The notes beneath the pieces are model-generated. The model did not search any database. It was given only the letters and a program-made list of their open reading frames with translations, and was not told the origin of the DNA. From a virus, in the IMG/VR virus record IMGVR_UViG_3300041405_000060, positions 1-64,000 of that record: a stretch of DNA of 64,000 nt; one strand, 5' to 3'. A program made the position numbers and the translations under genes. Shown here piece by piece: positions 1 to 64,000 of the stretch. Numbering within the stretch: the stretch's first letter is position 1; every line of letters starts with the position of its first letter.

Positions 1-2
1 TC

Positions 3-1286
3 GGTAGCGAAGAACACCTACTGGTAGATCTTGATGGTTTCCCGTATAAAATCATCACCCTCTTCCATGGTGGTTTTTATACGAAGGGATTCAAGGTCTT
101 CGATGCAAACTACGAACCACTAAGACCCAACGTAGATTACATCTGCACATACAAGCATCCATTGATCAGTGATCGCACTGGCCGTGAAGTTTGTAGTGCG
201 ATTGTTTTCATTAACCACGCTATCGAAGGTGTGGTGTATACATCTGCACAAATGGTCGGTGGCGACGTAGCTTTCAGTTTTACTGTGGTCGAAGATTATA
301 TCAACTACTACAATGCAACACCGGGACATGTTCCAGAATGGGCAGACTTTAATGGTACTGAACCAATTTGGGCTCCAGGTGAACTGGTACAGAAGCGCTG
401 GGGTCTCGATACCTACCAGCCAATGAACAACGAACTGGAAACTATCTCTCGTCGAATGATGATCGGTAGTGATAATGCCGAAGATGAATTGCGTGATAAG
501 ATCCGTGATCGATTAGATGTTTTCTTAGGTCGGTTCAATGATCGCTTGCAGCGACACATCGATGACAAAGCAAACCCTCACCTTACCGATGCTGAGAAAG
601 TTCAACTGGGTCTGTTGAGGAACCTTCCGGTTGCTAACCTGACACAAGCTTTGGCTATCGCGTCCGATGATCTTTACATGACACCTGCTTTGGCATGGCA
701 AATCAGTGATGAGCGTGCCTCCAAACCTTTGAAAGCCCACGTTGATCTGAAACCGGCAAACCCACACAACGTTAGTTACGTGCAGTTAAACTCGCACAGT
801 AAAGAACAAGCGAACACCATTATCGCTAGCAAGCATCCTAAGGGAACAACTATCCCTAATGCTCGGACCATCTTCTATCAAGGGGCATGGCGGAGCTACG
901 ATGAATACGTGGGTATGTTACGGAAGAACTTATCAACAGCTTATTTCCCTAACGGGATTTTGCAAGCAGGTAAGATGGGTGCTGGCCCGCTAGAAGCTGG
1001 TGCTGTTATGCGTGGCGATCGTCGTTGGTCTCGCGTTACCGATATCATGGCTGAGTATGTTACCGAAGCAGCCGCCACTTTTAATGCGATGTCTGTGAAC
1101 ACCTACGATCCAAACGTTGCAATGAACATGGTGCGCTCTACGTATCCGTACGAACCCGTTGGTAGTACAGTCTTTGCTCGATGTCTGGTAGCGGTACAAC
1201 AAGGTTGGGGTAACGGTAACACGCATTACGACGTTAACCAAGACTATGCATTTGTTATGACCCCATCTGGTTGGATCATGGCTTAA
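3..1286 (+). CDS. Tail-fibre-like virion protein, 5' truncated by window edge (paralogue 1 of 3)
   Basis: The frame is open from the first bases of the window, so the gene begins upstream; the first in-frame ATG at 162 lies inside a domain that the next two genes carry complete. The visible start (FHGGFYTKGF...AQMVGG) matches LDHGYFYTND...AQMVGG in the next gene and LGHGAFYSQS...YQAVGG in the third. A helical middle part ends in HIDDKANPH, and HVDLKPANPH follows later; H-x(5-6)-NPH elements recur in phage tail-fibre shafts. The C-terminal 150 residues end in a Gly/Trp/Tyr-rich, probably beta-structured tip. I infer a receptor-binding or fibre subunit. It could instead be a baseplate-attached surface protein. 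The paralogy is certain, the exact virion location is not. Confidence 0.7.
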   Translation, partial: GSEEHLLVDLDGFPYKIITLFHGGFYTKGFKVFDANYEPLRPNVDYICTYKHPLISDRTGREVCSAIVFINHAIEGVVYTSAQMVGGDVAFSFTVVEDYINYYNATPGHVPEWADFNGTEPIWAPGELVQKRWGLDTYQPMNNELETISRRMMIGSDNAEDELRDKIRDRLDVFLGRFNDRLQRHIDDKANPHLTDAEKVQLGLLRNLPVANLTQALAIASDDLYMTPALAWQISDERASKPLKAHVDLKPANPHNVSYVQLNSHSKEQANTIIASKHPKGTTIPNARTIFYQGAWRSYDEYVGMLRKNLSTAYFPNGILQAGKMGAGPLEAGAVMRGDRRWSRVTDIMAEYVTEAAATFNAMSVNTYDPNVAMNMVRSTYPYEPVGSTVFARCLVAVQQGWGNGNTHYDVNQDYAFVMTPSGWIMA

Positions 1287-1296
1287 GGTAAAAGAG

Positions 1297-2667
1297 ATGA
1301 CTCCACTACTACACAAGTTTCCAATTGATTGGACAGGTACCGACCTGCGTAATCGGACACGAGCAGAGATGCACGACATGTCTGCGCTTTATGATCTCGA
1401 CTACCGTTGTGTAGTCTTGGACCATGGTTACTTTTATACGAACGATCTGTACATCATCGATGAATCAGGACACGTGTTGAAAGAAGGGATTGATTATCAA
1501 CTCGTTGGGTTTAATACCGACGTGGTAGATAAGACTGCCCGCACTGTTGTATCCGTGATTGTGATTACCAACAAAAAGGTAGCCTCTCGGATTTACGTTG
1601 ATGCACAAATGGTCGGTGGTGGTTATGAGAAGGTTGCTAAGGCTATCGATCAGATGGCTATGGGCTTGCTCAACAACACCCGCAAAGTGCATTACAACAA
1701 CCTGACAGGCAAACCTGACCGTTTCCCTACGACTGGGCATATGCACGCTCTATGGGAGCTGTACGGCTTTACACCTACGGTTCTGGTACTTAAGCGGATG
1801 TCTGTTGCATTCGGTAAGAAAGTTCAGCAAGTATTAGACGGTGTTTACATCGACTTTGATGCTCAGATGAAAATCATTGAAGGTGAACTGGATGCAGTGG
1901 AAGCGCGCTTAACTGCGCACATCGCTGACTCGGCTAACCCACACCGTGATTGGAAAGGTAACATCGGGTTGGCTAACGTATTCAATGCCCCTACTGCAAC
2001 GTTGACGCAAGCTCGTCTTACCAACGGTACGTTGATGGAAATCTATGCAACGCCATGGTCCATCGGACAAGCATTGGATGCCAACTTCACACCAATTCTG
2101 CAAGAGCATATCAGCAATACATTCAACCCACACCAGAACACACTGACTCAGTTGAGCATGTATTCTGTTGCACAGATGAATGACAAAGCTAACCTCTACA
2201 CTGACATGAACGCAACGATGGATAAAACCGCGTTGGTTTATGGACAGACCGCTGATTCGTTACGACCAATCGTTCAAGAGAATAACCATACCAACAACTT
2301 GACTATCGGCATGTACCCTTTCCAAATTTGGGCACGCCCTTATATTGCAGGTTTGTCGCCAAACGCACAGGTTCTGAAACCTGATGGATATTGGCAGCCA
2401 ATCTCAGAAGTGGTTGCACGTGAAGTACGTCCGTCAACACGGATCACAGTGATGCAGGGCGAGTTTTCTAGCTATGCTCAAGCGATCTCCACAGCTAACG
2501 CTACAATGATCGGTTACCCAGTCGGTTCTTTGCTGTACTGCCACTGGAACCGTTCACAACCATCTTTCAACGGTAACGGTTCTGTCCAATGGGCTAATAC
2601 ACGTTTCACCACTATCCTTGTTTATACAGGTGGCGGTGGTTGGATCTCAAGTGCCGGAGGCGCCTAA
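1297..2667 (+). CDS. Tail-fibre-like virion protein (paralogue 2 of 3)
   Basis: A 456-residue protein starting ten bases after the previous stop, with an AAGAG stretch before the ATG. Residues 1-110 form the adaptor-like domain shared with both neighbours (LDHGYFYTND, then VDAQMVGGGY). It is followed by a segment containing LTGKPDRFPTTGHMHALWELYG, also shared with the third copy (HMHKYWQLYG), and two fibre-type motifs, HIADSANPH and HISNTFNPH. The last 120 residues differ strongly from the neighbours and end in a Gly-rich tip (TGGGGW). The pattern of a conserved attachment end and a divergent tip is what is expected of receptor-binding fibres. Cotranscribed with its neighbours. The exact receptor or virion position cannot be read from the sequence. 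Confidence 0.7.
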   Translation: MTPLLHKFPIDWTGTDLRNRTRAEMHDMSALYDLDYRCVVLDHGYFYTNDLYIIDESGHVLKEGIDYQLVGFNTDVVDKTARTVVSVIVITNKKVASRIYVDAQMVGGGYEKVAKAIDQMAMGLLNNTRKVHYNNLTGKPDRFPTTGHMHALWELYGFTPTVLVLKRMSVAFGKKVQQVLDGVYIDFDAQMKIIEGELDAVEARLTAHIADSANPHRDWKGNIGLANVFNAPTATLTQARLTNGTLMEIYATPWSIGQALDANFTPILQEHISNTFNPHQNTLTQLSMYSVAQMNDKANLYTDMNATMDKTALVYGQTADSLRPIVQENNHTNNLTIGMYPFQIWARPYIAGLSPNAQVLKPDGYWQPISEVVAREVRPSTRITVMQGEFSSYAQAISTANATMIGYPVGSLLYCHWNRSQPSFNGNGSVQWANTRFTTILVYTGGGGWISSAGGA

Positions 2668-3995
2668 TGGCCAGGTTAACATTTCTACCGTTAGACTTAA
2701 CGGGTACCGCATTCGTCAACCGACGGGTAGGTGAAACACATCCCTTGATTCGTGTGCCTAATAAAACGAATCGGGTTTGTGTATTAGGTCATGGTGCTTT
2801 CTATTCACAGAGCTTAGTTGTTCGAGATGCGACAGGACGTTTATTGCTCCCAACTACTGACTTCAAAACAACCTATCATTACGATGACCTCTCCGGATTA
2901 ACCGGTAAAGAAGTTATGGGCATGATCGTTGTTACGAACACAGCCGTTGTGTCACCCTTGACTGTTCAGTATCAAGCTGTGGGTGGTAACTTTGCCATCT
3001 CGGTAGCTGAACTAAAAGCTTTGATGGAAGCACTGCGTGAAGATAACTTCTCATTGAAATGGGAAGACATTATCGGTAAGCCGACGGCATACGTGCCGGA
3101 AGACCACATGCACAAATACTGGCAGCTGTACGGAATGGAAACTACTGTTACAGAGATCGATCGGATTGCTAAGGCATGGAAAGCTGGTTCGACCGCCATT
3201 CGACAAGCAACTAAAGACTACGGTGACATTTACGTTCAGAAAGGACGAGACGCCATCGATGCTTACGCTATTAAAGTTTCTGCTCACCTGGGTGACTTTA
3301 ACAACCCACACGCTACGGATAAATACAAAGCTGGACTAGGGCAGATCAATAACTGGTCACTGGCTACAGCTCAGCAGGTCGCTGACCGGAATGATGCTTC
3401 GCATTATATGCCGATTGGTGGTATGTACCGTATTTTGAACACAGGGCCTCTACCAGAACTCAATGCACACGTCACTAACTACAACAACCCGCATGGCACT
3501 ACTGCGGCGATGGTTGGTAGCTGGACACGTGCAGAGATCGATAATGCCTTTACTGCTAAGTATCTGTGGACTGACGTAGCCAGCAATGCTTCGTTGTTCG
3601 CCGCCCGTGATCCAAACACTTTGCGTAATGACGTTACACTGAATCTTGATCCTAAGGATATTGTGGTAGGTGGTTTCCCACATACACAAATGGGTGGTAA
3701 CGGTGCCGGCATTGGCTTAGATACATGGAACTGGGCTCTGTGTGGTGATTCGAATTGGCGTCGTTGGTCCGATATTCTGGCTCCGTACAACGCTAGTCGT
3801 CGTCGCTATGTATCACTTGGTAACTACACATCACAAGCCGCTCTGTTGAATACAGCGAACGTTGTGTTCGGTGGTTATCCAGATAACACGATTGCAATTG
3901 GTACGTACGTGAACAACCCGACACCTGACGTTGTCTTTACGTTACTTAAAGCTTACATCAAATCTAACGGCACCTGGATTCCACTCTGGGGCTAA
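2667..3995 (+). CDS. Tail-fibre-like virion protein (paralogue 3 of 3)
   Basis: A 442-residue protein. The ATG at 2667 overlaps the previous stop codon (TAATG) and is preceded by a perfect GGAGG six bases upstream, so it is preferred to an in-frame start at 2640 that would overlap the previous gene. It has the same layout as the two upstream genes: N-terminal domain (LGHGAFYSQS...VQYQAVGGNF), the HMHKYWQLYG block, then HLGDFNNPH and HVTNYNNPH shaft motifs, and a divergent C-terminus with an LxTWNWALCGDSNWRRW segment that may be the tip. The start-stop overlap implies translational coupling, so the three fibres are probably made in fixed proportion. Confidence 0.72.
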   Translation: MARLTFLPLDLTGTAFVNRRVGETHPLIRVPNKTNRVCVLGHGAFYSQSLVVRDATGRLLLPTTDFKTTYHYDDLSGLTGKEVMGMIVVTNTAVVSPLTVQYQAVGGNFAISVAELKALMEALREDNFSLKWEDIIGKPTAYVPEDHMHKYWQLYGMETTVTEIDRIAKAWKAGSTAIRQATKDYGDIYVQKGRDAIDAYAIKVSAHLGDFNNPHATDKYKAGLGQINNWSLATAQQVADRNDASHYMPIGGMYRILNTGPLPELNAHVTNYNNPHGTTAAMVGSWTRAEIDNAFTAKYLWTDVASNASLFAARDPNTLRNDVTLNLDPKDIVVGGFPHTQMGGNGAGIGLDTWNWALCGDSNWRRWSDILAPYNASRRRYVSLGNYTSQAALLNTANVVFGGYPDNTIAIGTYVNNPTPDVVFTLLKAYIKSNGTWIPLWG

Positions 3996-4006
3996 GAGGA
4001 AACAAC

Positions 4007-4570
4007 ATGTACAATACAACCGTCCTAGGGGATCTGACAAGTGGTGAGCGCATTCGTGCGCTCTTGATGTTCAACAAAGTAAACGGTGCGTTTATCGCTG
4101 CGATCAATTATAACGATCCAGCTACTTTGGGTGGGCATGACCACATTGAATACGTCGAGGATCAATTCGACATGCTGAATGATAAAGTGGTTGGGAAATA
4201 TCCTGACTACATTGTTCAGAATAAGAATGAAGGTCCACAGCCTTATTACGAGGCACAGGCTGACACGGCAATGTCAACTAAGATCACTAAGCAATACCCA
4301 GTGGTCGAACAAGTTAACGTCGTGGGTCGTGCTTTGGCTATCCTTGCTGAGAAAGCAGGGGTTGAACTACCTGAACTGCAAGAGATGTTGTCATACATCA
4401 ATCTCTGTAAAGAAGTGAACGCATCTACTAAGGAATTTTATCGTGACTCACCCGACTTCATTTACATTAGCAATGAAGAACTTGCAGATCGAGAAAACGA
4501 AAAATACGAAGGTGGTCTACACGAAGCCCTTGGCCCAAGAGAGATCTCCGGTGGACGTGTTTTCGGCTGA
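4007..4570 (+). CDS. Conserved-looking protein of the tail-fibre operon, unknown function
   Basis: A 187-residue protein with a good ribosome site (AGAGGAAACAAC before the ATG), 11 bases after the third fibre gene. I do not recognise the family. The first 60 residues contain a GGHDHIEYVEDQFDMLNDK segment; the middle is helical, and the last 50 residues are rich in Glu and Lys. There is no signal peptide or membrane segment. Its position directly after the fibre genes suggests a small fibre-associated or fibre-assembly protein, but this rests on context alone. Its end overlaps the start of the following oxygenase-like gene. Confidence 0.55.
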   Translation: MYNTTVLGDLTSGERIRALLMFNKVNGAFIAAINYNDPATLGGHDHIEYVEDQFDMLNDKVVGKYPDYIVQNKNEGPQPYYEAQADTAMSTKITKQYPVVEQVNVVGRALAILAEKAGVELPELQEMLSYINLCKEVNASTKEFYRDSPDFIYISNEELADRENEKYEGGLHEALGPREISGGRVFG

Positions 4571-5003
4571 TTTAGCTGAAGCCATTGTGGGGGCCCTAGA
4601 GGCCCTTCCACCTGCTTACTGGTACCAACGCTCAAAGATCAACTCTATCCCGACTAAAGGGGTGTCTGAGTGCGACTATGGGTTCTTGGGACACAACCAG
4701 ATGCCTAAGGAACTCCGTGAATTGCTTTGGGACTTAGCTCCGTCTATTCCTAAGGCTTTTCTAGAGGAAGTTTGCGTTAACCGTTATGAGGTTGGTACGG
4801 GAATGCCAGAGCATATTGACTTGGCTGAGTACCAATACAACATGGTTGTAGCGCTGTCCAATAACGGAGATGGCTGCACGGTCATGGACGAATTCTTTGT
4901 CGATGTTCCAGGTAAAGGAATGGTGTTCCCTCGGAAGTCGGAGCCACATGCAGTTCCCCCTGTCAAACACAAACGTTATGTAATCATTTTCTTGTACGCT
5001 TAA
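4551..5003 (+). CDS. 2-oxoglutarate/Fe(II)-dependent oxygenase-like protein
   Basis: The C-terminal half has the signature of prolyl-4-hydroxylase-like dioxygenases: RYEVGTGMPEHIDLAEY supplies the iron-binding H-x-D pair (H88, D90), and SEPHAVPPVKHKRYVIIFL supplies the distal His (H133) and the Arg (R142) that normally binds 2-oxoglutarate. At 150 residues it is short, a single double-stranded beta-helix. Start is uncertain: the GTG at 4551 has an AAGAGAG about seven bases upstream and overlaps the previous gene by only 20 bases. The ATG at 4473 and GTG at 4443 lack a ribosome site and would overlap by about 100 bases. Enzymes of this fold hydroxylate proteins or modify bases; the fibre-operon position makes a virion-protein substrate conceivable. 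Confidence 0.68.
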   Translation: MDVFSADLAEAIVGALEALPPAYWYQRSKINSIPTKGVSECDYGFLGHNQMPKELRELLWDLAPSIPKAFLEEVCVNRYEVGTGMPEHIDLAEYQYNMVVALSNNGDGCTVMDEFFVDVPGKGMVFPRKSEPHAVPPVKHKRYVIIFLYA

Positions 5004-5012
5004 GGAGTAGAC

Positions 5013-5504
5013 ATGTACACACGTCTGCACACGCTTTCAGAAACAGAAGTAACCGAACTACGTGAGCTTAAAGACGAAGTGTCTTTCTCCGATTCGTATG
5101 GTGCTCGCCGGAGACAAGGCAAGAACGATGCCAGCGCTCTCAGTATCTACAACTACTCTAAGTGGTTTAGCTGGACTCACGCCCAACGGTCTACAGTTCG
5201 CAAAATCCTACCAGAGAAACAAACCCAGAAAGCTAAACAACTCTGGTTCTTGGATATCCCTGCTCGTAAGGGTTTCCTAGATGTGATGACGTATTGGGTT
5301 CCTTACGCTCATCTCTGTGGCAAAGTCTGCGCTTATGCATTGATGGATAATCAGACAATTTACTTGGATGGAAATGCTGTCACTTTGAATAAAGGTGAAG
5401 GTATCTATTTCTGCCTTTCGCAGATCCATCAGATCAAGCCTTCAAAGGAAGGTCAGCTATGGGTATGTGTTATGACACAAGCGCCTGTAACTGCCCTAAT
5501 GTAA
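5013..5504 (+). CDS. Hypothetical protein, possible cupin/beta-barrel fold
   Basis: A 163-residue protein with a strong ribosome site (AAGGAGTAGAC before ATG), nine bases after the oxygenase-like gene. The last 90 residues read as a series of short strands with turns (YAHLCGKVCAYAL, TIYLDGNAVTLNKGEG, GQLWVCVMTQ), as in cupin or jelly-roll barrels. Two His residues lie in the region, but I cannot assign a metal site. The N-terminus is charged and helical. Together with the preceding gene it may form a small modification unit; this is inference from adjacency. The stop codon lies in the 5' arm of an AT-rich hairpin. Confidence 0.5.
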   Translation: MYTRLHTLSETEVTELRELKDEVSFSDSYGARRRQGKNDASALSIYNYSKWFSWTHAQRSTVRKILPEKQTQKAKQLWFLDIPARKGFLDVMTYWVPYAHLCGKVCAYALMDNQTIYLDGNAVTLNKGEGIYFCLSQIHQIKPSKEGQLWVCVMTQAPVTALM

Positions 5505-5518
5505 AAGTACGCTTTTAC
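5501..5518 (+). terminator. AT-rich hairpin at the end of the oxygenase/cupin pair
   Basis: GTAAAAG-TACG-CTTTTAC is a perfect 7-bp stem with a four-base loop, starting on the stop codon of the preceding gene and followed by TT. It is much weaker than the GC-rich hairpins elsewhere and lacks the flanking TATG found with them, so it may be a pause or RNA-processing site rather than a true terminator. Confidence 0.35.
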
Positions 5519-5555
5519 TTAATACTACAATGCCCTAACGAACAAGGAGATCGAA

Positions 5556-6455
5556 ATGTCGATCTTAGACCAACAAGTTGTTAACGTAACTCGTACCGCT
5601 ATTGGTGCTCTGTTACAAACGTACAAATTCCTTGGGTTGCCTCAAAAGAATGCCCTGATGAAGAATACCACGCTGAACCAAAAGTTCAACGTACAGAACA
5701 ACGTGATGCCCACAGATGCGCAGTCACTGAATTTCCGTTATCTGGTTATTGGTAACAAAGGTCACTACACTGTTGTTGCTGATGATGGTTCGGATGAAAC
5801 TGATGTTCGTCCACACCGCACTAACCACAACGGTCTCTACAACCATATTCCATTTGCATTGCGTGAAGTCACAGACGACTTTACTTCTCTGGAACGTGAG
5901 CGGTATGCACTGCGTACACCTGAGACGCACAAAGGCAAACCGTACTACGCCTACTACGCTTACCGGATTAACATCTCTGCTGTTATTCCACAGTTGCTTG
6001 AAGTTGAGATCATCAACGGTGTTGAAGTAACCCGCCCATATGTTCCGACTCTGGAAGACTTGAACCCTACTCCGCCAGCTATTCCAAACACTGGTGTTGT
6101 TGTGGGGTCTCCTAAGTATATCTCTGCTTCTGCTATCGTAGAAGTTAAGTGGACCAAAGAAGTCATTGCTGAAATCGTAAACGCTCACCGTATCCGTACT
6201 GGTTCGACTCGTTCGCCAGTTATCTCGGAAGTCGGTCTGGTTACTGGTGTCGATAAGCTCGTACCAGGTCCTGCGGGTGGTGGCGGTAGCTTGGACTACA
6301 ACGAAGTTATCGGTGCACAGATTTCCGTACACGTTGCAACCAACCATCCAATCGCTTACAACTCTAACGGCCTAACCATGGTTTACGATATTGGTGCTTC
6401 TGAGCCAATGCTGGGTGACCAAGCGCTGAACGTTGCAGAGTTTGCTAAGGTCTAA
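5556..6455 (+). CDS. Virion structural protein (putative, tail/baseplate type)
   Basis: A 299-residue protein with a good ribosome site (CAAGGAGATCGAAATG). It is rich in beta-forming and aromatic residues, with no signal peptide or membrane segment. Residues around 105-135 contain TSLERERYALRTPETHKGKPYYAYYAYRI, and a PGPAGGGGS loop lies near residue 245. I recognise it only as resembling the structural proteins of phiKZ-like phages, without a sure assignment. A Gly/Pro loop between beta segments and its place between fibre genes and lysis genes are compatible with a baseplate or tail component. Confidence 0.5.
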   Translation: MSILDQQVVNVTRTAIGALLQTYKFLGLPQKNALMKNTTLNQKFNVQNNVMPTDAQSLNFRYLVIGNKGHYTVVADDGSDETDVRPHRTNHNGLYNHIPFALREVTDDFTSLERERYALRTPETHKGKPYYAYYAYRINISAVIPQLLEVEIINGVEVTRPYVPTLEDLNPTPPAIPNTGVVVGSPKYISASAIVEVKWTKEVIAEIVNAHRIRTGSTRSPVISEVGLVTGVDKLVPGPAGGGGSLDYNEVIGAQISVHVATNHPIAYNSNGLTMVYDIGASEPMLGDQALNVAEFAKV

Positions 6456-6457
6456 TT

Positions 6458-7102
6458 ATGCTTAAGATGCCAGCGAATTCGGAACCGTTTAAGATTCTGT
6501 CTCTCGACCCTGGCTCCTCGCATTTAGGTGTGGCAATTCTGCTGGATCAGCTAGATGGTTCGGAAGTTATGATCGATGAATCCTTCACTGTCCATTTGAA
6601 GGATACCTGCCCGATGTATTCGGAGTTGGGTGATCTCCACGGTAATCGTGTAATACGCTTGATGCAACTCGGAGATGCTGTTCTAGATCTCGTGAGAACA
6701 CACAAGCCACATGCGGTAATCGTGGAGGCTAACTACCTGGGACGTTTCGCTACTGCCTTCGCAGCGCTCGTAGAGTGCGTTGCGATGGTTCGTAGTGCTG
6801 TGTATATGTACGACCCTTTCATGCCTTTGTTCCAAGTTGATCCTTCTACTGCAAAGATCAATGCTGGTATGGAACGCATTAAAGGAACTGATAAGGAAGA
6901 CGTACGTCGTGCAATGAGAAAACGTAAAGGCATTAAGTGGAACGTAAATCTAGAAGAACTAGACGAACACAGTGTCGATGCGTGCGCAATCGGTTTATAT
7001 TGCGCCGAACACATAACGCCAAGGGTGATGCCCGCTGAACCTATCAAGAAGATCAAGGTCAAGAAGGATCGCAAAAAGCGGAGACGAGGTAAGAGACGAT
7101 GA
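6458..7102 (+). CDS. RuvC-like Holliday junction resolvase (RNase H fold nuclease)
   Basis: A 214-residue protein. The N-terminus has the RuvC/RNase H-fold first strand with its acid (ILSLDPGSSHLGVAI, D17), the second acid ends strand four (AVIVEANYLG, E90), and the C-terminal helix has ELDEHSVDACAIGL, giving the third acidic position at D174 with E170 and D169 nearby. This three-acid order is that of RuvC-type junction resolvases that cut recombination or replication branches. The last 20 residues are almost all Lys/Arg (KKDRKKRRRGKRR), probably a DNA-binding tail. Phages use such enzymes to trim branched DNA before packaging. The next gene overlaps it by ATGA, so the two are translationally coupled. 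Confidence 0.78.
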   Translation: MLKMPANSEPFKILSLDPGSSHLGVAILLDQLDGSEVMIDESFTVHLKDTCPMYSELGDLHGNRVIRLMQLGDAVLDLVRTHKPHAVIVEANYLGRFATAFAALVECVAMVRSAVYMYDPFMPLFQVDPSTAKINAGMERIKGTDKEDVRRAMRKRKGIKWNVNLEELDEHSVDACAIGLYCAEHITPRVMPAEPIKKIKVKKDRKKRRRGKRR

Positions 7103-7599
7103 ATTTTTTCAAAGGTCTGCAATGGTTTGAATGGCTCCTTATCGGGGCGCTTATCGCGTCCGTAGGAGTAAGTATAGTACTCTGGAACAAATACGATCAA
7201 CGCACAGAACAAGTTGGCGGCATAAAAGTCGAGAACAGTGTATTGACGGAGACAGTGAAATATAAAGACGAGTCCGCAACCATCTCGGACAAAGTTGTTA
7301 CTGGATTTGTTACGGAAAAAGAAGATGTGAAGGAAGAGATGCAACAGTCACGTGAAGGAGTGATTGATGAGTACATTAACATGGCAACCAACCCGGCACC
7401 CGTCCCCCATGTGGACAAGCCTAAGGTACCGGTTGCAACGCGGCCAAAGACAAATGAAACTAGGCCCACCACCGAAAACGCTGATCCTATTGGTGATGCT
7501 GCTCGTATTAGTATCATGGCTAACCGGATGCACGAGCACTACTGCGCAGCTGCCCCAGAACGTGGTGTCGGCTGCTCTACCGTCGGTGTTAACCGCTGA
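7099..7599 (+). CDS. Rz-like i-spanin (inner-membrane spanin)
   Basis: A 166-residue protein with an N-terminal transmembrane anchor (about residues 13-30, WLLIGALIASVGVSIVLW) followed by a long hydrophilic, probably coiled-coil and then Pro-rich periplasmic part. This is the type II membrane topology of Rz. A second gene in the +1 frame, encoding a lipoprotein, starts inside its 3' half, the classic overlapping Rz/Rz1 arrangement. Spanin pairs join the inner and outer membranes and disrupt the outer membrane in the last step of lysis of Gram-negative hosts. The C-terminus has Cys residues (HYCAAAPERGVGCS), which may allow covalent dimers. Start overlaps the preceding stop. Confidence 0.75.
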   Translation: MNFFKGLQWFEWLLIGALIASVGVSIVLWNKYDQRTEQVGGIKVENSVLTETVKYKDESATISDKVVTGFVTEKEDVKEEMQQSREGVIDEYINMATNPAPVPHVDKPKVPVATRPKTNETRPTTENADPIGDAARISIMANRMHEHYCAAAPERGVGCSTVGVNR

Positions 7600-7834
7600 G
7601 TGTTACGTTTCTCCCGCACCAACTGCTGACGACATTATTAACGCTCCACAGCGTTATCGTGTGGTCGGTAAAATGACGGACTGGGAAGCTCGCTACCTGT
7701 TGATGTCCGATCACTGGCTCCTACAAACTGACGCACTAAACTTGTGTAACAAGCAAGTGCGCAAATCACGTGAGTGGGTAAACAAACATCGTGGTTTGGA
7801 GAAGCCAAATGAAAATCTCGGAAATTCTCAATGA
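7454..7834 (+). CDS. Rz1-like o-spanin (outer-membrane lipoprotein)
   Basis: A 126-residue protein read in the +1 frame relative to the i-spanin and overlapping its last 146 bases. The ATG at 7454 is chosen because it directly precedes a lipoprotein signal peptide: a charged start, a hydrophobic core (LILLVMLLVLV) and the lipobox LTGC with lipidated Cys at residue 26. A longer frame from 7364 would bury this signal. The mature part is about 100 residues, longer than lambda Rz1, and not strongly Pro-rich. Position and lipobox together support the o-spanin call. The following gene starts inside its 3' end. Confidence 0.75.
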   Translation: MKLGPPPKTLILLVMLLVLVSWLTGCTSTTAQLPQNVVSAALPSVLTAECYVSPAPTADDIINAPQRYRVVGKMTDWEARYLLMSDHWLLQTDALNLCNKQVRKSREWVNKHRGLEKPNENLGNSQ

Positions 7835-8210
7835 GATTGATCGAAGTCCTATTTCTACACATCCCACTGCGGTAATGTTGATTGGTTACTTAAACAGCGA
7901 ACTGGTGTTATCCGGGGATACTGCTTTAACAACCGCAACAACTGGTGCAGAAGCTATTGCTGCTATCTATCGTGGTCCAAGCGATAAACAGGACACTATC
8001 TTTGCTAAAGAGTTTACTCCTCTGCGTAAGAAAGATAGTTATAAGTTCCTAGTACTGTCCATGGCTGTTCTAGCTGTGCTGGCAGGTTTGGGCTTTGCAG
8101 GTAGCGTTGCCAAACTGGAAGGTGAGGCTGCGGCTGGTGTCACGGATGTGTTTAAAGTCTTGATTGCAGGGCTGTTTGAAATTGCGAAATTGCTCATTGC
8201 GGGTCAATAA
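7809..8210 (+). CDS. Small membrane protein, holin candidate
   Basis: A 133-residue protein. The ATG at 7809 has GGAGAAG just upstream and is preferred to the 7791 start. After 75 soluble residues it has a clear transmembrane helix (about 78-99, FLVLSMAVLAVLAGLGFAGSVA) and a second, amphipathic to hydrophobic segment at the C-terminus (VFKVLIAGLFEIAKLLIAG). The location between spanins and the endolysin, and the membrane segments at the C-terminal end, make it the best holin candidate here. The long N-terminal soluble part is unusual for a holin, so it could instead be an unrelated membrane protein of the lysis operon. Confidence 0.55.
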   Translation: MKISEILNEIDRSPISTHPTAVMLIGYLNSELVLSGDTALTTATTGAEAIAAIYRGPSDKQDTIFAKEFTPLRKKDSYKFLVLSMAVLAVLAGLGFAGSVAKLEGEAAAGVTDVFKVLIAGLFEIAKLLIAGQ

Positions 8211-8219
8211 AAATATACT

Positions 8220-8251
8220 GTCCGTCCCGTTATGGGGCGGACTTTATTATG
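8220..8251 (+). terminator. Hairpin terminator after the holin candidate, followed by TATG
   Basis: GTCCGTCCC pairs with GGGGCGGAC (9 bp, one G-T wobble) over a five-base loop, followed by TTTATTATG. TATG occurs at 8248-8251 and again at 8253-8256. It separates the spanin/holin unit from the downstream endolysin unit. Confidence 0.75.
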
Positions 8252-8297
8252 CTATGTGGGTTAATCAACTTTGTAACCACAGGACTGAGGTTTAAAC

Positions 8298-8837
8298 ATG
8301 ATCACAACAGATCGTTTCCCGTATGACATGCCTTCTCGCGACGCGCTCGTAGAGCAGGTGAATCGAGACTTGAAACGGAGCTACAAACCGAATCAAGTCA
8401 GCTTTGAAGACATGTTCTTTGCCCCACTGCCTGCCATTCCAGGACGAACTTTTATTGAGATGACTAATCGCCTTACTGGGCTAAAAGAATTCTTCGTATA
8501 TCGTCGTTTGGATCTGGCACATGCAAAGGCGTTGGGTACGAGCACCCGAATCAAAATCGTAGGACTTCCTACACCAGCCAGTATCGCTAATGAAATCAAT
8601 CGAAGCCGTAAGATGTCTTTCGGACCAGATGACATTTCATTCTCGACAGTCGTTATCAATAACAAAGAAGAAACCTTCGTTTATCGCTTAAAAGCAATGA
8701 CCGGTAGTTACGCTTACTTTGGGGAAACCGACGTTATTGTCGAAGTGGTAGAAGCAAATCCATACACCCGTTACCTGGAAGATGGTGATCACCGGTTGAT
8801 GGAAACTGGCGCTATCCGAGAACTCGAACACGTCTGA
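8298..8837 (+). CDS. Two-repeat protein of unknown function upstream of endolysin
   Basis: A 179-residue protein with a GAGG ribosome site. It seems to be an internal duplication: residues 12-80 (PSRDALVEQVNRDLKRSYKPNQVSF...FVYRRL) and 91-150 (PTPASIANEINRSRKMSFGPDDISF...FVYRLK) align by eye, each a short helix followed by beta strands. I do not recognise a named family, though short duplicated modules of this kind occur in accessory virion proteins of large phages. It lies ten bases before the endolysin gene and is surely cotranscribed with it. No membrane segment or signal peptide is visible, which argues against a holin. Confidence 0.5.
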   Translation: MITTDRFPYDMPSRDALVEQVNRDLKRSYKPNQVSFEDMFFAPLPAIPGRTFIEMTNRLTGLKEFFVYRRLDLAHAKALGTSTRIKIVGLPTPASIANEINRSRKMSFGPDDISFSTVVINNKEETFVYRLKAMTGSYAYFGETDVIVEVVEANPYTRYLEDGDHRLMETGAIRELEHV

Positions 8838-8846
8838 GGAATAATC

Positions 8847-9623
8847 ATGGCTGCATTAAAGAAAGGCGCCACCGGCGAAGTAGTTCGCTCGTTGCAGGAA
8901 GCATTGGTACGTAAAGGCTACAAACTCACACCTGATGGACAGTTTGGTCAAGCTACGTATGACGCTGTGTATGCTTTCCAAAAAGCTACTAACCTGGCAG
9001 CAGACGGCATTGCTGGTAATGACACGCTTAATGCGTTGGCTATCAAACAAAGTTCTATCCTTGATAGCATTCCAATGCCTAAGGCTAATCGGTCACGCTC
9101 TGCAGCTATGCCGACCCTTGAGGCTGTTGGGAAAATTACAGGTATAAGTCCAGTCGTATTGGCAACCTTTGCATCGATCGAATCTAACTTCGATTACACG
9201 GTCAAGGCATCTACGTCTTCCGCTACAGGTTGGTTCCAACATCTGAACAAAACCTGGGATGACATCCTAGCGCAAACTAATGCGATGTATGGTCTTAAAG
9301 ACGATGCTGGTCGCAGTCTGCGTCTTGACCCTCGGGCTAATGCCTTGATGGGTGCCGAACTGCTTAAAGACAACGCTCGCATTCTCCGCAGTGCATTAGG
9401 GCGTGAACCGACTGATACGGAATTGTACGCTGCCCATTTCTTTGGCGCAGGCACTGCTAAGAAATTCCTGCTGGCTAATCCGTCGGCAATTGGTGCACAG
9501 TTGTTCCCACAACAAGCAGAAGCAAACGTCGGTATTTTCTACGCTCGTGATAAGAAGACTGCATTGACGGTCGGTGCAATCATGAAACTGTTCGAATCCA
9601 AAGTTGCCGCCCATCGGGGTTGA
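8847..9623 (+). CDS. Endolysin: peptidoglycan-binding domain plus lytic transglycosylase domain
   Basis: A 258-residue protein built like phiKZ gp144 (about 260 residues). Residues 5-65 form a peptidoglycan-binding domain (GATGEVVRSLQEALVRKGY, DGQFGQATYDAVYAFQ, DGIAGNDTLNAL). Residues 95-255 are an SLT/lysozyme-like catalytic domain with the acidic catalytic residue in FASIESNFDY (E112) and the ATGWFQ motif. No signal peptide is present, so release to the cell wall needs a holin. The catalytic domain is closely similar to the C-terminal part of the giant virion protein at 56018-63022 (shared GWFQ...TW, LRLDPR.NALMGAE, LY.AHF.G.GTA). It cleaves glycan strands at lysis. Confidence 0.9.
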   Translation: MAALKKGATGEVVRSLQEALVRKGYKLTPDGQFGQATYDAVYAFQKATNLAADGIAGNDTLNALAIKQSSILDSIPMPKANRSRSAAMPTLEAVGKITGISPVVLATFASIESNFDYTVKASTSSATGWFQHLNKTWDDILAQTNAMYGLKDDAGRSLRLDPRANALMGAELLKDNARILRSALGREPTDTELYAAHFFGAGTAKKFLLANPSAIGAQLFPQQAEANVGIFYARDKKTALTVGAIMKLFESKVAAHRG

Positions 9624-9651
9624 CAACTCTATGTAACAAAAGGATCTAGCC

Positions 9652-10245
9652 ATGGCTGACACTAGCGTACCAAACAAAAACATGATTTCTGGGTTTGACA
9701 CTTTGCTGAGTCTCAGCGGTGATGAATTCGTAGAAGTTGTTCGGCTACTGCCGGATGGTTCGTATAAGAACTATCGTACATTGGCTTCGAAACTCCGTGT
9801 AGGTAAAACTGCATTTGACTTGGCTGTTGATAATGGCTTTGTCGGAACTGAAGCGCAATGGCTTGCCTCATTGGTTGGCGAATCCGCTTACCAGACTGCT
9901 GTACGTGTAGGTGAATTCACAGGAACTGAAGCCGAATGGGTTCAAGCTCTTGATGCACTGTACAAACCAGATCCACTTAAAGTGGGTCAGGTTCTCACAG
10001 CAGACGAAAACGGTGTAGGTGTGTTTCAACAACTCACTCCTGCATCTGTAGGTTTGGAAAACGTCGATGATACTCCTGACGCTGACAAACCTGTGTCGGG
10101 TCCACAACAGACCGAGTTCTCTCGTTACCTGTTGCGTTCGCGCACAACTACCGAAGTGATGAAAGTGCTTCTGGCTCTTCCAGGCATTCGGTATACCAGC
10201 GATATGAAAGACATCATCTTTGATGAAGGTCGCGTAACGCCATAA
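9652..10245 (+). CDS. Short tail-fibre-like protein sharing the adaptor of the giant fibre
   Basis: A 197-residue protein with an AAAAGGA ribosome site. Residues 10-55 (MISGFDTLLSLSGDEFVEVV..PDGSYKNYR.L.SK) are nearly the same as the N-terminus of the 1421-residue fibre at 11011, so both probably attach to the same virion site. Two copies of the approximately 25-residue repeat follow (TAFDLAVDNGFVGTEAQWL and SAYQTAVRVGEFTGTEAEWV). The rest has a PASVGLENVDDTPDADKPVS segment typical of fibre 'needle' regions (VGLxNVDNTxDxDKPVS). I infer a short fibre or connector subunit. Confidence 0.72.
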   Translation: MADTSVPNKNMISGFDTLLSLSGDEFVEVVRLLPDGSYKNYRTLASKLRVGKTAFDLAVDNGFVGTEAQWLASLVGESAYQTAVRVGEFTGTEAEWVQALDALYKPDPLKVGQVLTADENGVGVFQQLTPASVGLENVDDTPDADKPVSGPQQTEFSRYLLRSRTTTEVMKVLLALPGIRYTSDMKDIIFDEGRVTP

Positions 10246-10274
10246 GCAATACATTTCCATAGAAGGAACTAACA

Positions 10275-10880
10275 ATGATCATTCAACTAAAACGTGGCAC
10301 TACTGCACAAGCTGCTGCTTGGGTAGGCGCTGAAGGCTCGCTCTTCGTTGACCTAACCGCTAAGCTCGTTTACGTGCATGATGGTGTCACTGCTGGTGGT
10401 TCTCTGGTCGGTGGTTTAAGTACCGCTGCTGTGAACCAATTGATCGATGATAAATTGGCAACTTTCGAAGTTGCTGTTGCTGACGTTACAGGATTAACTG
10501 AAGCACTTGCCGATACGCTGAAAACTGCGGACATCGGTACCAAGGTCGCAACACTGACTGCTGGTAAAATTCCAGTAGGCGAAATCCCAGCTATCCCTAC
10601 TAGTGGTGTAACTGGTTTAGACGACGCATTAACAGCTAAGCTTGACGCTGATGAAGTAGGTACCTCGGTAGCTTCTTTGGTTGGCGGTAAAGTTCCAGCT
10701 GGTCAACTGCCTGATCCAGTTGCTGTTCCAGTAAAAGCTACTGGTGCAGAACTGATCGCTGGTACTGACGATGCTAAGTTCGCCACAGCTGCAGCCATGC
10801 TTGCTCTCTTAACCGACATTGGTTTTACCAAAGACGGCAATGGAGATTGGAAGCTGGATGCTGGTGTTGTAGCCGCTTAA
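10275..10880 (+). CDS. Tail-fibre/tropism-determinant-like protein
   Basis: A 201-residue protein with an AAGGA ribosome site. The N-terminus (IQLKRGTTAQAAAWVGAEGSLFVDLTAKLVYVHDGVTAGG) matches the small beta domain that begins many phage fibres and the Bordetella phage tropism determinant: KRGTTAQ, a Gly-Glu turn, and a D-G-x-T-x-GG end. The remainder is Ala/Val/Thr-rich and repetitive (VASLVGGKVPAGQLPD; VATLTAGKIPVGEIPA), as in a trimeric shaft. It ends directly before a strong terminator, closing the endolysin-fibre transcription unit. Confidence 0.68.
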   Translation: MIIQLKRGTTAQAAAWVGAEGSLFVDLTAKLVYVHDGVTAGGSLVGGLSTAAVNQLIDDKLATFEVAVADVTGLTEALADTLKTADIGTKVATLTAGKIPVGEIPAIPTSGVTGLDDALTAKLDADEVGTSVASLVGGKVPAGQLPDPVAVPVKATGAELIAGTDDAKFATAAAMLALLTDIGFTKDGNGDWKLDAGVVAA

Positions 10881-10888
10881 AAACATTC

Positions 10889-10911
10889 GGGAACCTTCGG
10901 GTTCCCTTATG
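10889..10911 (+). terminator. TTCG-loop hairpin terminator followed by TATG
   Basis: GGGAACC-TTCG-GGTTCCC, a perfect 7-bp stem capped by a stable UUCG loop, followed by TTATG (TATG at 10908-10911). CATT sits four bases before the stem. It ends the unit with the lysis and short-fibre genes. Confidence 0.85.
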
Positions 10912-10937
10912 CCGTCTCAGTATTTTTTAACCTACTG

Positions 10938-10941
10938 TATG
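10938..10941 (+). promoter_or_regulatory. TATG motif in the leader of the giant fibre gene (possible late promoter)
   Basis: TATG lies in the 130-base AT-rich gap between the terminator at 10889 and the fibre gene at 11011. A short TATG motif has, as I recall, been described at phiKZ late transcription starts. Four bases alone are weak evidence. An isolated promoter here would make sense for a highly expressed late structural gene. Confidence 0.3.
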
Positions 10942-11010
10942 AGTCTTATTTAAGTTTTAGTAAGACGACCGGTTGATTTTACTAAGGCTCTCTTTAAAGG
11001 AAACATCGCG

Positions 11011-14000
11011 ATGGCAGAGTCAGATAAGAAAGGTATGATCTCGGGGATGGACTCACTACTGACTATCAGTGGTGAAGAATTCCTGGAAGTTATCCGCATG
11101 GAAACAGATGGTTCTTACAAGAACTATCGTCTGTTAGTTTCCAAGATCCGCAATAACGCAGGTCTATCCGCTTACGAGATCGCTGTCCAGAACGGCTTCG
11201 TGGGCACTGTAGACGAATGGTTGGCATCCCTCGAAGGTAAGTCAGCTTATCAGATCGCTGTTGAGCTTGGGTTCGTTGGTGATGAGGTAGCATTCATTGC
11301 ATCTCTCAAAGGCCCTAAAGGTGAAGACGGTGGTCCAGGCAAGTCGATCTACGACATTGCACTCGATACCGGTTTTGTTGGTACCGAAGCAGACTTCTTG
11401 AAAACCCTAGTGGGTAAGTCTGCATATCAAACTGCACTGGACAATGGCTTTGTTGGTACTGAGGACGAATGGCTCCTTTCCATCAAAGGCGAAAAGGGCG
11501 ACACCGGTATTGACGGTGAGATTGGCCCTGATGGTAAATCCGCTTTCGAAGTATGGCAGGCAATTCCTGCTAACGTCGATAAGACAATGGATGATTACCT
11601 AGAAGCAATCAAAGGTGCTACTGGTGAATCCGCATATGAAGCCGCTCTCGCGAATGGTTTCGTAGGTACAGAAGCAGAGTTCCTGGTTTCCCTGGAAGGT
11701 AAGTCAGCGTATGAGGTTGCTAAAGAAGCAGACCCAACGATTGTTGACGAAGCCTCCTGGTTGAAATCGCTTGAAGGTAAGAACGCCTTCGAAGTAGCTA
11801 AGGCTGCTGGCTTCACTGGTACAGAAGTAGAATGGCTAGCCTCGTTGAAAGGCCAGTCTTCTTACCAATTGTGGCTCGCTGCAGGTAATACTGGTTCTGA
11901 AGCACAGTTCCTCGAATCTCTAGAAGGTTCTGATGGTACTAACGGTACAGACGGCAATGATGGTGCAGCAGGTAAGTCTGCGTACGAACTGGCCGTTGCT
12001 GCTGGCTACGTTGGTTCTCAAGCTCAGTGGCTAGAATCTCTGAAAGGCATTGATGGAAAATCAGCTTATGAAGTTGCTGTTGATGGCGGGTTCGTAGGTA
12101 CTGAGACGCAATGGCTTGCTTCGCTGAAGGGTACTGGTGGTGAATCTGCTTATGACCTCTGGCTTACCCAACCGGGTAATGCTGGTAAGACCGAAGCGGA
12201 GTTCTTAGCATCTCTTAAAGGTGTTAAGGGTGAAGACGGTATCAATGGCGTTGATGGCGTAAACGGTAAGTCTGCCTATGAAGTAGCCGTAGCCGGTGGC
12301 TTTGTTGGTGATGAAGCTACTTGGTTGGCATCGCTGAAAGGCGACAAAGGTGAGATGGGTCAAGGCATTAATGTCATTGACACTATTTCCCAAGAGCAGT
12401 TTCAAGAGATTATCGATCTAAACGAATCCCTGGTGGGTGATGCCTATCTAGTTGATACTTTCCTGCATGTCTGGAACGGTACGATTTGGGTTAAGTCGAA
12501 TTCGATCCAAGGTCCTGAAGGTCGTGGTCTGAACTATCTGGGTCAATGGCCTGATGTTTCGGAACTTCCACTAGACGTCAACTTCAAAGCTGGTGATACT
12601 TACGTATGGCGCAGCTCGTTGTGGACTCTGGTTGAACAACCTACTCGTAAGTGGGTAGACATCGGTGTTCCTGGTCCTGTTGGTAAGTCTGTTTATCAGA
12701 CCTGGTTGGATCAAGGTAACGTAGGTACCGAGGCACAGTTCTTAGAAGCTATGCGTGGTCCTAAAGGTGAAGACGGTACCGATGGTATTAACGGCACGAA
12801 TGGTACTGATGGCAACATCGGTCCTGACGGTAAGTCGGCTTACGAAGTGGCAGTTGCTGCTGGTTTCGTGGGTACAGAAGTTCAATGGCTGGCTTCTCTG
12901 AAAGGAGATACTGGTGAGAAAGGTGATCCTGCCCTGGCATTCGAAATCAAAGGTCGTCTGACTGATGTATCGGAACTCCCACGCCCAGGTAACCCAGTTG
13001 AAGCTTACTACGTTAATCGTGACCTCTACATCTGGATCGTTGATGAAACCACTCCAGCTAACTCTGACTACGTAAACTTCGGTTCTCTGAATGGTGCTTC
13101 GGCATACGAGACTGCTGTTGAACTAGGTTTTGTTGGTACTGAGGCACAATGGATCGCATCTTTGCATGGGACCGATGGTACTAACGGTACCGACGGGGTT
13201 GATGGTAAGGATGGTCGTAATCTGCAAGTCAATGGTAGCCAAGCTAACCTGGCTGCAATTCAGGCTCTTCCAGATCCAGTTGACCAAGATGCATGGGTAG
13301 CACTCGATACGGGTCACCTGCACATCTACGTTACCGATGCTTACATCGATGCTGGTCCTTTCCGTGGCGCGGATGGTACTAATGGTAAGTCCGCTTATCA
13401 GGTAGCAGTTGATGCTGGCTTCGTAGGTAACGAAGCTGCGTGGTTGGCATCCCTCAAGGGTACAGATGGGGTTGATGGTACAAACGGCACCGAGGGTAAA
13501 TCGGCTTATCAAACTTACTTGGAACTCCCAGGTAACGCAGGTAAGACTGAGGCTGAATTCATCGCTTCGCTGAAAGGCGCAGATGGTCAAGACGGCACCA
13601 ACGGGACGAATGGTACTGATGGCCGTAACGTCACCGTACTTGGTTCTAAGGCAGATCTTGCTGCTATCCAAGCTCTCCCAACTCCTGCACAACAGGATGC
13701 GTGGACTTCCCTTGCTGATAGCCACCTGTACATGTACATCGGTACAGCTTGGGTTGACCTCGGTCAGTTCAAAGGTGACAAGGGTGATGTTGGTGGTGTA
13801 GGTCCTGATGGTAAGCAAGGTGTTAGTATTAACATCAAAGGTGAAGTAGCTCTGCTTGCAGATCTGCCAGTACCTGGTACGCTGGAAGAAGGCGATGCTT
13901 ACTATGTTCAGGAAGACGGTAAACTTTACCAAGTGAATGATGCTGGTGTTTATAACCCAGGTATCTACATTCGTGGTGAGCAAGGTGAAGACGGTATTCA

Positions 14001-15276
14001 AGGTATTGAAGGTCCGGCTGGTAAGTCGATCTCGATCCTAGGTTCCTACGCTACTGAAGCTGCTCTGATCGCCGCCCATCCTACTGGTAACCCAGGTGAT
14101 GGCTACTTGGTCGGTTCTGATCTCTATCTGTACGGCGTCAACCCTGTTGGTGGTGCTACAGAGTGGTTCAATGCTGGTCCTGTACGTGGCCCTGTTGGTC
14201 CAGAAGGTCCTATCGGTAAAACTGGTCTGAAAGGTAACACCGGTAATACTGGTGAGCGTGGTTCTCTGTGGCTGGTTCTGCCTAACGGCGTATCCGAACC
14301 TACTCCAGACTACGGTCGTGCTGGTGATTGGGCTGTTAACAACACATTCGATACGTTCTACAAAGATCCGTCGAGTGGTTGGTTGCAGATGGGTCGTCTG
14401 GTTGCTGGTGATGTAAACTCACCTCTGCCTAACCTCGGTAAAGTTGTACGTCTGGGTAATACTTGGGTACCGCTGCCAGTTGATGAAGTTCCGTCCCTCG
14501 AAAGCGGGAAGGTATACGGTCGTCAACTGAAAGCCGGTGAAACTACGATTGGTGAATGGGTAGAGATTCAGTTCCCTGTTACAATCGCCGAACCAACTGA
14601 TGATAACAAAGTCTACGGACGTCGTCGTGCAGTTGGTCAACCTGTTGGTACTTGGGTTGAGATCGTAATCCCATCGACTATCGCTGACCTGTCTACTAAG
14701 GACAACAAGAACTACGTTCGTGTATACGAAACGGCAGATTCTGCTCCTAAGTGGAAAGAATTGGTGATCCCTGCTTCGGGTATCAGTGAAGCTCCGACCA
14801 CCGCTGGTAAAACCTACCTGCGTTCTGGTCAGAATGCTAACTGGGTCGAATACACCGGTATCAGTGCACCAGCCGATGCGAAGAAGTATCTGCGTACTGC
14901 TACTGACTGGGTTGCTTTCGATAGCTACGACGTAGCCTCGGTTGCTGTTTCGGCAGCTACTGCTACACAAGTGTTCAATGCCGCTACAACTCAGTTGCTG
15001 GACATCACGAACACTGCAGGTGCTGTCGCTAAGACAATCAACTTCACTAACCTGCCTGCTGCTAACCGCACTACTACCTTGGTTCTCTTGGTACGTGGTT
15101 CGACTGCAGCAATCAGCTTCCAAATCAACGGTGTGGCTGTAACGGCTGCAAACTTGATCTGGAACGGTGGTGTTGCTCCGACCTATCAGGCTGGTATTAA
15201 CGTCGTAACCTTCTTGGTTGTCGGTGGTGCTTCTCCAGTACTGATCGGTGCCGTAGGTGCTCAGACTGCTGCGTAA
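11011..15276 (+). CDS. Giant repetitive tail-fibre protein (1421 residues)
   Basis: The N-terminus (MISGMDSLLTISGEEFLEVIR..DGSYKNYR) is the adaptor shared with the short fibre at 9652. Residues about 50-860 hold 18 copies of a repeat of the form KSAYEVAVxxGFVGTExxWLASLKG, joined by collagen-like Gly-x-y linkers (DGTNGTDGND, KGEKGDTG). Interspersed are small beta modules ending in a Trp/Tyr strand (LDTGHLHIYV, ADSHLYMYI, RDLYIWIV, GSDLYLYG). Residues 1130-1290 carry repeated VYGRxxxxGxxxGxWVEI modules, and the last 130 residues are a hydrophobic Ala/Thr-rich tip. This indicates a long flexible trimeric fibre. The repeats may vary in number by recombination because the DNA is also repetitive. 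Confidence 0.85.
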   Translation: MAESDKKGMISGMDSLLTISGEEFLEVIRMETDGSYKNYRLLVSKIRNNAGLSAYEIAVQNGFVGTVDEWLASLEGKSAYQIAVELGFVGDEVAFIASLKGPKGEDGGPGKSIYDIALDTGFVGTEADFLKTLVGKSAYQTALDNGFVGTEDEWLLSIKGEKGDTGIDGEIGPDGKSAFEVWQAIPANVDKTMDDYLEAIKGATGESAYEAALANGFVGTEAEFLVSLEGKSAYEVAKEADPTIVDEASWLKSLEGKNAFEVAKAAGFTGTEVEWLASLKGQSSYQLWLAAGNTGSEAQFLESLEGSDGTNGTDGNDGAAGKSAYELAVAAGYVGSQAQWLESLKGIDGKSAYEVAVDGGFVGTETQWLASLKGTGGESAYDLWLTQPGNAGKTEAEFLASLKGVKGEDGINGVDGVNGKSAYEVAVAGGFVGDEATWLASLKGDKGEMGQGINVIDTISQEQFQEIIDLNESLVGDAYLVDTFLHVWNGTIWVKSNSIQGPEGRGLNYLGQWPDVSELPLDVNFKAGDTYVWRSSLWTLVEQPTRKWVDIGVPGPVGKSVYQTWLDQGNVGTEAQFLEAMRGPKGEDGTDGINGTNGTDGNIGPDGKSAYEVAVAAGFVGTEVQWLASLKGDTGEKGDPALAFEIKGRLTDVSELPRPGNPVEAYYVNRDLYIWIVDETTPANSDYVNFGSLNGASAYETAVELGFVGTEAQWIASLHGTDGTNGTDGVDGKDGRNLQVNGSQANLAAIQALPDPVDQDAWVALDTGHLHIYVTDAYIDAGPFRGADGTNGKSAYQVAVDAGFVGNEAAWLASLKGTDGVDGTNGTEGKSAYQTYLELPGNAGKTEAEFIASLKGADGQDGTNGTNGTDGRNVTVLGSKADLAAIQALPTPAQQDAWTSLADSHLYMYIGTAWVDLGQFKGDKGDVGGVGPDGKQGVSINIKGEVALLADLPVPGTLEEGDAYYVQEDGKLYQVNDAGVYNPGIYIRGEQGEDGIQGIEGPAGKSISILGSYATEAALIAAHPTGNPGDGYLVGSDLYLYGVNPVGGATEWFNAGPVRGPVGPEGPIGKTGLKGNTGNTGERGSLWLVLPNGVSEPTPDYGRAGDWAVNNTFDTFYKDPSSGWLQMGRLVAGDVNSPLPNLGKVVRLGNTWVPLPVDEVPSLESGKVYGRQLKAGETTIGEWVEIQFPVTIAEPTDDNKVYGRRRAVGQPVGTWVEIVIPSTIADLSTKDNKNYVRVYETADSAPKWKELVIPASGISEAPTTAGKTYLRSGQNANWVEYTGISAPADAKKYLRTATDWVAFDSYDVASVAVSAATATQVFNAATTQLLDITNTAGAVAKTINFTNLPAANRTTTLVLLVRGSTAAISFQINGVAVTAANLIWNGGVAPTYQAGINVVTFLVVGGASPVLIGAVGAQTAA
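11158..13578 (+). repeat. Array of 18 diverged ~75-bp coding repeats inside the giant fibre gene
   Basis: The consensus unit encodes K-S-A-Y-E-x-A-x-x-x-G-F-V-G-T-E-x-x-W-L-x-S-L-K-G. Copies begin with GGTAAGTC(T/C/G)GC(T/A)TA and are spaced irregularly by collagen-like linkers (GGTACTGATGGC-type) and larger beta modules. Some copies are degenerate (SAFEVWQAIPANVDKTMDDYL, SAYEVAKEADPTIVDEASWL). Two further copies are found in the short fibre gene at 9652. The array is coding, in frame throughout, and not a CRISPR. Confidence 0.85.
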
Positions 15277-15287
15277 CCTTACATAAT

Positions 15288-15312
15288 GGCTCTCCTCAGG
15301 GAGAGCCCTATG
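15288..15312 (+). terminator. Hairpin terminator framed by CATA and TATG
   Basis: GGCTCTCC-TCAG-GGAGAGCC, a perfect 8-bp stem. CATA (15282-15285) precedes it by two bases and TATG (15309-15312) follows after one base. A second TATG lies at 15320-15323, about 27 bases before the next start codon. Confidence 0.82.
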
Positions 15313-15349
15313 TTGATTGTATGAACCATCTACACCCAAAGGAATTCAC

Positions 15350-16021
15350 ATGACTACTGTCAACCGTACTACCCGACTGATCTGCTCCGACACTGGTGAA
15401 TACCCACTGTATTTGTCTGATCTGTCTACTCGTGTCACTGGCACGATTTTTCCATCTGTTATCGACTCTGACGACCTGTTTGATTTTGGTTATGAAGTTG
15501 TTCTGGACGTATCTGTTCCACAAGCAGATATTGTTATTGAAGGCAAACCAGAACTGCGTGACGGTAATTGGTATCGCACCTATGATGCACGTAGTTACAG
15601 CGAAGCCGAAGTAATGGCTAATCTGGCAACTGCTAAGGCCGGACTGTTAGCACAAATCGAATCGTTCCGTATTGCACAGTTCGATAAGGGGTTTCCTTAC
15701 GATTTTGGTGGCAACACTTACCACGTTCAAATCCGTACCACCGATCGACAGAATATCAGTTCTATTCGTGTAATTGCCAAAGAAGCAATTGAAGCTGGTA
15801 AAGAACTCCCTGTCGCTTTCCGTGTGTATGAAAACGTTACCGTTAACCTAACAGCGGAAGAGTTTGTTACTCTGGCTGATACCACCTTCCTACGTGTTAC
15901 GGAAGGTTATCAAGTTGCTTGGGTACTGAAAGATCAAATCGCACAAGCAACCACACTTGCAGAACTTCCAACTATCCCTGAAGAAATGTTCAGTTCGGTA
16001 GAAAGCTTCCGTCAAGCATAA
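15350..16021 (+). CDS. DUF4376-like protein, tail-fibre assembly candidate
   Basis: A 223-residue protein. The ATG at 15350 has AAAGGA seven bases upstream and is preferred to a TTG at 15317. The second half follows the pattern of DUF4376 proteins encoded next to phage tail fibres: a helix (EAEVMANLATAKAGLLAQIESFR), GFPYDFGGNTYHVQIRTTDR, a helix, then FRVYENVTVNLTAEEFVTLAD and a final helix with LKDQIAQATTLAEL. In many phages such genes follow the fibre gene directly, as here, and are thought to help fibre folding or form part of the tip. The N-terminal 90 residues are unlike the family core. It is flanked by terminators on both sides, so it forms its own unit. Confidence 0.65.
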   Translation: MTTVNRTTRLICSDTGEYPLYLSDLSTRVTGTIFPSVIDSDDLFDFGYEVVLDVSVPQADIVIEGKPELRDGNWYRTYDARSYSEAEVMANLATAKAGLLAQIESFRIAQFDKGFPYDFGGNTYHVQIRTTDRQNISSIRVIAKEAIEAGKELPVAFRVYENVTVNLTAEEFVTLADTTFLRVTEGYQVAWVLKDQIAQATTLAELPTIPEEMFSSVESFRQA

Positions 16022-16031
16022 ACAGCATAAT

Positions 16032-16056
16032 GGCTACCCTTCGGGGTAGCCCTATG
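16032..16056 (+). terminator. Hairpin terminator framed by CATA and TATG
   Basis: GGCTACCC-TTCG-GGGTAGCC, an 8-bp stem with a UUCG loop. CATA at 16026-16029 and TATG at 16053-16056 frame it; another TATG is at 16064-16067. The 20-base core is identical to the hairpin at 46143-46162. Confidence 0.85.
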
Positions 16057-16067
16057 TTTATTTTATG
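16053..16067 (+). promoter_or_regulatory. Paired TATG motifs upstream of the four-adhesin operon (possible late promoter)
   Basis: Two TATG motifs (16053 and 16064) lie in the short AT-rich leader before the ATG at 16094. Because the preceding gene is closed by a hairpin, the four downstream genes need their own promoter, and this leader is the only space for one. Assignment to the motif itself is inference. Confidence 0.35.
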
Positions 16068-16093
16068 TATTTCATTCAACCGGAGAAAAAACT

Positions 16094-17086
16094 ATGTTTG
16101 AGATCCTAATAGCGTCAGGAGTTAACAAAGGACAAACTTATTTTCCTGACTCTGGCCCTGGAAATAAAAGTCTAAGAAAGGGCAACAGTGAGATTGGTTA
16201 CTTTGGTACTTTGTCGTCTACTGAACTATTTGCTGGTTGGGAACTTTCCACAGCTCTAGGATTCACTGCCGGTACAGTTAACAGAGAAGTAGATAATACA
16301 TGGATGAAGTTTATCTACAAAGGCAAGTATCTTTTTGTTTGTAAAGAGATCACCCGAAATAATCTCAGTTGGAATGACATTTATAAAGCCGGTGCCATGT
16401 ATGGCGTTAAAGGTAATGGACCTTACCCAGTGGCTGGTTCTTCTAAAGAACAATTCAACATCATGGTCAAGGAAGAAGCTGGCGTATCATTACCATGGAA
16501 GTTAGTTATCCGATCATTGAAAGGTGCTAACGTTGATCCTTACGCTGGTGTCGATTATACCGCATTCGGTTTAGCTGAAGGTAACGAATATAACGACTTG
16601 ATCTACCGTCTGTTGGCTGTAGGTACTAACAGTCGACCTAACACGGGTGTGTTTGAAACATGGCCTGGTGCTGACCTCGGTACCGGCACAGGACAGAACA
16701 CAATCCTGCAAGAGACCTCCTCAGCTAACGTAGCTAACGCAATGGCTCGCGGTAATACTGGCTCTACAGGTGGCATTACAAAAGCAACCGTTCGCGTAGC
16801 AGCAGATGGTTGGCGTCCAGTATTGGAATTGATTCCAGATGGCACTGTTGTCTTTGGTCCATATCGACCGTATATGGAATACACCGGTAATGCTGGCCCT
16901 CTAAGTGTCAGTGGTTCTTTTGTAGACGTTGTTTATAATCCACAGGTGCTTCAAGTTGATGACGGTGGCGCTGCCAAGATTCCTTACGTTACTTCAATTA
17001 CTTTTGTAGATGTGGCTCAGACACCTCAAGACGTTACCATTGCTAACACTCTTACTTCCGTATCAATGACCTTCACAAGAACTTAA
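16094..17086 (+). CDS. Adhesin/tail-spike-like protein, copy 1 of 4
   Basis: A 330-residue protein, with GGAGAAAAAAC before the ATG. It belongs to a set of four neighbours sharing one domain: a GPG...GYFGTL motif, a segment with WMKFIYKGKYLFVCKEITRNNLSW, an IYKAGAMYGVKG motif, and a near-terminal WRPVLEL. In this copy the shared domain is at the N-terminus and an extra 75-residue domain follows WRPVLEL; it has alternating strands (SVSGSFVDVVYNPQ...VTSITFVDVA) and may be Ig/FN3-like. The other three copies carry their extra domain at the front. I infer a receptor-binding protein on the virion surface. Confidence 0.62.
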   Translation: MFEILIASGVNKGQTYFPDSGPGNKSLRKGNSEIGYFGTLSSTELFAGWELSTALGFTAGTVNREVDNTWMKFIYKGKYLFVCKEITRNNLSWNDIYKAGAMYGVKGNGPYPVAGSSKEQFNIMVKEEAGVSLPWKLVIRSLKGANVDPYAGVDYTAFGLAEGNEYNDLIYRLLAVGTNSRPNTGVFETWPGADLGTGTGQNTILQETSSANVANAMARGNTGSTGGITKATVRVAADGWRPVLELIPDGTVVFGPYRPYMEYTGNAGPLSVSGSFVDVVYNPQVLQVDDGGAAKIPYVTSITFVDVAQTPQDVTIANTLTSVSMTFTRT

Positions 17087-17094
17087 GGTGATAT

Positions 17095-18033
17095 ATGAAC
17101 TTAAAATTACTCTGGACAGATATTAACACTGTCAACGTCACTCTTAAAATTTATCGTAGTGACACTCCAATTGACACGGCGAACTTGCCTGCTCCAGTAG
17201 CAACAATCACTGACGGTAGCACAACTTGGACAGATCCAAACGCTGTTCGCGGTAAGTATTATTACTACGTGTTTGAAACCACTAGCGCAAACGATCGTGC
17301 AGTGTCGACAAACTACCGTGTTCAAGCCGTACCCCGGTTAGGTCCTGGACCATCAGAATTGAAATATGGTGATTACAGTTACGGTTACTTTGGTACGGTA
17401 TTGTCCAGCGACTTCATCAACACAGCTAACTTACGGGCAGCTGTTGGTTTTAACGTTGGCACCCCACAGAATGCTGCACCTTTGTGGCACAAGTATGTTC
17501 GTAATGGTACGGTCTTCTTTGTTCCTAACTCATGCTTGACCTCGTCTGTACAATGGACACAGATTTATTCTGCCGGACTCATGTTCGGTGTCACTGGTCC
17601 AGGTAACCATCGTAATGGTGCTACTGCTGTTGACCAACGCAAAACTGTTAAGATCGGCCCAGACACATTCATTGTTCGTTGTATGAAAGGGTATAGTGAC
17701 GACGTTACTCGGGTAGTACCATCGCAGGGCAGCGAACTTACAGAATTCACAAATGAGTGGAATGATTTTGTTCTACCTATCTGCAAGTATGTACCGGATG
17801 GGCAACGCCTGGTAAACATCGCGGTTCAGACGGTCCAAGAAACATTACCTGGTCCATGGAACGGCTATACAGGCGCGGCAGTCCAAGAAGTTTATACTAC
17901 AGCGGGTACACCGGTAGTACGTCGCGGAGCTGCTTCTGAGAACCGTGCAGGTATTTCAACACGGGTGGCAAACACTGACGCTTATTTGTGTTCTTGGTAT
18001 CCAGTTCTGGAATTAGTAGCTCCGGCTATTTAA
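17095..18033 (+). CDS. Adhesin-like protein with FN3-type N-terminus, copy 2 of 4
   Basis: A 312-residue protein. Residues 1-75 read as a fibronectin type III-like domain (VNVTLKIYRSDTPID...TWTDPNAVRGKYYYYVF). The rest is the domain shared with three neighbours: GPGPSELKYGDYSYGYFGTV, LWHKYVRNGTVFFVPN, WTQIYSAGLMFGVTG, and the closing SWYPVLEL. Nine bases separate it from the previous gene. FN3-like domains often serve as spacers in phage surface proteins, while the shared domain would make the binding contact. The receptor is unknown. Confidence 0.62.
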   Translation: MNLKLLWTDINTVNVTLKIYRSDTPIDTANLPAPVATITDGSTTWTDPNAVRGKYYYYVFETTSANDRAVSTNYRVQAVPRLGPGPSELKYGDYSYGYFGTVLSSDFINTANLRAAVGFNVGTPQNAAPLWHKYVRNGTVFFVPNSCLTSSVQWTQIYSAGLMFGVTGPGNHRNGATAVDQRKTVKIGPDTFIVRCMKGYSDDVTRVVPSQGSELTEFTNEWNDFVLPICKYVPDGQRLVNIAVQTVQETLPGPWNGYTGAAVQEVYTTAGTPVVRRGAASENRAGISTRVANTDAYLCSWYPVLELVAPAI

Positions 18034-18043
18034 GTGAGGTTGT

Positions 18044-19003
18044 ATGGCAATCACCATTAATTGGCCAGCCTCTAACGTAGGTGTGGCCACAGCTGTTCGC
18101 ATCTACGCATCCACTTCAAGGATAGCTGATGATGCATTGGGTTCACCTATTGCAACATTAGCTGGAACAGCAACTTCGTTTGTGTGGAACCCGCCAACTG
18201 ACAATACCGTCTATTACTTTCGGATTGCCATTGATCGAGGGGACGATACCTTTCTGGGTATCAATCAGATTTATGGATACTTTGCAACAACTGGGCCAGG
18301 TCCACAACAGTTAATACGTGGCACATGGGAAGCGGGTTACTTTGGGCGTGTGGCAGCCGCAGACATCGCTGTACAATCTACATTGCTAACAGCACTTGGA
18401 TTTTCCGGTGGTGGTGGACCAAACACAGATACAACTGTAAGCCACTATTACAAGTTTGCCTTGAACGGAAAAATCATTTTTGTTCCATGTGGGTCTATTC
18501 GTTGGTCTATTACATGGGATCAAATCTATGCGTTAGGGCTGATGTATGGAGTAGATGGAACTGGTTTGGATCTTCATCCAACACCGTCCAACTTAGTAGG
18601 GGTTAACCAGAAGAAAATTGTAACGCTTAATGGTAATAATTTCCTAGTCCGTACTTTCAAAGGGACTAACCGTCCAACCAATGTATTATTGGCTGATTGG
18701 AATACACCTACAGCATGGATTGAAGGTTCTGAATGGGATCTCACTATGGGTCGAATCAATACTAACGGTACCTTGGCTTATAATACCAGTTCACTGTGGG
18801 ATGATAACCTTGCTCAGCTAACTGCACCAACCGCAGTTGCTCCGACCAACCAAGGGACTATCACACAACACATTACTGGGACAGTCATTAACAACCGCAT
18901 TTCCCTAGTACGTGGTCCAGTAGGTATTATTGATGGAGCAATTCAAGGAACTCCCCAAGGACAGCTTACTACTTGGACGCCCATGTTGGAACTACAATTT
19001 TGA
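18044..19003 (+). CDS. Adhesin-like protein with FN3-type N-terminus, copy 3 of 4
   Basis: A 319-residue protein with a GAGG ribosome site. N-terminal FN3-like domain (VGVATAVRIYASTSRI...VYYFRIAI), then GPGPQQLIRGTWEAGYFGRV, HYYKFALNGKIIFVPC, ITWDQIYALGLMYGVDG, and the final WTPMLEL at the last residues. GPGPQQLIRGTW is almost identical in copy 4 (GPGPQTLIRGTW), so copies 3 and 4 are the closest pair. The variable stretches lie between residues 180 and 290, where receptor contacts might be. Confidence 0.62.
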   Translation: MAITINWPASNVGVATAVRIYASTSRIADDALGSPIATLAGTATSFVWNPPTDNTVYYFRIAIDRGDDTFLGINQIYGYFATTGPGPQQLIRGTWEAGYFGRVAAADIAVQSTLLTALGFSGGGGPNTDTTVSHYYKFALNGKIIFVPCGSIRWSITWDQIYALGLMYGVDGTGLDLHPTPSNLVGVNQKKIVTLNGNNFLVRTFKGTNRPTNVLLADWNTPTAWIEGSEWDLTMGRINTNGTLAYNTSSLWDDNLAQLTAPTAVAPTNQGTITQHITGTVINNRISLVRGPVGIIDGAIQGTPQGQLTTWTPMLELQF

Positions 19004-19013
19004 GGAATAACCA

Positions 19014-19955
19014 ATGCCAATCAAATTAGATTGGATCGATCATAACGTGGGAGCTGAAAGCCGAAAGGTTTATCGCTCCCTAACAAAGATCGACCAGGGT
19101 AACTTAGGTACACCCTTAGCAACATTACCAGGAACAGCATTAACTTACACGGATACAACCGTTCAACGAGGTGTAACCTATCATTACGTTGTTACCAGTG
19201 TGGTAGGTGCAGACGAAGCCCCATCTGCAGAGTACATCATTGCTTATATTCCATATACTGGTCCTGGTCCACAAACGTTAATTCGTGGCACTTGGGATTA
19301 TGGTTACTTTGGGCGTGTTCCATTAGAAGACATTTTCTCGGCTGGCGAATTATGTAACATGTGCGGGATTACAGCTGCAACAGGTACACCAGATTTGTCA
19401 GCAGTTAACTATTGGCATAAAATCGTCTATAAAGGGAAGATTCTTTTCTATCCTAATGCCCGCATTGCATCTTCAGTAACGCCAGCAACACTGTATCAGT
19501 TAGGTTGGTTGTATGGCGCCCGTCCTTCGTCAGAATGGCCCGCAGCAATTAAAACACAATACGGGATCATCGACCAGTCCAAAATGCTTAATTCCGGTAT
19601 CCATAAGTTTTATGTTCGCGCCCCGACTTCGCGCAGTAATATGTTATCAACTAGTACAGCTGTTGCTGATTTGCGCGGCGGTGAGATTGATGCCGTCTTC
19701 GCCGGGGTATATTTGAACCGTGATTTTAACGTGGATAATATTCCAGCAATGGATGACTCTGTAGCTGTAATTAGTACGGGACAGTACATCATTACGGCAG
19801 ATTACTACTCTGGGACAGGAGCAGCGATTAACAGTGTTTATCGTGGTTGTTCGTCTACAGCAGCAGGTAATATTGATCAATTGCAACCAGCATATGGATT
19901 TAACTCCCCATCGGCTTCAGTTGTTTGGCGACCCGTGTTAGAACTCGTTACATAA
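19014..19955 (+). CDS. Adhesin-like protein with FN3-type N-terminus, copy 4 of 4
   Basis: A 313-residue protein, GAGGA before the ATG. FN3-like start (VGAESRKVYRSLTKID...VTYHYVVTSVVG), then GPGPQTLIRGTWDYGYFGRV, YWHKIVYKGKILFYPN, ATLYQLGWLYGARP, and the closing VWRPVLELVT. It is the last gene of the operon and is followed at once by a hairpin shared with the convergent minus-strand operon. As with the other copies, function as a surface adhesin is inferred from the fibre-region context and modular design. Confidence 0.62.
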   Translation: MPIKLDWIDHNVGAESRKVYRSLTKIDQGNLGTPLATLPGTALTYTDTTVQRGVTYHYVVTSVVGADEAPSAEYIIAYIPYTGPGPQTLIRGTWDYGYFGRVPLEDIFSAGELCNMCGITAATGTPDLSAVNYWHKIVYKGKILFYPNARIASSVTPATLYQLGWLYGARPSSEWPAAIKTQYGIIDQSKMLNSGIHKFYVRAPTSRSNMLSTSTAVADLRGGEIDAVFAGVYLNRDFNVDNIPAMDDSVAVISTGQYIITADYYSGTGAAINSVYRGCSSTAAGNIDQLQPAYGFNSPSASVVWRPVLELVT

Positions 19956-19963
19956 CGGCATAA

Positions 19964-19992
19964 AGCCTAGCCTTAGGGGCTAGGCTTTTATG
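19964..19992. terminator. Bidirectional terminator between convergent operons, framed by CATA and TATG
   Basis: AGCCTAGCC pairs with GGCTAGGCT around a short loop, with an A-run before and TTTTATG after. CATA at 19959-19962 and TATG at 19989-19992 extend the inverted repeat. It overlaps the stop codon of the minus-strand gene and can serve both operons. Confidence 0.82.
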
Positions 19993-20801
19993 TTGCCTCG
20001 AAGCAACGCTTGGAAGTCTTCATCAATCGCACCGATTGGTGTGGCTTCTGTATCTGCTGCATCGTCTACCGGAGCTGCTAAGGAGCTCTTGATATTGATC
20101 AAACTAAAGTAACGAGCGTCAATGTAGTTAATGTCCATGTTGTGTTGAGTAACCAAACGGAAACGGAAGAAGTCGTGTTTCTTTTCTTCTAATGACAGTT
20201 CCGAAGGATCACGATCAAACAACTTAGGATGGATCACGTTGAAGTCCGACATCAGTGAACTTACAATAGCGACATGGTGATAACGAAACCAGTCTGCAAA
20301 TTCATAGATAATCATCCCACCGAATTCATCGGCTAGGGTAGCTACAGTCAACTCGGGAATTGTATAGTCAACTAACTTAACGTTTAGTTCAGTACCATAC
20401 TTGGCTTGGATGATATCGACCAAGGTGGCACGTTCAGCAGGTGTCATCACGTAAGGTGATACGTTAATGGCAAAACCTACTTCTTGTGAATTACGGGTCA
20501 TCCCATCCATGGCATTAATATCAGCCTCAGCTAATAGCTGATAAAGGAATGGAGCCATACCTGTTTCGAAACTAGCATTCAATGTAGCGGCACTATTCTC
20601 ACCACCACGGTTCTTGTAAGCTTCTTTAAACTCTTCGTTATCGATCAACCCACCTGTGAGTTTAGACCAGTCATCGAAGTCACGTTCCCAGTAGTCAGGG
20701 TTCTTTACCAAGGCTTTTGCTGCAGCTGGATTCATGTTAGAGATAACCCCTAACCGAGTATCCAACAACACATCAAGACTGATTAGGATTCTCCGGATCA
20801 T
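19980..20801 (-). CDS. Unknown protein, last gene of the RecA-like operon
   Basis: A 273-residue protein with no membrane segment or signal peptide. I recognise no family. It is mainly helical, acidic at the C-terminus (PVDDAADTEATPIGAIDEDFQALL), and has a central SPYVMTPAERATLVDIIQAKYGTEL segment. ATG and the preceding stop overlap (ATGA), so it is translationally coupled to the gene at 20798. It is the distal member of an eight-gene minus-strand operon that starts with a RecA-like gene. Its stop codon lies inside the shared terminator hairpin. Confidence 0.5.
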   Translation of the reverse strand: MIRRILISLDVLLDTRLGVISNMNPAAAKALVKNPDYWERDFDDWSKLTGGLIDNEEFKEAYKNRGGENSAATLNASFETGMAPFLYQLLAEADINAMDGMTRNSQEVGFAINVSPYVMTPAERATLVDIIQAKYGTELNVKLVDYTIPELTVATLADEFGGMIIYEFADWFRYHHVAIVSSLMSDFNVIHPKLFDRDPSELSLEEKKHDFFRFRLVTQHNMDINYIDARYFSLINIKSSLAAPVDDAADTEATPIGAIDEDFQALLRGNIKA

Positions 20802-21280
20802 TTAGTAGATCCTTTGATTCCAGCCTTAGCTAGAGTGGCCACAGTATCGCGCTCATGCGTCGATGCAACCAAAAGCATAAAGAGCCATGGGTTTTCTTTC
20901 AGAATAGCTGCTAGGGTACCTGTAGGAGCTCTGCGCTGCAGTGTGGTGTGGTCAATAACCCCGGAATCATCTGTATACATCTCTATCCGTTGGCAGAAGT
21001 AATGTACGCAGTCTGTGGGCAATTCCAGATCCAGCATAAAGGCAGATGTCGCTGACATCAGTAGAATATAGAATTCAGGGATATTACGGATATCGTCATA
21101 GACTCGACGAATGTACGATTCATTCTTACCTTCACGAAGAAGCTGATGAATCCGAATATTGGCAATCACTTGGATTAGGTTAGAGAGCAATGACTTTTCC
21201 CCTACTGGGTTCAAAGCCAAGAACTCTTCTAACCCTTCCACCCACGCATGGCGGATGGAATCGATTAGACGTGTGGTCAT
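20798..21280 (-). CDS. Unknown helical protein of the RecA-like operon
   Basis: A 160-residue, mostly helical protein with ATGA overlaps on both sides, so it is coupled to both neighbours. Residues 86-95 are DCVHYFCQRIEMY, with two Cys and a His, but no complete metal site is visible. A moderately hydrophobic segment near the end (NPWLFMLLVAS) is too short and interrupted for a sure membrane helix. No family recognised. Confidence 0.5.
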   Translation of the reverse strand: MTTRLIDSIRHAWVEGLEEFLALNPVGEKSLLSNLIQVIANIRIHQLLREGKNESYIRRVYDDIRNIPEFYILLMSATSAFMLDLELPTDCVHYFCQRIEMYTDDSGVIDHTTLQRRAPTGTLAAILKENPWLFMLLVASTHERDTVATLAKAGIKGSTK

Positions 21281-21945
21281 GTAAGGTTATTCCTTAACAT
21301 CATTGACGATAGGTATACCGACAACGTTTTGTTCGATTTGACGATACTTGGAGTTTCCGCCATGATCGAGTTGAGAGAAGCTTCACCCGTCTCCATGATC
21401 TGACGGTTCATTTGGTTGTAAGCTTCAGCGTCACCACCACGGAACTTAACCAGTTCCAATACAGCTGTGTTCAAACCTTTCGAAACGTTTACTTGAATCT
21501 CTGGGCCTGATAGACGTGAGCCTTTAGAGTCACCCGAAGCTTGACCTGAACGCTCATCCACTACGTGAGAAGAACCTGGGATCGAACGCTTCTTAGCGAG
21601 CATCTGTACTTGACGACGTAAAGGCAACATGCCGATCAAGTGTTTGTTTGGCGTTAGGTAAACTTGACCGGTGGATTGGTCAGTCAGTTTGAGTTGTTGG
21701 AACAGTTCGAAACCCAACGCATCTGCGACTTTGTAGTTTCGTTCAATGCTCAGTGTAACATCAGCTAAGTTAGGGGCGTAGAGAGTAACGTACTCTTTAC
21801 CACTTTCTAAGTTATCAATCCACTGGGCAAATTCTGCATCTGACATTCGCTTGAACATATCGGCCAGGAGCTGCTTGTTAGGGCTACCTGGCAAGAACAT
21901 GTCAATGAAATACAGTGCATCCTTTTCGGCTGCTTTGCGTGACAT
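21277..21945 (-). CDS. Unknown protein, possible virion/assembly component
   Basis: A 222-residue protein with a good ribosome site (GGAGAAATACG before ATG). Residues 1-45 are helical (EKDALYFIDMFLPGSPNKQLLADMFKRMSDAEFAQWIDNL), followed by a strand-rich region and a basic stretch (PLRRQVQMLAKKRS). The sequence reads like a phage structural or scaffold protein, with no enzyme motif. It is coupled to the next gene by ATGA. The LPLRRQVQMLAKK...RLSGPEIQVNVSKGLNTAVLELVKFRGGDAEAYNQM region may be the conserved core. Confidence 0.48.
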   Translation of the reverse strand: MSRKAAEKDALYFIDMFLPGSPNKQLLADMFKRMSDAEFAQWIDNLESGKEYVTLYAPNLADVTLSIERNYKVADALGFELFQQLKLTDQSTGQVYLTPNKHLIGMLPLRRQVQMLAKKRSIPGSSHVVDERSGQASGDSKGSRLSGPEIQVNVSKGLNTAVLELVKFRGGDAEAYNQMNRQIMETGEASLNSIMAETPSIVKSNKTLSVYLSSMMLRNNLT

Positions 21946-21975
21946 CGTATTTCTCCAATAATGAATACTATACGA

Positions 21976-22272
21976 TTAGAGCGGATAGATAGCTCTAGCG
22001 TCATGAGCGACTGGAGGCAATCGGTTTGCACAGAAGAATGGTAGTACTGAACTACGATAAGTCATGCACCATTGCTCTAGGGTATAGTCATGATTCGTAA
22101 GGAACCAGAAGCGTGCCCATTCAGCGGGGTATTGGTTAATGATCCCATTCATGAAGATGGTCATTTCAGGAATGGTAGTAAGCGGGGTGACCATCCGACG
22201 ATTTAAATCTTCGGCTAGTTCTGGATCGATGGCACGGGTCATCTCGAAGATGAATTGATTATAGGAAGTCAT
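21976..22272 (-). CDS. Small unknown protein
   Basis: A 98-residue protein, weak ribosome site, lying 16 bases after the DUF488-like gene. It has a Pro/Thr segment in the middle (TPLTTIPEMTIFMNGIINQYPAEWARFWF) and a C-terminal CANRLPPVAHDARAIYPL. No recognised domain. The 30-base gap to the next gene in the operon has a TATAG on the minus strand that might be a weak internal start. Confidence 0.42.
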   Translation of the reverse strand: MTSYNQFIFEMTRAIDPELAEDLNRRMVTPLTTIPEMTIFMNGIINQYPAEWARFWFLTNHDYTLEQWCMTYRSSVLPFFCANRLPPVAHDARAIYPL

Positions 22273-22288
22273 ACGTTGGTCCAGTTAA

Positions 22289-22633
22289 CTAAAGCTCTCC
22301 GCAATAATTAACTTCTGTTATGTTTGAAAGGAATTTGGTGATAAGGTGCCGGTGACAAAATTTACCGGCAGAGCAGTAGCAACCGAATGCAATGTTTTCA
22401 TGGCTTATCAACCACTCGAAGAATTCTGGATAAGTGAAGTAACGCCACTCCAGCATTGCCATGTAGTGAGCTTCATATTGCTCAGGAGTAATGGCATTGG
22501 ATTTTACGCCCATTACGATCTCCCATGTGGGAGCTAATTGCCACATACCCGATTTAACGGTAGTGTCGTAATAAGGGATATTACCAAAGACTAAGTTCTC
22601 AAGCTTGCCTAACTGGAATGTGTATACGTTCAT
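22289..22633 (-). CDS. DUF488-like small protein with Cys-His-Arg motif
   Basis: A 114-residue protein. Its most informative part is FGCYCSAGKFCHRHLI (C85, C87, C93, H94, R95), which corresponds to the LxCxExxxxxCHRxxI motif of DUF488-family proteins. Those have unknown function and are common in bacteria and phages. The upstream WRYFTYPEFFEWL also fits the strand-helix order of that family. It is shorter than most bacterial members (about 120-170 residues), with no large deletion apparent. Located in the middle of the RecA-like operon. Confidence 0.58.
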   Translation of the reverse strand: MNVYTFQLGKLENLVFGNIPYYDTTVKSGMWQLAPTWEIVMGVKSNAITPEQYEAHYMAMLEWRYFTYPEFFEWLISHENIAFGCYCSAGKFCHRHLITKFLSNITEVNYCGEL

Positions 22634-22636
22634 TTT

Positions 22637-23065
22637 TTAAGTCTGTTGTTGATGTTCAGGTATGGACCAAGGCCCACCGGTTTTACTATCAATAACGCTG
22701 ATCGTTTTGTTCTCGCTGTCGTAATTAATCGTTACATTACCTGGTGCTCTGATGGTTATTTTATTATTCTTATCCGTGTCGATAACGATTATTTGACTAT
22801 CGCTGTAGTAACGCCCAAAGCCCCCACGTTTAGGTGGTGATGCTGGAGCTCGCGGTTTGGTAGTAGGTAATGGCTTACGATAAACCCATTCACCTCCACG
22901 ATAGTTGTTATCCCAACCAGGTTGTCCTTCTTTACCTACAGGACAGAACAAACCAGTGCATGTGGTTTCTCCATTCTTGAACTTACATCGATGTTTAAAC
23001 AGCCATTTGAATGGAGCAGTGACCGGTAACAACAGAAAGCGTACAACATCTCCAGCATAACTCAT
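22637..23065 (-). CDS. Unknown protein with N-terminal hydrophobic helix and Cys cluster
   Basis: A 142-residue protein, CGGAGAAATATCC before the ATG. The first 20 residues are hydrophobic with one Asp and an Arg (DVVRFLLLPVTAPFKWLF), so it may be a membrane-associated helix. A Cys cluster follows (CKFKNGETTCTGLFCPVG), possibly a small metal-binding loop. The C-terminal 50 residues form strand pairs (SQIIVIDTDKNNKITI, NVTINYDSENKTISVID). The start overlaps the stop of the preceding small gene. Function unknown. Confidence 0.48.
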   Translation of the reverse strand: MSYAGDVVRFLLLPVTAPFKWLFKHRCKFKNGETTCTGLFCPVGKEGQPGWDNNYRGGEWVYRKPLPTTKPRAPASPPKRGGFGRYYSDSQIIVIDTDKNNKITIRAPGNVTINYDSENKTISVIDSKTGGPWSIPEHQQQT

Positions 23066-23265
23066 GGATATTTCTCCGGACGCGCTTCACGATAACGTCG
23101 AATGAAGTCGGCTCCTTTAGTTGGGTTTCTTTTGCATTTGGGATGTTCGCAATGGAACGTAGCAGGTGCATTAACATCACACCTGCAAATGCCAGAGTAA
23201 GTTTCGGGCACAATAAGTGCCCTTAACGTAACTAAGTCGAAGAGCTTAAGCAGCAGCTGCCGCAT
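23062..23265 (-). CDS. Small Cys-containing protein overlapping the RecA-like gene
   Basis: A 67-residue protein. The ATG at 23265 is preceded by GGAGG with ideal spacing and overlaps the 3' end of the RecA-like gene by 20 bases; a longer frame from 23331 has no ribosome site. It has GICRCDVNAPATFHCEHPKCKRNP, three Cys and a His-Cys pair arranged like a small zinc-binding knuckle (C-x-C...C-x-H-x3-C). No named family. Coupling to the RecA-like gene suggests shared regulation. Confidence 0.55.
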   Translation of the reverse strand: MRQLLLKLFDLVTLRALIVPETYSGICRCDVNAPATFHCEHPKCKRNPTKGADFIRRYREARPEKYP

Positions 23266-24676
23266 TCTGAACCTCCAGTGGAACGATCTTCGCTTTGTCT
23301 TCTTTCGACATCCAGTAAGGCTTGTACTCAAAGCGCAGCATGCGGATCAGGTCCATAGTCGACAAGAACTTCTTCTCACAGAGATGTTCGTCTTCCTTAA
23401 GCATCCAGTAACCACGAGTGCTCAACAGAACCTCCCAGTCGTAACCCATCTTCACCAGACCATCGTACAGTTCTTGTGGAGTAGGGATATCCAATTTGCG
23501 CTGGAACTGAATCAGCTGCAACATTTCAGATTGGATCTCTACAGCACGACGCAGCTTTTCATCGCTGTTAAGTTTCTGACGAACTTTGGTACGAGACAGT
23601 GCAACGTTTGGACGCAGTTCAACGTAGTAGTTCTGTACGTTACCACCGATACCGAAACCGTTCTCTTTGCAGTAGTGGAATTCAGACAGAGCTGGCAACA
23701 CACCTTCCGATTGAGCAACGATGATTGGGAATGGCAGGTCAGAGATTCCACCTTTCGAACGCAGGTTCTTAACTTCCAAAATACGGAGGTCAGAGTCACC
23801 TTGCATAGCCGTAGCGTTGTCCAACGGATAGATAGGCATCTTATCATTGTTGAGCAATGGCTTGTTCGACGTTACGTCGTATACGTTGTTAGGTAGAGAG
23901 TAGAAGCCACCCGATACACCTTTCAACACGGTATCTTTCTTCATACCGGTCAGGTTACGTTTATCTGTAGGGTACATCTCCATGTTGATGATGTCACCAA
24001 CGTGAGCAGTCAGAATGAAGTGGGTACCAGTTTTGGCTGCAACTTGTGGAAGCTGGTTGAACAGTTGGTTCTTAGCTTTACCGTTAGTCATCGCATCGGT
24101 GTTGTTCTTGCCGTCACCGATCTTGTTCTTGGCGTACATCTCATCTACAGCAGAAACAATGAACTTCGAGAACGAGTCAATGAAAGCTGTGGTAGGTTGC
24201 AGACATTCTTTTGGCTTACCATCTTTGTCAGCAAACGGAGTAGTACGTGTGTGGTTCTTTGGCTCTTTCGCTTTTGCATCCAGAGCTTTACGCAGGGTGA
24301 AAAAGAACTCGTCACCGGTGTACTGAGACAAGTCAGTGAACATGAACTGTGGATCGTCGTTGAAATCGATCGCAGCGATCTCAGGGAAGTGCTGTGCGAT
24401 GGACGAGAAACGAGCAACTGGATTCAGTGTACCTTCTGTATCGTAGACCATCGAGTGGGAACCAGGCATGGCACGACGAACCATAGCTAGCATGTAAACA
24501 CCCAGCGCAGTCTTAAAGTTGTTTGGACGAGATACAATCCCGTTCAACGCACCCAGACCACCGTTGAGGATCATCTCCCCATGTTCGCCTTCCTCATAAT
24601 GGCCAGACGAAATGTCCATCAAACAACCTACGTTAACTGCAGGTCGAAAGGATGGTTTCTTAAACTCTCCGAACAT
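23246..24676 (-). CDS. RecA/UvsX-like ATPase with degenerate P-loop
   Basis: A 476-residue protein with the order of features of a RecA-fold core: P-loop position LNGIVSRPNNFKTALG (residues 45-59, K55-T56), then VYDTEGTLNP with the catalytic-Glu position at E81, a Walker B-like strand TTAFIDSFSKFI (D167), and HFILTAHVGD as the motif after it. The P-loop lacks the usual GxxxxGKT: Ser-Arg-Pro-Asn-Asn-Phe replaces the glycines. phiKZ-like phages encode a UvsX-type recombinase and this may be it; a KaiC/DnaB-like ATPase is the alternative. The C-terminal 130 residues are extra. It is the first gene of the minus-strand operon. Confidence 0.6.
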   Translation of the reverse strand: MFGEFKKPSFRPAVNVGCLMDISSGHYEEGEHGEMILNGGLGALNGIVSRPNNFKTALGVYMLAMVRRAMPGSHSMVYDTEGTLNPVARFSSIAQHFPEIAAIDFNDDPQFMFTDLSQYTGDEFFFTLRKALDAKAKEPKNHTRTTPFADKDGKPKECLQPTTAFIDSFSKFIVSAVDEMYAKNKIGDGKNNTDAMTNGKAKNQLFNQLPQVAAKTGTHFILTAHVGDIINMEMYPTDKRNLTGMKKDTVLKGVSGGFYSLPNNVYDVTSNKPLLNNDKMPIYPLDNATAMQGDSDLRILEVKNLRSKGGISDLPFPIIVAQSEGVLPALSEFHYCKENGFGIGGNVQNYYVELRPNVALSRTKVRQKLNSDEKLRRAVEIQSEMLQLIQFQRKLDIPTPQELYDGLVKMGYDWEVLLSTRGYWMLKEDEHLCEKKFLSTMDLIRMLRFEYKPYWMSKEDKAKIVPLEVQNAAAAA

Positions 24677-24732
24677 GTTTTTTCCTCGTTGATGTTATAG
24701 AGCAATCAATTAATTGAGTTCAAGCGTAATTT

Positions 24733-24736
24733 TATG
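24733..24736 (+). promoter_or_regulatory. TATG motif in divergent intergenic region (possible late promoter)
   Basis: TTTTATGTC lies 38 bases before the ATG at 24774 in the 97-base gap between the divergent RecA-like and virion-protein genes. The plus-strand gene must have its own promoter in this gap, and the short TATG motif matches what I recall of phiKZ late starts. Weak by itself. Confidence 0.32.
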
Positions 24737-24773
24737 TCTAGACTCCAAGAATCATTAACACAAGGTAGCTACC

Positions 24774-25640
24774 ATGTCTCTCTTTACACGCTATGGTACG
24801 AACGAAGTCGTATCTAACGAATCGGCTGATAATGTTCAGATCGATCCAATCCGTCAGTTCTACGTTGCATGCGAAAGTATTTCCATGGAAGCTGCCGAGA
24901 TGGGTGCAATCTCCGGTTGGTTCGCACGTATGGGTGCAAACGTTTCTATGTCCATCAAACGCGGCTTCGAGCTGATGACCACGTTTAACTGGGCACCCCT
25001 GACCACGCTGTATCCAAGCAACATGAACACTGTTATGCGCTCGCTGGATTACATGGAGATTCAATCTACTCCGGTATCCATGCCTCGTGGCTTTACTGGT
25101 AACCTGCACGACTACGTGATGGGTATGGCTCCACGCATTGCAACTGCGGTCAATGTCAAAGCTACTGTTATCGATCCAGCTATTAAACGTCTGGGTTACT
25201 ACGTCACCAACCCAACTGAACGTGGTGATCGCCGTGACTTCCCAGGTGGGGCTGCTGATGCCACACAACTCGCTAAGTTCCTGGCTGATGAAGCTAAGTT
25301 CTTTAAAGCTGGTAATGACGCAACCACAATGTTCGGTAATCTGTTCTCAAACAACGCTGAATTCGTTAAAGCTGAATTCCAGATGGTCGAGTACGGTAAG
25401 CTGTTGGCTCAGGCCTCCCCAGAACAGGTACGGGCGTCTGTAGAGCAATTGGTAGCCGTTGCCCAAGGTTTGTTCAAGTCGTTGTCCTCAGAGCGTGACC
25501 CAGCCTCTAAGCAACTGATCCAAACAATCGGCAATGAACTTGCTACAGTAGCAAAATGGGTAGAATGGTACGCTATTCAAATTACCCGTCTGACCGAAGT
25601 CAACCAAGTCTTCGCTCAACTAGAGAAAGAACTCCGCTGA
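24774..25640 (+). CDS. Putative virion protein, unknown function
   Basis: A 288-residue helical protein without signal peptide. The N-terminal part includes FYVACESISMEAAEMGAISGWFARMG and an amphipathic region ISMEAAEMGAISGWFARMGANVSMSIKRGFELM that recalls the Trp/Lys-rich segments of the inner-head-like proteins further on. The C-terminal 130 residues are long helices (KFLADEAKFFKAGNDATTMF, QLIQTIGNELATVAKWVEW). It is a single-gene unit bounded by a divergent promoter region and a terminator, typical of abundant structural proteins. I infer a virion role with modest confidence. Confidence 0.5.
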   Translation: MSLFTRYGTNEVVSNESADNVQIDPIRQFYVACESISMEAAEMGAISGWFARMGANVSMSIKRGFELMTTFNWAPLTTLYPSNMNTVMRSLDYMEIQSTPVSMPRGFTGNLHDYVMGMAPRIATAVNVKATVIDPAIKRLGYYVTNPTERGDRRDFPGGAADATQLAKFLADEAKFFKAGNDATTMFGNLFSNNAEFVKAEFQMVEYGKLLAQASPEQVRASVEQLVAVAQGLFKSLSSERDPASKQLIQTIGNELATVAKWVEWYAIQITRLTEVNQVFAQLEKELR

Positions 25641-25649
25641 TGGCATAAA

Positions 25650-25675
25650 GGCTTCCCCTAGGGGAAGCCAATATG
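25650..25675. terminator. Bidirectional terminator framed by CATA and TATG
   Basis: GGCTTCCC-CTAG-GGGAAGCC with CATA (25644-25647) and TATG (25672-25675) each two bases outside the stem, giving a symmetrical element between convergent genes. The 20-base core is identical to that at 35786-35805. Confidence 0.85.
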
Positions 25676-25678
25676 TCG

Positions 25679-26092
25679 TTATGCGATAACCACAGGTGAA
25701 GCACAAATCGCGAACACCCGTTGAATGTCATTACGGAATGTATCTTCATCAGAGTACCGCAGCCAGCAAGGGATTGCCTTGCGAATACGATTCCATCCAC
25801 AGTCCGGGGAGCTTTTGGCTTCATTAAGACTTGGGATGTCCCTTAAACAATGATCCGCAATGCAAGTAGGGAATTTCAATGCATTAGCGTCACGGACCAA
25901 ACACATCTGGTCATTCATTGACATTGCTTTTGCATAGCGTTCCCGTACAACATCACCGCCGACCCACTTAGAGTGGATAATGGCTAACACACACATCCTT
26001 TTAAAATCATTGTCTAACTTAGCGCACCAGCGCAACCCGATTCGTGTAAAGAACCGGGCAATGACCTTACGGAGAGAGGTTAGTAGTTTCAT
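25679..26092 (-). CDS. Small basic Cys-containing protein downstream of RNase H
   Basis: A 137-residue protein. The ATG at 26092, ten bases after the RNase H stop, is chosen; the longer frame from 26206 would lie within the RNase H gene. The N-terminus is basic (KLLTSLRKVIARFFTRIGLRW). The sequence has several Cys (CAKLDNDFKRMCVL, MCLVRDA, TCIADHCL, CGWNRI, CWLRY), not in an obvious zinc-site spacing. The DNDFKRMCVLAIIHSKWVGGD and NRIRKAIPCWLRYSDEDTF parts may be the conserved core. No family recognised. Cotranscribed with RNase H. Confidence 0.5.
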   Translation of the reverse strand: MKLLTSLRKVIARFFTRIGLRWCAKLDNDFKRMCVLAIIHSKWVGGDVVRERYAKAMSMNDQMCLVRDANALKFPTCIADHCLRDIPSLNEAKSSPDCGWNRIRKAIPCWLRYSDEDTFRNDIQRVFAICASPVVIA

Positions 26093-26102
26093 GGAATACC
26101 CG

Positions 26103-27551
26103 CTATTTAGGTAGAATGAACTGTGTGTACGGACTCTGGTAAATTGCAGAACCTTCGTCCGTTTGGAACACAGTCGCGTATGTGTAGGCACGAGGCCCAA
26201 CAGCAATGACCAACACTTCTACCTTCGTATACCCAGCACCAATCCGATTCAGTTGATTTCGAGTTGGAATGTCCAACCCCAAGCACAACTTCAAGTCCAC
26301 TTCTTGCCCGCGGAATTGAATCTTCGGATTAATCGACTCCGTGTTCTGAGTAATCGATTTCAGAAGTTGTCGGATCTCTTTCTTTCCAGACGAGACCTGC
26401 TCGAAAAATGCGGATGTAATATCAAATGTTTCAACCCCTTCACCCAACTTGCCTGTCAGGTAATCGTCCAACTGTCGCTGGAGCTGTTGGAAGGTCGCTA
26501 CGGCATCGTTTGCCCGTCGCGGTGGGTTGAGAGTACGGCTGACCAACTTGTAGTCGGCTGTGGACAATACCAGAATGTCTGTGTGCTTCGACAACAGATC
26601 AGCATTCGCCGTTTCAATACGGTTACGAATCTGAGCGTTGAACACGTTCGACAAGTTCAAGATCCCGAGTTCCGGGTTATCACTTGGAAAACACGCAGCG
26701 TGCATAGCAATCACTTGCTCCAGATAAGCATCTGGTTCGTACGCTTTGTAGACACCGAATGTTGCTTCGGAGATCGGACGACCAATTAACAGATCAGCTT
26801 TGGCTAATTTATCTTTCGGTGTGTCTTGCGGTTTAAAGCCGTAATTATGCATCCGACCCAGGCTATACATGTAGTAGTATCCGTCAGGATCTTCTCCAGT
26901 ATTAAACCCGAACAACAAACGCGATTCCAGAACCAGTGGATTTACCGGTTGCTTCTTTAGCTTGTTGACCTTTTCGCCTTCTTGTTTGATCTCTACCGGT
27001 GCGGCTTTGACTTCATGTCCCGCACCCAACAAAGCGTTCGCATCTGCTTTGTCGTTACCCATGTCGTTGGAGTGACCTTTAACCCATAGCAGATCAAGCT
27101 TACGCTTCGGTTCTTCCCACGACTTCTTCAGTTCAACCAGACGTTTCCAATAGTCAACGTTTGCAACTGGCATCCCATCAGATTTAATCCAATCATTCTT
27201 CGCCCACTTTGGAACGTACTGCGTTAGACCCTTACGGACGTACTCGCTATCCATCAGCATAGTCATCTGTTTCGCAGGTGTCTTTATCGCATATTCAAAT
27301 GCTCCGATCGCAGCACCAAGTTCCGCTGTGTTATTAGTAGGATTCTTCTCGATTGCCCCATAAGCATCGATGTATTCAATCACAGACACAGTTTCCGAAG
27401 CCGGTACGTCTTTATACCCTTTAGCTGTCGGTTGCTGTTTAGTCGCTGCTTTAGAAGACATCGCAACGTCGCTATAGGTGTAACCGTGAATGCCCCAACC
27501 TGCTTTATTCTGGCGGAATGAACCGTCAGTATAAAGAACAATACCATCCAT
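26103..27551 (-). CDS. RNase HI domain with long unknown C-terminal extension
   Basis: A 482-residue protein. The ATG at 27551 has GAGG nine bases upstream; a TTG at 27575 has none. Residues 1-172 are RNase HI: VLYTDGSF (D9), NNTAELGA (E77), LMDSEYV (D101), WVKGHSNDMGNDKAD (D167, H160), so all four catalytic acids are present. RNase HI removes RNA from RNA-DNA hybrids, for example replication primers. Typical enzymes are about 155 residues; the remaining 300 residues are unknown, with helical and strand-rich parts and no motif I can name. It may target the nuclease to replication or transcription complexes. Confidence 0.85.
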   Translation of the reverse strand: MDGIVLYTDGSFRQNKAGWGIHGYTYSDVAMSSKAATKQQPTAKGYKDVPASETVSVIEYIDAYGAIEKNPTNNTAELGAAIGAFEYAIKTPAKQMTMLMDSEYVRKGLTQYVPKWAKNDWIKSDGMPVANVDYWKRLVELKKSWEEPKRKLDLLWVKGHSNDMGNDKADANALLGAGHEVKAAPVEIKQEGEKVNKLKKQPVNPLVLESRLLFGFNTGEDPDGYYYMYSLGRMHNYGFKPQDTPKDKLAKADLLIGRPISEATFGVYKAYEPDAYLEQVIAMHAACFPSDNPELGILNLSNVFNAQIRNRIETANADLLSKHTDILVLSTADYKLVSRTLNPPRRANDAVATFQQLQRQLDDYLTGKLGEGVETFDITSAFFEQVSSGKKEIRQLLKSITQNTESINPKIQFRGQEVDLKLCLGLDIPTRNQLNRIGAGYTKVEVLVIAVGPRAYTYATVFQTDEGSAIYQSPYTQFILPK

Positions 27552-27607
27552 TATGATGTCCTCACAAATAAACAAAACTATACTAGATTATTAACCAAGT
27601 CAGTCTT
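27552..27607 (-). promoter_or_regulatory. AT-rich leader of RNase H gene with early-promoter-like half-site
   Basis: Reading the minus strand, this 56-base gap contains TTAATAATCTAGTATAG, which resembles the downstream half of the early-promoter-like element seen three times on the plus strand (TACTATCTTGAGTATAG). The upstream TATATTAC half is missing. A promoter here is plausible but weakly supported. Confidence 0.25.
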
Positions 27608-28003
27608 TTATTTGCAAGAGACTTGCCAATCGCGATGCGCTTTCTCCACACGCTTCCTTTCGGAATCAACGTGCTTCTCAAGCGTTTTGATATGCGCAGT
27701 CAGAATCGCGTCTATGTCTACTTTATCGTCTTGCGCAGGGTCGCTAAATTTTGGCCTAGGTGGTAGGTTACCGGCGGGCGGTAAACGGAACTCAGTGCAT
27801 GTTATTTTTGTTGTATCCACTGTGTGTTCGATGATTACCGGCTTCGGTTTAGGAGCAGAGGTCTCTTTTATTGTTTTCGTTGACACGCTGGAGGTGTTGG
27901 AGACATTGCTTGTGTGAGTCTCAGTGATATACACGAAACTTTGTGGTTGGTTTAAAACGCAACCGCTGCTCAAAAAGAACAGTAAAAATAGAACATAACG
28001 CAT
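27608..28003 (-). CDS. Lipoprotein with Thr/Ser/Pro-rich periplasmic part, possible o-spanin
   Basis: A 131-residue protein. The ATG at 28003 has GGGAG upstream and directly precedes a lipoprotein signal (MRYVLFLLFFLSSGC; lipobox LSSGC, Cys15); the longer start at 28039 would overlap the previous gene. The mature part has a Thr/Ser-rich stretch, PKPKPV and PPAGNLPPRPKF segments, then a charged helix (ILTAHIKTLEKHVDSERKRVEKAH). With the membrane protein encoded just upstream it resembles a separated spanin pair. It could also be a superinfection-exclusion or other envelope lipoprotein. Confidence 0.6.
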   Translation of the reverse strand: MRYVLFLLFFLSSGCVLNQPQSFVYITETHTSNVSNTSSVSTKTIKETSAPKPKPVIIEHTVDTTKITCTEFRLPPAGNLPPRPKFSDPAQDDKVDIDAILTAHIKTLEKHVDSERKRVEKAHRDWQVSCK

Positions 28004-28022
28004 GGTTACTCCCATTGGTATT

Positions 28023-28310
28023 TTACTTGAGTAGTTCATCTAATCGCCGACGACGACCGTCGAGATCGGTAATTTCATAGGTAGCCTTGAGGTCCTTGAG
28101 TTCCCGAGCGATTACATGGTTCTCAGCTTTAACAACATCCAACTCAGTACCCACCCAGAAGATCGTAGCAAGCATAAGCATGATACAGAACAACATGAAA
28201 GTGATGTGCCGGTTTTCCAGCAGTACCTCTTTAATAGCGCGTTCACCGAAGATCGCACGTTTGAGGAACGGCCACAAGGAGAGCAAGGCTTGTGTAGTTA
28301 CGATGACCAT
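28023..28310 (-). CDS. Small single-pass membrane protein with coiled coil, possible i-spanin
   Basis: A 95-residue protein, AGAGGTAATC before the ATG. A 35-residue basic N-terminus is followed by one transmembrane helix (about 37-55, TFMLFCIMLMLATIFWVG) and a charged heptad-like C-terminus (LDVVKAENHVIARELKDLKATYEI). Positive residues before the helix predict cytoplasmic N-terminus and periplasmic coiled coil, as in Rz. It lies 19 bases before the lipoprotein gene. The long N-terminal part and short coil are atypical for Rz, so the role is uncertain. Confidence 0.52.
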   Translation of the reverse strand: MVIVTTQALLSLWPFLKRAIFGERAIKEVLLENRHITFMLFCIMLMLATIFWVGTELDVVKAENHVIARELKDLKATYEITDLDGRRRRLDELLK

Positions 28311-28393
28311 GATTACCTCTAGTCAGTGTTCCAAACTACGCCTACCCGTTAACGCACTTTGGCGTTTTTCTATCGCAAGACAGCTTTTAAAAC

Positions 28394-28431
28394 GGTAGAC
28401 AACTTTCCCATGGGGAAATCCCCACTCTACC
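28394..28431. other. Nested hairpin in the longest intergenic region
   Basis: The 199-base gap between divergent genes (28311-28509) holds GGTAGA...TCTACC enclosing TTTCCC-ATG-GGGAAA, a two-level stem-loop. The rest of the gap is AT/GC-mixed with no clear motif. It could be an operator, a leader RNA structure for the gene at 28510, or a terminator for antisense transcripts. No T-run or TATG follows. Confidence 0.35.
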
Positions 28432-28509
28432 ATGACGTTTATCGTTAACACAAGCGGGGCTATCAATTTTATAGATGGATTACCATCGCCCGCTCATGAG
28501 GACCGTTAA

Positions 28510-29823
28510 ATGCTTAACTTGAAAGGTTTCATTGGATACCCTTCCATGGTCAGTAATATCCCTGACCAAGTCGCGAAGATTGGAGAACTGTCCAAGAACA
28601 GCCTCACCTACGCAAAAGACGTAACGACCCACACCAGCACGTCAGTACCGAATACAGTGTTTTTTTCCTTTCATAGCGTAAGGGATGAAACTGTAGTAGA
28701 TGTTGATTCAGCAACCAAGGACTTGGTCCTCAAGCTGTCTAAGTATCTGTTGGATCAGGCCATTGCTGGTGCGATCACTCAAGATCCCCAAGTCGTTCGA
28801 CAATTGGTATTGGCCGAGTTCGGTCCACTACTGAAAAGCTTCTCTACCGGTAAGATGCTTACCAACAATGTTATCTGGATGCCAGAGTACGTTGTGTTTG
28901 AGATGTCTGCACCAACCGAAACAAACCGTGTACAACTTTGGTATGCCGATGATAGCTTCTCGGGTCAGTACGATGAATACTTCATCGAGGTTATTCACCC
29001 ACTGATTCCGTATGACGATTTCTTCAAAGATCCATTGCTGGTTATTGAAGCACTCAAAGCTTACAACTTCGATGAGAAGCTAGAAGAAGTACAAGTCAAG
29101 CGTGCAGAATACCCGTTCACTAATCTACGGTCATTGACTTACGATTACGTTAACCCACGTAACCCGACAATGCGTCAACCAGCTCGCTGGCTTGCATTGC
29201 TTTACGGGGTTGCTGCAGACAACCAAGACTTCATCAACGATAAGATCATTGAAGAACTGTTGGCCAACTCGACACATACCCGTGAAGAGTGGGAAGCGAT
29301 TCTCCCTGACCTTTTTAAGAAGACCGAGTTTATCATCACACCTTTCTGGGAAAACTATTCCGTAGAGGCAGGTATCCTCGGTGCAGGTTTCTACAGTCCA
29401 ACAGTTGATCCACGTAAAGAACTTCCGTTACTGCGTCGTACAGCTCGTGGTCCTGGTTACACACAGGCCTGGGTTGATGCACAGTATGAGATCTCTTCTC
29501 ACACCTACAAGTCTCTGGCTTTCGGTGTAGTGGGTAACCCACAGAACCGTGAGGGCATTGTGCGCTTCTCTAAGAAGTTCCCTGACTATCTGTTGGTGAC
29601 TAACAACACAGCTGACTTCGACCGTGTTGATCCTTTGACAACTGGTGAATGGATGCTGCTTTTCGCTAAGCTCCTGAAAGAAGCTGAGTTGATGGACCGT
29701 TACACTTCGGTACCGCTGGGTATTTCTCGAATGGTGCGTGACGGTGTGGTTTACGCATCGGCTGTTTTCCAACGAGTCAACTATCTGGTTGTAACGAAAT
29801 CGTCTGTTGAAGAGTTCACATAA
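28510..29823 (+). CDS. Putative virion structural protein
   Basis: A 437-residue protein, GAGGACCGTTAA before ATG. It has no signal peptide or membrane helix and is rich in aromatic residues and strand-helix alternation (NVIWMPEYVVFEMSAPTETNRVQLWYADDSF). A middle region (YPFTNLRSLTYDYVNPRNPTMRQPARWLALLYGVAADN) and RRTARGPGYTQAWVDAQYEISSHTYKSLAF look like conserved structural elements. I cannot assign a defined virion part. Neighbouring inner-head-like genes and its own flanking regulatory regions suggest a capsid or neck component of phiKZ-type virions. Confidence 0.5.
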   Translation: MLNLKGFIGYPSMVSNIPDQVAKIGELSKNSLTYAKDVTTHTSTSVPNTVFFSFHSVRDETVVDVDSATKDLVLKLSKYLLDQAIAGAITQDPQVVRQLVLAEFGPLLKSFSTGKMLTNNVIWMPEYVVFEMSAPTETNRVQLWYADDSFSGQYDEYFIEVIHPLIPYDDFFKDPLLVIEALKAYNFDEKLEEVQVKRAEYPFTNLRSLTYDYVNPRNPTMRQPARWLALLYGVAADNQDFINDKIIEELLANSTHTREEWEAILPDLFKKTEFIITPFWENYSVEAGILGAGFYSPTVDPRKELPLLRRTARGPGYTQAWVDAQYEISSHTYKSLAFGVVGNPQNREGIVRFSKKFPDYLLVTNNTADFDRVDPLTTGEWMLLFAKLLKEAELMDRYTSVPLGISRMVRDGVVYASAVFQRVNYLVVTKSSVEEFT

Positions 29824-29826
29824 CGC

Positions 29827-29850
29827 TGGAGCCTTCGGGCTCCACTTATG
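29827..29850 (+). terminator. TTCG-loop hairpin terminator followed by TATG
   Basis: TGGAGCC-TTCG-GGCTCCA, a perfect 7-bp stem, followed by CTTATG (TATG at 29847-29850). The ATG within this TATG is in frame with the next gene but lacks a ribosome site, so it is probably part of the punctuation element and not the start codon. Confidence 0.82.
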
Positions 29851-29889
29851 CCCAATCTGATGACCCTTCAATTAACAAAGGCTCCGCCA

Positions 29890-30513
29890 ATGACTAGCGT
29901 AATCCCGCAAATCGGAATAAAAGGACGCTGGGAAGTTAAATCTCCTTTTGCCACTAAGCCAGGCCTCCTTTACACACTCGGTGCGATCCGTACATTTATC
30001 GACATCGAGAACAACGGCGTAAACGTTTTTGAAACGTATTACGGACCGATGACTATTTCCCAAGCTGTGTATAATGATGACCGTCGTAAAGGCGTCATGA
30101 TTCTTACACTGCTTTCTGACACAGATGCTCCGCTATATATCCCTTCGTCGTTTGTTACGTCTTATCCATCATTGGATTCTAAGCCGTACCACCACGTTGT
30201 GTTATCAGCAAGCTGTGGTGCTTTACCTGTTACCGCATCTTTAGACTTCTTAGTTACCCAGGTAGCTAAAGTAATCTCGGATACGATCGGTGTGGTCCCC
30301 ACGATCAACATCGGTGTGGTTCCTCTGTTGAGTGTTGTAACTCCAGAAGAACACGAAACGAATGAAGCTAAGCGTGAGGCTGCGATTTCTAATCGTACAA
30401 CCGATTACGCTCGTCTCGCTGAAGAACAGCGAAAGAACGCTTTGTTGTCCCAACGCTTGGCGGTCGCCGAGTCGATCATCAAGAAACTTAAAGACCAAGG
30501 TCTGATTCCATAA
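29890..30513 (+). CDS. Putative virion protein with C-terminal coiled coil
   Basis: A 207-residue protein. The ATG at 29890 has AAAGG nine bases upstream and is preferred to 29848, which lies in the terminator-associated TATG. The first 130 residues are strand-rich (VNVFETYYGPMTISQAVYND, YHHVVLSASCGALPV). The last 50 are a charged coiled coil (EAAISNRTTDYARLAEEQRKNALLSQRLAVAESIIKKL). It starts an operon with inner-head-like genes. Function unknown; a structural or assembly role is inferred from context. Confidence 0.5.
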   Translation: MTSVIPQIGIKGRWEVKSPFATKPGLLYTLGAIRTFIDIENNGVNVFETYYGPMTISQAVYNDDRRKGVMILTLLSDTDAPLYIPSSFVTSYPSLDSKPYHHVVLSASCGALPVTASLDFLVTQVAKVISDTIGVVPTINIGVVPLLSVVTPEEHETNEAKREAAISNRTTDYARLAEEQRKNALLSQRLAVAESIIKKLKDQGLIP

Positions 30514-30523
30514 CGGAGTTTAT

Positions 30524-31087
30524 ATGTCTCATTTATCACCTAAGAAACTTTCCGCTCTCCTTGCCAGCCTGGAAGATAGCGATGGCGTTGCCCGCCAAGT
30601 AGATGTAACCAATGCAACTGCATCGGCTACTAATGATCACCCAGCTGCTCCTACAGCTGAAGCTGACTCTAAAGGCGAAGCCGCTACTGCTGCTGATACC
30701 GTGAGTGTTGGTGACAGCGATATGATCTCTGCTACCATTCAAGACGAAATCAAGAAAGGTGAGCAGATCGACCGTGACATGGAAAAGATGGAAGAGGCTA
30801 AGGCCGCTTGCGAGCATCACGCTAATGCAGTATCGAATTATATCGATCGCAATGAATCGGTTCCCCCATCCCTGGCTGAAGTTATTCAGGTTAGCCTGAA
30901 GCGTCATGATCCTAAGTTCTTCGCTAAGACTGTACCAGCGCTGGAATCTTTCTCTGCCCCTACTGGTCGCATGACTAATTCAATCGAATTGCTGAAGCGT
31001 TTGAAAGATGGCGTCACTACACTTAACCTCGGTCTCGAAGCTGCTGCTGCACAAAAGAGCCAACTGAAAGGAATCAAACATGGCTAA
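30524..31087 (+). CDS. Inner-head-like protein, short copy
   Basis: A 187-residue protein. An acidic, Ala/Thr-rich N-terminus is followed by a helix and the segment VSLKRHDPKFFAKTVPALESF, which lines up with IALESHDRNFFRPVVTSLEDY in the gene at 32834 and LRGMYPKFFSKLNASLEAI in the gene at 31080. phiKZ-type phages package several paralogous 'inner body' proteins whose N-terminal propeptides are removed by the prohead protease after a (S/A/G)-x-E site; ALE here is a candidate site. The C-terminal mature part would be only about 40 residues. Overlaps the next gene by eight bases. Confidence 0.58.
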   Translation: MSHLSPKKLSALLASLEDSDGVARQVDVTNATASATNDHPAAPTAEADSKGEAATAADTVSVGDSDMISATIQDEIKKGEQIDRDMEKMEEAKAACEHHANAVSNYIDRNESVPPSLAEVIQVSLKRHDPKFFAKTVPALESFSAPTGRMTNSIELLKRLKDGVTTLNLGLEAAAAQKSQLKGIKHG

Positions 31088-32435
31088 GGTCAAACTATCG
31101 AAACTGCTTCCTAGCTTCGAATCCGAAGAGGGTGCAGCTGAAACTGTCGATGCCAAAGAAGTAAGTGCTGAACTGGGCAAAGACGCTGTGCAACAAGTGG
31201 CTGACGATGGTTCGGGTAAAGGTGAGGTTGCAGAAGCTGCTTTTGAGGTAGATGTAGATGGTAAAGACTTTACCGCAATCGACGAAGCTTCTAAACGCCA
31301 AGGCGAAGCGATCCACCAAAAACTGGAACGTCTTGATGAAGCCTGCGTATCGACTGAAGCATACCTGGCTATTCTTCGCAAGTCAACTCGGTTTGGTTTA
31401 GAGTCAGCCTCGGCATCTGTTATTGCCCATGACCTGCGTGGCATGTATCCCAAGTTTTTCTCTAAGTTGAATGCATCGTTAGAAGCAATCGATGACGAAA
31501 ATGAACCAGCCCGTATCGGCCATACTCAAGAAGCTGAGAAAGAAGCTACCGGTAAATTGGATAAGCTGAAAGGCGCAGTTGTTGAAGGCTGGAAGAAGTT
31601 CATGGCGTGGTTGAAAGAACGCTGGGTAAAACTGAAAGGGCTTTTCGATAAAGTCTTTGGGCGCACCAAGAAAGTGAAAGAAGCTAATGCCAAGTTGCTG
31701 GCTTCTCCTACTCCTGAGACAGCTGCCGAAGTTACTAAAGTTCTAGGTGGATCTGCTCCGTCTGAAACTACAGACGAACCCGCAGCTAAAGAACCAGCTG
31801 CCCCAGCAAAGAAAGAGCGTGTGACGGTTGCTAACATCGGCGTGTTGTCTGGTAAAGATCCTCTCGACATGAAGAAGATTAACCTGAAGGTTCTGACTGA
31901 TCTTCATAATAACTGGATGAAACCCACCGCTGCTTCCATTAAAGAAGTTCTTCGTTTGATGCTTGGTGACGAATCTAAATCCGCTCAGATGATCGACATC
32001 CAGAAAATCGCCCAAGAGATCATCAAAGTTGAGTTTTCTCCAGAACAAGGTCTATTGCCCAGCAATTACCAACTAGAGGGAACAGACAACAAGTGGGGCT
32101 TTAAAATGGTCCAACACGACCAGCCAGAGCAGCTCACCGATTACGAAGTGCTAGGTCCTGATGCTGTTAAACGTCTGTTGAGTACCAATGACGAGACTCT
32201 GGATATTGCACTGGAAATGGGGGAGATATGGGTTAGTGTTCAAGCCGATATTGCAAAGATTACCGAAGAAACTAAATACATGATGGATATCGGTAAAGCT
32301 GCAGACTTCAAAAAGTGGGTTACGGAATATCTGACTACGCTTAGTAACTCGGATGTTGTACCTTTGACTAAGCTGATTATCCAAGCAACCACTGCACGTC
32401 TGTTGTTGTTGTCTGAGATGACCATGGCAAAGTAA
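31080..32435 (+). CDS. Inner-head-like protein with putative propeptide
   Basis: A 451-residue protein, AAAGGA before ATG. Residues 1-140 are acidic and helical and end in KFFSKLNASLEAID, the same context as in the paralogues, with SLE as candidate protease site. Next comes a Lys/Trp amphipathic segment (GWKKFMAWLKERWVKLKGLFDKVFG) that also recurs in paralogues, then a Pro/Ala-rich linker and a helical C-terminal domain. These features match the general make-up of phiKZ-type inner body proteins: highly charged, processed, and possibly DNA-associated. Identity with a given phiKZ protein is not established. Confidence 0.62.
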   Translation: MAKVKLSKLLPSFESEEGAAETVDAKEVSAELGKDAVQQVADDGSGKGEVAEAAFEVDVDGKDFTAIDEASKRQGEAIHQKLERLDEACVSTEAYLAILRKSTRFGLESASASVIAHDLRGMYPKFFSKLNASLEAIDDENEPARIGHTQEAEKEATGKLDKLKGAVVEGWKKFMAWLKERWVKLKGLFDKVFGRTKKVKEANAKLLASPTPETAAEVTKVLGGSAPSETTDEPAAKEPAAPAKKERVTVANIGVLSGKDPLDMKKINLKVLTDLHNNWMKPTAASIKEVLRLMLGDESKSAQMIDIQKIAQEIIKVEFSPEQGLLPSNYQLEGTDNKWGFKMVQHDQPEQLTDYEVLGPDAVKRLLSTNDETLDIALEMGEIWVSVQADIAKITEETKYMMDIGKAADFKKWVTEYLTTLSNSDVVPLTKLIIQATTARLLLLSEMTMAK

Positions 32436-32485
32436 GCCCATCTACGGAAGCTTATAGTGAAGGTCCGGATAGCACATTTACGCAC

Positions 32486-32767
32486 ATGGGTAAAACCTAC
32501 AGTGTGGATCGTCTACTAGCCGTGACACGGAATACACCCGTTGTTGATTTTCCATTGGACCGTGTCACATGGATGATTGACGATGACTATGATGTTAAGC
32601 GCATGCGCGCTGCTGATACCTCGGTACCAGTCTGTGTCACACAGCTTTCTACAGGTGAATGGGTTACGATGGATGGTTACCACAGGGTCATTAAGGCTTT
32701 CTATGTGGAAAAGCGTAAGACCATCCCAGCTAAGATCGTCACAGCAGCAATGTTCAAACAGCTTTAA
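32486..32767 (+). CDS. ParB/sulfiredoxin-fold-like small protein
   Basis: A 93-residue protein. The core VTMDGYHRVIKAFYVEKRKTIPAKIV has the DG(Y/H)HR motif followed by a helix and a closing strand that defines the ParB N-terminal/Srx-like fold, in which this loop binds nucleotide. It has no ribosome site in front of the ATG. The frame stays open upstream into the last codons of the preceding inner-head gene without another start codon, which leaves a -1 frameshift product as an alternative. Its role among head genes is unclear. Confidence 0.5.
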   Translation: MGKTYSVDRLLAVTRNTPVVDFPLDRVTWMIDDDYDVKRMRAADTSVPVCVTQLSTGEWVTMDGYHRVIKAFYVEKRKTIPAKIVTAAMFKQL

Positions 32768-32778
32768 CTAAATCATTC

Positions 32779-32806
32779 GGTTGGTGCCTCTGGTACCAAC
32801 CTTATG
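32779..32806 (+). terminator. Hairpin terminator followed by TATG
   Basis: GGTTGGTGCC pairs with GGTACCAACC (10 bp with one G-T wobble) over a TCT loop, then TTATG (TATG 32803-32806). CATT lies just before the stem, as at 10885. Confidence 0.8.
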
Positions 32807-32833
32807 TAACTTTAATCCGCGGAGTAACACCAC

Positions 32834-34612
32834 ATGGCTAAGCCAGTAACTAAGAAACCAGCAGTGAAGAAACCTGCTACCAAAAAACGTTTTCAAGATG
32901 CAATGGGCTTTCTCGCCTCGATGGAATCTGTAGCCATCGCTGAAGATAAGAACGTATCCGTTGATGCTCCTGTACAGAAGGACGTCAAGGTTGAGATCAC
33001 CGACACTGTAACGCCGAACGAAGAAGTAGGTGCATCGGTATCGAACACTCCAACCAAAGAACTGAAAGACACCACGCAAGACGGTACTGCACAAACCCAA
33101 GACGTTGGTAAAGTGTCAGTTAAAGAAACTACCGACGCTGGTAACGCAGGTGAAGAAGATGCTGTTACTAACAAGACTCCTGATGCTGTATCGGCTGGTG
33201 AGAAAGATCTTACCACTGGCGTTGTTTCTAAAGAAGACGCTATCGAAGCAAATGAAACAGAACACCTCGAGCCAAAAGAAGCCGACGACGCAGTCATGAA
33301 CGTTGAGCAGGCCGTTGAAGAGTTGGAGAACACCGGTATTACCGTTGGTTCTGACAATGCCTTGAATCGTGCTGAAACTGTAGGTAACGACCTAGAGAAC
33401 ATCAACAAAGTAGAAGCCGCTCTGGAACAATACCAGACCATGCTAGTTGGCATGCGTAAAGCTGGTAAGCGCCCTACTCCTGAATTTGCTAAGTCGGTTA
33501 AGATCGCATTAGAATCTCATGACCGTAACTTCTTCCGCCCTGTCGTAACTTCCCTCGAAGATTACTCGCGCCCAGGTAACCATCTGGTTAGCGCTAAAGG
33601 TCTGGAAGCTGCCATTGGTGATAAGCTGAAAGATCTGGGTGCTGCTGCCGGTAACGCTCTGAAGCGACTGCTGGAAATGTTGATCGATGCATGGAACCAC
33701 TTCACTCGTGATACCCCTAAACTGATCGAAGAACTCGACAAGACTATCAAAGCCGTACAAGGCGCTGAACTGTCTGCTGGCGATACTCTGCAGTTCAAAG
33801 GTGGTGCTCGTCTGATGGTCAACGGTAACTTCGTTGGTGATTCGGTTGAGATCGTTAAGAATGTTGAGAAGACTGCACAGCAACTGTTGGTTGAATGGCC
33901 ACAAGCTCTGATCAAACTCGTCAACACTATCGAAGCCAAAGGCAAGTCTGTCGCAGTAGCGAACGAAGATGCTGGTGGTAGCGATGGTATCGAAGATGCC
34001 GCACAAGCTGCTCTGGAAGCAACGTTCTCCCAGTTCACCCAAGTTGATTCCGGTGATGCTCCTTCGTCAATGTCCAACTACCCAATCGTTACCCGTTCTC
34101 CGGTAATGCCTGGTAACAAAGCTATGTTCATTGGTGTACAAGACGGTGGCACTGCTGCTGTTGGTGTTGCACACATGAAACAGTTCATGAAGTTTGACTT
34201 CGCTTCTGTCGGTGACGCTGAAGGCGGTGCTGGTGAAGTTAAGATCCCTTCGAAAGAACGTGCTGTAGCTGCACTGAATGCGGTTAAAGGCATCGTTGCT
34301 AACCTGATCGGTAAAGACACCTCGATGGCTGCTCTGAAGCAACTCGCTAAGACAGTCACTTCTGAGAAAGGCACCAAAGCTGGTGATGTTGTTCAGGGTG
34401 CAATCACTGCAGCTCTGATGCAACACCGGATGTTCATGGGTTATCTGACCTCGTTGGTTAAGTCGTACATCGCTTTCTATGCCCACGTTGCTGGTGAGTC
34501 GACTGGTAAAGGCGTTGCCGTTCGTGAGAACTCTGCAGCTGCTCCTACCGATGGCAAAACCAAAGACCGCACCAAAGAAGCAGATGACGAATCTGTAGTT
34601 TCTGTTCAGTAA
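32834..34612 (+). CDS. Inner-head-like protein with long acidic propeptide
   Basis: A 592-residue protein. A Lys-rich first 20 residues are followed by about 180 very acidic, low-complexity residues, then FAKSVKIALESHDRNFFRPVVTSLEDYSRPG (the shared family segment with ALE and SLE sites), an amphipathic helix with WNHFTRDTPKLIEELDKTI, and a long helical and strand-rich C-terminal part. The design, acidic leader plus conserved site plus mature domain, fits proteins packaged inside phiKZ-type heads and trimmed by the prohead protease at 46183-47013. It is the largest of the four paralogues. DNA binding or ejection functions are possible and untested. Confidence 0.62.
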   Translation: MAKPVTKKPAVKKPATKKRFQDAMGFLASMESVAIAEDKNVSVDAPVQKDVKVEITDTVTPNEEVGASVSNTPTKELKDTTQDGTAQTQDVGKVSVKETTDAGNAGEEDAVTNKTPDAVSAGEKDLTTGVVSKEDAIEANETEHLEPKEADDAVMNVEQAVEELENTGITVGSDNALNRAETVGNDLENINKVEAALEQYQTMLVGMRKAGKRPTPEFAKSVKIALESHDRNFFRPVVTSLEDYSRPGNHLVSAKGLEAAIGDKLKDLGAAAGNALKRLLEMLIDAWNHFTRDTPKLIEELDKTIKAVQGAELSAGDTLQFKGGARLMVNGNFVGDSVEIVKNVEKTAQQLLVEWPQALIKLVNTIEAKGKSVAVANEDAGGSDGIEDAAQAALEATFSQFTQVDSGDAPSSMSNYPIVTRSPVMPGNKAMFIGVQDGGTAAVGVAHMKQFMKFDFASVGDAEGGAGEVKIPSKERAVAALNAVKGIVANLIGKDTSMAALKQLAKTVTSEKGTKAGDVVQGAITAALMQHRMFMGYLTSLVKSYIAFYAHVAGESTGKGVAVRENSAAAPTDGKTKDRTKEADDESVVSVQ

Positions 34613-34621
34613 GGTACTCAC

Positions 34622-35776
34622 ATGACCGATATCACTTTAATTCAGGTTAACGCTGACCTGGCCCGACTGAACCAGTACAATCTGGCTCTCGAAGGTTTTC
34701 GGCGTGTGATGGAAGGTCGTGAAGTTGTTACTGGTCCAACGGCGATGGCAATGCGCATCGCCTTGGAAGATGCTGAAGTCGACCTAAAGGACGACAAAGG
34801 TGTCACAGGTAAAGACCTCGTGACTGGATTCAAGAAGGTAATGGTTACTGTTCGGAATATCATCCAGTGGCTATTGCGTACCATCGGTAAGCTTGTTGAG
34901 AAAATTGGCTTGGGTATGCAGAAGTTGGGTGAGAAAGGCCGTAAGGTCAAACAAGCTATTGCTGCTCTCCCAGAAGAACAACGCTCTGCTTTGGGTAACG
35001 GTGATACAACCGAACTCCCACAAGAAGCATTACAGCCAGAGATGTTGACGATTGAAAGTGAATTCGTTGGTAACGATGTTGAAGCTGTAAACAACGTCAT
35101 TAAGATGGGTGCATGGATCAATGGTGACTTCCCTAAGATGTTTGATTCTATTCTGACATCCGCTGAACAACTGGCACGTAAGCACATGAAGGATGAAACC
35201 TCAGAAGCTTACTTCAAAGCACTTGGTGCTGCCATTGCGTCAGGTATTAAGAAACCGACTGTTCCATTTAGCCCTGAGAGTTATTCGAACGTTGGTTCTC
35301 CTGATCAAACAAACAACACCGTTCCGTTGATGGGTAACCAAGGTCTGACTATTCCCGATGCTCGTGAAGCGTCGATGTTGGATCATAACAACCCAGTTGA
35401 AATGCTACGTAGTTGGTTTGTGTTTACCTTTGGGGAATACAACACCAAGAGCACTGGTAACGTTACTATCCCAGTAGCTGACTTCGCCACCATCACTAAG
35501 ATCTCCGATATGATTAACAAATCTATCGATGAGAATAACGGTGGTGCAAACGATGTGAAGGCTATGATGGATCGTCGAGTTAATGCAGTCAATGCATTGC
35601 TAGATGAAATGACTAAGGGCGGTGGTCCAGGTGCACATGGTGAAATCGCTTTGTCTATCGGTATCATGTTGCAACGTCTGTGTGAATGCATGACCCAAGT
35701 CCATGGTTGGTACTCACGTACACTCAATCAAGAACTTGGTTATCTTGGACAATGCCTTGCGGCTGTTGACAAGTAA
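34622..35776 (+). CDS. Inner-head-like protein, copy without acidic leader
   Basis: A 384-residue protein, ten bases after the previous gene. It lacks a long acidic leader and begins near the family segment (GPTAMAMRIALEDAEVDL). Then follow the amphipathic Trp/Lys helix (VRNIIQWLLRTIGKLVEKIGLGMQKLGEKGRKVKQ) and a C-terminal domain similar in layout to the 592-residue paralogue (IESEFVGNDVEAVNNVIKMGAWINGDFPKMF compares with MVNGNFVGDSVEIVKNVEKTAQQLLVEWPQAL). The pair probably arose by duplication. Ends at a bidirectional terminator. Confidence 0.6.
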   Translation: MTDITLIQVNADLARLNQYNLALEGFRRVMEGREVVTGPTAMAMRIALEDAEVDLKDDKGVTGKDLVTGFKKVMVTVRNIIQWLLRTIGKLVEKIGLGMQKLGEKGRKVKQAIAALPEEQRSALGNGDTTELPQEALQPEMLTIESEFVGNDVEAVNNVIKMGAWINGDFPKMFDSILTSAEQLARKHMKDETSEAYFKALGAAIASGIKKPTVPFSPESYSNVGSPDQTNNTVPLMGNQGLTIPDAREASMLDHNNPVEMLRSWFVFTFGEYNTKSTGNVTIPVADFATITKISDMINKSIDENNGGANDVKAMMDRRVNAVNALLDEMTKGGGPGAHGEIALSIGIMLQRLCECMTQVHGWYSRTLNQELGYLGQCLAAVDK

Positions 35777-35785
35777 CGACATATT

Positions 35786-35811
35786 GGCTTCCCCTAGGGG
35801 AAGCCTTTATG
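35786..35811. terminator. Bidirectional terminator framed by CATA and TATG
   Basis: GGCTTCCC-CTAG-GGGAAGCC with CATA (35780-35783) and TATG (35808-35811), each two bases from the stem, lies between convergent genes. A further TATG is at 35818-35821. The core is the same as at 25650-25669. Confidence 0.85.
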
Positions 35812-35816
35812 CTGTC

Positions 35817-36080
35817 TTATGCTGCACATGTATGTTTGCCGTCGCCGGTAGCTTGGTGATTACACGAGGCACGCATTCCCGCTAATACCACTGGAACGCC
35901 GTTGATCGTAAATAACGCACTACCCTGAACCATCACGGCACTAGCATGTGAACCACTACCGTGACCTGTTACACTAGCGCCTAATGTAGCAATAGGCACA
36001 CCATTGATGGTAGCGATAGCTTGGGTTGGTTGGATAACCCCACCTGCTGTATCAATACCTGCTTTTGAAATACCTGCCAT
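35817..36080 (-). CDS. PAAR-domain spike-tip protein
   Basis: An 87-residue protein with the PAAR layout: paired Gly-rich strand motifs with 'ING.P' turns (IATINGVPIATLGASVTGHGSGSH and LFTINGVPVVLAG), and His/Cys residues (H42, H49, C78, H80, H87-region HTCAA) able to hold the metal ion at the apex. PAAR proteins sharpen the tip of contractile-tail spikes and are normally encoded beside the spike gene, as here. phiKZ has a comparable small PAAR protein next to its spike, as I recall. The gene overlaps the end of the convergent intergenic region by its stop codon. Confidence 0.85.
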   Translation of the reverse strand: MAGISKAGIDTAGGVIQPTQAIATINGVPIATLGASVTGHGSGSHASAVMVQGSALFTINGVPVVLAGMRASCNHQATGDGKHTCAA

Positions 36081-36083
36081 GTA

Positions 36084-36950
36084 TCACCCCACGATTGCGA
36101 AACCACCTGGTGCACGCATTGTAATGCTACCACCGCCAATAGAGACTGTAGGAGCGTTTATAGTGACCGTTGACGAGTCACTGACAACATCGGTCGTCTT
36201 CGTCGTTACCGCCTCTGGTGTGAGCTTGTAGGAGGTCCCACCTACCTTGAACTCAATAGACTCGTTAGCTGACGCTTCGATCTTTTGTTTTTCGAGCTTT
36301 AGGTAAGTGCCATCTGGATTCTTGAGTTGTAGACGGTTATCTTTAGACACGATCTCAAATTCATTACCAATATCATCAGTAATTGTAAACTCGCCTTCTC
36401 CAGTATTAAACTGCATGGTCCAAGCGTAAGGTTCCCCGTTAGCTTTAGACGTACCGATCGTAAAGTGTTTGTCGTGTGCCGATACAGCTAAGTAATAGCA
36501 AGTATTGAAGTCAATACCACCGCCACCAGGATTAGGGGAAGCGTTCCAAGTATAAACAACTGACTCTAATGCCCGTAGACCGTTCTTCATGGCCATAGAG
36601 CGCCAGAAGTATTTGTCCGAGTCACCTAGTCGCCATACTTCAATAAGTTCGTTACGCATTACGTCAGGTGGCGTAGCACGGTTGTCTTCACCTGGATACC
36701 ATTCACATGGCACCGAACGTTCTGCTGTGGTTTTTACTTGATGTGATGCACCAGATGAGTCTTGCCATTCACGAGTTACTTCTTGAGGATTAAAAGTAAT
36801 CTCTCCGTCAGTAGCCATTGCTTTCTCGTTCATAAGAACGTTCAGCATTGTTGAATCGCGGGGTTTGTTTTCTTTTGCTGTACCGATGGAAACCATGCGG
36901 TACTTGGAAGTGGCTTGGCCACTGATTGGGTTGTTTTCAGGCTGTTCCAT
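36084..36950 (-). CDS. Central tail spike (gp5/gpV-like) protein
   Basis: A 288-residue protein. The ATG at 36950 has AAGGA seven bases upstream and is preferred to 36998. The C-terminal 110 residues are a series of short strands ending in regular valine/threonine repeats (GEFTITDDIGNEFEIVSKDN, KLTPEAVTTKTTDVV, STVTINAPTVSIGGGSITM), the pattern of a trimeric triangular beta-helix. The N-terminal 170 residues are strand-rich with CEWYPGEDNRATPPDV and GGGGIDFNTC loops. Together with the PAAR tip encoded three bases downstream it should form the membrane-piercing device of the contractile tail. No lysozyme domain is inserted, unlike T4 gp5. Confidence 0.75.
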   Translation of the reverse strand: MEQPENNPISGQATSKYRMVSIGTAKENKPRDSTMLNVLMNEKAMATDGEITFNPQEVTREWQDSSGASHQVKTTAERSVPCEWYPGEDNRATPPDVMRNELIEVWRLGDSDKYFWRSMAMKNGLRALESVVYTWNASPNPGGGGIDFNTCYYLAVSAHDKHFTIGTSKANGEPYAWTMQFNTGEGEFTITDDIGNEFEIVSKDNRLQLKNPDGTYLKLEKQKIEASANESIEFKVGGTSYKLTPEAVTTKTTDVVSDSSTVTINAPTVSIGGGSITMRAPGGFAIVG

Positions 36951-37031
36951 TTTGATTCCTTGAAGATTATACTCAGCAACCAGATCTAATGTAGACATCA
37001 GCGCTAAGAATAAGGAAGGGGGCTTTTTACT

Positions 37032-39524
37032 GTGTATTTACAGCTAGTTAGGTTAGTGCAATACAAACGATTGATGCTAAAGAACATCCAAAGTTTAGAA
37101 TGGACACCAACAAAGAACCTGATGGTGATCATTGGATCGAACGGTAGCGGTAAATCGTCACTACTTGACGAACTCAGTCCACTACCATCTCATCACTCTC
37201 AATTCGATAAGAATGGGAGTAAGACAGTACACTGCATGCACAAAGGTGCTCAGTATGTATTGAACTCTATATATGACAAAGGTACCGGTCATCACTCGTT
37301 TCTCCGTAATGACGTTGAGCTAAACGAAGGCGGTACTTATCAGATCCAACTTGATCTATGTAAGCAAGAATTCGGTTTGCAACAAGACATTCAAGATCTG
37401 CTTACAGGTCGGACCAAGTTTTCACAATTGGCAGTTAATAAACGTCGTGAATGGCTGACTCGTGCTTCGCCTGTTGATCTGGGTTATGCAATCAATTTGC
37501 TGAACCGAGTTAACGAACAAGCCAAAGCACAGAAGAACGTTATCGATCACATGACGAAACGTTTGGCTAATGAAAACATCGATATGCTCGATGACTCTGA
37601 AATCACCCGACTGCGTCAAGAACGGCAACGATTGACTGATCGGGTTAACACGTTGTTCTTACATCGTAACCCATCGACTAAACGTCAGTTTGCTCATAAC
37701 GGGCAAGCCAAGGAAGATCTGGATGCATTGATTCACGATGCTAAATGGTTGTTGCGTCAGTATCCACGTTTGACGGATAACACACGTGTATTGAACAAAG
37801 GAGAATACAACCAAATCGTTAACCAGCGTTTGGCTAACGTACAGTCGGCACAAGCAGTAATTGATCGACTGTTAGAAGAACTCGAAACCATTCGAGCTAC
37901 CACACCAGCACAGATTGATAAGATCTCGGTTGAAGATCTAGCTGAGTTGAATGAACGCCTTGATCATCACATGGCTCAAGCAGCAGAAAACAATGCTGTA
38001 GTAAAAGCATACCAAGGACAGATCCCTCTGTGCCGTACTGGTTTGTTTGGTGATCAACACGCTCGTTTAGAAGATGCATTTGAACGTGTGTACGGTATTG
38101 TGATGTCTATCCCTAATAACGAAACGGGTGAGATGTCAACATCGATTGCACATAGCAAAAAAGAACTATTGCAAGAACACAAACAAAAGCTGCGCAGCAT
38201 CGAAGAGTTCATTTCTGAAACGATGCGCCGTATCGCTACACTGAAAGGATGTGACCATGTTGAATGCCCAAACTGCAAACACACTTTCGCTCCTGGGGTC
38301 AATCCGAAAGATATACCACAACTTGAAGAAAGATTGCGAAAGGCTTCAGACGCAGAAACTCATTTCCAGCGTGAGATCAAAGCTATCGAGGAATACCTTG
38401 AACGGTACGTTGATTACGCTGGATATGTCCAGCAGTTCCAACAGGTTTCGCGGGACCACCGTGACTACGCACCGGTCTGGGAATGGATTGTCGGTGAAGG
38501 TAGACTATTCCGTTTACCAAAATCCGTGGCCACAGATGTAATTAGTTGGCATACTGCACAACGGGCAATGATCGAAGCAGAGATTCAGATCGAACATGCT
38601 AAGCAACTTGAAGCACGACTGAAAGTAATTGAAGCTATCGACTTCGATGCTGCTGGTTACATGCTGCAACGTGCTGCTGATTTGGAAGCTGAGATCAATG
38701 CTAAGTTGCTGGCGCAGCAGTCTACCCGTGATGCTATCGAAGCATACGTTCACTCAGGTAATGATGTTGACTCGTTCATTAACAAAGTGAATGGTTGCTT
38801 GAGTGCATTTGCAGAATGGCGCGACAAAGCTTTGCAACAAGCTGAATGGTTGTTGGATCAAGCGTTTACGTCTGAGATCGATGCAACTCATCAACAACTG
38901 GCACACGTCGGTAATCGGTTGCGTGAAGCCGAACGTCGGGATACTGAGATTCGTTTGTTGGAAGATACAGTAGCTGACGCTGCTGATGCTCATGTAGACT
39001 TTCAACTGTTGGCTAAAGCCTTGTCACCTAAAGGTGGCTTGATTGGTCAATACATGTTGGGCTTCCTGCAAGGCGTAACAAAACTGGTTAACACTGTGAT
39101 CGAAGATGTATGGACTTACCCAATGGAAGTCTTGCCATCGAAGATGGATCGTGATGATCTCGATTACAAGTTCCCACTCAGTGTTGGTAATGGTGCAGTT
39201 GAACCTACCGATATTGATCTGGGTTCAGACTCACAACGTGAGATCGTTAACTTTGCATTTCGTGTAGCATTGTTGAAGTTCATGGGCTTTGATGACTATC
39301 CATTGATGCTTGATGAATTCGGTCGTACCTTCGATGAACAACACCGAGTTAACCTCGTGCCGTTTATTGGGCGTTTGATTGAACTCGGTCAGTACCAACA
39401 GATCTTCTACATCTCACACTTTCAATCTACACACGGTGCTTTCAACCAAGCAGAGTTCGTAGTGCTTGATCCGACTAACGTAACTGTTCCAGAACAGTAT
39501 AACAAGAACATGGTAATAAAATGA
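37032..39524 (+). CDS. SbcC/Rad50-like ATPase (T4 gp46-type nuclease subunit)
   Basis: An 830-residue protein of SMC/Rad50 layout. N-terminal Walker A IIGSNGSGKSSLLDEL (residues 33-48), long helical arms broken by a zinc hook CPNC (C412, C415), then the C-terminal ABC half: DLGSDSQREIVNFAFR (signature), LMLDEFGRTFDEQH (Walker B, D761-E762) and YISHFQS (His switch). Rad50/SbcC works with an SbcD/Mre11 nuclease in end processing, recombination-dependent replication and genome degradation; no SbcD gene is in this window. The start is a GTG with AAGGAAGGGGG upstream; an ATG at 37074 would cut into the first strand. Confidence 0.88.
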   Translation: MYLQLVRLVQYKRLMLKNIQSLEWTPTKNLMVIIGSNGSGKSSLLDELSPLPSHHSQFDKNGSKTVHCMHKGAQYVLNSIYDKGTGHHSFLRNDVELNEGGTYQIQLDLCKQEFGLQQDIQDLLTGRTKFSQLAVNKRREWLTRASPVDLGYAINLLNRVNEQAKAQKNVIDHMTKRLANENIDMLDDSEITRLRQERQRLTDRVNTLFLHRNPSTKRQFAHNGQAKEDLDALIHDAKWLLRQYPRLTDNTRVLNKGEYNQIVNQRLANVQSAQAVIDRLLEELETIRATTPAQIDKISVEDLAELNERLDHHMAQAAENNAVVKAYQGQIPLCRTGLFGDQHARLEDAFERVYGIVMSIPNNETGEMSTSIAHSKKELLQEHKQKLRSIEEFISETMRRIATLKGCDHVECPNCKHTFAPGVNPKDIPQLEERLRKASDAETHFQREIKAIEEYLERYVDYAGYVQQFQQVSRDHRDYAPVWEWIVGEGRLFRLPKSVATDVISWHTAQRAMIEAEIQIEHAKQLEARLKVIEAIDFDAAGYMLQRAADLEAEINAKLLAQQSTRDAIEAYVHSGNDVDSFINKVNGCLSAFAEWRDKALQQAEWLLDQAFTSEIDATHQQLAHVGNRLREAERRDTEIRLLEDTVADAADAHVDFQLLAKALSPKGGLIGQYMLGFLQGVTKLVNTVIEDVWTYPMEVLPSKMDRDDLDYKFPLSVGNGAVEPTDIDLGSDSQREIVNFAFRVALLKFMGFDDYPLMLDEFGRTFDEQHRVNLVPFIGRLIELGQYQQIFYISHFQSTHGAFNQAEFVVLDPTNVTVPEQYNKNMVIK

Positions 39525-39549
39525 TTGCTGTCGCAATCGTAGTTATAGG

Positions 39550-39572
39550 AGGAGGCCTTTGGGCTTCCTTTT
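39550..39572 (+). terminator. Hairpin terminator with T-run after the SbcC-like gene
   Basis: AGGAGGCC-TTTG-GGCTTCCT (one G-T wobble) followed by TTT. This hairpin has no TATG. The gene downstream is instead preceded by the early-promoter-like element at 39617. Confidence 0.7.
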
Positions 39573-39616
39573 GTCAGCTACGCAAGTTAATGTCATGACT
39601 CCATGAAATCTCAGAT

Positions 39617-39640
39617 CTATATTACTATCTTGGTATATAG
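39617..39640 (+). promoter_or_regulatory. Early-promoter-like element, copy 1
   Basis: CTATATTACTATCTTGGTATATAG contains TATATTAC, which as I recall is the conserved core of phiKZ early promoters used by the injected virion RNA polymerase. Two further copies with the same extended form occur at 40758 and 45389. It lies 18 bases before the start of a small membrane-protein gene. Confidence 0.68.
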
Positions 39641-39657
39641 AAAACAAAAGAGATAAC

Positions 39658-39921
39658 ATGGGCCCTACAACAATAGATTTAATTTTCTTTGTCGTTATGG
39701 CGATAGGAATGCTGCTATTCGGCCTTACGCTTATCGCACCATTCATGATTTACATTGCTACCTGTAACGATGAAGAATCTGAGAAAGAAGCTAACAGGCG
39801 TGCTAGTGCAAAAGTGGCCGCTTGGCTAGTCGGCGCTATTGCCGTCGACTTTGCTATCATGTTAGTAATGGTCATCGCCCATTGGTTGGGTTACATACAT
39901 CTCTACAAGTTAGGCGGGTAA
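39658..39921 (+). CDS. Small two-helix membrane protein, probable early gene
   Basis: An 87-residue protein with two transmembrane helices (about residues 8-34 and 54-76) joined by a charged loop (CNDEESEKEANRRASAKVAA). It is preceded by the early-promoter-like element, so it probably acts soon after infection in the host inner membrane. No family is recognised; small early membrane proteins of phages often change host physiology or block superinfection, which is only a possibility here. Confidence 0.55.
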   Translation: MGPTTIDLIFFVVMAIGMLLFGLTLIAPFMIYIATCNDEESEKEANRRASAKVAAWLVGAIAVDFAIMLVMVIAHWLGYIHLYKLGG

Positions 39922-39925
39922 CAAG

Positions 39926-40339
39926 TTGGAACGCGATTACTTCAAAGAAACACTTCCGGAATACCGTACACCAAAAGCGGCAACAGGCGTGGTTCATCAC
40001 GAGAACCATTCCAGCTGGGTATCATTGTTCCTTTGCTCGAATGACAATTCGATGGATCAGGATCAGTGGTTCTTCGCAGTTCAAGTTGTTCATTGCGAGA
40101 AGGACGATCCTTCCCGAGTCCTCAAGACTGAAGTTCACTTCTATCTGGACGAACGCGATGCATGGTTGTTCCGTGCAAAACAAATGGGTAGCGATAAAGT
40201 ACACTTCGTTGACTACCAACAGGTACTTACTCAAGAAGGTCGCGTTGCTGAAGTCGGCACTATCAGAGAACAAGATTTCCGTGACCGCTCTGTGTGGGAT
40301 GGTCATACGCTACAAGAAATTCGCAACCTGAAAGCCTGA
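39926..40339 (+). CDS. Unknown early protein (TTG start)
   Basis: A 137-residue soluble protein. The best start is TTG at 39926 with AGGCGGG upstream, only four bases after the previous stop; no early in-frame ATG exists that would keep the conserved-looking N-terminus. It is strand-rich (QWFFAVQVVHCEKDDPSRVLKTEVHFYLDERD) and acidic, with no enzyme motif seen. It belongs to the early operon started by the element at 39617. Confidence 0.48.
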   Translation: MERDYFKETLPEYRTPKAATGVVHHENHSSWVSLFLCSNDNSMDQDQWFFAVQVVHCEKDDPSRVLKTEVHFYLDERDAWLFRAKQMGSDKVHFVDYQQVLTQEGRVAEVGTIREQDFRDRSVWDGHTLQEIRNLKA

Positions 40340-40346
40340 GGTAATA

Positions 40347-40529
40347 ATGTTGAAAGGCCACTCCACTGAAAAACTAGAACTGCTCACAGAATGCGCTGCA
40401 CGCATCGCCCGTGACAATCCGGCAGTAATGGAACGCATCACATCTTTCGAGATGTCGTGGTCTACAGTTGACGGCGTTGTTGTTCCAAGCGTACGCATGC
40501 AATTCAAAAATGACCCCAAGGTAATTTGA
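40347..40529 (+). CDS. Small protein, tandem paralogue A
   Basis: A 60-residue protein. HSTEKLELLTECAARIARDNPAVMERITSFEMSW..VDGVVVPSVRMQF matches the next gene nearly end to end (KSTDKLALLTQTAQRALAADPKLLDKLHSVSVSW..VGDVAVPSIRIEF). A helix pair followed by two strands is predicted by eye. Function unknown. The duplication and the early operon context suggest a dosage-sensitive or diversifying host-takeover factor, which is inference only. Confidence 0.55.
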   Translation: MLKGHSTEKLELLTECAARIARDNPAVMERITSFEMSWSTVDGVVVPSVRMQFKNDPKVI

Positions 40530-40532
40530 AAA

Positions 40533-40739
40533 ATGATGGTTGAAAGTAAATCGACAGACAAGCTGGCACTCCTGACCCAAACTGCACAGCGTGCTTTGGC
40601 GGCAGATCCTAAGCTTCTGGATAAGTTGCATTCGGTTTCAGTGAGCTGGTCTGAAGTAGGGGACGTAGCCGTTCCTAGCATCCGTATTGAATTTCACAAA
40701 CCAACTCCTAGTCTTCCTACTGGTGGCATCGTAGGTTGA
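40533..40739 (+). CDS. Small protein, tandem paralogue B
   Basis: A 68-residue protein, three bases after its paralogue, with AAGG before the ATG. Same layout as copy A, plus a Pro-rich tail (KPTPSLPTGGIVG). Unknown function. That both copies keep the strand pattern SxSWS-x-V-x-V-P-S-(I/V)-R argues that both are functional. Confidence 0.55.
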   Translation: MMVESKSTDKLALLTQTAQRALAADPKLLDKLHSVSVSWSEVGDVAVPSIRIEFHKPTPSLPTGGIVG

Positions 40740-40757
40740 TTTAAAACTTTTATACAG

Positions 40758-40780
40758 CTATATTACTATCTTGAGTATAG
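40758..40780 (+). promoter_or_regulatory. Early-promoter-like element, copy 2
   Basis: CTATATTACTATCTTGAGTATAG, differing from copy 1 only in the last half. It is preceded by an AAAACTTTTA stretch also seen before copy 3 (AAACCTTTTA). It lies 23 bases before the next gene start. Confidence 0.68.
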
Positions 40781-40802
40781 CCCAGGAAAAGGATGCATCG
40801 TA

Positions 40803-41051
40803 GTGCTTGAGTTCTACAATTCGTTAGACACGATTTTCCAAGTCACCATCGTTGTGTGGCTTATCGCACTGTTCCTTAAATGGGGTGGTGGATTTGTGGT
40901 TGGTATTCTGACCCTGATTGTGGCATGCTTCAGTACGACCGCGGCAGTTATTGTCGCAGCTATTACTGGTGTATTTACGCTCGTATTGTACGCCACCCTA
41001 GCGGTGTGTACGATGTGGTCGATAGTAAAACTGTTCTTCATCCTAATCTAA
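40803..41051 (+). CDS. Small hydrophobic membrane protein, probable early gene
   Basis: An 82-residue, almost wholly hydrophobic protein with two or three transmembrane helices (FQVTIVVWLIALFL, FVVGILTLIVACFSTTAAVIVAAITGVF, VLYATLAVCTMWSIVKLFF). The start is a GTG after AAAAGGATGCATCGTA; an ATG inside the ribosome site is out of frame. It directly follows early-promoter copy 2. The function is unknown. Confidence 0.52.
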   Translation: MLEFYNSLDTIFQVTIVVWLIALFLKWGGGFVVGILTLIVACFSTTAAVIVAAITGVFTLVLYATLAVCTMWSIVKLFFILI

Positions 41052-41061
41052 GGAATTGATC

Positions 41062-41229
41062 ATGGCGACTATTCGTTTTGGCAAAGTCTCGTTTAACCCG
41101 AAAACCGGCAAAGTCAATATCGATCGTCGCACGATCAAGAAGACCGACCCAACCTGGCATCATCTGGCATATATCGCAATTGGTGTTGTAGCCACTGCGG
41201 TAGCTGTTGATTATCTGCGCAACAAATAA
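41062..41229 (+). CDS. Very small membrane-anchored protein
   Basis: A 55-residue protein with a good ribosome site (AAGGAATTGATC before ATG). A basic N-terminal 34 residues (RFGKVSFNPKTGKVNIDRR..) precede one C-terminal transmembrane helix (LAYIAIGVVATAVAVDYL). It lies ten bases after the previous early gene. Tail-anchored topology with the basic part in the cytoplasm is predicted. Function unknown. Confidence 0.6.
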   Translation: MATIRFGKVSFNPKTGKVNIDRRTIKKTDPTWHHLAYIAIGVVATAVAVDYLRNK

Positions 41230-41255
41230 CCAAAAAACATTTAGGAGTTAACCGC

Positions 41256-41420
41256 ATGAAACTTTCCACCGCTGCTGGTATCGCTGGTGTTGTCGCATTG
41301 GGCTACTTGGCTTATCGTTGCTTCTCCAATGATGATGTCGCTGTCGAAACCCCTGTGGATGCTGCACCGAAAGAACCGCTGCTGCTGCCTGCACCTGGTA
41401 ACACGTCCCACGCAGAATGA
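41256..41420 (+). CDS. Very small protein with N-terminal membrane helix
   Basis: A 54-residue protein with a strong AGGAG ribosome site. The N-terminal hydrophobic helix (KLSTAAGIAGVVALGYLAY) is a signal anchor, followed by a short Pro/Ala/Glu-rich tail. It closes the early operon and is followed by the strongest hairpin in the window. Function unknown. Confidence 0.6.
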   Translation: MKLSTAAGIAGVVALGYLAYRCFSNDDVAVETPVDAAPKEPLLLPAPGNTSHAE

Positions 41421-41424
41421 CATA

Positions 41425-41458
41425 CTGCCCCCTCTCCCGTAAAAAGGAGAGGGGGCAG
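41425..41458. terminator. Strong bidirectional terminator with perfect 13-bp stem
   Basis: CTGCCCCCTCTCC pairs perfectly with GGAGAGGGGGCAG over an eight-base loop, followed by a T-rich tract (TTGTATTTTCTTTTT). CATA (41421-41424) abuts the left arm, so minus-strand transcripts see TATG just after the stem. It separates convergent genes. Confidence 0.9.
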
Positions 41459-41471
41459 TTGTATTTTCTTT

Positions 41472-41927
41472 TTATTCGTCTGCAGCTTGAGCGTCACGAA
41501 TGATCTTCATGCGCTCTTGGAACTGTTCTGATGTTTCGTTGACAACACCGATGTGATCTTCACCAGTAGCATGTGTGAAATCACCCAAGTCTTCCAACTT
41601 AACGTCTGGTGCTCGACCAGCTGGAATCTCAGCTGCTTCTTGTGCCGTACGTTCGAACGGGTTCTTGTTCTTAGCCAGGCGGATCATCTCAGCCATAGCA
41701 CCCAACAGATCGCTGTTAGATTTGTTGCCTTCTTGCTCGATCTGATTACGTTTCGCTGCGATAGCGGTTTGCGTGTGATCTTTGGTAGCCTTGAGGATAA
41801 TGTCAATATCATCTTTGTCGCATTCGGCTAGTCCCTTAGACATTTTGTCGATGACAATACTTTCACGGATCTCTTGGCCCCAAGCCAACTGTTCGTCATA
41901 GGTCATTGCTTGAGCGGCGTGACTCAT
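41472..41927 (-). CDS. Unknown charged helical protein
   Basis: A 151-residue protein, AAGGAATATCAC before ATG. It is highly charged and helical throughout ([55 protein letters not shown] is followed by [15 protein letters not shown]), with an acidic C-terminus. It looks like a small DNA-packaging or adaptor protein but carries no motif that proves this. A single-gene unit transcribed against the surrounding early genes, with its promoter in the divergent gap at 41928-42009. Confidence 0.45.
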
Positions 41928-42009
41928 GTGATATTCCTTATTCTTTGCGAGTGAACATTTACTCGACAGGTTAACAATATACCGTAAACGGCATTCTGGA
42001 GTTCATAAG
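41928..42009. promoter_or_regulatory. Divergent AT-rich promoter region
   Basis: The 82-base gap contains AACAATATACCGTAAACGG on the plus strand; a similar CAATATACACCGTAG occurs at 42592 before another gene. Read on the minus strand the same site gives GGTATATTGTTAACC. These share TATA content with the early elements but lack TATATTAC, so promoter identity is uncertain. Confidence 0.3.
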
Positions 42010-42558
42010 ATGTTCTCGTTGTTCATCAAGAAATACAAAGCTTGGCGACTTACGTCCAAGTTAGAAACATACGCAGAGATCCTCGAGGACATCGATGGGG
42101 CAAACTGCAAACCCGAAGAGTACCCCATCAAGCTCAAAGAATTCTGGCGGTTGTTTGATATGTCCTTACTGGATGACTTGGCCATTCGTGATGTGATGGG
42201 TCATAGTGGACAACTGCGGCATCGTAACTTCGCTCAATTGCATCAACTGCTGATGGATGCAAACGATGCGATTGCTAATGAGCAAGACTCACGGATTGAT
42301 TACGTCACTCGAACCGGCATGATGCACCAAGCCGAAGTAGAACTTGACAATTACTTCTTCGATCCCGTACATGGACACTTGAGCATCAAAGAGTGTTTGG
42401 AACAACTGCGTCAACTGCTACAAGCGCACTGTGGTATCCTGGAAACAATCGAGGGTACTTATGGGCAAAGAAAGATGCTGCATGTGTACTTCGACATCTA
42501 TACGTTGTCGGATCTGATTATTGATATCCTTCACGACAAAGGAGATGTTTTGTCCTGA
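42010..42558 (+). CDS. Unknown helical protein
   Basis: A 182-residue helical protein with GGAG before ATG. Segments such as LETYAEILEDIDGANCKPEEYPIKLKEFWRLFDMSLLDDL and HLSIKECLEQLRQLLQAHCGILETIEGTYGQRKMLHVYFDIYTLSDLIIDIL are amphipathic. There is no membrane helix. No family recognised. Its start codon is preceded by a TATA-rich element. Confidence 0.45.
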   Translation: MFSLFIKKYKAWRLTSKLETYAEILEDIDGANCKPEEYPIKLKEFWRLFDMSLLDDLAIRDVMGHSGQLRHRNFAQLHQLLMDANDAIANEQDSRIDYVTRTGMMHQAEVELDNYFFDPVHGHLSIKECLEQLRQLLQAHCGILETIEGTYGQRKMLHVYFDIYTLSDLIIDILHDKGDVLS

Positions 42559-42616
42559 CAAAATGGTTTTAGCTCTATCAAACCCTTTTCAATATACACC
42601 GTAGGTGATATGCAAC

Positions 42617-43363
42617 ATGGAATCCGTAAAAGATCTACTGACCGATCCGCTTAAAGGTAAGAACCGCGCACAAGGTGTTCTCTGCTTTCTCTTTCGAGAA
42701 GTATTGCTTTGGCGTCGGGTGAATCAGATCGTTTGGAACAAGCGACTGACTGCGTACTTTGAGAAACCCCATAACCAAGAGAAGCCAGACAAAGGGAACT
42801 TGAATAAAGCCCTTTTGAATGACGATCTGCCTTGGGGTGGGTTCAAGAAGGCGATGGACTTTCTGTCACCAATGGAAGCTAAGTTGGTGATGGACTATAC
42901 CTGGCGGGACGGAAGTAGCACGTCGTACGAGATTGTGATTGATCCAGCTGCAGATGAGAAATTGCAGTATCGAGATATCTTCACGTACGGTGATTGTAGC
43001 GTATTCAGCAAAGCCAAAAAACCAGTTTCTACTCTGGCCTATTTGTTCCGACACATCATCGCCAAAGAAGGCATTGATGAGATTCAGTGGGAACAACTGT
43101 TCCAAGAGTATTCAGACAACCCAGTTAATAATGTTGGTGTTAAGAAGTCGGAACTTAACTCTACAATCAGCATGATGAAACGAGCGCTTTTGGATGGAAA
43201 GCTTTCGTGGAACGTATTCCGGCGTGGCATCCTGTTGTTAAAACCACAAAAAGAAGTGTACACCCTGAAGTTGAAGTGGACAGATGATCCGCACTTGATC
43301 CTCAGTATGCCTGACGCTGAGTATTCTGCCACTATCGAAAATCCGTACAGTGAGATCGCGTAA
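42617..43363 (+). CDS. Unknown protein with two tandem copies of a ~90-residue domain
   Basis: A 248-residue protein. The ATG at 42617 is preferred to a GTG at 42605. Residues about 18-110 (VLCFLFREVLLWRR..IVWNKRLTAYFEKPHN...KGNLNKALLNDDLPWGGFKKAMDFLSPMEA) align with 135-230 (TLAYLFRHIIAKEG..IQWEQLFQEYSDNPVN...KSELNSTISMMKRALLDGKLSWNVFRRGILLLKP). The common pattern is LFR - W - L..Y...P.N - LN - L(P/S)W..F..(G/A)...L.P - strand with W. I have seen such single modules in large myophages but know no function. Confidence 0.5.
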   Translation: MESVKDLLTDPLKGKNRAQGVLCFLFREVLLWRRVNQIVWNKRLTAYFEKPHNQEKPDKGNLNKALLNDDLPWGGFKKAMDFLSPMEAKLVMDYTWRDGSSTSYEIVIDPAADEKLQYRDIFTYGDCSVFSKAKKPVSTLAYLFRHIIAKEGIDEIQWEQLFQEYSDNPVNNVGVKKSELNSTISMMKRALLDGKLSWNVFRRGILLLKPQKEVYTLKLKWTDDPHLILSMPDAEYSATIENPYSEIA

Positions 43364-43749
43364 TGCAAAAAGTTCTGAACCTGAGCACTATCAGCCGAGA
43401 CAACCCATTCTCGATCGATAACCAAACCCCGAAACAAACAGCAACAGGTTTGAACTTCCGTACTTATCGCGGTTTGCGTATGTACTTGATTACTGGTTCT
43501 TCGGAGCCAGGTTGGCTGCGGGCTATCTACCCGCACGATTTCGATAAGCTACATGAGAAACAAGCTGCGTATGTCTTCGTGAAAGATTTGAAGGATATCA
43601 TGAAAGGTGCATTGTTACGTGATATCTCGAAACGCCCTATGATCAAACTGGTCGCTAACCGAAAGACGGAAGTCCATATCGGTGAGAAAGCGAACTCGGC
43701 AGATCTAGAGTGGCTCGGTATTGTTCGCGAAGTAGTTGAATCGTTGTAA
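43363..43749 (+). CDS. Unknown protein coupled to the two-domain protein
   Basis: A 128-residue protein whose ATG overlaps the previous stop (TAATG), so translation is coupled. Mixed helix and strand, basic middle (RDISKRPMIKLVANRKTEVHIG). No enzymatic motif or membrane helix is seen. It ends before a TTCG hairpin. Confidence 0.45.
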   Translation: MQKVLNLSTISRDNPFSIDNQTPKQTATGLNFRTYRGLRMYLITGSSEPGWLRAIYPHDFDKLHEKQAAYVFVKDLKDIMKGALLRDISKRPMIKLVANRKTEVHIGEKANSADLEWLGIVREVVESL

Positions 43750-43757
43750 ACACAGTG

Positions 43758-43782
43758 GCCTCCCTTCGGGGAGGCTGCTATG
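43758..43782 (+). terminator. TTCG-loop hairpin terminator followed by TATG
   Basis: GCCTCCC-TTCG-GGGAGGC, a perfect 7-bp stem, then TGCTATG (TATG 43779-43782). A second TATG is at 43791-43794, 33 bases before the next start, in an otherwise T-rich leader. Confidence 0.85.
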
Positions 43783-43826
43783 CCAAATCTTATGAACCAC
43801 TATTTTTTTTTTCAAGGTAAGTAAAC

Positions 43827-44894
43827 ATGGCAGCTATCGCACTCCCGTCCTTTCTGGGTTCACCAGAAGACAAAACAAAAGTAGTAGATGCTTATGCTGA
43901 GACCAGTTCTGAACTGCGTACAGCTTTGTCGTCTAAGATTACATCCTTCTCTTCGGGCCTCGGTGGTATCTTTGATAAGACCGTAGGCATCGCTAAAGGT
44001 ATCGGCGAGAAACTTCGTACAGATACTATCGATTTACCATCTGCCATCAAACGCGTTCAGGGAGCGCTCAAGGGCTCTCGTGCAGATATCCTTAAGATCG
44101 CCGGGTCCACTGAGAAACTCATCATGGGTGAGCTCACAGGGACCGACACGTCTACTAACTACGTAAAGACAGCAACAGATGTCGCTCGTGGCTTAGAATT
44201 GATGGTGGGTGACGGTAAGCAACTGATTGACTCGTTTAAGAATGGCGGGTATAACCAAGTTAGCGCGATGGTCGGTTTCATTTCTGACCTGACTAACAAC
44301 CCTAACTTGAAACTGTTTGACTTAGGTGCTGAAGCGGCTATCCTCCGTGGTGTAGTGGACGAAGTATCGGCGTGGGGTGTTCCTTCACTTGTTGATACAA
44401 TCATGAAGGATCAACCTGACCGTACTAAGTATACTGTTATCAAACGGTCAGCTGAAACGATTTCTGCTTCTAGTTCTCTGGACGTGTTGTTAGCCTACGC
44501 TAACGTAAGCTCTAGTTTGAATACGGGTACACCGGAGAAACCGCTCTATCAAAACATCGGGGCTAATGCACTCAACGCAAACACTCCAGACTTTGCTACA
44601 CGTGTATTGTCTAACTTTGCATTTGTGGCTGGTATTACTGTTGCAGATTATCCATCACAATTAGCTAAGCTTGTACAGCTAATGGATAAATTGAAACCTG
44701 ATTGGTTCTGGACTACTCGGGGTAATGATCGAGTATGGAACCTAGGTACGATTGGAACCGCTTCAGAGAACGCTGTGACGTTGTTCTTGTCTAGCCCTGA
44801 ATACCGGGATGCTATCTTGACCGCACCGTACTACAGTCCTGCTCGTGTGCAAGAACTCGTTAATACCATGTACCCCTTAACAACTACGGCCTAA
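43827..44894 (+). CDS. Putative virion protein
   Basis: A 355-residue soluble protein, AAGG before ATG. The N-terminal 150 residues are helical and Ser/Gly-rich (LRTALSSKITSFSSGLGGIFDKTVG); the C-terminal half has FATRVLSNFAFVAGITVADYP and a WFWTTRGNDRVWNLG loop. It follows its own terminator-flanked leader like other structural genes here. No specific virion role can be named. Confidence 0.48.
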   Translation: MAAIALPSFLGSPEDKTKVVDAYAETSSELRTALSSKITSFSSGLGGIFDKTVGIAKGIGEKLRTDTIDLPSAIKRVQGALKGSRADILKIAGSTEKLIMGELTGTDTSTNYVKTATDVARGLELMVGDGKQLIDSFKNGGYNQVSAMVGFISDLTNNPNLKLFDLGAEAAILRGVVDEVSAWGVPSLVDTIMKDQPDRTKYTVIKRSAETISASSSLDVLLAYANVSSSLNTGTPEKPLYQNIGANALNANTPDFATRVLSNFAFVAGITVADYPSQLAKLVQLMDKLKPDWFWTTRGNDRVWNLGTIGTASENAVTLFLSSPEYRDAILTAPYYSPARVQELVNTMYPLTTTA

Positions 44895-44896
44895 CC

Positions 44897-45343
44897 ATGA
44901 AAGCAATCTTAATTACGGGTAATCCTAAGTATATCAACAATGAAATCGCTCGTAGTTATTATCGCGAGATTATTGAGTTCCTGCAAGATAACGGAGTAGC
45001 GGTTACTATTGATCCAGGTGCCGATTATACATGTCCTCCGAAAGCAGACTTCTATATTGGTCATTCTAGAGGTGCAGGCCGTATTCGTTGTTTTGAACGT
45101 ACCGATCAAGAGAAAGACTTCTTGATGTTCGGTGATCCAGATGGGTACATTCATCCAGTTGACCTAGCATGGCAACAAGCTAACCCGCCCGATCCTAAAA
45201 GATTCAATCCACCCCCTAAAGAACACTTTGAATTCTATACGGATCAAAAGCAAGCCATCCTTAACAAGATCAGTGAAATTCGTGATCGTAGTAACTATAC
45301 ACGCCAGTCACCTGGCCGCGGTAGACCAACCCCACGCGGATAG
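44897..45343 (+). CDS. Small alpha/beta protein with a GHSRG motif
   Basis: A 148-residue protein two bases after the previous stop. It starts with a strand-turn (AILITGNPKYIN), then a helix, strand (VAVTIDPG) and PKADFYIGHSRGAGRIRCF. G-H-S-R-G fits the nucleophile elbow (GxSxG) of alpha/beta hydrolases, and the strand-helix order before it is compatible. A catalytic acid and His are not obvious, and the protein is short for that family, so this may be a binding protein of similar fold. The C-terminus is basic and Pro-rich. Confidence 0.48.
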   Translation: MKAILITGNPKYINNEIARSYYREIIEFLQDNGVAVTIDPGADYTCPPKADFYIGHSRGAGRIRCFERTDQEKDFLMFGDPDGYIHPVDLAWQQANPPDPKRFNPPPKEHFEFYTDQKQAILNKISEIRDRSNYTRQSPGRGRPTPRG

Positions 45344-45366
45344 CCTACCTTCGGGTAGGCTTTATG
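45342..45366 (+). terminator. TTCG-loop hairpin terminator followed by TATG
   Basis: AGCCTACC-TTCG-GGTAGGCT, a perfect 8-bp stem that starts just inside the preceding stop region, then TTTATG (TATG 45363-45366). Early-promoter copy 3 lies 23 bases further on. Confidence 0.85.
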
Positions 45367-45388
45367 CCGATTTAAACCTTTTAAAAGC

Positions 45389-45410
45389 CTATATTACTAA
45401 CTTGAATATA
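45389..45410 (+). promoter_or_regulatory. Early-promoter-like element, copy 3
   Basis: CTATATTACTAACTTGAATATA, matching copies 1 and 2 at nearly all positions, with AAACCTTTTAAAAG directly upstream. It lies 22 bases before the ATG at 45432. Confidence 0.68.
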
Positions 45411-45431
45411 ACCCATTATAAGGCTAACAAA

Positions 45432-45806
45432 ATGACTCCATTAGCATACAAACTACTAGGTAAGCAATTTGATGCAATGGCTGAAGTCTACGGTAACTGG
45501 ATTACTCCAGATGCCCATGAGTCAATCAGAAAAGACGGGGATATCACAACATCCCTGGTAAACCGTTATCCGGGCGACTACGCCTTGGAGTTCCAGGTAA
45601 AAGTTGGTGCTGGCCTTGGCGCAGTGAGATTTCTGGCGCTGTATAAAAACAGCGAGTATCTCAACAGCATCATTGAATCAACCGGTACTTTGGGATGCAT
45701 GGAAATGCATATCGAAGCACTGGGTAAACTGACGGTGTTTGTGCATAAGTACTTGGAGCTGTATGCCAAGGAAAATGCATTCCCGGCAGAAAACGTAACG
45801 TATTAA
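45432..45806 (+). CDS. Unknown protein, probable early gene
   Basis: A 124-residue soluble protein. The ATG at 45432 follows AAGGCTAACAAA and early-promoter copy 3; an open frame further upstream crosses the terminator and is not real coding sequence. Mixed alpha/beta (NRYPGDYALEFQVKVGAGLGAVRFLALYKNS). No family recognised. Confidence 0.52.
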   Translation: MTPLAYKLLGKQFDAMAEVYGNWITPDAHESIRKDGDITTSLVNRYPGDYALEFQVKVGAGLGAVRFLALYKNSEYLNSIIESTGTLGCMEMHIEALGKLTVFVHKYLELYAKENAFPAENVTY

Positions 45807-45869
45807 TTTCTCAATAGGGTTACCCGACTGGTTAACCCAAACCCTTAAAAGTGTACACGGAGTTTTTTA

Positions 45870-46133
45870 ATGAGTAACTTTGCAAAAGTAGCTGATGTCA
45901 TTCACACCCTGATCCAAAAGCCACAAGCGGTAAATGGTTTCAATGTTGAACATGGCCTGAACCAAGTGTCCTACGATCCATCCACCCGGTTGTTTACTGT
46001 GGTGGATAAAGGCCGTAAGGTTCTGAGCTATGATGTTGAAACCCGCAAAGGTTCAACTACTCTCAATAACTACGGCTGCGGTTTGGTAGCTGCTGTTATT
46101 GATGAAGCAGTGCACGACATGTTAGTAGCATGA
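45870..46133 (+). CDS. Small unknown protein
   Basis: An 87-residue protein with ACGGAG before the ATG. A helix, strand pair (NQVSYDPSTRLFTVVDKGRKVLSYDVET) and C-terminal helix suggest a compact alpha/beta fold. The 63-base gap before it holds a weak GGGTTA...TAACCC hairpin. It is probably cotranscribed with the preceding early gene. Confidence 0.48.
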   Translation: MSNFAKVADVIHTLIQKPQAVNGFNVEHGLNQVSYDPSTRLFTVVDKGRKVLSYDVETRKGSTTLNNYGCGLVAAVIDEAVHDMLVA

Positions 46134-46142
46134 CGGCATATT

Positions 46143-46181
46143 GGCTACCCTTCGGGGTAGCCTCAAATGCTATTTTTTTTT
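46143..46181. terminator. Bidirectional terminator with CATA flank and T-run
   Basis: GGCTACCC-TTCG-GGGTAGCC with CATA (46137-46140) two bases before it, and a run of nine Ts at 46172-46180. The core is identical to that at 16032-16051. It lies between convergent genes. The right flank reads CAAATG instead of TATG. Confidence 0.82.
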
Positions 46182-46182
46182 G

Positions 46183-47013
46183 TTACCGCATGTAGCTTGG
46201 ACGGCGAACAGCAGGACGACGTTCCCAACCCAGATTACGGATCAGGTCAGATACATCCATGTGGTCAGCAGATTCCAGACCTAAAGCTTTACGCTTCTCG
46301 GCTTCGTCTTGCATGCCCCACAAAGTAGTCGGGTTGATAACCATCTCGGTCTCTTGGAAGGATTCCAAAGCAGGCGAGTTATGTTTACCAGCCATGTAGA
46401 TGCCACCTTCACCCACGAAGTCCCAAGTAGAGATCTCACGGGTATACTTGATGCCACGCATTACGTCGTCTTGTGTGATCGAACGTACGGAGCAATAAGT
46501 ATTGATGTGTGGGTTAGTGATCGAGTCTTCGAACACTTTGGCATACGGACCATGAGGACGAACCTCAGCGATAACCAGTTTGCATGGACGACCATTTTCG
46601 TCTTTACCGTCGATGATAGTCAGTGCACGGATATGAGCACAAACACGGTCATCATCGATCTTACGAATACGGTTGAGGTATTCACGGTCATCCATGTAAC
46701 GTTTACATTTCTCACCGTCTTTCAGAACCCATTCCCAGGGCTCAGGATGTTTGAACTCCATGTACAGTACTTGCTTGAGCAAGCGACGCATCAATGGAGA
46801 ACCGGGTTCGAACATCGAAACACCGGAAGCGGCATCGTAAAACATACCGGCAGAGTTGTGAGTGCCATAAGCACCAACGCAGAGAGTGTAATACCCATCT
46901 GCATCAGGAGTCAGTACACCCTTCTTACCACCGGCAGTCAGAAGACTACCGCTAATACGAACTTGGTTACCGGCTTGCTTCTGGACACCAAAAAGATCGT
47001 GAGCAGCGCCCAT
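46183..47013 (-). CDS. Prohead protease (T4 gp21 / phiKZ gp175 type)
   Basis: A 276-residue protein, AAGGAACACCACT before ATG. The order of motifs fits the herpes-virus-like/T4 gp21 prohead proteases: a core strand region (ADGYYTLCVGAY), the catalytic His in MEFKHPEPW (H89), and the catalytic Ser in NTYCSVRSIT (S175; the family has (F/C)S(V/I)R). It processes scaffold and inner-head proteins before packaging. Position fits as well: it ends the block that in phiKZ holds the protease and virion RNA polymerase genes. The third catalytic residue is not identified with certainty. Confidence 0.78.
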   Translation of the reverse strand: MGAAHDLFGVQKQAGNQVRISGSLLTAGGKKGVLTPDADGYYTLCVGAYGTHNSAGMFYDAASGVSMFEPGSPLMRRLLKQVLYMEFKHPEPWEWVLKDGEKCKRYMDDREYLNRIRKIDDDRVCAHIRALTIIDGKDENGRPCKLVIAEVRPHGPYAKVFEDSITNPHINTYCSVRSITQDDVMRGIKYTREISTWDFVGEGGIYMAGKHNSPALESFQETEMVINPTTLWGMQDEAEKRKALGLESADHMDVSDLIRNLGWERRPAVRRPSYMR

Positions 47014-47024
47014 AGTGGTGTTCC

Positions 47025-47738
47025 TTATGTACGGAGGATTTCTTCAATCAGTTCTACGGATTCGCTAGGGTTCACTACCGCTGTGTTAATAGCGTCAGGG
47101 AAATATGCACCGTTCAATCGGCTAGTAGTATCAGAGGTGTTCCAAACTACAGAGCGGAAAGGAATGACTTTCGGTGGATTAAGTACAACGTCATCATGCT
47201 TGTTCAAAATGTGACGGTACAGTCGAGTCAGATCATCTTTATCTCGAGCAGTCGTCGAGATAATAAGTTCCAGAATTGCACGAGAGCCCAGGTTAACACC
47301 AGCGTGATGATACGCGGTCTCAAACATCTTGGCCATGTCGTAGTAGTTCATATACCATGGAATGTTTCCCTTCGCAACGAGTTCGTCGTAAAGGTAGTAT
47401 GTCAGGGTATCGTTCACTACTAGGTGGTTGTTCACAAACACTACATCACCTGGTTCAAAAGAGAACTCAAAGTAATCAGTACCACGAACCGTGATCTTCT
47501 TAGTAGAACTAGGACGGATCTGCATCATTGCAATTGTGTTGTCGACACCGTAGTATTCGTCGTTTACGATGATTGCATAGAAACCGACGATATAGACTTC
47601 AGAACCTAGGATCGCTAGGTCCTTATTCTGAAATCGGACGGGGACATGAATCTTCATGGGAGCATCTGTTACGGTACTCCCATTTTCTTGACGATGAAGA
47701 TGTTCGAATACACGCTTTGCATCACGTGTTAGTTCCAT
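47025..47738 (-). CDS. Conserved-type protein of the protease/RNA polymerase block
   Basis: A 237-residue protein, AAGGGG before ATG. N-terminal strands (MKIHVPVRFQNKDLAILGSEVYIVGFYAIIVNDEYYGVDNT), then FEFSFEPGDVVFVNNHLVV and a helical C-terminus. Its place between the protease and a virion protein corresponds to phiKZ gp176 by position; I cannot confirm homology. Probably a virion or head-assembly component. Function unknown. Confidence 0.5.
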   Translation of the reverse strand: MELTRDAKRVFEHLHRQENGSTVTDAPMKIHVPVRFQNKDLAILGSEVYIVGFYAIIVNDEYYGVDNTIAMMQIRPSSTKKITVRGTDYFEFSFEPGDVVFVNNHLVVNDTLTYYLYDELVAKGNIPWYMNYYDMAKMFETAYHHAGVNLGSRAILELIISTTARDKDDLTRLYRHILNKHDDVVLNPPKVIPFRSVVWNTSDTTSRLNGAYFPDAINTAVVNPSESVELIEEILRT

Positions 47739-47741
47739 CGG

Positions 47742-47969
47742 TTACCCCTTGATCTTTTTCTCAACACTTGCGAGATCAGCTTTGAATTTCTTCAAAGCCT
47801 TAGCGTTATCGTCTTCATCGGACAGATACCAGGATTCGCAAATGGTATCATAAATACGTTCTAGCTTATCGTCACCCGCGGATAACTTGTTCAGTTCTTC
47901 CATGCGGGTAATCAATGGTTCCATCTCTTTTGGAAATGTAGTGGCTAGAATACGTACACGGGTTGACAT
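47742..47969 (-). CDS. Small helical protein of the protease/RNA polymerase block
   Basis: A 75-residue, strongly charged helical protein (EPLITRMEELNKLSAGDDKLERIYDTICESW), four bases before the next gene. The ribosome site is weak (AAGCGGG). No family recognised. Small helical proteins of this kind may be assembly adaptors. Confidence 0.48.
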   Translation of the reverse strand: MSTRVRILATTFPKEMEPLITRMEELNKLSAGDDKLERIYDTICESWYLSDEDDNAKALKKFKADLASVEKKIKG

Positions 47970-48001
47970 GCAACCCGCTTTATGGATACGTTGATCAAGG
48001 G

Positions 48002-49630
48002 TTAGAACTTTCCCGAATGGGCTTCTGTGCTAACATCACCAGCTTCAGCGTCAGCTGCATCAAGAGCGTCAGCTTCGCCATTGCCTTCTTCTACCAAAGG
48101 ACCTTCACCAGTGCTAGCGTCAGCAATTGCTTCTTCCGCTTCACCACCAGTAGGCTCTTCTAGAGGCTGTGCTGGAGCTTCCATTGCATCAGGCTTAAAC
48201 CGGTCGACCATGATCTGCGAACCTGCCCAAACAGCGTACAGAGACAGCAGAGCTTGGGTAGACAGTTCACGACGAGAGACGTTAGGATCTTTCTGACCGA
48301 ACTGATCCATCAAACACATGTATTCCCAGTAAGTAGATTCTGGGAAGTAGATCTGGCAGATCAAAGAACCGAACGACAGGAATTCGTTTTCCAATTGCTC
48401 TGGACGAACCTTACGGATAGCGTCAACAATCTTCTCACGCAGACCATCTACTTGCATCTCAGCAAGCGTACCGGTTTGTGCTTGCTCATAGAAAGCTTCG
48501 ATCATGTCTTTACGACGGGAACGCTCAGCATTATCAGCAGCAGCTTGTTGGATCAGTGGATAAACGTTTTGGAACTTCTGAATGAAGTAAGCTTTGCGTT
48601 CTTCCAGACGGGCCAGTGTTTGAGTACCTTCTGTTTCCAGAGCAGAACCCATGACAGCAGCCAGGTCACCTTTAGCAGCTTTCCATTGTGCTTCTACGTC
48701 ACCGTTCAGCCATACAACCAGACGACGGTTCTCAACAGCATTAGCTGCTTCTGAACGCAGGATGAATACACCGTTACGTTGATCTTCAGCACGACGCTGA
48801 TAAGCACGCAGCAAATATGCACCCAGCATTTCGTGGAGCATCCGCATAACGTGTACCCACTCTTCCAGACCAACCGATTCACCGATGACGTCTACCGGGT
48901 TCTCACCCAGATGACCACACAGGAAGTAAGCCAGTAGCAGCGCATCAACGTTGAATGGAGCATTGGTGCCCACAACGAAAGACAGCTCACCAACAGTCAG
49001 AGCTTTGTTACGGTTAAACAGATCGGAGAACGTACGGGCAATTACTTCCGGTTCAACTTTCAGCAACCACTCAGTAACTTGTTCACGCTCAGCATGTGGG
49101 TTGTTGATCGAGACCATTTCGATGATCTGTTCAACGCTAACAGCAGGCAGGATGAAAGTACGGTATTGCGGTTGTGGACTGACGTTGACGTAGTTCTGCA
49201 GATGAGAGGTCAGACGTGGTTCCGAGTGAACTGGGTCGTAACGGAAGAAGTCAGCACGTACGTCAGCCGAGGTTGAAACTTTTTGACGCTCGTTGAAATC
49301 ACGAACCATCGAATCAATACCTGGAACAACAACGTTGGCTACGTTGAACTGGATTTTACCCAGTGCAGCCGCAACCAAATCAACCATGCTGGTGTTGTCT
49401 TCTTCAACGGTAGGTAGTTGCTCTTCATTCATCTCTTCGAAGTGTTCTTCTACAGAGGCGGTGAGTTCTTCAGTAACAGGAGCAGCTGAAGGGGCTTCGT
49501 CTACAGCGTAGCCGCTAGCGAACTGAGCAATAGGAAACTCAGGATTCGTAACAACCAGCACTTGACTGCTTTCAGTCAGTTGCTGTGCAATCAGTTTTAC
49601 CGACTGCACGGTAGTGGCGATATCAGACAT
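48002..49630 (-). CDS. Putative virion protein (phiKZ gp177-type position)
   Basis: A 542-residue protein, AAAGGAAACATC before ATG. An acidic, Glu-rich segment (residues 45-80) is followed by a globular part (VRADFFRYDPVHSEPRLTSHLQNYVNVSPQPQYRTFILPAV), long helices, and a very acidic C-terminus. It is placed between protease and RNA polymerase beta-like genes, matching phiKZ gp177, a virion protein as I recall. Acidic ends may bind basic partners or be removed during maturation. No enzymatic motif. Confidence 0.52.
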   Translation of the reverse strand: MSDIATTVQSVKLIAQQLTESSQVLVVTNPEFPIAQFASGYAVDEAPSAAPVTEELTASVEEHFEEMNEEQLPTVEEDNTSMVDLVAAALGKIQFNVANVVVPGIDSMVRDFNERQKVSTSADVRADFFRYDPVHSEPRLTSHLQNYVNVSPQPQYRTFILPAVSVEQIIEMVSINNPHAEREQVTEWLLKVEPEVIARTFSDLFNRNKALTVGELSFVVGTNAPFNVDALLLAYFLCGHLGENPVDVIGESVGLEEWVHVMRMLHEMLGAYLLRAYQRRAEDQRNGVFILRSEAANAVENRRLVVWLNGDVEAQWKAAKGDLAAVMGSALETEGTQTLARLEERKAYFIQKFQNVYPLIQQAAADNAERSRRKDMIEAFYEQAQTGTLAEMQVDGLREKIVDAIRKVRPEQLENEFLSFGSLICQIYFPESTYWEYMCLMDQFGQKDPNVSRRELSTQALLSLYAVWAGSQIMVDRFKPDAMEAPAQPLEEPTGGEAEEAIADASTGEGPLVEEGNGEADALDAADAEAGDVSTEAHSGKF

Positions 49631-49640
49631 GATGTTTCCT

Positions 49641-49838
49641 TTAAATTGCGAGATGTTTAGCGATACGGGCAGCCAGGGCTTCCTGGATGTCTTGCTTGGT
49701 TAAGAATACCCCGTTAATAGTAGACGAAGTATGTTCACCGCCGAGGATCTTGAGGATGGCCTCAGAACCCAATTCGACAGCGGCAGACAGAATCGAAAGA
49801 TTCTGCCCGTGTGCGATGTTATTACTTAGATTTTGCAT
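49641..49838 (-). CDS. Small protein overlapping the end of the RNA polymerase beta-like gene
   Basis: A 65-residue protein. The ATG at 49838 has AGAGGA eight bases upstream and overlaps the preceding gene by 17 bases; a GTG at 49859 is less likely. One helix-rich domain (LSILSAAVELGSEAILKILGG, LTKQDIQEALAARIAKHL). Coupled translation with the polymerase gene suggests a related role, such as an assembly factor; this is inference. Confidence 0.52.
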   Translation of the reverse strand: MQNLSNNIAHGQNLSILSAAVELGSEAILKILGGEHTSSTINGVFLTKQDIQEALAARIAKHLAI

Positions 49839-52800
49839 TTGCGGTTCCTCTGTAGACACCTACCAGGTGCTTGGACAATTCAGCGAGAAGAATAGTTGTG
49901 GTTCCGATGAGTTTAGGACTCAGTACCATCCGCTCTTCTACGGATGTGTTACCGAAGATCAGATCGATGTCCAAACCGGATTTGGTTTGGTTAACGCCAC
50001 GCATGACTCGGGAGAATACAGTTTTCATTTGGTTAGCAACTACACCTTTGTCACCGACACCACAAGGGATATCGTGATCGATGTAAACGTTGATTACCAA
50101 TGACTGTGGTTCGAGACCATTACCACGGATGCGGTATTCATGATCCACTTCACCACTGAAGTATTCCAGTCCACGAGACTTAGCTTCTGCTTCACGAACC
50201 TTATCAGATTCGAAAGCAATGCGACGCAGTGAATCGGACATCTCATCACGATCACCGTGATAGAAGACTTCGACTTTAGACACTACACCGACGACCTTCG
50301 CACGAGGGGAATAGTTAGAGAGCTTCGCGAGTGTTTCACGCGATACCTCATCAAACACTGAGCCACCACCCGAGTCGGGGTCTTTAATCGTACATAGAAT
50401 TGAATCCAAGTCTACACGATCCCCAGCTTTCACCATGTTTTCGATGTTCTGTTCGAACTTCACAGCGATCGATTTGATCTTGGAAGTCTGAGTGTTCATC
50501 TTAATAGCACAGCGCTCAGAAATAACCGAGCCGTCTTCTAGAGTATCCAAGTTGTCACTGAATGCAACGACTGTGTTGATACCCGCTTTCCAAATTACCT
50601 GTCCTGGGGACATGCGGTCTGGAGTGAAGTACTTCTCGTTATAAGCCAGAGTCTGACCACGCTTAAACGTATCACCTGCTTTCAGATCGGAGATGATGGA
50701 GTGAGGGTAGTGGGTACCGGCTGCACTTCCGTGGATCTTACCCATTTGGTACGACGTAGTTTCACCATTAGCGTACTCGACAGTAATCCCGTACTCATCA
50801 ACGGCAATAACCTTACCGTCATCTTCCGCCGCAGAAGCAAAGATGCTACTAGTGCGCTGGGCAACAATTTGCTCATAGCCTGTCCGAAGTGGAGTGGGCT
50901 CATATCCATCAGCATAAATCCCTTGTTGTTGTTGAATCGAGATGAAGTTGATACGCTTAGTATCGTCGTTCGTTGTAGCCACACCCAACAGTGCACAAGT
51001 CGACAGTTGTCGAGCAGGACCATCTTGCGTTGGATCGAACGGACGAGTCGTACCACGCATCGAGTTGAAGTTAGCATCCGGAGTCAGGTAAGCAATTACA
51101 CCTACGTCACCGGAGTCAACTGTAGACTCAGATACAACACCAACGTCAGCTTGTCCATATACACGAGTACGTGCAACCATCGATGTAGTAGAACGACCAC
51201 CATCGCCACGATAAGTCATCGACTCTTGTTCCCGGATGTTAGCCATCGGGTTAGAGTCTTCTACAACCATCACGGTAGGATCTTGAGCGATCTTCTTCCA
51301 AACAACCGAAGGGTCCATTTGTACTTGAACAGCAGCAGAACCTGTAGAACCGTTAAAGCGTTTCACGGCTTTGTTCAGCTCGTTGTACACCGTACCTGCC
51401 ATACGCTCATAGCCACGATAACGCATGTAAGCACCGTCTACCTCGGAAGGCGACCAGTCAATCAGCAGCATATCTACAGCTCGATACAGCAAGGCATCAA
51501 ACGTAGTAGGTTCACCCATCTGTTTCAACAGACCTTCAGTAATCGGGTCCATCCAGGCAGCAAACAATGCATCGATCTCTTTTGTGAATCGTGCAGTCAT
51601 CCCAGTTTCCAACAGGAGACGCTGATACACATCGGGCTTATCGAAATCGTAGATAGAGAAGTTAGGCATCAACTTAGCATACCGACGCATACCACCCAGT
51701 ACGAGTTGTGTCCGATAGTCAGCACGATCAAATACCAACACTTCGTCTTGGAAAGCCATGACATAGTTATCGGAAGTCAATGGAATACGTTCACCACGTT
51801 TGTGACGGGTGTACTTCGCATTCAATCGTTTCAACGTAGCTGTCAAACCGTACTTGTAGCCAAACACAAATGCCATCGGTAGTTCTTTCGAACCGACGTT
51901 CATGAACGCACCTTCCAGCGGAGCCTTAGCCTGATCCAAACCTAAGAGTTCAACAATAGAACCCAGTGGCTCAAGATCATCACCTTGCTTCACATAGAAC
52001 TGACCGGTCTTATCAATCATGATCGGTGCTTTGCCTTTGTGTACCCCAACCATCGTGTACTGATTGGTCTCGTGCTTAGTAGCATCGATCTTGTACTTGG
52101 ATTGGAAGTAGTCGATATGGTCATCGAACTTGAAGTACAGGAACATAGGGCCAGAAGTGAAACCACGGAATGCAGAACCCAGCTGTGTGTAAACGCGTGG
52201 GAGAGCGTATGCGGACTGATCGAGCTCAGCGTAGAGAACGCCAGTGATACGATCATCATTAGGGTCTAGAGCACGCTCACGAACCTGACGGGTAATCCAT
52301 GCATCGTAGTTGTGCGCAGCCAAATGCGAACGAGTAACAAACGTCTTGTTGTAGTACGAAGTCATCGCTACTGTGTCAGGCTTCACCTTACGGATCGGCA
52401 AGTCAGCACGCTGCATACGCATCCGGTAAGTAACACCGTTCGAGATGAAACGTCCATCACGATCTACAACAGGGATACGGAAATACACAGTACCCGGTTT
52501 GCCACGAATAGGCTTCAAGGTTACTTTGTGGATCTCGTAGTGGTTCATTGCGTTACGCACTTCTTCCACTTCGTAGTTCGTTACCGACGTACCTTGCTTC
52601 TGTACCGACAGTACCGCTTGGATGATATCTTTCTTACGCAGAGACGTCTGATACTTACGTGTCATCGCCTTAAGCTTGGAACCCAACATGGACTTATCGA
52701 GAATAGTATCCGAGTCAGCCAGTTGTGTATCGGCAGGTAGTTCAAAGTCTTCCTGCTTATATTCCATCGCTTCTTCTAAAGACAAACCCGAACCGAAAGG

Positions 52801-54309
52801 ATCTTTGATGGTCTTGTAGGACTGCGCATCCGTTAGAGCTTGTTCGAACGTACGTGGGGCAATGATACCCAACTTGTACAGTTCGTATGCAGGTTGTGCA
52901 ACACCAGCTACTACCGGGACGGCTTCAGCCACTTCAGGAGGGATGGCATCCACTCGTTGAGTTTCAACCTTAAGCTCCCGTGGCCGATGAACCAGTTCAG
53001 GATCACTTTCAATTTGGAGCTTCGTTGTGAAGAGCTCTGCATCCGGCGGGTTATAAGTCGCTCCATCTTCGGAGAAGTCGAGACTAGGGATACTAAAGGC
53101 AGGGATTTCGAACGAGTCTTCTGCTTGAGCAGTGTCGACTTTGTCATCCTCACTGCCATGTTCACTTTCGTGATCTTCGCTGTCGTCTTCATCTTCGTCA
53201 TGTTTCTTACCGTTCCCGTTCTCTTCTTCCACGTCAACCAAATTAGAATGGTCGATAACGTTAGAGAGAGCTTCCGCCTGATGGCTATATTCTGTCATGG
53301 CTGTCAGCAAAGACAACACACGACGTTGCATGACCAATGGAGGGAAGAATGCTTCCATACCCAGAGCGTCAATGAATGTCTCTTGAGAAACCTGGTTGGT
53401 CAGACCGTACTCTTGCATAACCGAGTGGATGTGGTTAAAGGCTGGTTGTTCGTCTTCACGGATATCTTCGAAACCCATGTCGAATACTTGCTTACCAAAC
53501 TTGTTGATAAACTCTTCGACCGAGATATCGGCTTCTACGTCTTTCGAACCATCACGCCATTCATCCAGTGCACCCATGTTCAACACAACGAACCGATCAC
53601 GAGCACGAATCAAGAACCAGATCTTGTTGTACATATCCGGCTGAACAACCGACATCATCGATTGATCACGCTGTGGACCTAACCAACGATACAGATCCCA
53701 AATAGAGAACTGTTGTGGAGTAGTGAAATGTTCCAGCATGGTTTGGTTCTGATTGTCTGACATCCGTTTAAAGGAAGCCAGGTCAGGCATTTGATCTGGT
53801 AGGTGGATCTCTACAAATTGCTCCCAACCGAAACGACGATGGGAAGCGGCAACGTTTTGCCAGAACGTACGCTGGTTGTTAGACCAACGCAAGAACGATG
53901 CTTTGAAGTTAGCCTGGTAGATCCATTGTGGGTCCAGCAGGTTGTAGTTGTAAACCAAGATGTTGAGAGGGTTGATTGACAACGCCTCATCTTTAGTCAG
54001 TGGTTTGAAAAAAGCATGGTGCTGACGGAACTCAGCTTGAAGCTTAGTCCCTGTCAGTGCTGACTTCCGAGGATTGCCCTCAGTCGATACCAGATTCAGT
54101 ACATGTTCAATGTACACTTTACCGGTAGCTTTGTTGAACATCGGATCGGACTGCGACGGTCCGCGGACCGCCGTGTTAGGATCAGAGAAGTGAACAATCG
54201 ACCGTTGTGGTAGAAAGAACTTGTTCAACAGGTGTAGCTTGGGTTGTTGGAGTTTGCCCTGTTCGAAGACAGTATACTGTTTCCGAAATTGTTCGATCTG
54301 TAAGCGCAT
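49822..54309 (-). CDS. Virion RNA polymerase beta-like subunit (phiKZ gp178 type)
   Basis: A 1495-residue protein, AAGGA before ATG, coupled three bases after the beta'-like gene. The C-terminal third has the remains of the bacterial beta-subunit core: PFDPTQDGPARQLSTCALLG at the place of the 'Q-R-Q-A-V-P' region, a barrel domain, and IDHDIPCGVGDKGVVANQM corresponding to the GDK...GNKGV motif that touches the nucleotide. Residues 365-395 are an acidic low-complexity linker. PhiKZ-type phages carry such beta/beta' fragments in the virion and use them for early transcription. The link to gp178 rests on size, order and the downstream partner. Promoter-recognition parts are not identifiable by eye. 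Confidence 0.8.
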   Translation of the reverse strand: MRLQIEQFRKQYTVFEQGKLQQPKLHLLNKFFLPQRSIVHFSDPNTAVRGPSQSDPMFNKATGKVYIEHVLNLVSTEGNPRKSALTGTKLQAEFRQHHAFFKPLTKDEALSINPLNILVYNYNLLDPQWIYQANFKASFLRWSNNQRTFWQNVAASHRRFGWEQFVEIHLPDQMPDLASFKRMSDNQNQTMLEHFTTPQQFSIWDLYRWLGPQRDQSMMSVVQPDMYNKIWFLIRARDRFVVLNMGALDEWRDGSKDVEADISVEEFINKFGKQVFDMGFEDIREDEQPAFNHIHSVMQEYGLTNQVSQETFIDALGMEAFFPPLVMQRRVLSLLTAMTEYSHQAEALSNVIDHSNLVDVEEENGNGKKHDEDEDDSEDHESEHGSEDDKVDTAQAEDSFEIPAFSIPSLDFSEDGATYNPPDAELFTTKLQIESDPELVHRPRELKVETQRVDAIPPEVAEAVPVVAGVAQPAYELYKLGIIAPRTFEQALTDAQSYKTIKDPFGSGLSLEEAMEYKQEDFELPADTQLADSDTILDKSMLGSKLKAMTRKYQTSLRKKDIIQAVLSVQKQGTSVTNYEVEEVRNAMNHYEIHKVTLKPIRGKPGTVYFRIPVVDRDGRFISNGVTYRMRMQRADLPIRKVKPDTVAMTSYYNKTFVTRSHLAAHNYDAWITRQVRERALDPNDDRITGVLYAELDQSAYALPRVYTQLGSAFRGFTSGPMFLYFKFDDHIDYFQSKYKIDATKHETNQYTMVGVHKGKAPIMIDKTGQFYVKQGDDLEPLGSIVELLGLDQAKAPLEGAFMNVGSKELPMAFVFGYKYGLTATLKRLNAKYTRHKRGERIPLTSDNYVMAFQDEVLVFDRADYRTQLVLGGMRRYAKLMPNFSIYDFDKPDVYQRLLLETGMTARFTKEIDALFAAWMDPITEGLLKQMGEPTTFDALLYRAVDMLLIDWSPSEVDGAYMRYRGYERMAGTVYNELNKAVKRFNGSTGSAAVQVQMDPSVVWKKIAQDPTVMVVEDSNPMANIREQESMTYRGDGGRSTTSMVARTRVYGQADVGVVSESTVDSGDVGVIAYLTPDANFNSMRGTTRPFDPTQDGPARQLSTCALLGVATTNDDTKRINFISIQQQQGIYADGYEPTPLRTGYEQIVAQRTSSIFASAAEDDGKVIAVDEYGITVEYANGETTSYQMGKIHGSAAGTHYPHSIISDLKAGDTFKRGQTLAYNEKYFTPDRMSPGQVIWKAGINTVVAFSDNLDTLEDGSVISERCAIKMNTQTSKIKSIAVKFEQNIENMVKAGDRVDLDSILCTIKDPDSGGGSVFDEVSRETLAKLSNYSPRAKVVGVVSKVEVFYHGDRDEMSDSLRRIAFESDKVREAEAKSRGLEYFSGEVDHEYRIRGNGLEPQSLVINVYIDHDIPCGVGDKGVVANQMKTVFSRVMRGVNQTKSGLDIDLIFGNTSVEERMVLSPKLIGTTTILLAELSKHLVGVYRGTANAKSK

Positions 54310-54311
54310 GT

Positions 54312-55964
54312 TTAGGTCCTTGGTTTTGGATCGCCAGTCATATACCGGAGCACGAGGTTAACGGTGTGAATAGTAGAACGGAATGCCAGTCCACCTTCAG
54401 CATCGGTATACGCGATACGAGAACGGAAGAACTTATCGATTTCTGCAAGAGCTTCTTTCGAGTAAACAATGTTTACCGATACGGTGTCACCGTCAAAGTC
54501 AGCGCCGAGCGGAGAAAGGATCGCTGGTGATACAGACGTAGAGTCGTGCCACTGTGCAGTCTTACCGACTTCAAGCATTGGGTATTCAAATGCCACCGGT
54601 CCAGTAACGTCACGTTTGAAGTCAGGACCGAGTGGATAGCGAAGTTCACCAGTAACCGTTGTCTTAACGTAGATAGACACCGGAATAGAACTGTTGTAGT
54701 TTTCTACGGGGTAACGAGTAACGAACCCACGCAGTTTGTACCACATACTTAATCCACCAAGGTAGATGAGTTCAGCATAGGTAATCGGACGGGCCCACTT
54801 CTGATCAAAGCCAGCTGGGATTTCATTGATGTCTCTGAGGATTCGATAGTTCTTCTTATCATCCAGATAAACCAATGCTAGGTAATGTCCAGCAATCTCA
54901 ACAGCACGAGAACGTTTGTCAATAACTTCCAGTTCGTTCATGACTCGCTCTAGACCCTGAGGTGTAGACCAAGTATCCATGTCGTCAACGGATACATCAA
55001 CCCACTCTTTGACCAACGTCTTCTTATTAACCAGCTCAACCCGGTTAGACATGGTTTCAAAGATCTCACCAATGATACCAGTCCGAAGACCATAGATCGT
55101 TTTAGGAGCAGCACCACGAGATGCTTGGTGCAAACCGATCACACAGTCTTTAAACTTAGGTCGGTTAGGTTCACCCAAGTCAGCTGCGTTAGTATCCATC
55201 GAGGAGATAACGTTACGAGTACCGTTGAATACACGGCGAGAAGCCCACTTCGATTGTACATAGCCCGACTTACCAGAGATCAGTTTCTCATAGTGGTCGT
55301 AGATCTCTTGTACACGCAGTTGCATTGCAACACGACGTTTGTCATACATGGACAGATCAGCATTCTGACCAAAGTGTTCTGGGATACCAGTAGACTGTTG
55401 GAGCAATACGCGATAGACATCGTTGATCTCATCGTATTCGATTCGACCATCTGGGTTTGGCTCGGCTTCACGATAGGCCGCTGGGATTACCAGCATGGCT
55501 GACATTTCTGAGCGATCACGGTTTTCATTCACAAGCTTCAAACGAACTCGACGGATATCCGAATCAGTTTCTTTAAACTCTACACGCTTCCAGTTATCGA
55601 AGAAGAACGTATAACCGGTTTGACCATCTAGTTCCGATGCTTTAACGAAGTCTTTTAGTTCTTCATCAAACACAGCGTATTGACGACCCAGCAAGATCTC
55701 TTCATAGAAACCTTTAAGCTTCAGGATGTTGCGATAAACCAAGGGATGGATTACAGGGAGACCCAACTTGATGTAACCGAAGTTACTTTCGCGTTCATGA
55801 CTACCAACCCGTCCAAAAATAGAAACGGAGAACAAACCATCCTCATGGAAGTTGCCCCCATTACCCACGAAGATCTCGTGAGAGGTTACTCGCCCGAGAC
55901 GAGAGAGCATATTTCTGTCGGGAATTAGCAGTGAAATATTGAAAGGTAATAAGGCCTTTTTCAT
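54312..55964 (-). CDS. Virion RNA polymerase beta'-like subunit (phiKZ gp180 type, N-terminal part)
   Basis: A 550-residue protein. The ATG at 55964 has AAAAGGA upstream; an alternative at 56066 would run into the divergent gene. Near the C-terminus GADFDGDTVSVN holds the absolutely conserved DFDGD (residues 489-493), whose three Asp bind the catalytic magnesium in all multi-subunit RNA polymerases. PAILSPLGADFDGD corresponds to NADFDGDQM of bacterial beta'. Only the N-terminal half of beta' is present; the C-terminal half should be encoded elsewhere, as is usual for these split phage enzymes. First gene of the minus-strand operon. Confidence 0.88.
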   Translation of the reverse strand: MKKALLPFNISLLIPDRNMLSRLGRVTSHEIFVGNGGNFHEDGLFSVSIFGRVGSHERESNFGYIKLGLPVIHPLVYRNILKLKGFYEEILLGRQYAVFDEELKDFVKASELDGQTGYTFFFDNWKRVEFKETDSDIRRVRLKLVNENRDRSEMSAMLVIPAAYREAEPNPDGRIEYDEINDVYRVLLQQSTGIPEHFGQNADLSMYDKRRVAMQLRVQEIYDHYEKLISGKSGYVQSKWASRRVFNGTRNVISSMDTNAADLGEPNRPKFKDCVIGLHQASRGAAPKTIYGLRTGIIGEIFETMSNRVELVNKKTLVKEWVDVSVDDMDTWSTPQGLERVMNELEVIDKRSRAVEIAGHYLALVYLDDKKNYRILRDINEIPAGFDQKWARPITYAELIYLGGLSMWYKLRGFVTRYPVENYNSSIPVSIYVKTTVTGELRYPLGPDFKRDVTGPVAFEYPMLEVGKTAQWHDSTSVSPAILSPLGADFDGDTVSVNIVYSKEALAEIDKFFRSRIAYTDAEGGLAFRSTIHTVNLVLRYMTGDPKPRT

Positions 55965-55990
55965 CTTTCGGGTCCTTTTGGGGTTAACGA

Positions 55991-55994
55991 TATG
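55991..55994 (+). promoter_or_regulatory. TATG motif in divergent region upstream of the giant virion gene
   Basis: The 53-base gap between the divergent RNA polymerase and transglycosylase genes must hold promoters for both. On the plus strand TATG lies 27 bases before the ATG at 56018; the minus strand shows no TATG. Weak evidence. Confidence 0.3.
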
Positions 55995-56017
55995 AAGTTC
56001 ATGTCTGGAGCTACACC

Positions 56018-59000
56018 ATGGCAAGCAATAAAACAAAATTGGCGGAGGCCAGTACAAAGTCAGCATTCGATTTCGATGACGACTTTGACAGTCTATTTGA
56101 AGATGAGCAACTTAGCGGAAAGAAACGTTCCCCCGTTAAGGATTTCATGGCTGGCTTCAAAGATGGCGTCCTGGATAAAGGCAAAAATAAAAGTCTATTG
56201 AAAGCATTCCTGACTAACGGCGCCCCTAAGGGTTATGACCGTTTGTTCGGCGCTTACGATCAGATGAAGAATTCTGCTGAGTCTCTGAAAGATCACCTAG
56301 AGAAAACAAACCCTGGGGATCTGCAATATCTTTTCAAACGGGCGGAATCTTTCTTACCCTCAATGAAAGGGAAGTTGTCCGATAGCACCTACGATCGGAT
56401 TAACACGGCCCTATCCAATAAGGCTGACCAGTACAAATACCAAATCGAAGCGAACCAAGATCAGTCACGTTTGGCTATTCGTCGGCAGAGAGCCCAAGAC
56501 GAAGAAACTATCAAACAGGGTCTGGGTGAAGATCTTCGAAGTGCAGTCGACCAAGGTACAGTTATTCAACGTAACTTGTTCAACATGGGTCAGGAGGCCG
56601 AGCAACGTCGCTGGGATCTCGAACGTATTGAACGTGGCCTACGTGACCAAGTAGATAACAAACACCACCAGACCGTCGCTCGTGGTCTTGCACAAGCAGT
56701 CGATTCGTTGACTCGTATGGCAAGCTACGCTGAACAGGTCGATTACGATTTTAAACGCAAAGGCTTAGAACTGCAGTTCCGTTCTTATCAAGCATTGCGT
56801 GACATGTCCAAGTTGGCAGAAGCACAACTGGAGATGCAAAACAAAGCATTCCAAGCTTTGGTACGTAATACAGGTTTACCGGATCACCTCAAGTCTTCTA
56901 TGAAAGATCTGGTTGGTATGAACATGCGTCAAGGTATGGCGGGAGCCGGTTCCTCGATGGTGGGTCGTACGCTGTCGGGTTTCTTAGGTGGCTACGGTGG
57001 TAACGTCCAAGGTCGTATCAACAACAAAGCTTCGGGTGCGTTGTCGGGTATGGTCCAAGGGTTACAAGCCGGTGAGTCGATGGGTGACTTCTGGGATCAG
57101 CGCTACCGGTTAGCTGGTGGTTTGGCTGCCGACGGGTTACACGGTTTTGCCCGTAATACCATCGCTCCAATTGCTGGTCGTGCGCTTCGTCCTGCTATGA
57201 CACGTATGTCTAACAAGCATGGTAAAGGTAAGCACAACCAAGTCGGTTATGCCATGGACAACATTCCTGCTTTTATGCAGGAGTATGTGAATAACTACCA
57301 GAACTCTTACGGTGCCAAAGGCGTACTGCAAGACATCTTACGTCCGTTCACACCACAGTTTGGTTTGGACACAACGACGAAGGCGGGTAACTATCAAACA
57401 ATTGGCCAGCACACAGCGTTCAACCAATTATCGCAGCGTTCGCTGACTGAAGTCCTCCCAGGATTCCAGGCTCGTATCTTGCGTGAATTGCGTATGATCC
57501 GTAGCGGTAAAGATGACGTTCCAATGGAAGTCTTCGATATCACTAAAGGTGTGTTCACGACTTCTAAAGAAGCGAATGCCAACCAGCGAGATCGTATCGT
57601 ATCGAAAGGTACTACCCGAATGGTATCGGGCCAGATCTCCGAGACTCTAGATATCATCGATAAAGATGGTAAGTTGTCAACTGGTGCACGAAAAGCATTG
57701 TCTGAGCGGTTACTGCGTGACGCCTCCAGTAACAAACGTTTTGACCCAATGCGTTACGGTTCTAAGAACGGTTATAAAGAAGGGACTTCAAAAGAGACCT
57801 TAGCTGAACTGGAATCATTCTTCAAAGGTCAATTCGAACGTGATGAGAAAGGTAAGTTTGCCGATACGGCAGCTAACCATGAAAAGCGTAAATTAATGTC
57901 GGACTCGTTCCTGAACATTCGTAACGTATCACGTGACCCTGCGGCCGAGATCCATCGTCTTATTGAAGCGGGTAAAACCGATCAACTTCGTGAGCTGGGT
58001 ATCCTGCAAACCATCGATGGTCAAGACCGGATTAACTATCCGATGCTTTGGCAGATGATGTCGCAAGACGTCAGTATGAAACACGGTGGTCAAGGTGCTA
58101 ACTATCACGATGCTGATGGTGACACTGGTAGTCGTAACTTCGTGGGTCCACACTTCCCTGGTCGTTTGTCTGCTGCATCACAATCTGCCGCTGTTCGTTT
58201 CCTCGAAGGTCCACAAGGCCAAGCTGCGAAAGACGGCATCAAGCGGATCGGTAGTGGCGCTAAGGATCTGATGGATCAGTTCAAAGCCGACCCACAACAG
58301 TTTATGCGGGATCAGTACAATGCTGGTTCTACCGCTGTTAAAGGACGTGCACAGAATCTGAAGGATTCCGCTACCGCTGCAGCCGACGCTGCTAAAGCTG
58401 GTGGTCTGCCCGCAATCATGGAACACTTCTCTGCTCAAGAGAAACTGGACTTTGCTAAGTCGTTGCTGAATAACGTTATCGACAAAGAACCTCCTGCAAT
58501 GCGGGAAGCTCGTTTGCAGATGGCTCAAGCAATTATCAACTCAATCAATTCGACTAAAGAAGCGGGCTCTAAAGCACTGGCTTCTGAATCTGGTCAAAAG
58601 GCTTTGGCTGCTGGTAACAGCGTCATGGCTCTAGGCCACGATAAAGTTGATCAGATGAAACGATCTGAAGCTGCTGGTATTGTCGATCTAAAACTACAGG
58701 GTGCTAACGATACGCTTATTAAAGCTATCGACATGATCCAAGGTAAGTTGATTGACGTCAATACTGGTAAGGTGATTGAGAAAGCTTCCGACATTACTGG
58801 TGAAGTGCGTAACATCTTTAACCAACAAGTTGCTTCTGCTGAAGAAGTGGCTCGCGGGTTGTACGATGACCGTGGTAACTTAATGTCTCGTGCTAAGGTT
58901 AAGCTGGATAGCATCCAAGCTGTGATCAGTAAGCATGCCACAAACGCATTGAACTCGGCTAAAGAAAAACTAGACGACATGAAAGACTGGTGTCTAGAAG

Positions 59001-62000
59001 GTACTGACCGGGTAATCATCAAAGCGCGTGATCTGGCTGAAGGTAATTTGATCGACGAAGAAACCGGGGAACCGATCTATTCGTTGGATGATATCAAAGG
59101 TACCATCACTGACCAATACGGACAGATTGTTGCAACCGCACAAGAACTGGCTCGGGGTCTACGTTCTACCGATGGTAAGAAGTTTGACATGCAGGACGTT
59201 AAGAACCGTGCTGCTAAATTAGCTTCTCAGATCTGGCGGGGTAATACAACACAGAACGTTTTTGCTAGTATGCAAATGGCCGGCAAAGCGGCGTGGATGA
59301 TCGCACGTAATACCGCTGCTCGAATCATGGGTGACCGTGATGCTTACTTGCCGGGTAATCTGAAACCTGTCCTTACAGTTGAGAAACTGAAAGAGGGTGG
59401 ATACCTGGATAAAGACCAGAAAGTTATCAAGTCCTTTGGGGATATCAACGGTCCTGTATTTGATGCTGAATCGGGTGAGCCTCTGTTGGATAAATCCGAA
59501 CTGAAAAGTTTGGTTGATACTAACGGGAAGAAGCACAAGATCGCTAAGAACCAAGGGCTTGTTCGTAAGATTGTCGGGGGTGCTGTCAAAGGCTACTGGA
59601 ACCTTACTAAGAAGTACTACGGGGCTTTGGGGCGGGAGATGGGTAACGACGCTCACGCGTTGGCTAAGACGGTCATGGCGCCGATCGGATCGTTCTCCAA
59701 ACGTCAACTTGCAAGTCTGTCTACCACTGATCAAGTATTAGTGCAAATTCGTGATGCTATCCGTGAAACCGTACCGAAGAAAAATCGGAAAGGTAGCTGG
59801 ATGGATAAGAACGAACAACGATCGGCTGAAGAGAAGAATAAGGAAGCGAAGGAAGATCGCGAGCAGAAGGAATCTAAAGGCTTGTTCAGCAAAATGTCTA
59901 CAGCCTTAAGTGGTCTGTGGGGCAAAATGATGGGCAAGAAAAAAGATGAGGAGGAAGAGGAAGAAGGCGGGATCATGGATACCGTCGGCGATGCTGTCTC
60001 TACTGCTGCTGATGCCAAAGATCTATTACCTGATGGTAAAGGTCGTCGACGCCGTGTAAGGGGCGGTGGTCGCTTTGGTAAGATGGGTGCACGTATTGCT
60101 GGTTCCCGTCTAGGTCAAGCTGCTGCTTCTACTGGTGGTCGTTTGATGGCTACCGCCGGTGGTCAGATGGCTGCTCGCGGTGCAATGATGGTCGGCACTG
60201 CTTTGGCTTCCCTGGTATCTGCTCCGGTATTAATCGGTGCGGCTGTAGTTGCAGGCGTGGCTGTTGCTGGCTACTTTACTTACAAGTACTTCGCTGGTGT
60301 TAAAGGTGAGTTCATGTCGGTACGTATGCTACAGTACGGTATCACTTCTACCCGTCAACGTCACAAGATCCTCAGCCTGGAACAATTGATGGAGAAGACT
60401 GCCATGCGTGGTCAGAATCCTCAAATGAACATCAGTGCTGCTGGTGGTAAAGCTATCTTGGACATCATGGGTCTGGATGCTAATGACGAAGCTTCGATCC
60501 ACCGCTTTGCTCGTTGGATGGACGTACGTTTCAAACCTGTATTCTGTCAGTGGTTAAAAGCCCTTGACACTATTGGCAAGACTCAATTGTCTCTGACCGA
60601 TATCGAAGAGAAAGTAGATGATCCATTGAAAGGTAGTCTCGTTAAAGAGATCTCCATGGACTACGGCGATGGTTCTCCGTTCTCCTGCCGTGATAACCCA
60701 TTCGGTGATACTGATCCGTTGGATGACACTGTAGAAGAAACAAAAGAACGTATCAAAGAACTCTCTGAGAAATACAAGGTTGACGGTAAGGCTGACAAAG
60801 ACAAATCTGAACTCCCAGGTGTAAAACCGAAAGCTGATGAAGCTAATAAGGATACAACTGAGAATAAAGAGAAAGGTGCTTTGGTTGGTGCGACTGCCGC
60901 TGCTGCCGCGAAAGCTGCTGCAGAAAGTGCTAAGGTTGCGGGTAAAGCCGTAAACGAGCAGAAAGCAGAAGCAGCTAAGTCTGTATCCCAACGTGTTAAC
61001 GAGATGGCTAAAGTTGCTGGTGTAGGTGCTGCTGCTGGTGGAGCAATGCTGATGGTTGGTCCTGTACCAATTGCATCACAAGAACTTGCTGCATTGGATG
61101 CTATCCGAGCTCGTGCTTACGGCATGGAAACACTTAACAAGAATGACATGGAAGCTTTGATTGCAATGGAAACCCGCGTGGACCTGCAGTCTAAGACCGA
61201 TCAGTCTGGGCAAGTGAAGTTCAACGGTGATATGGAGAAATTCATTACCGGTGCCGGAGGTCTGTTCGGTTTGAATACCGCTGACCATGGTCCTGATCGA
61301 ATCAAGTTTGTTAACTGGTTCATGGAACGTTTCTTGCCTGTGTGTGAAACCTTCTTGACTCGTGCACGTGCCGTTTATAAAGGCAAACCTGCCAACGCTG
61401 CTACCGGCATTAAGCTAGGTGACCAAGTTACCGTAGCTAACGCTTTGATGGGTGCTGTTAACCCGAAAGGTACAAGCGTTTGGTCCAGTCCTACAATCTT
61501 TACTGTTAAAGGTAAGTTGGAGGATCTGAAAGGGTTGGCTGATATCGACATGGCTTATCTCCAAAAGCAAGCTGACGCCGTGATGGCATCTCCGACACAA
61601 TCGGCAGGTGCTCAAGCTCAAGGTGCTCAAGATGCTGCAGGAGGCAAGTCGTTCTTGGGCAGTATTGGCGATAAGATCGGTAGTGCTTATGATTCGGCTA
61701 AGAACGCCGTGTCTGGAGCTGTAGATTCTGCCGGTAGTGCTTTGTCTAGCGCTGCATCTACTGTTAAGCAGTGGGGTAAGTCTGCAGGTACTGCGGTTGC
61801 AGCTGCGGGTGTTAAAGCCTACGGTGCTGCATCGGAAGCAATAACGGGTCAATCGTACGGTTACGTGTCTGGTGGTAACGGTGGTTCATGGGAACAAGTT
61901 CCAATGCCTACATCGAAAGATGCTAAGGGTTCCCGGAAGACTATGGAAGTGGTTGCTACAATGACAGGTGTTCCTGTTGAGTATTTGATGATCTTCTGTG

Positions 62001-63022
62001 CAATGGAATCCAACTTCGATTGGACCGTTAAAGCAGGAGCCGGTGGTTCTGCTACCGGTTGGTTCCAGTTCATCAACTCGACTTGGGATTGGATGGTTTC
62101 TTTACACGGAGCTAAGTATGGCTTCCCAGCTGACTTAGGTCGTCGTCTCCGTCTCGATCCTCGTATGAACGCACTGATGGGTGCAGAGTACATGAAGTAC
62201 TCGATGGGTGTGATCAAGAAAGGTACCGGCAAAGATCCGTCTGATGTCGACCTGTACTTGGCTCACTTCCTAGGCCCTGGTACTGCAGTAAAGTGGATCA
62301 ACATGGACAAAGCTACAATCGGTGCTTCGGCATTTCCGAAAGAAGCTGCGGCCAACCCTTCTATCTTTAAAGAGAAATCCACAGGTGCTCTCCGTACACT
62401 GGGTCAGATCGAGAAATCGTTTGATGACCGTATGGCGAAGTATCGTGCGATGGCTACTGCTGGTACTGCCAGTGGTGCAGCTGTTCCTTTGAAAGTAGAA
62501 GATGTTGAGAAACAAGAAGCAGCTGAAAAGGCTAAGGCGGCAGAGAATGCAGCTAAAGAGGAAGGGAAGTTTATTCCTGGAGTCTCGGCAATGCCTGGTG
62601 GTCCTTCGGCTACTGGTTCTACTCCGACCAATACTGGTTCGGGTGGTCCAACGCTTCCAGCTCCAGCCAGTGCGGCTACTCAAGCACCGGCAGGCGCTTC
62701 AACTGCTCCAGTAGGTGTAATGGCTCCGGTCGCTGCTCCTACATCAGAAGCACAACCCACTGTAGATAATCCATCTACACAAGCTGCGCAGGCTGCCTCG
62801 ATGGCTAAGGACCAACAGCGTGCACAGCAAGTTCAACAGTCGACTAAAAACGACACCGCTATTATGAGTGTACAACAAGAACAACTTGAAACTCAGAAAG
62901 CAATGTTGGAAGCTCTGAAGCAACTCGTTTCAGCAGCAGGAGCCGGTGGACAGGGCAATAGTATGCCCAAGCAGCAACAGTCACGGTCGGCTAACAAGTC
63001 TCCGTTTCCTGTTCCAGTCTAA
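56018..63022 (+). CDS. Giant tail-associated lytic transglycosylase (phiKZ gp181 type)
   Basis: A 2334-residue protein, CTGGAG before ATG. Residues 1-330 are charged and helical. Residues 885-1180 hold three repeats of the form (G/E)xLIDxxTGxxI..DI.G.V...G..(V/I)..A.E.ARGL. A hydrophobic stretch (about 1385-1425, [26 protein letters not shown]) may insert in or cross a membrane, and is flanked by Lys/Glu- and Ala-rich regions. Two related helical domains precede the catalytic SLT domain at about 1965-2145 (FCAMESNF, catalytic Glu near 1996; [20 protein letters not shown]). The end is Pro/Ala-rich with a short coiled coil. Size and position match phiKZ gp181, the virion transglycosylase that locally opens peptidoglycan at infection. 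Confidence 0.88.
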
Positions 63023-63030
63023 AATCTAGG

Positions 63031-63050
63031 GCTCACCTTCGGGTGGGCTT
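63031..63050 (+). terminator. TTCG-loop hairpin terminator after the giant gene
   Basis: GCTCACC-TTCG-GGTGGGC (one T-G wobble) followed by TTTATTTTG. TATG is absent here, and the next gene begins 22 bases later, so partial read-through is likely. Confidence 0.72.
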
Positions 63051-63072
63051 TATTTTGTCTAAAGGTCCCAAC

Positions 63073-64000
63073 ATGGCAACTCCAACAGTCGATACACCAA
63101 TCTGGTTACGACAAGCCTTCTTATTACCTACGTCACAAAACCAAGTGTCGTTTGGTTCTGAGACTCGTCGGCGCTATGCCAACTCGGCAGCCTTCAAATT
63201 TACAAACACAACTCCTGGTGGTAACTTCACCATTAATAACCTCCCGCAGTACACTCGCCATGCCGATATCCGTCAACCTGGTCGTGGACGTAACCACAAG
63301 AATAAAAAATTGGGGATGGGTCGTTATTACTCAGAAGCACATGACGACTTAGCACAAAAGCTACATCTGTCATTCGGTGTTCCCCGGTTCTCTAGCTGGG
63401 CTTCGTTCTTCACGAACTTCTATGACCGGTCGGCAGCTATGTTTGCCAACTCGGGTAAGACTACCGACATTTGGTATAACCTGGGTAACACATTGTCTTT
63501 TGTTGTGACACTCCCAGTACAACCATTCATCATCGGTATCACTGCGGTATCTCGTGTATTGTCGTTCCTTTCGAAATCGTCTCCATCTAAATGGTTCTAT
63601 TTCAAACCAACGATGCACGCTTATTGGTCAGCGGTTAACACACTGGCTAACGAATTTGCAATTAACATGGGCTTGCAACCTCGCCTATATACCGATCCAG
63701 ATTCTCAAGGCCCAATGGCTGATCCAGGTCAGACAGTGACGGCAGAAGACATGGCACGGTTCCACACCATGATGCCTGGGTTGTTTACACCGAAAGGTGG
63801 TATCGACGTAATGGCTCTAGCTGGTCGAGCGCAGCGGAAAGCTGACGAGGCTAAGAAAGCTTGGGACGCTATGGCTGAAAAGGCCCGTAACATCGAAGAA
63901 CTGAAAGCGGGTGTTAACGCAGAAATCGCTAAGTATTACAAAGACCCTAACCCTAACGTTTCGGCTCGGGAATACTTTATTGATTATCTGGGAGCGGACC
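63073..64000 (+). CDS. Putative virion protein, 3' end beyond window
   Basis: The frame starting at ATG 63073 (AAAGGTCCCAAC upstream) stays open to the last base of the window, so only about 309 residues are visible. The N-terminal 100 residues are Arg/Asn-rich with [20 protein letters not shown]; a hydrophobic stretch follows ([23 protein letters not shown]), then a helical, Lys/Ala-rich part ([26 protein letters not shown]). The position directly after the gp181-type gene matches phiKZ gp182, a structural protein as I recall. Homology is not verified. Confidence 0.6.

Follow-up and report, generated by a model that had tools for sequence, protein, structure and literature searches.

Four internal head protein genes and their protease

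The window, the 64,000-nucleotide stretch of viral DNA analysed here, contained four tandem genes on the plus strand: P1 (30524..31087, 187 aa), P2 (31080..32435, 451 aa), P3 (32834..34612, 592 aa), and P4 (34622..35776, 384 aa). In a profile search all four proteins matched PF12699 (phiKZ_IP, the phiKZ internal head proteins) above the curated cut-off of 27 bits, with scores of 35.0, 33.2, 178.1, and 51.2 bits, respectively, and P1 and P4 were also assigned to phrog_8282. No other members of the family were present on the source record. A body domain followed the leader in P2, P3, and P4, whereas the match of P1 covered only profile positions 7-97 of 387 and left no body domain after the leader. 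P1 is a leader-only paralogue made of a 141-residue leader and a 46-residue tail, and its stop is overlapped by the start codon of P2, as read from the sequence.

P3 is the orthologue of phiKZ gp162 and 201phi2-1 gp246, and P4 that of phiKZ gp163 and 201phi2-1 gp247, sharing their family and gene order as well as the positions of the sites; the identity of the phiKZ, 201phi2-1, and PhiPA3 proteins was 25-29% to P3 and 19-22% to P4. The synteny with phiKZ spanned gp157-165 and gp175 and was anchored by a neighboring virion structural protein gene (28510..29823, plus strand; phrog_3293), the orthologue of phiKZ gp157. P3 and P4, but not P1 and P2, fit the gp157-gp165 gene order of the phiKZ relatives. 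P1 and P2 are extra genes of the Psa21-like group, and the pair is missing at this locus in phiKZ, 201phi2-1, and PhiPA3. In phiKZ, where processing of the internal proteins is already known, gp162 is one of six abundant inner-body proteins (available part of PMC13282480), and injection of gp163 has been shown (PMC10449902, in the text available).

The 15 rows compared for P3 and P4 came from 9 of the 68 matched phage records, phiKZ, four IMG/VR genomes, and the window; L014 and L017, whose protein matches were identical to those of L012 and L016, and L020, a second Psa21 copy, were left out before counting. A rescan with the P1 alignment for further P1 relatives gave no genome outside this existing set. 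Since the source record is a 76.8 kb fragment, a second internal-protein cluster (locus Q) was read in relatives only.

The minus-strand gene at 46183..47013 encodes the prohead (head maturation) protease of the S80 family, the orthologue of phiKZ gp175, with 61% identity to it, a PF20034 (Peptidase_S80) score of 300.9 bits, and assignment to phrog_3014. His89 and Ser175, which we take to be its catalytic pair, were conserved in 16/16 sequences. The protease carries a conserved C-terminal site of its own, predicted to be cut after E217 (PALE|S); SPALE was found in 15/15 phiKZ-like proteases, i.e. those outside SPN3US, and the proven cut of the SPN3US protease, AQE-203, lies in the same region. 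The four open reading frames, their reading as inner-head paralogues, and the choice of this gene as the protease had all been put forward in an earlier note, and each was borne out, the second by homology.

Predicted cut sites in the leaders

The three tandem proteins P1, P2, and P3 shared the motif FF-x5-(A/S)-L-E, in the frames HDPKFF-AKTVP-ALE|S (E141 of P1), YPKFF-SKLNA-SLE|A (E135 of P2), and HDRNFF-RPVVT-SLE|D (E242 of P3). The earlier note had seen the (S/A)LE motif correctly but placed eight residues between FF and A/S; there are five, with E as the eighth residue after FF. Its estimate of acidic leaders of about 120-240 residues agreed with the 135-242 residues found up to this site and with net charges of -11, -9, and -16 in P1, P2, and P3, respectively. 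The site, here called site c (plus-strand codons 30944..30946 in P1, 31482..31484 in P2, and 33557..33559 in P3), was kept in 31/31 orthologues if one T at position -2 is counted with S/A/G. It read [SAG]LE in 8/8 P1 and SxE in 8/8 P2 sequences, and in P3 the E was present in 15/15, with S/A at -2 in 14/15 and T in 1/15.

Proven cuts are available from Salmonella phage SPN3US, where mass spectrometry located them at gp53 E95, gp54 E124, and gp54 E137 (PMC10052503 Table 2). The ejection proteins gp53 and gp54 (protease gp245) are homologous to the proteins studied here, and their long leaders are each cleaved at several A-x-E sites; SPN3US keeps strictly to A-x-E, and none of its three PF12699 matches is leader-only. 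In an alignment profile built without P1, P2, gp53, and gp54, position 179 held E141 of P1, E135 of P2, E242 of P3, and gp54 E124. Position 164 (site b) held E227 of P3 (ALE|S; 33512..33514, plus strand; [SAG]LE in 14/15), E49 of P4 (ALE|D; 34766..34768, plus strand; [AGS]LE in 15/15), and gp53 E95. E258 of P3 (site d, GLE|A; 33605..33607, plus strand) was at position 196, next to gp54 E137, the maturation cut of that protein, at 197; site d read [GS]LE in 8/8 close relatives, and the motif was not retained in all distant ones. The proposal that (S/A)LE is a cut site is supported by the alignment with gp54 E124, but each leader has several predicted sites, and the final maturation cut of P3 is probably at GLE-258, not E242.

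Further sites were predicted near the N-termini, after E17 in P1 (SLE|D; 30572..30574, plus strand; [SA]LE in 8/8), E14 in P2, and E31 in P3. The first is comparable to the cut at SLE-13 reported for phiKZ gp93 (PMC5694885, in the part available). Weaker candidates were E97 in P1, E93 in P2, and E198 in P3. The fourth copy had been described as lacking a leader, which had suggested an unprocessed variant. P4 indeed has no long acidic leader and no site c, but it has predicted sites after E24 (14/15) and E49, and the unprocessed reading was rejected because the E49 site, aligned with the proven E95 cut of gp53, is conserved in 15/15. The N-terminal sites of P1-P3, the other additional sites, and the near absence of a P1 body after its cut site had been missed.

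The motif [SAG][LMIVF]E occurred 15 times in the four leaders of the window, compared with 3.7 in composition shuffles, and 6 times in the remainder of the four proteins, compared with 4.8. The general [SAG]xE showed no excess in the leader of P1 (3 vs 3.45 by shuffle), which is why its raw count was set aside as a test of that protein. Among orthologue leaders, E was present in at least 85% of rows at 26 columns. At 12 of these, [SAG] was conserved at -2; ten other offsets gave 3.8 on average (Fisher p 3e-4, although in paralogous proteins such sites are not independent of one another). The +1 offset likewise gave 12, in agreement with the preference for serine that has been reported at P1' in SPN3US. 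In the conservation counts for the individual sites and for the bodies, columns with residues in <80% of rows were skipped; the bodies of P1-P4 contained 2 E columns at the same threshold, 0 with the motif.

The ALE/SLE triplets could instead be helix-end features of the fold with no role for the protease. Given the homology of P1-P3, one would expect identity by descent, and part of the site conservation is shared ancestry because the sites are conserved in paralogues. Moreover, site a falls within a predicted helix, and none of the proven SPN3US cuts corresponds to it; it may therefore be structural, and is doubtful as a cut site. However, the E of site c was invariant in all 31 orthologues with only S/A/G/T at -2, which fits the specificity reported for the phiKZ and 201phi2-1 proteases, and sites b, c, and d fall at or next to proven cuts in the alignment, so that the helix-end reading appears very improbable. 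Site conservation and these alignments suggest that the leaders are cleaved in this phage too.

Leader-only copies and exchanged bodies

With 46 residues left after site c, P1 has almost no body. Counting the window, the leader-only form was found in 4/8 genomes for P1 and 2/8 for P2. At a third, unlinked gene, Q, it was found in 4/7 genomes. An assembly or frameshift artefact was ruled out for the short P1, which was seen in four separate genomes and which, in the window, is not followed by any leftover body sequence ahead of P2. A hand Fitch count of body losses on the species tree required a minimum of 3 changes in P1, 2 in P2, and 2 in Q. The P1-leader tree, however, conflicted with the species tree by grouping the window and Psa21 (98%), so the short forms may owe their spread to recombination, and the losses are not necessarily independent.

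The body of P2 varied among the phages. The mean identity of P2 was 63% in the leader and 25% in the remainder. The leader and the body were 69% and 23% identical between the window and vC, and 89% and 31% between D6 and vB, while between the window and RVTF4, its most distant relative, the values were 49% and 66%; for these comparisons reversed sequences gave a baseline of 19-22%. In P3, the leader and the body differed little (81% and 70%). The leaders are constant, and the bodies are swapped between phages (P2) or lost, which is a new observation.

The leader-only copies are under purifying selection. In six short-short pairs the leader dN/dS was 0.065-0.161, values that are rough because dS between the short forms was high (0.9-2.3). 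The whole set might consist of ordinary processed phiKZ internal proteins in which short P1 and P2 are decaying remnants after body loss, as the repeated loss and the wide variation in head paralogue numbers among jumbo phages (PMC5694885, available portion) would allow. Against such decay, the dN/dS of the short-form leaders was similar to that of the long forms; the frame, the cut sites, and a 41-46-residue tail were retained in P1 and P2, and P1 overlaps P2. In addition, the tail is homologous in the window, vA, and vD, so the truncation predates their split and the constraint acted afterwards. We consider decay unlikely.

The tail itself could be a small cargo, a helical peptide of ~45 residues packaged or injected after cleavage at site c. 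Its length was consistent (44-46 residues in P1, 41 in P2), the tails of P1 and P2 were basic (+3 to +4 and +5, respectively), and a long helix was predicted in it. AlphaFold2 with six-row alignments gave weak models (pLDDT 47.0 for P3 and 58.5 for P1), and the P1 model, only a hint at this pLDDT, placed site c between helices 70-108 and 149-186. The tails were less conserved than the leaders (pN/pS 0.32-0.82 vs 0.11-0.35), those of Q were near neutral by eye, and the P1 tail of the window contained two more motifs, SIE-155 and GLE-172, all of which speak against a packaged peptide and make it a rather improbable function.

The leader as a probable consumable part of the prohead

The best explanation for the whole, and in our view a likely one, is that the four proteins are PF12699 precursors of inner-body or ejected proteins of a phiKZ-like giant phage, with leaders cut by the S80 protease and the leader-only P1 as a consumable. 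The conserved N-terminal leader would carry each precursor into the prohead, and the protease would cut it after several [S/A/G]-x-E sites (the N-terminal one, b, and c, with d as a probable addition in P3), so that the body is released and the leader fragments can leave. P1 would act as a consumable core or assembly protein that is wholly chopped up at maturation. The leader is most likely a module that serves the prohead in targeting or core formation and is consumed. In protease-impaired capsids of SPN3US, uncut gp53 and gp54 make an inner shell (PMC7552025), and the role of the very long propeptides of phiKZ internal proteins, including core or scaffold formation, is still a question in the literature (PMC5694885, as far as its text is available).

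The arrangement resembles T4 IPI-III with their capsid targeting sequence (CTS) and protease gp21 in having a constant removable leader, a variable body, and an E-specific prohead protease (PMC9026906, available part); here the variable body was seen as the P2 swap and as body loss in P1, P2, and Q. The T4 CTS has 10-20 residues, compared with 135-258 in the present leaders (135-242 to site c), and the likeness is one of function, with no leader homology claimed. By analogy, the piece ending at the N-terminal SxE site (14-31) might be CTS-like. For P1, the proposed analogy is with T4 core gp22, gp67, and gp68 and the SPN3US scaffold candidate gp22, prohead core proteins destroyed or removed at maturation (PMC7411985, available sections), which would give P1 a core role, although it, unlike the T4 gp22-type core, derives from a cargo family and not from a known scaffold.

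More tentatively, internal head protein genes of Psa21-like giant phages may have repeatedly shed their cargo and persisted as leader-only core, scaffold, or co-assembly subunits, in which case the propeptide would be a structural module and not merely a targeting tag. The selected, natural leader-only paralogues offer a ready-made test of the role of the long propeptides, and a constant leader with swapped bodies would represent a natural cargo-packaging module in a group of phiKZ-like phages, comparable to the CTS of T4.

Internal head protein genes of the window

The record containing the window is 76,756 bases long, and its gene order matches phiKZ gp157 to gp165 and then gp175 onward; the closest named phages to the window are Psa21, D6, and RVTF4. 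Four paralogues, P1 (30524-31087), P2 (31080-32435), P3 (32834-34612, the orthologue of phiKZ gp162), and P4 (34622-35776, the orthologue of phiKZ gp163), scored above the curated cut-off for PF12699, the phiKZ-like internal head protein family. P1 and P2 are additional copies; within the set of records examined, only the Psa21-like group has them. Between P2 and P3 lies a conserved 93-residue ORF (32486-32767, + strand; phrog_17560, unknown function) that is not a PF12699 member; its counterparts listed from the relatives were 68-91% identical. The Peptidase_S80 protease (46183-47013) shared 61% identity with phiKZ gp175.

Candidate cleavage sites

The leaders of P1, P2, and P3 share a predicted cut, site c. 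The earlier note placed eight residues between FF and A/S-L-E; the motifs themselves were found, but the spacer is five residues, with Glu as the eighth residue after FF. This Glu was kept in 31/31 sequences (P1 and P2 from 8 genomes each, P3 from 15), and the residue at -2 was Ser, Ala, or Gly in 30 and Thr in one. By sequence, these residues agree with the protease specificities given in part of PMC5694885, S/A/G-x-E for phiKZ and S/A/G/T-x-E for 201phi2-1.

A profile was made from P3, P4, and phiKZ gp93-gp95 only, to which P1, P2, and the SPN3US homologues gp53 and gp54 were then aligned. Column 179 (site c) contained P1 E141, P2 E135, P3 E242, gp54 E124, and gp53 E111, and column 164 (site b) contained P3 E227, P4 E49, gp53 E95, and gp54 E107. 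Cuts at gp53 E95, gp54 E124, and gp54 E137 are proven, while gp53 E111 and gp54 E107 are absent from the proven-cut list (PMC10052503 Table 2). P3 E258 (site d, column 196) adjoins gp54 E137 (column 197), and gp53's own maturation cut, E125, fell at column 201. The profile match was weak for gp53 (9.7 bits) and moderate for gp54 (29.0 bits), and a MAFFT alignment including both gave identical pairing at sites b and c.

An N-terminal [S/A/G]-x-E was also conserved (P1 E17, 8/8; P2 E14, 8/8; P3 E31, 15/15). phiKZ gp93 is cut at SLE-13 (PMC5694885, in part) and SPN3US gp53 at ARE-12 (PMC10052503); SLE occupies residues 11-13 of phiKZ gp94, gp95, and gp97, and four proteins of the second internal-protein cluster (seven relatives) have [SATG]-x-E there. 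Site a (P3 E198, P4 E24, P2 E93, P1 E97) is conserved without a proven counterpart and may be a structural feature.

The fourth copy, P4, had been described as leaderless. Its acidic extension and site c are indeed absent, but E49 and E24 were kept in 15/15 and 14/15 sequences, E49 always within (A/G/S)LE; after E49, the predicted cleavage would take off a leader of 49 residues. Injection of phiKZ gp163 is stated in PMC10449902. The divergence of P4 was uneven: the window shared 78% identity with the relative vC and 44-49% with D6, vB, and Psa21, though gp157 there was 86-87% identical.

[SAG][LMIVF]E occurred 15 times in the leaders of the window proteins versus 3.7 in shuffles, and 6 times versus 4.8 in the remainder of these proteins. 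Plain [SAG]xE was observed 27 times versus 15.3 expected, and in P1 alone 3 times versus 3.45. Among 26 leader columns with conserved Glu, [SAG] stood at -2 in 12, versus a mean of 3.8 over ten other offsets, with offset +1 equalling this count (12/26).

Leaders without bodies and exchanged bodies

P1 comprises 457-461 residues in D6, RVTF4, vB (L012), and vC (L013) and 185-187 residues in the window, Psa21, vA (L011), and vD (L019), where it ends 44-46 residues past site c. In the window, the stop codon of P1 overlaps the start codon of P2, leaving no body sequence between the two genes. The P2 start codon and a Shine-Dalgarno-like sequence lie within the P1 3' end (31066-31087), so the two genes are probably translationally coupled. 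In Psa21 and vD, P2 is leader-only and extends 41 residues past site c. The third leader-only gene, Q, belongs to the unlinked second cluster and encodes 200-225 residues in Psa21, RVTF4, vA, and vD and 538-540 residues at full length in D6, vB, and vC. Leader-only Q, at L026, L028, L029, and L032, has an acidic linker; full-length Q is at L027, L030, and L031.

Six pairwise comparisons of the four short P1 leaders gave dN/dS of 0.065-0.161, near long-form values, and the tails were under weaker constraint (pN/pS 0.32-0.82). The tail is homologous in the window, vA, and vD; therefore, truncation predates their split and constraint acted afterwards.

In P2, the window and vC shared 69% identity in the leader and 23% in the body (gp157, 91%), and D6 and vB shared 89% and 31% (gp157, 90%), with a baseline of 19-22% from reversed sequences. 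With RVTF4, the window's most distant relative in the group, the values were 49% and 66%. Identity switched about 5-30 residues past site c. Body exchange is a feature of P2 and not of every paralogue, because P3 leader and body differed little (81% and 70%).

Elsewhere, 414-428-residue proteins at L056 (phiKZ 83200-85400) and L057 (Viktualia) matched PF12699 in the leader segment only, with AVE followed about 45-48 residues on by SLE/ALE; the body looks different, and these may be cases of the same leader attached to a different cargo. At L054 (PA1C) and L055 (HPP-Temi), ORFs about 250 residues long have an unrelated N-terminal part followed by a short C-terminal stretch resembling leader segment a-b-c of the internal proteins.

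Possible role of the leader

The constant leader and exchanged body can be set beside the T4 internal proteins, which have a constant CTS and divergent bodies (PMC9026906, in part). In the part of the D6 paper examined (PMC11139720), internal head proteins are named and the leader-only point is absent; the portions of openly licensed literature searched gave no account of phiKZ internal proteins consisting of a leader alone. From this comparison, the base finding is expected, and the new part is the leader-only and body-exchange pattern.

Protease-impaired SPN3US capsids enclose a T=1 inner shell made up chiefly of gp53 and gp54 (PMC7552025), and PMC5694885 describes as undetermined what long propeptides do in forming the core. 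The constant part is the leader, not the body. Leaders may assemble with one another or with the shell in the prohead, and the protease, cutting at the N-terminal site and at b, c, and d, would break this assembly and free the bodies. In a weak structure model of P1, site c lies between two long helices, the second being the retained tail, and a cut there would sever them. Leader-only P1 would then be a core subunit that is consumed.
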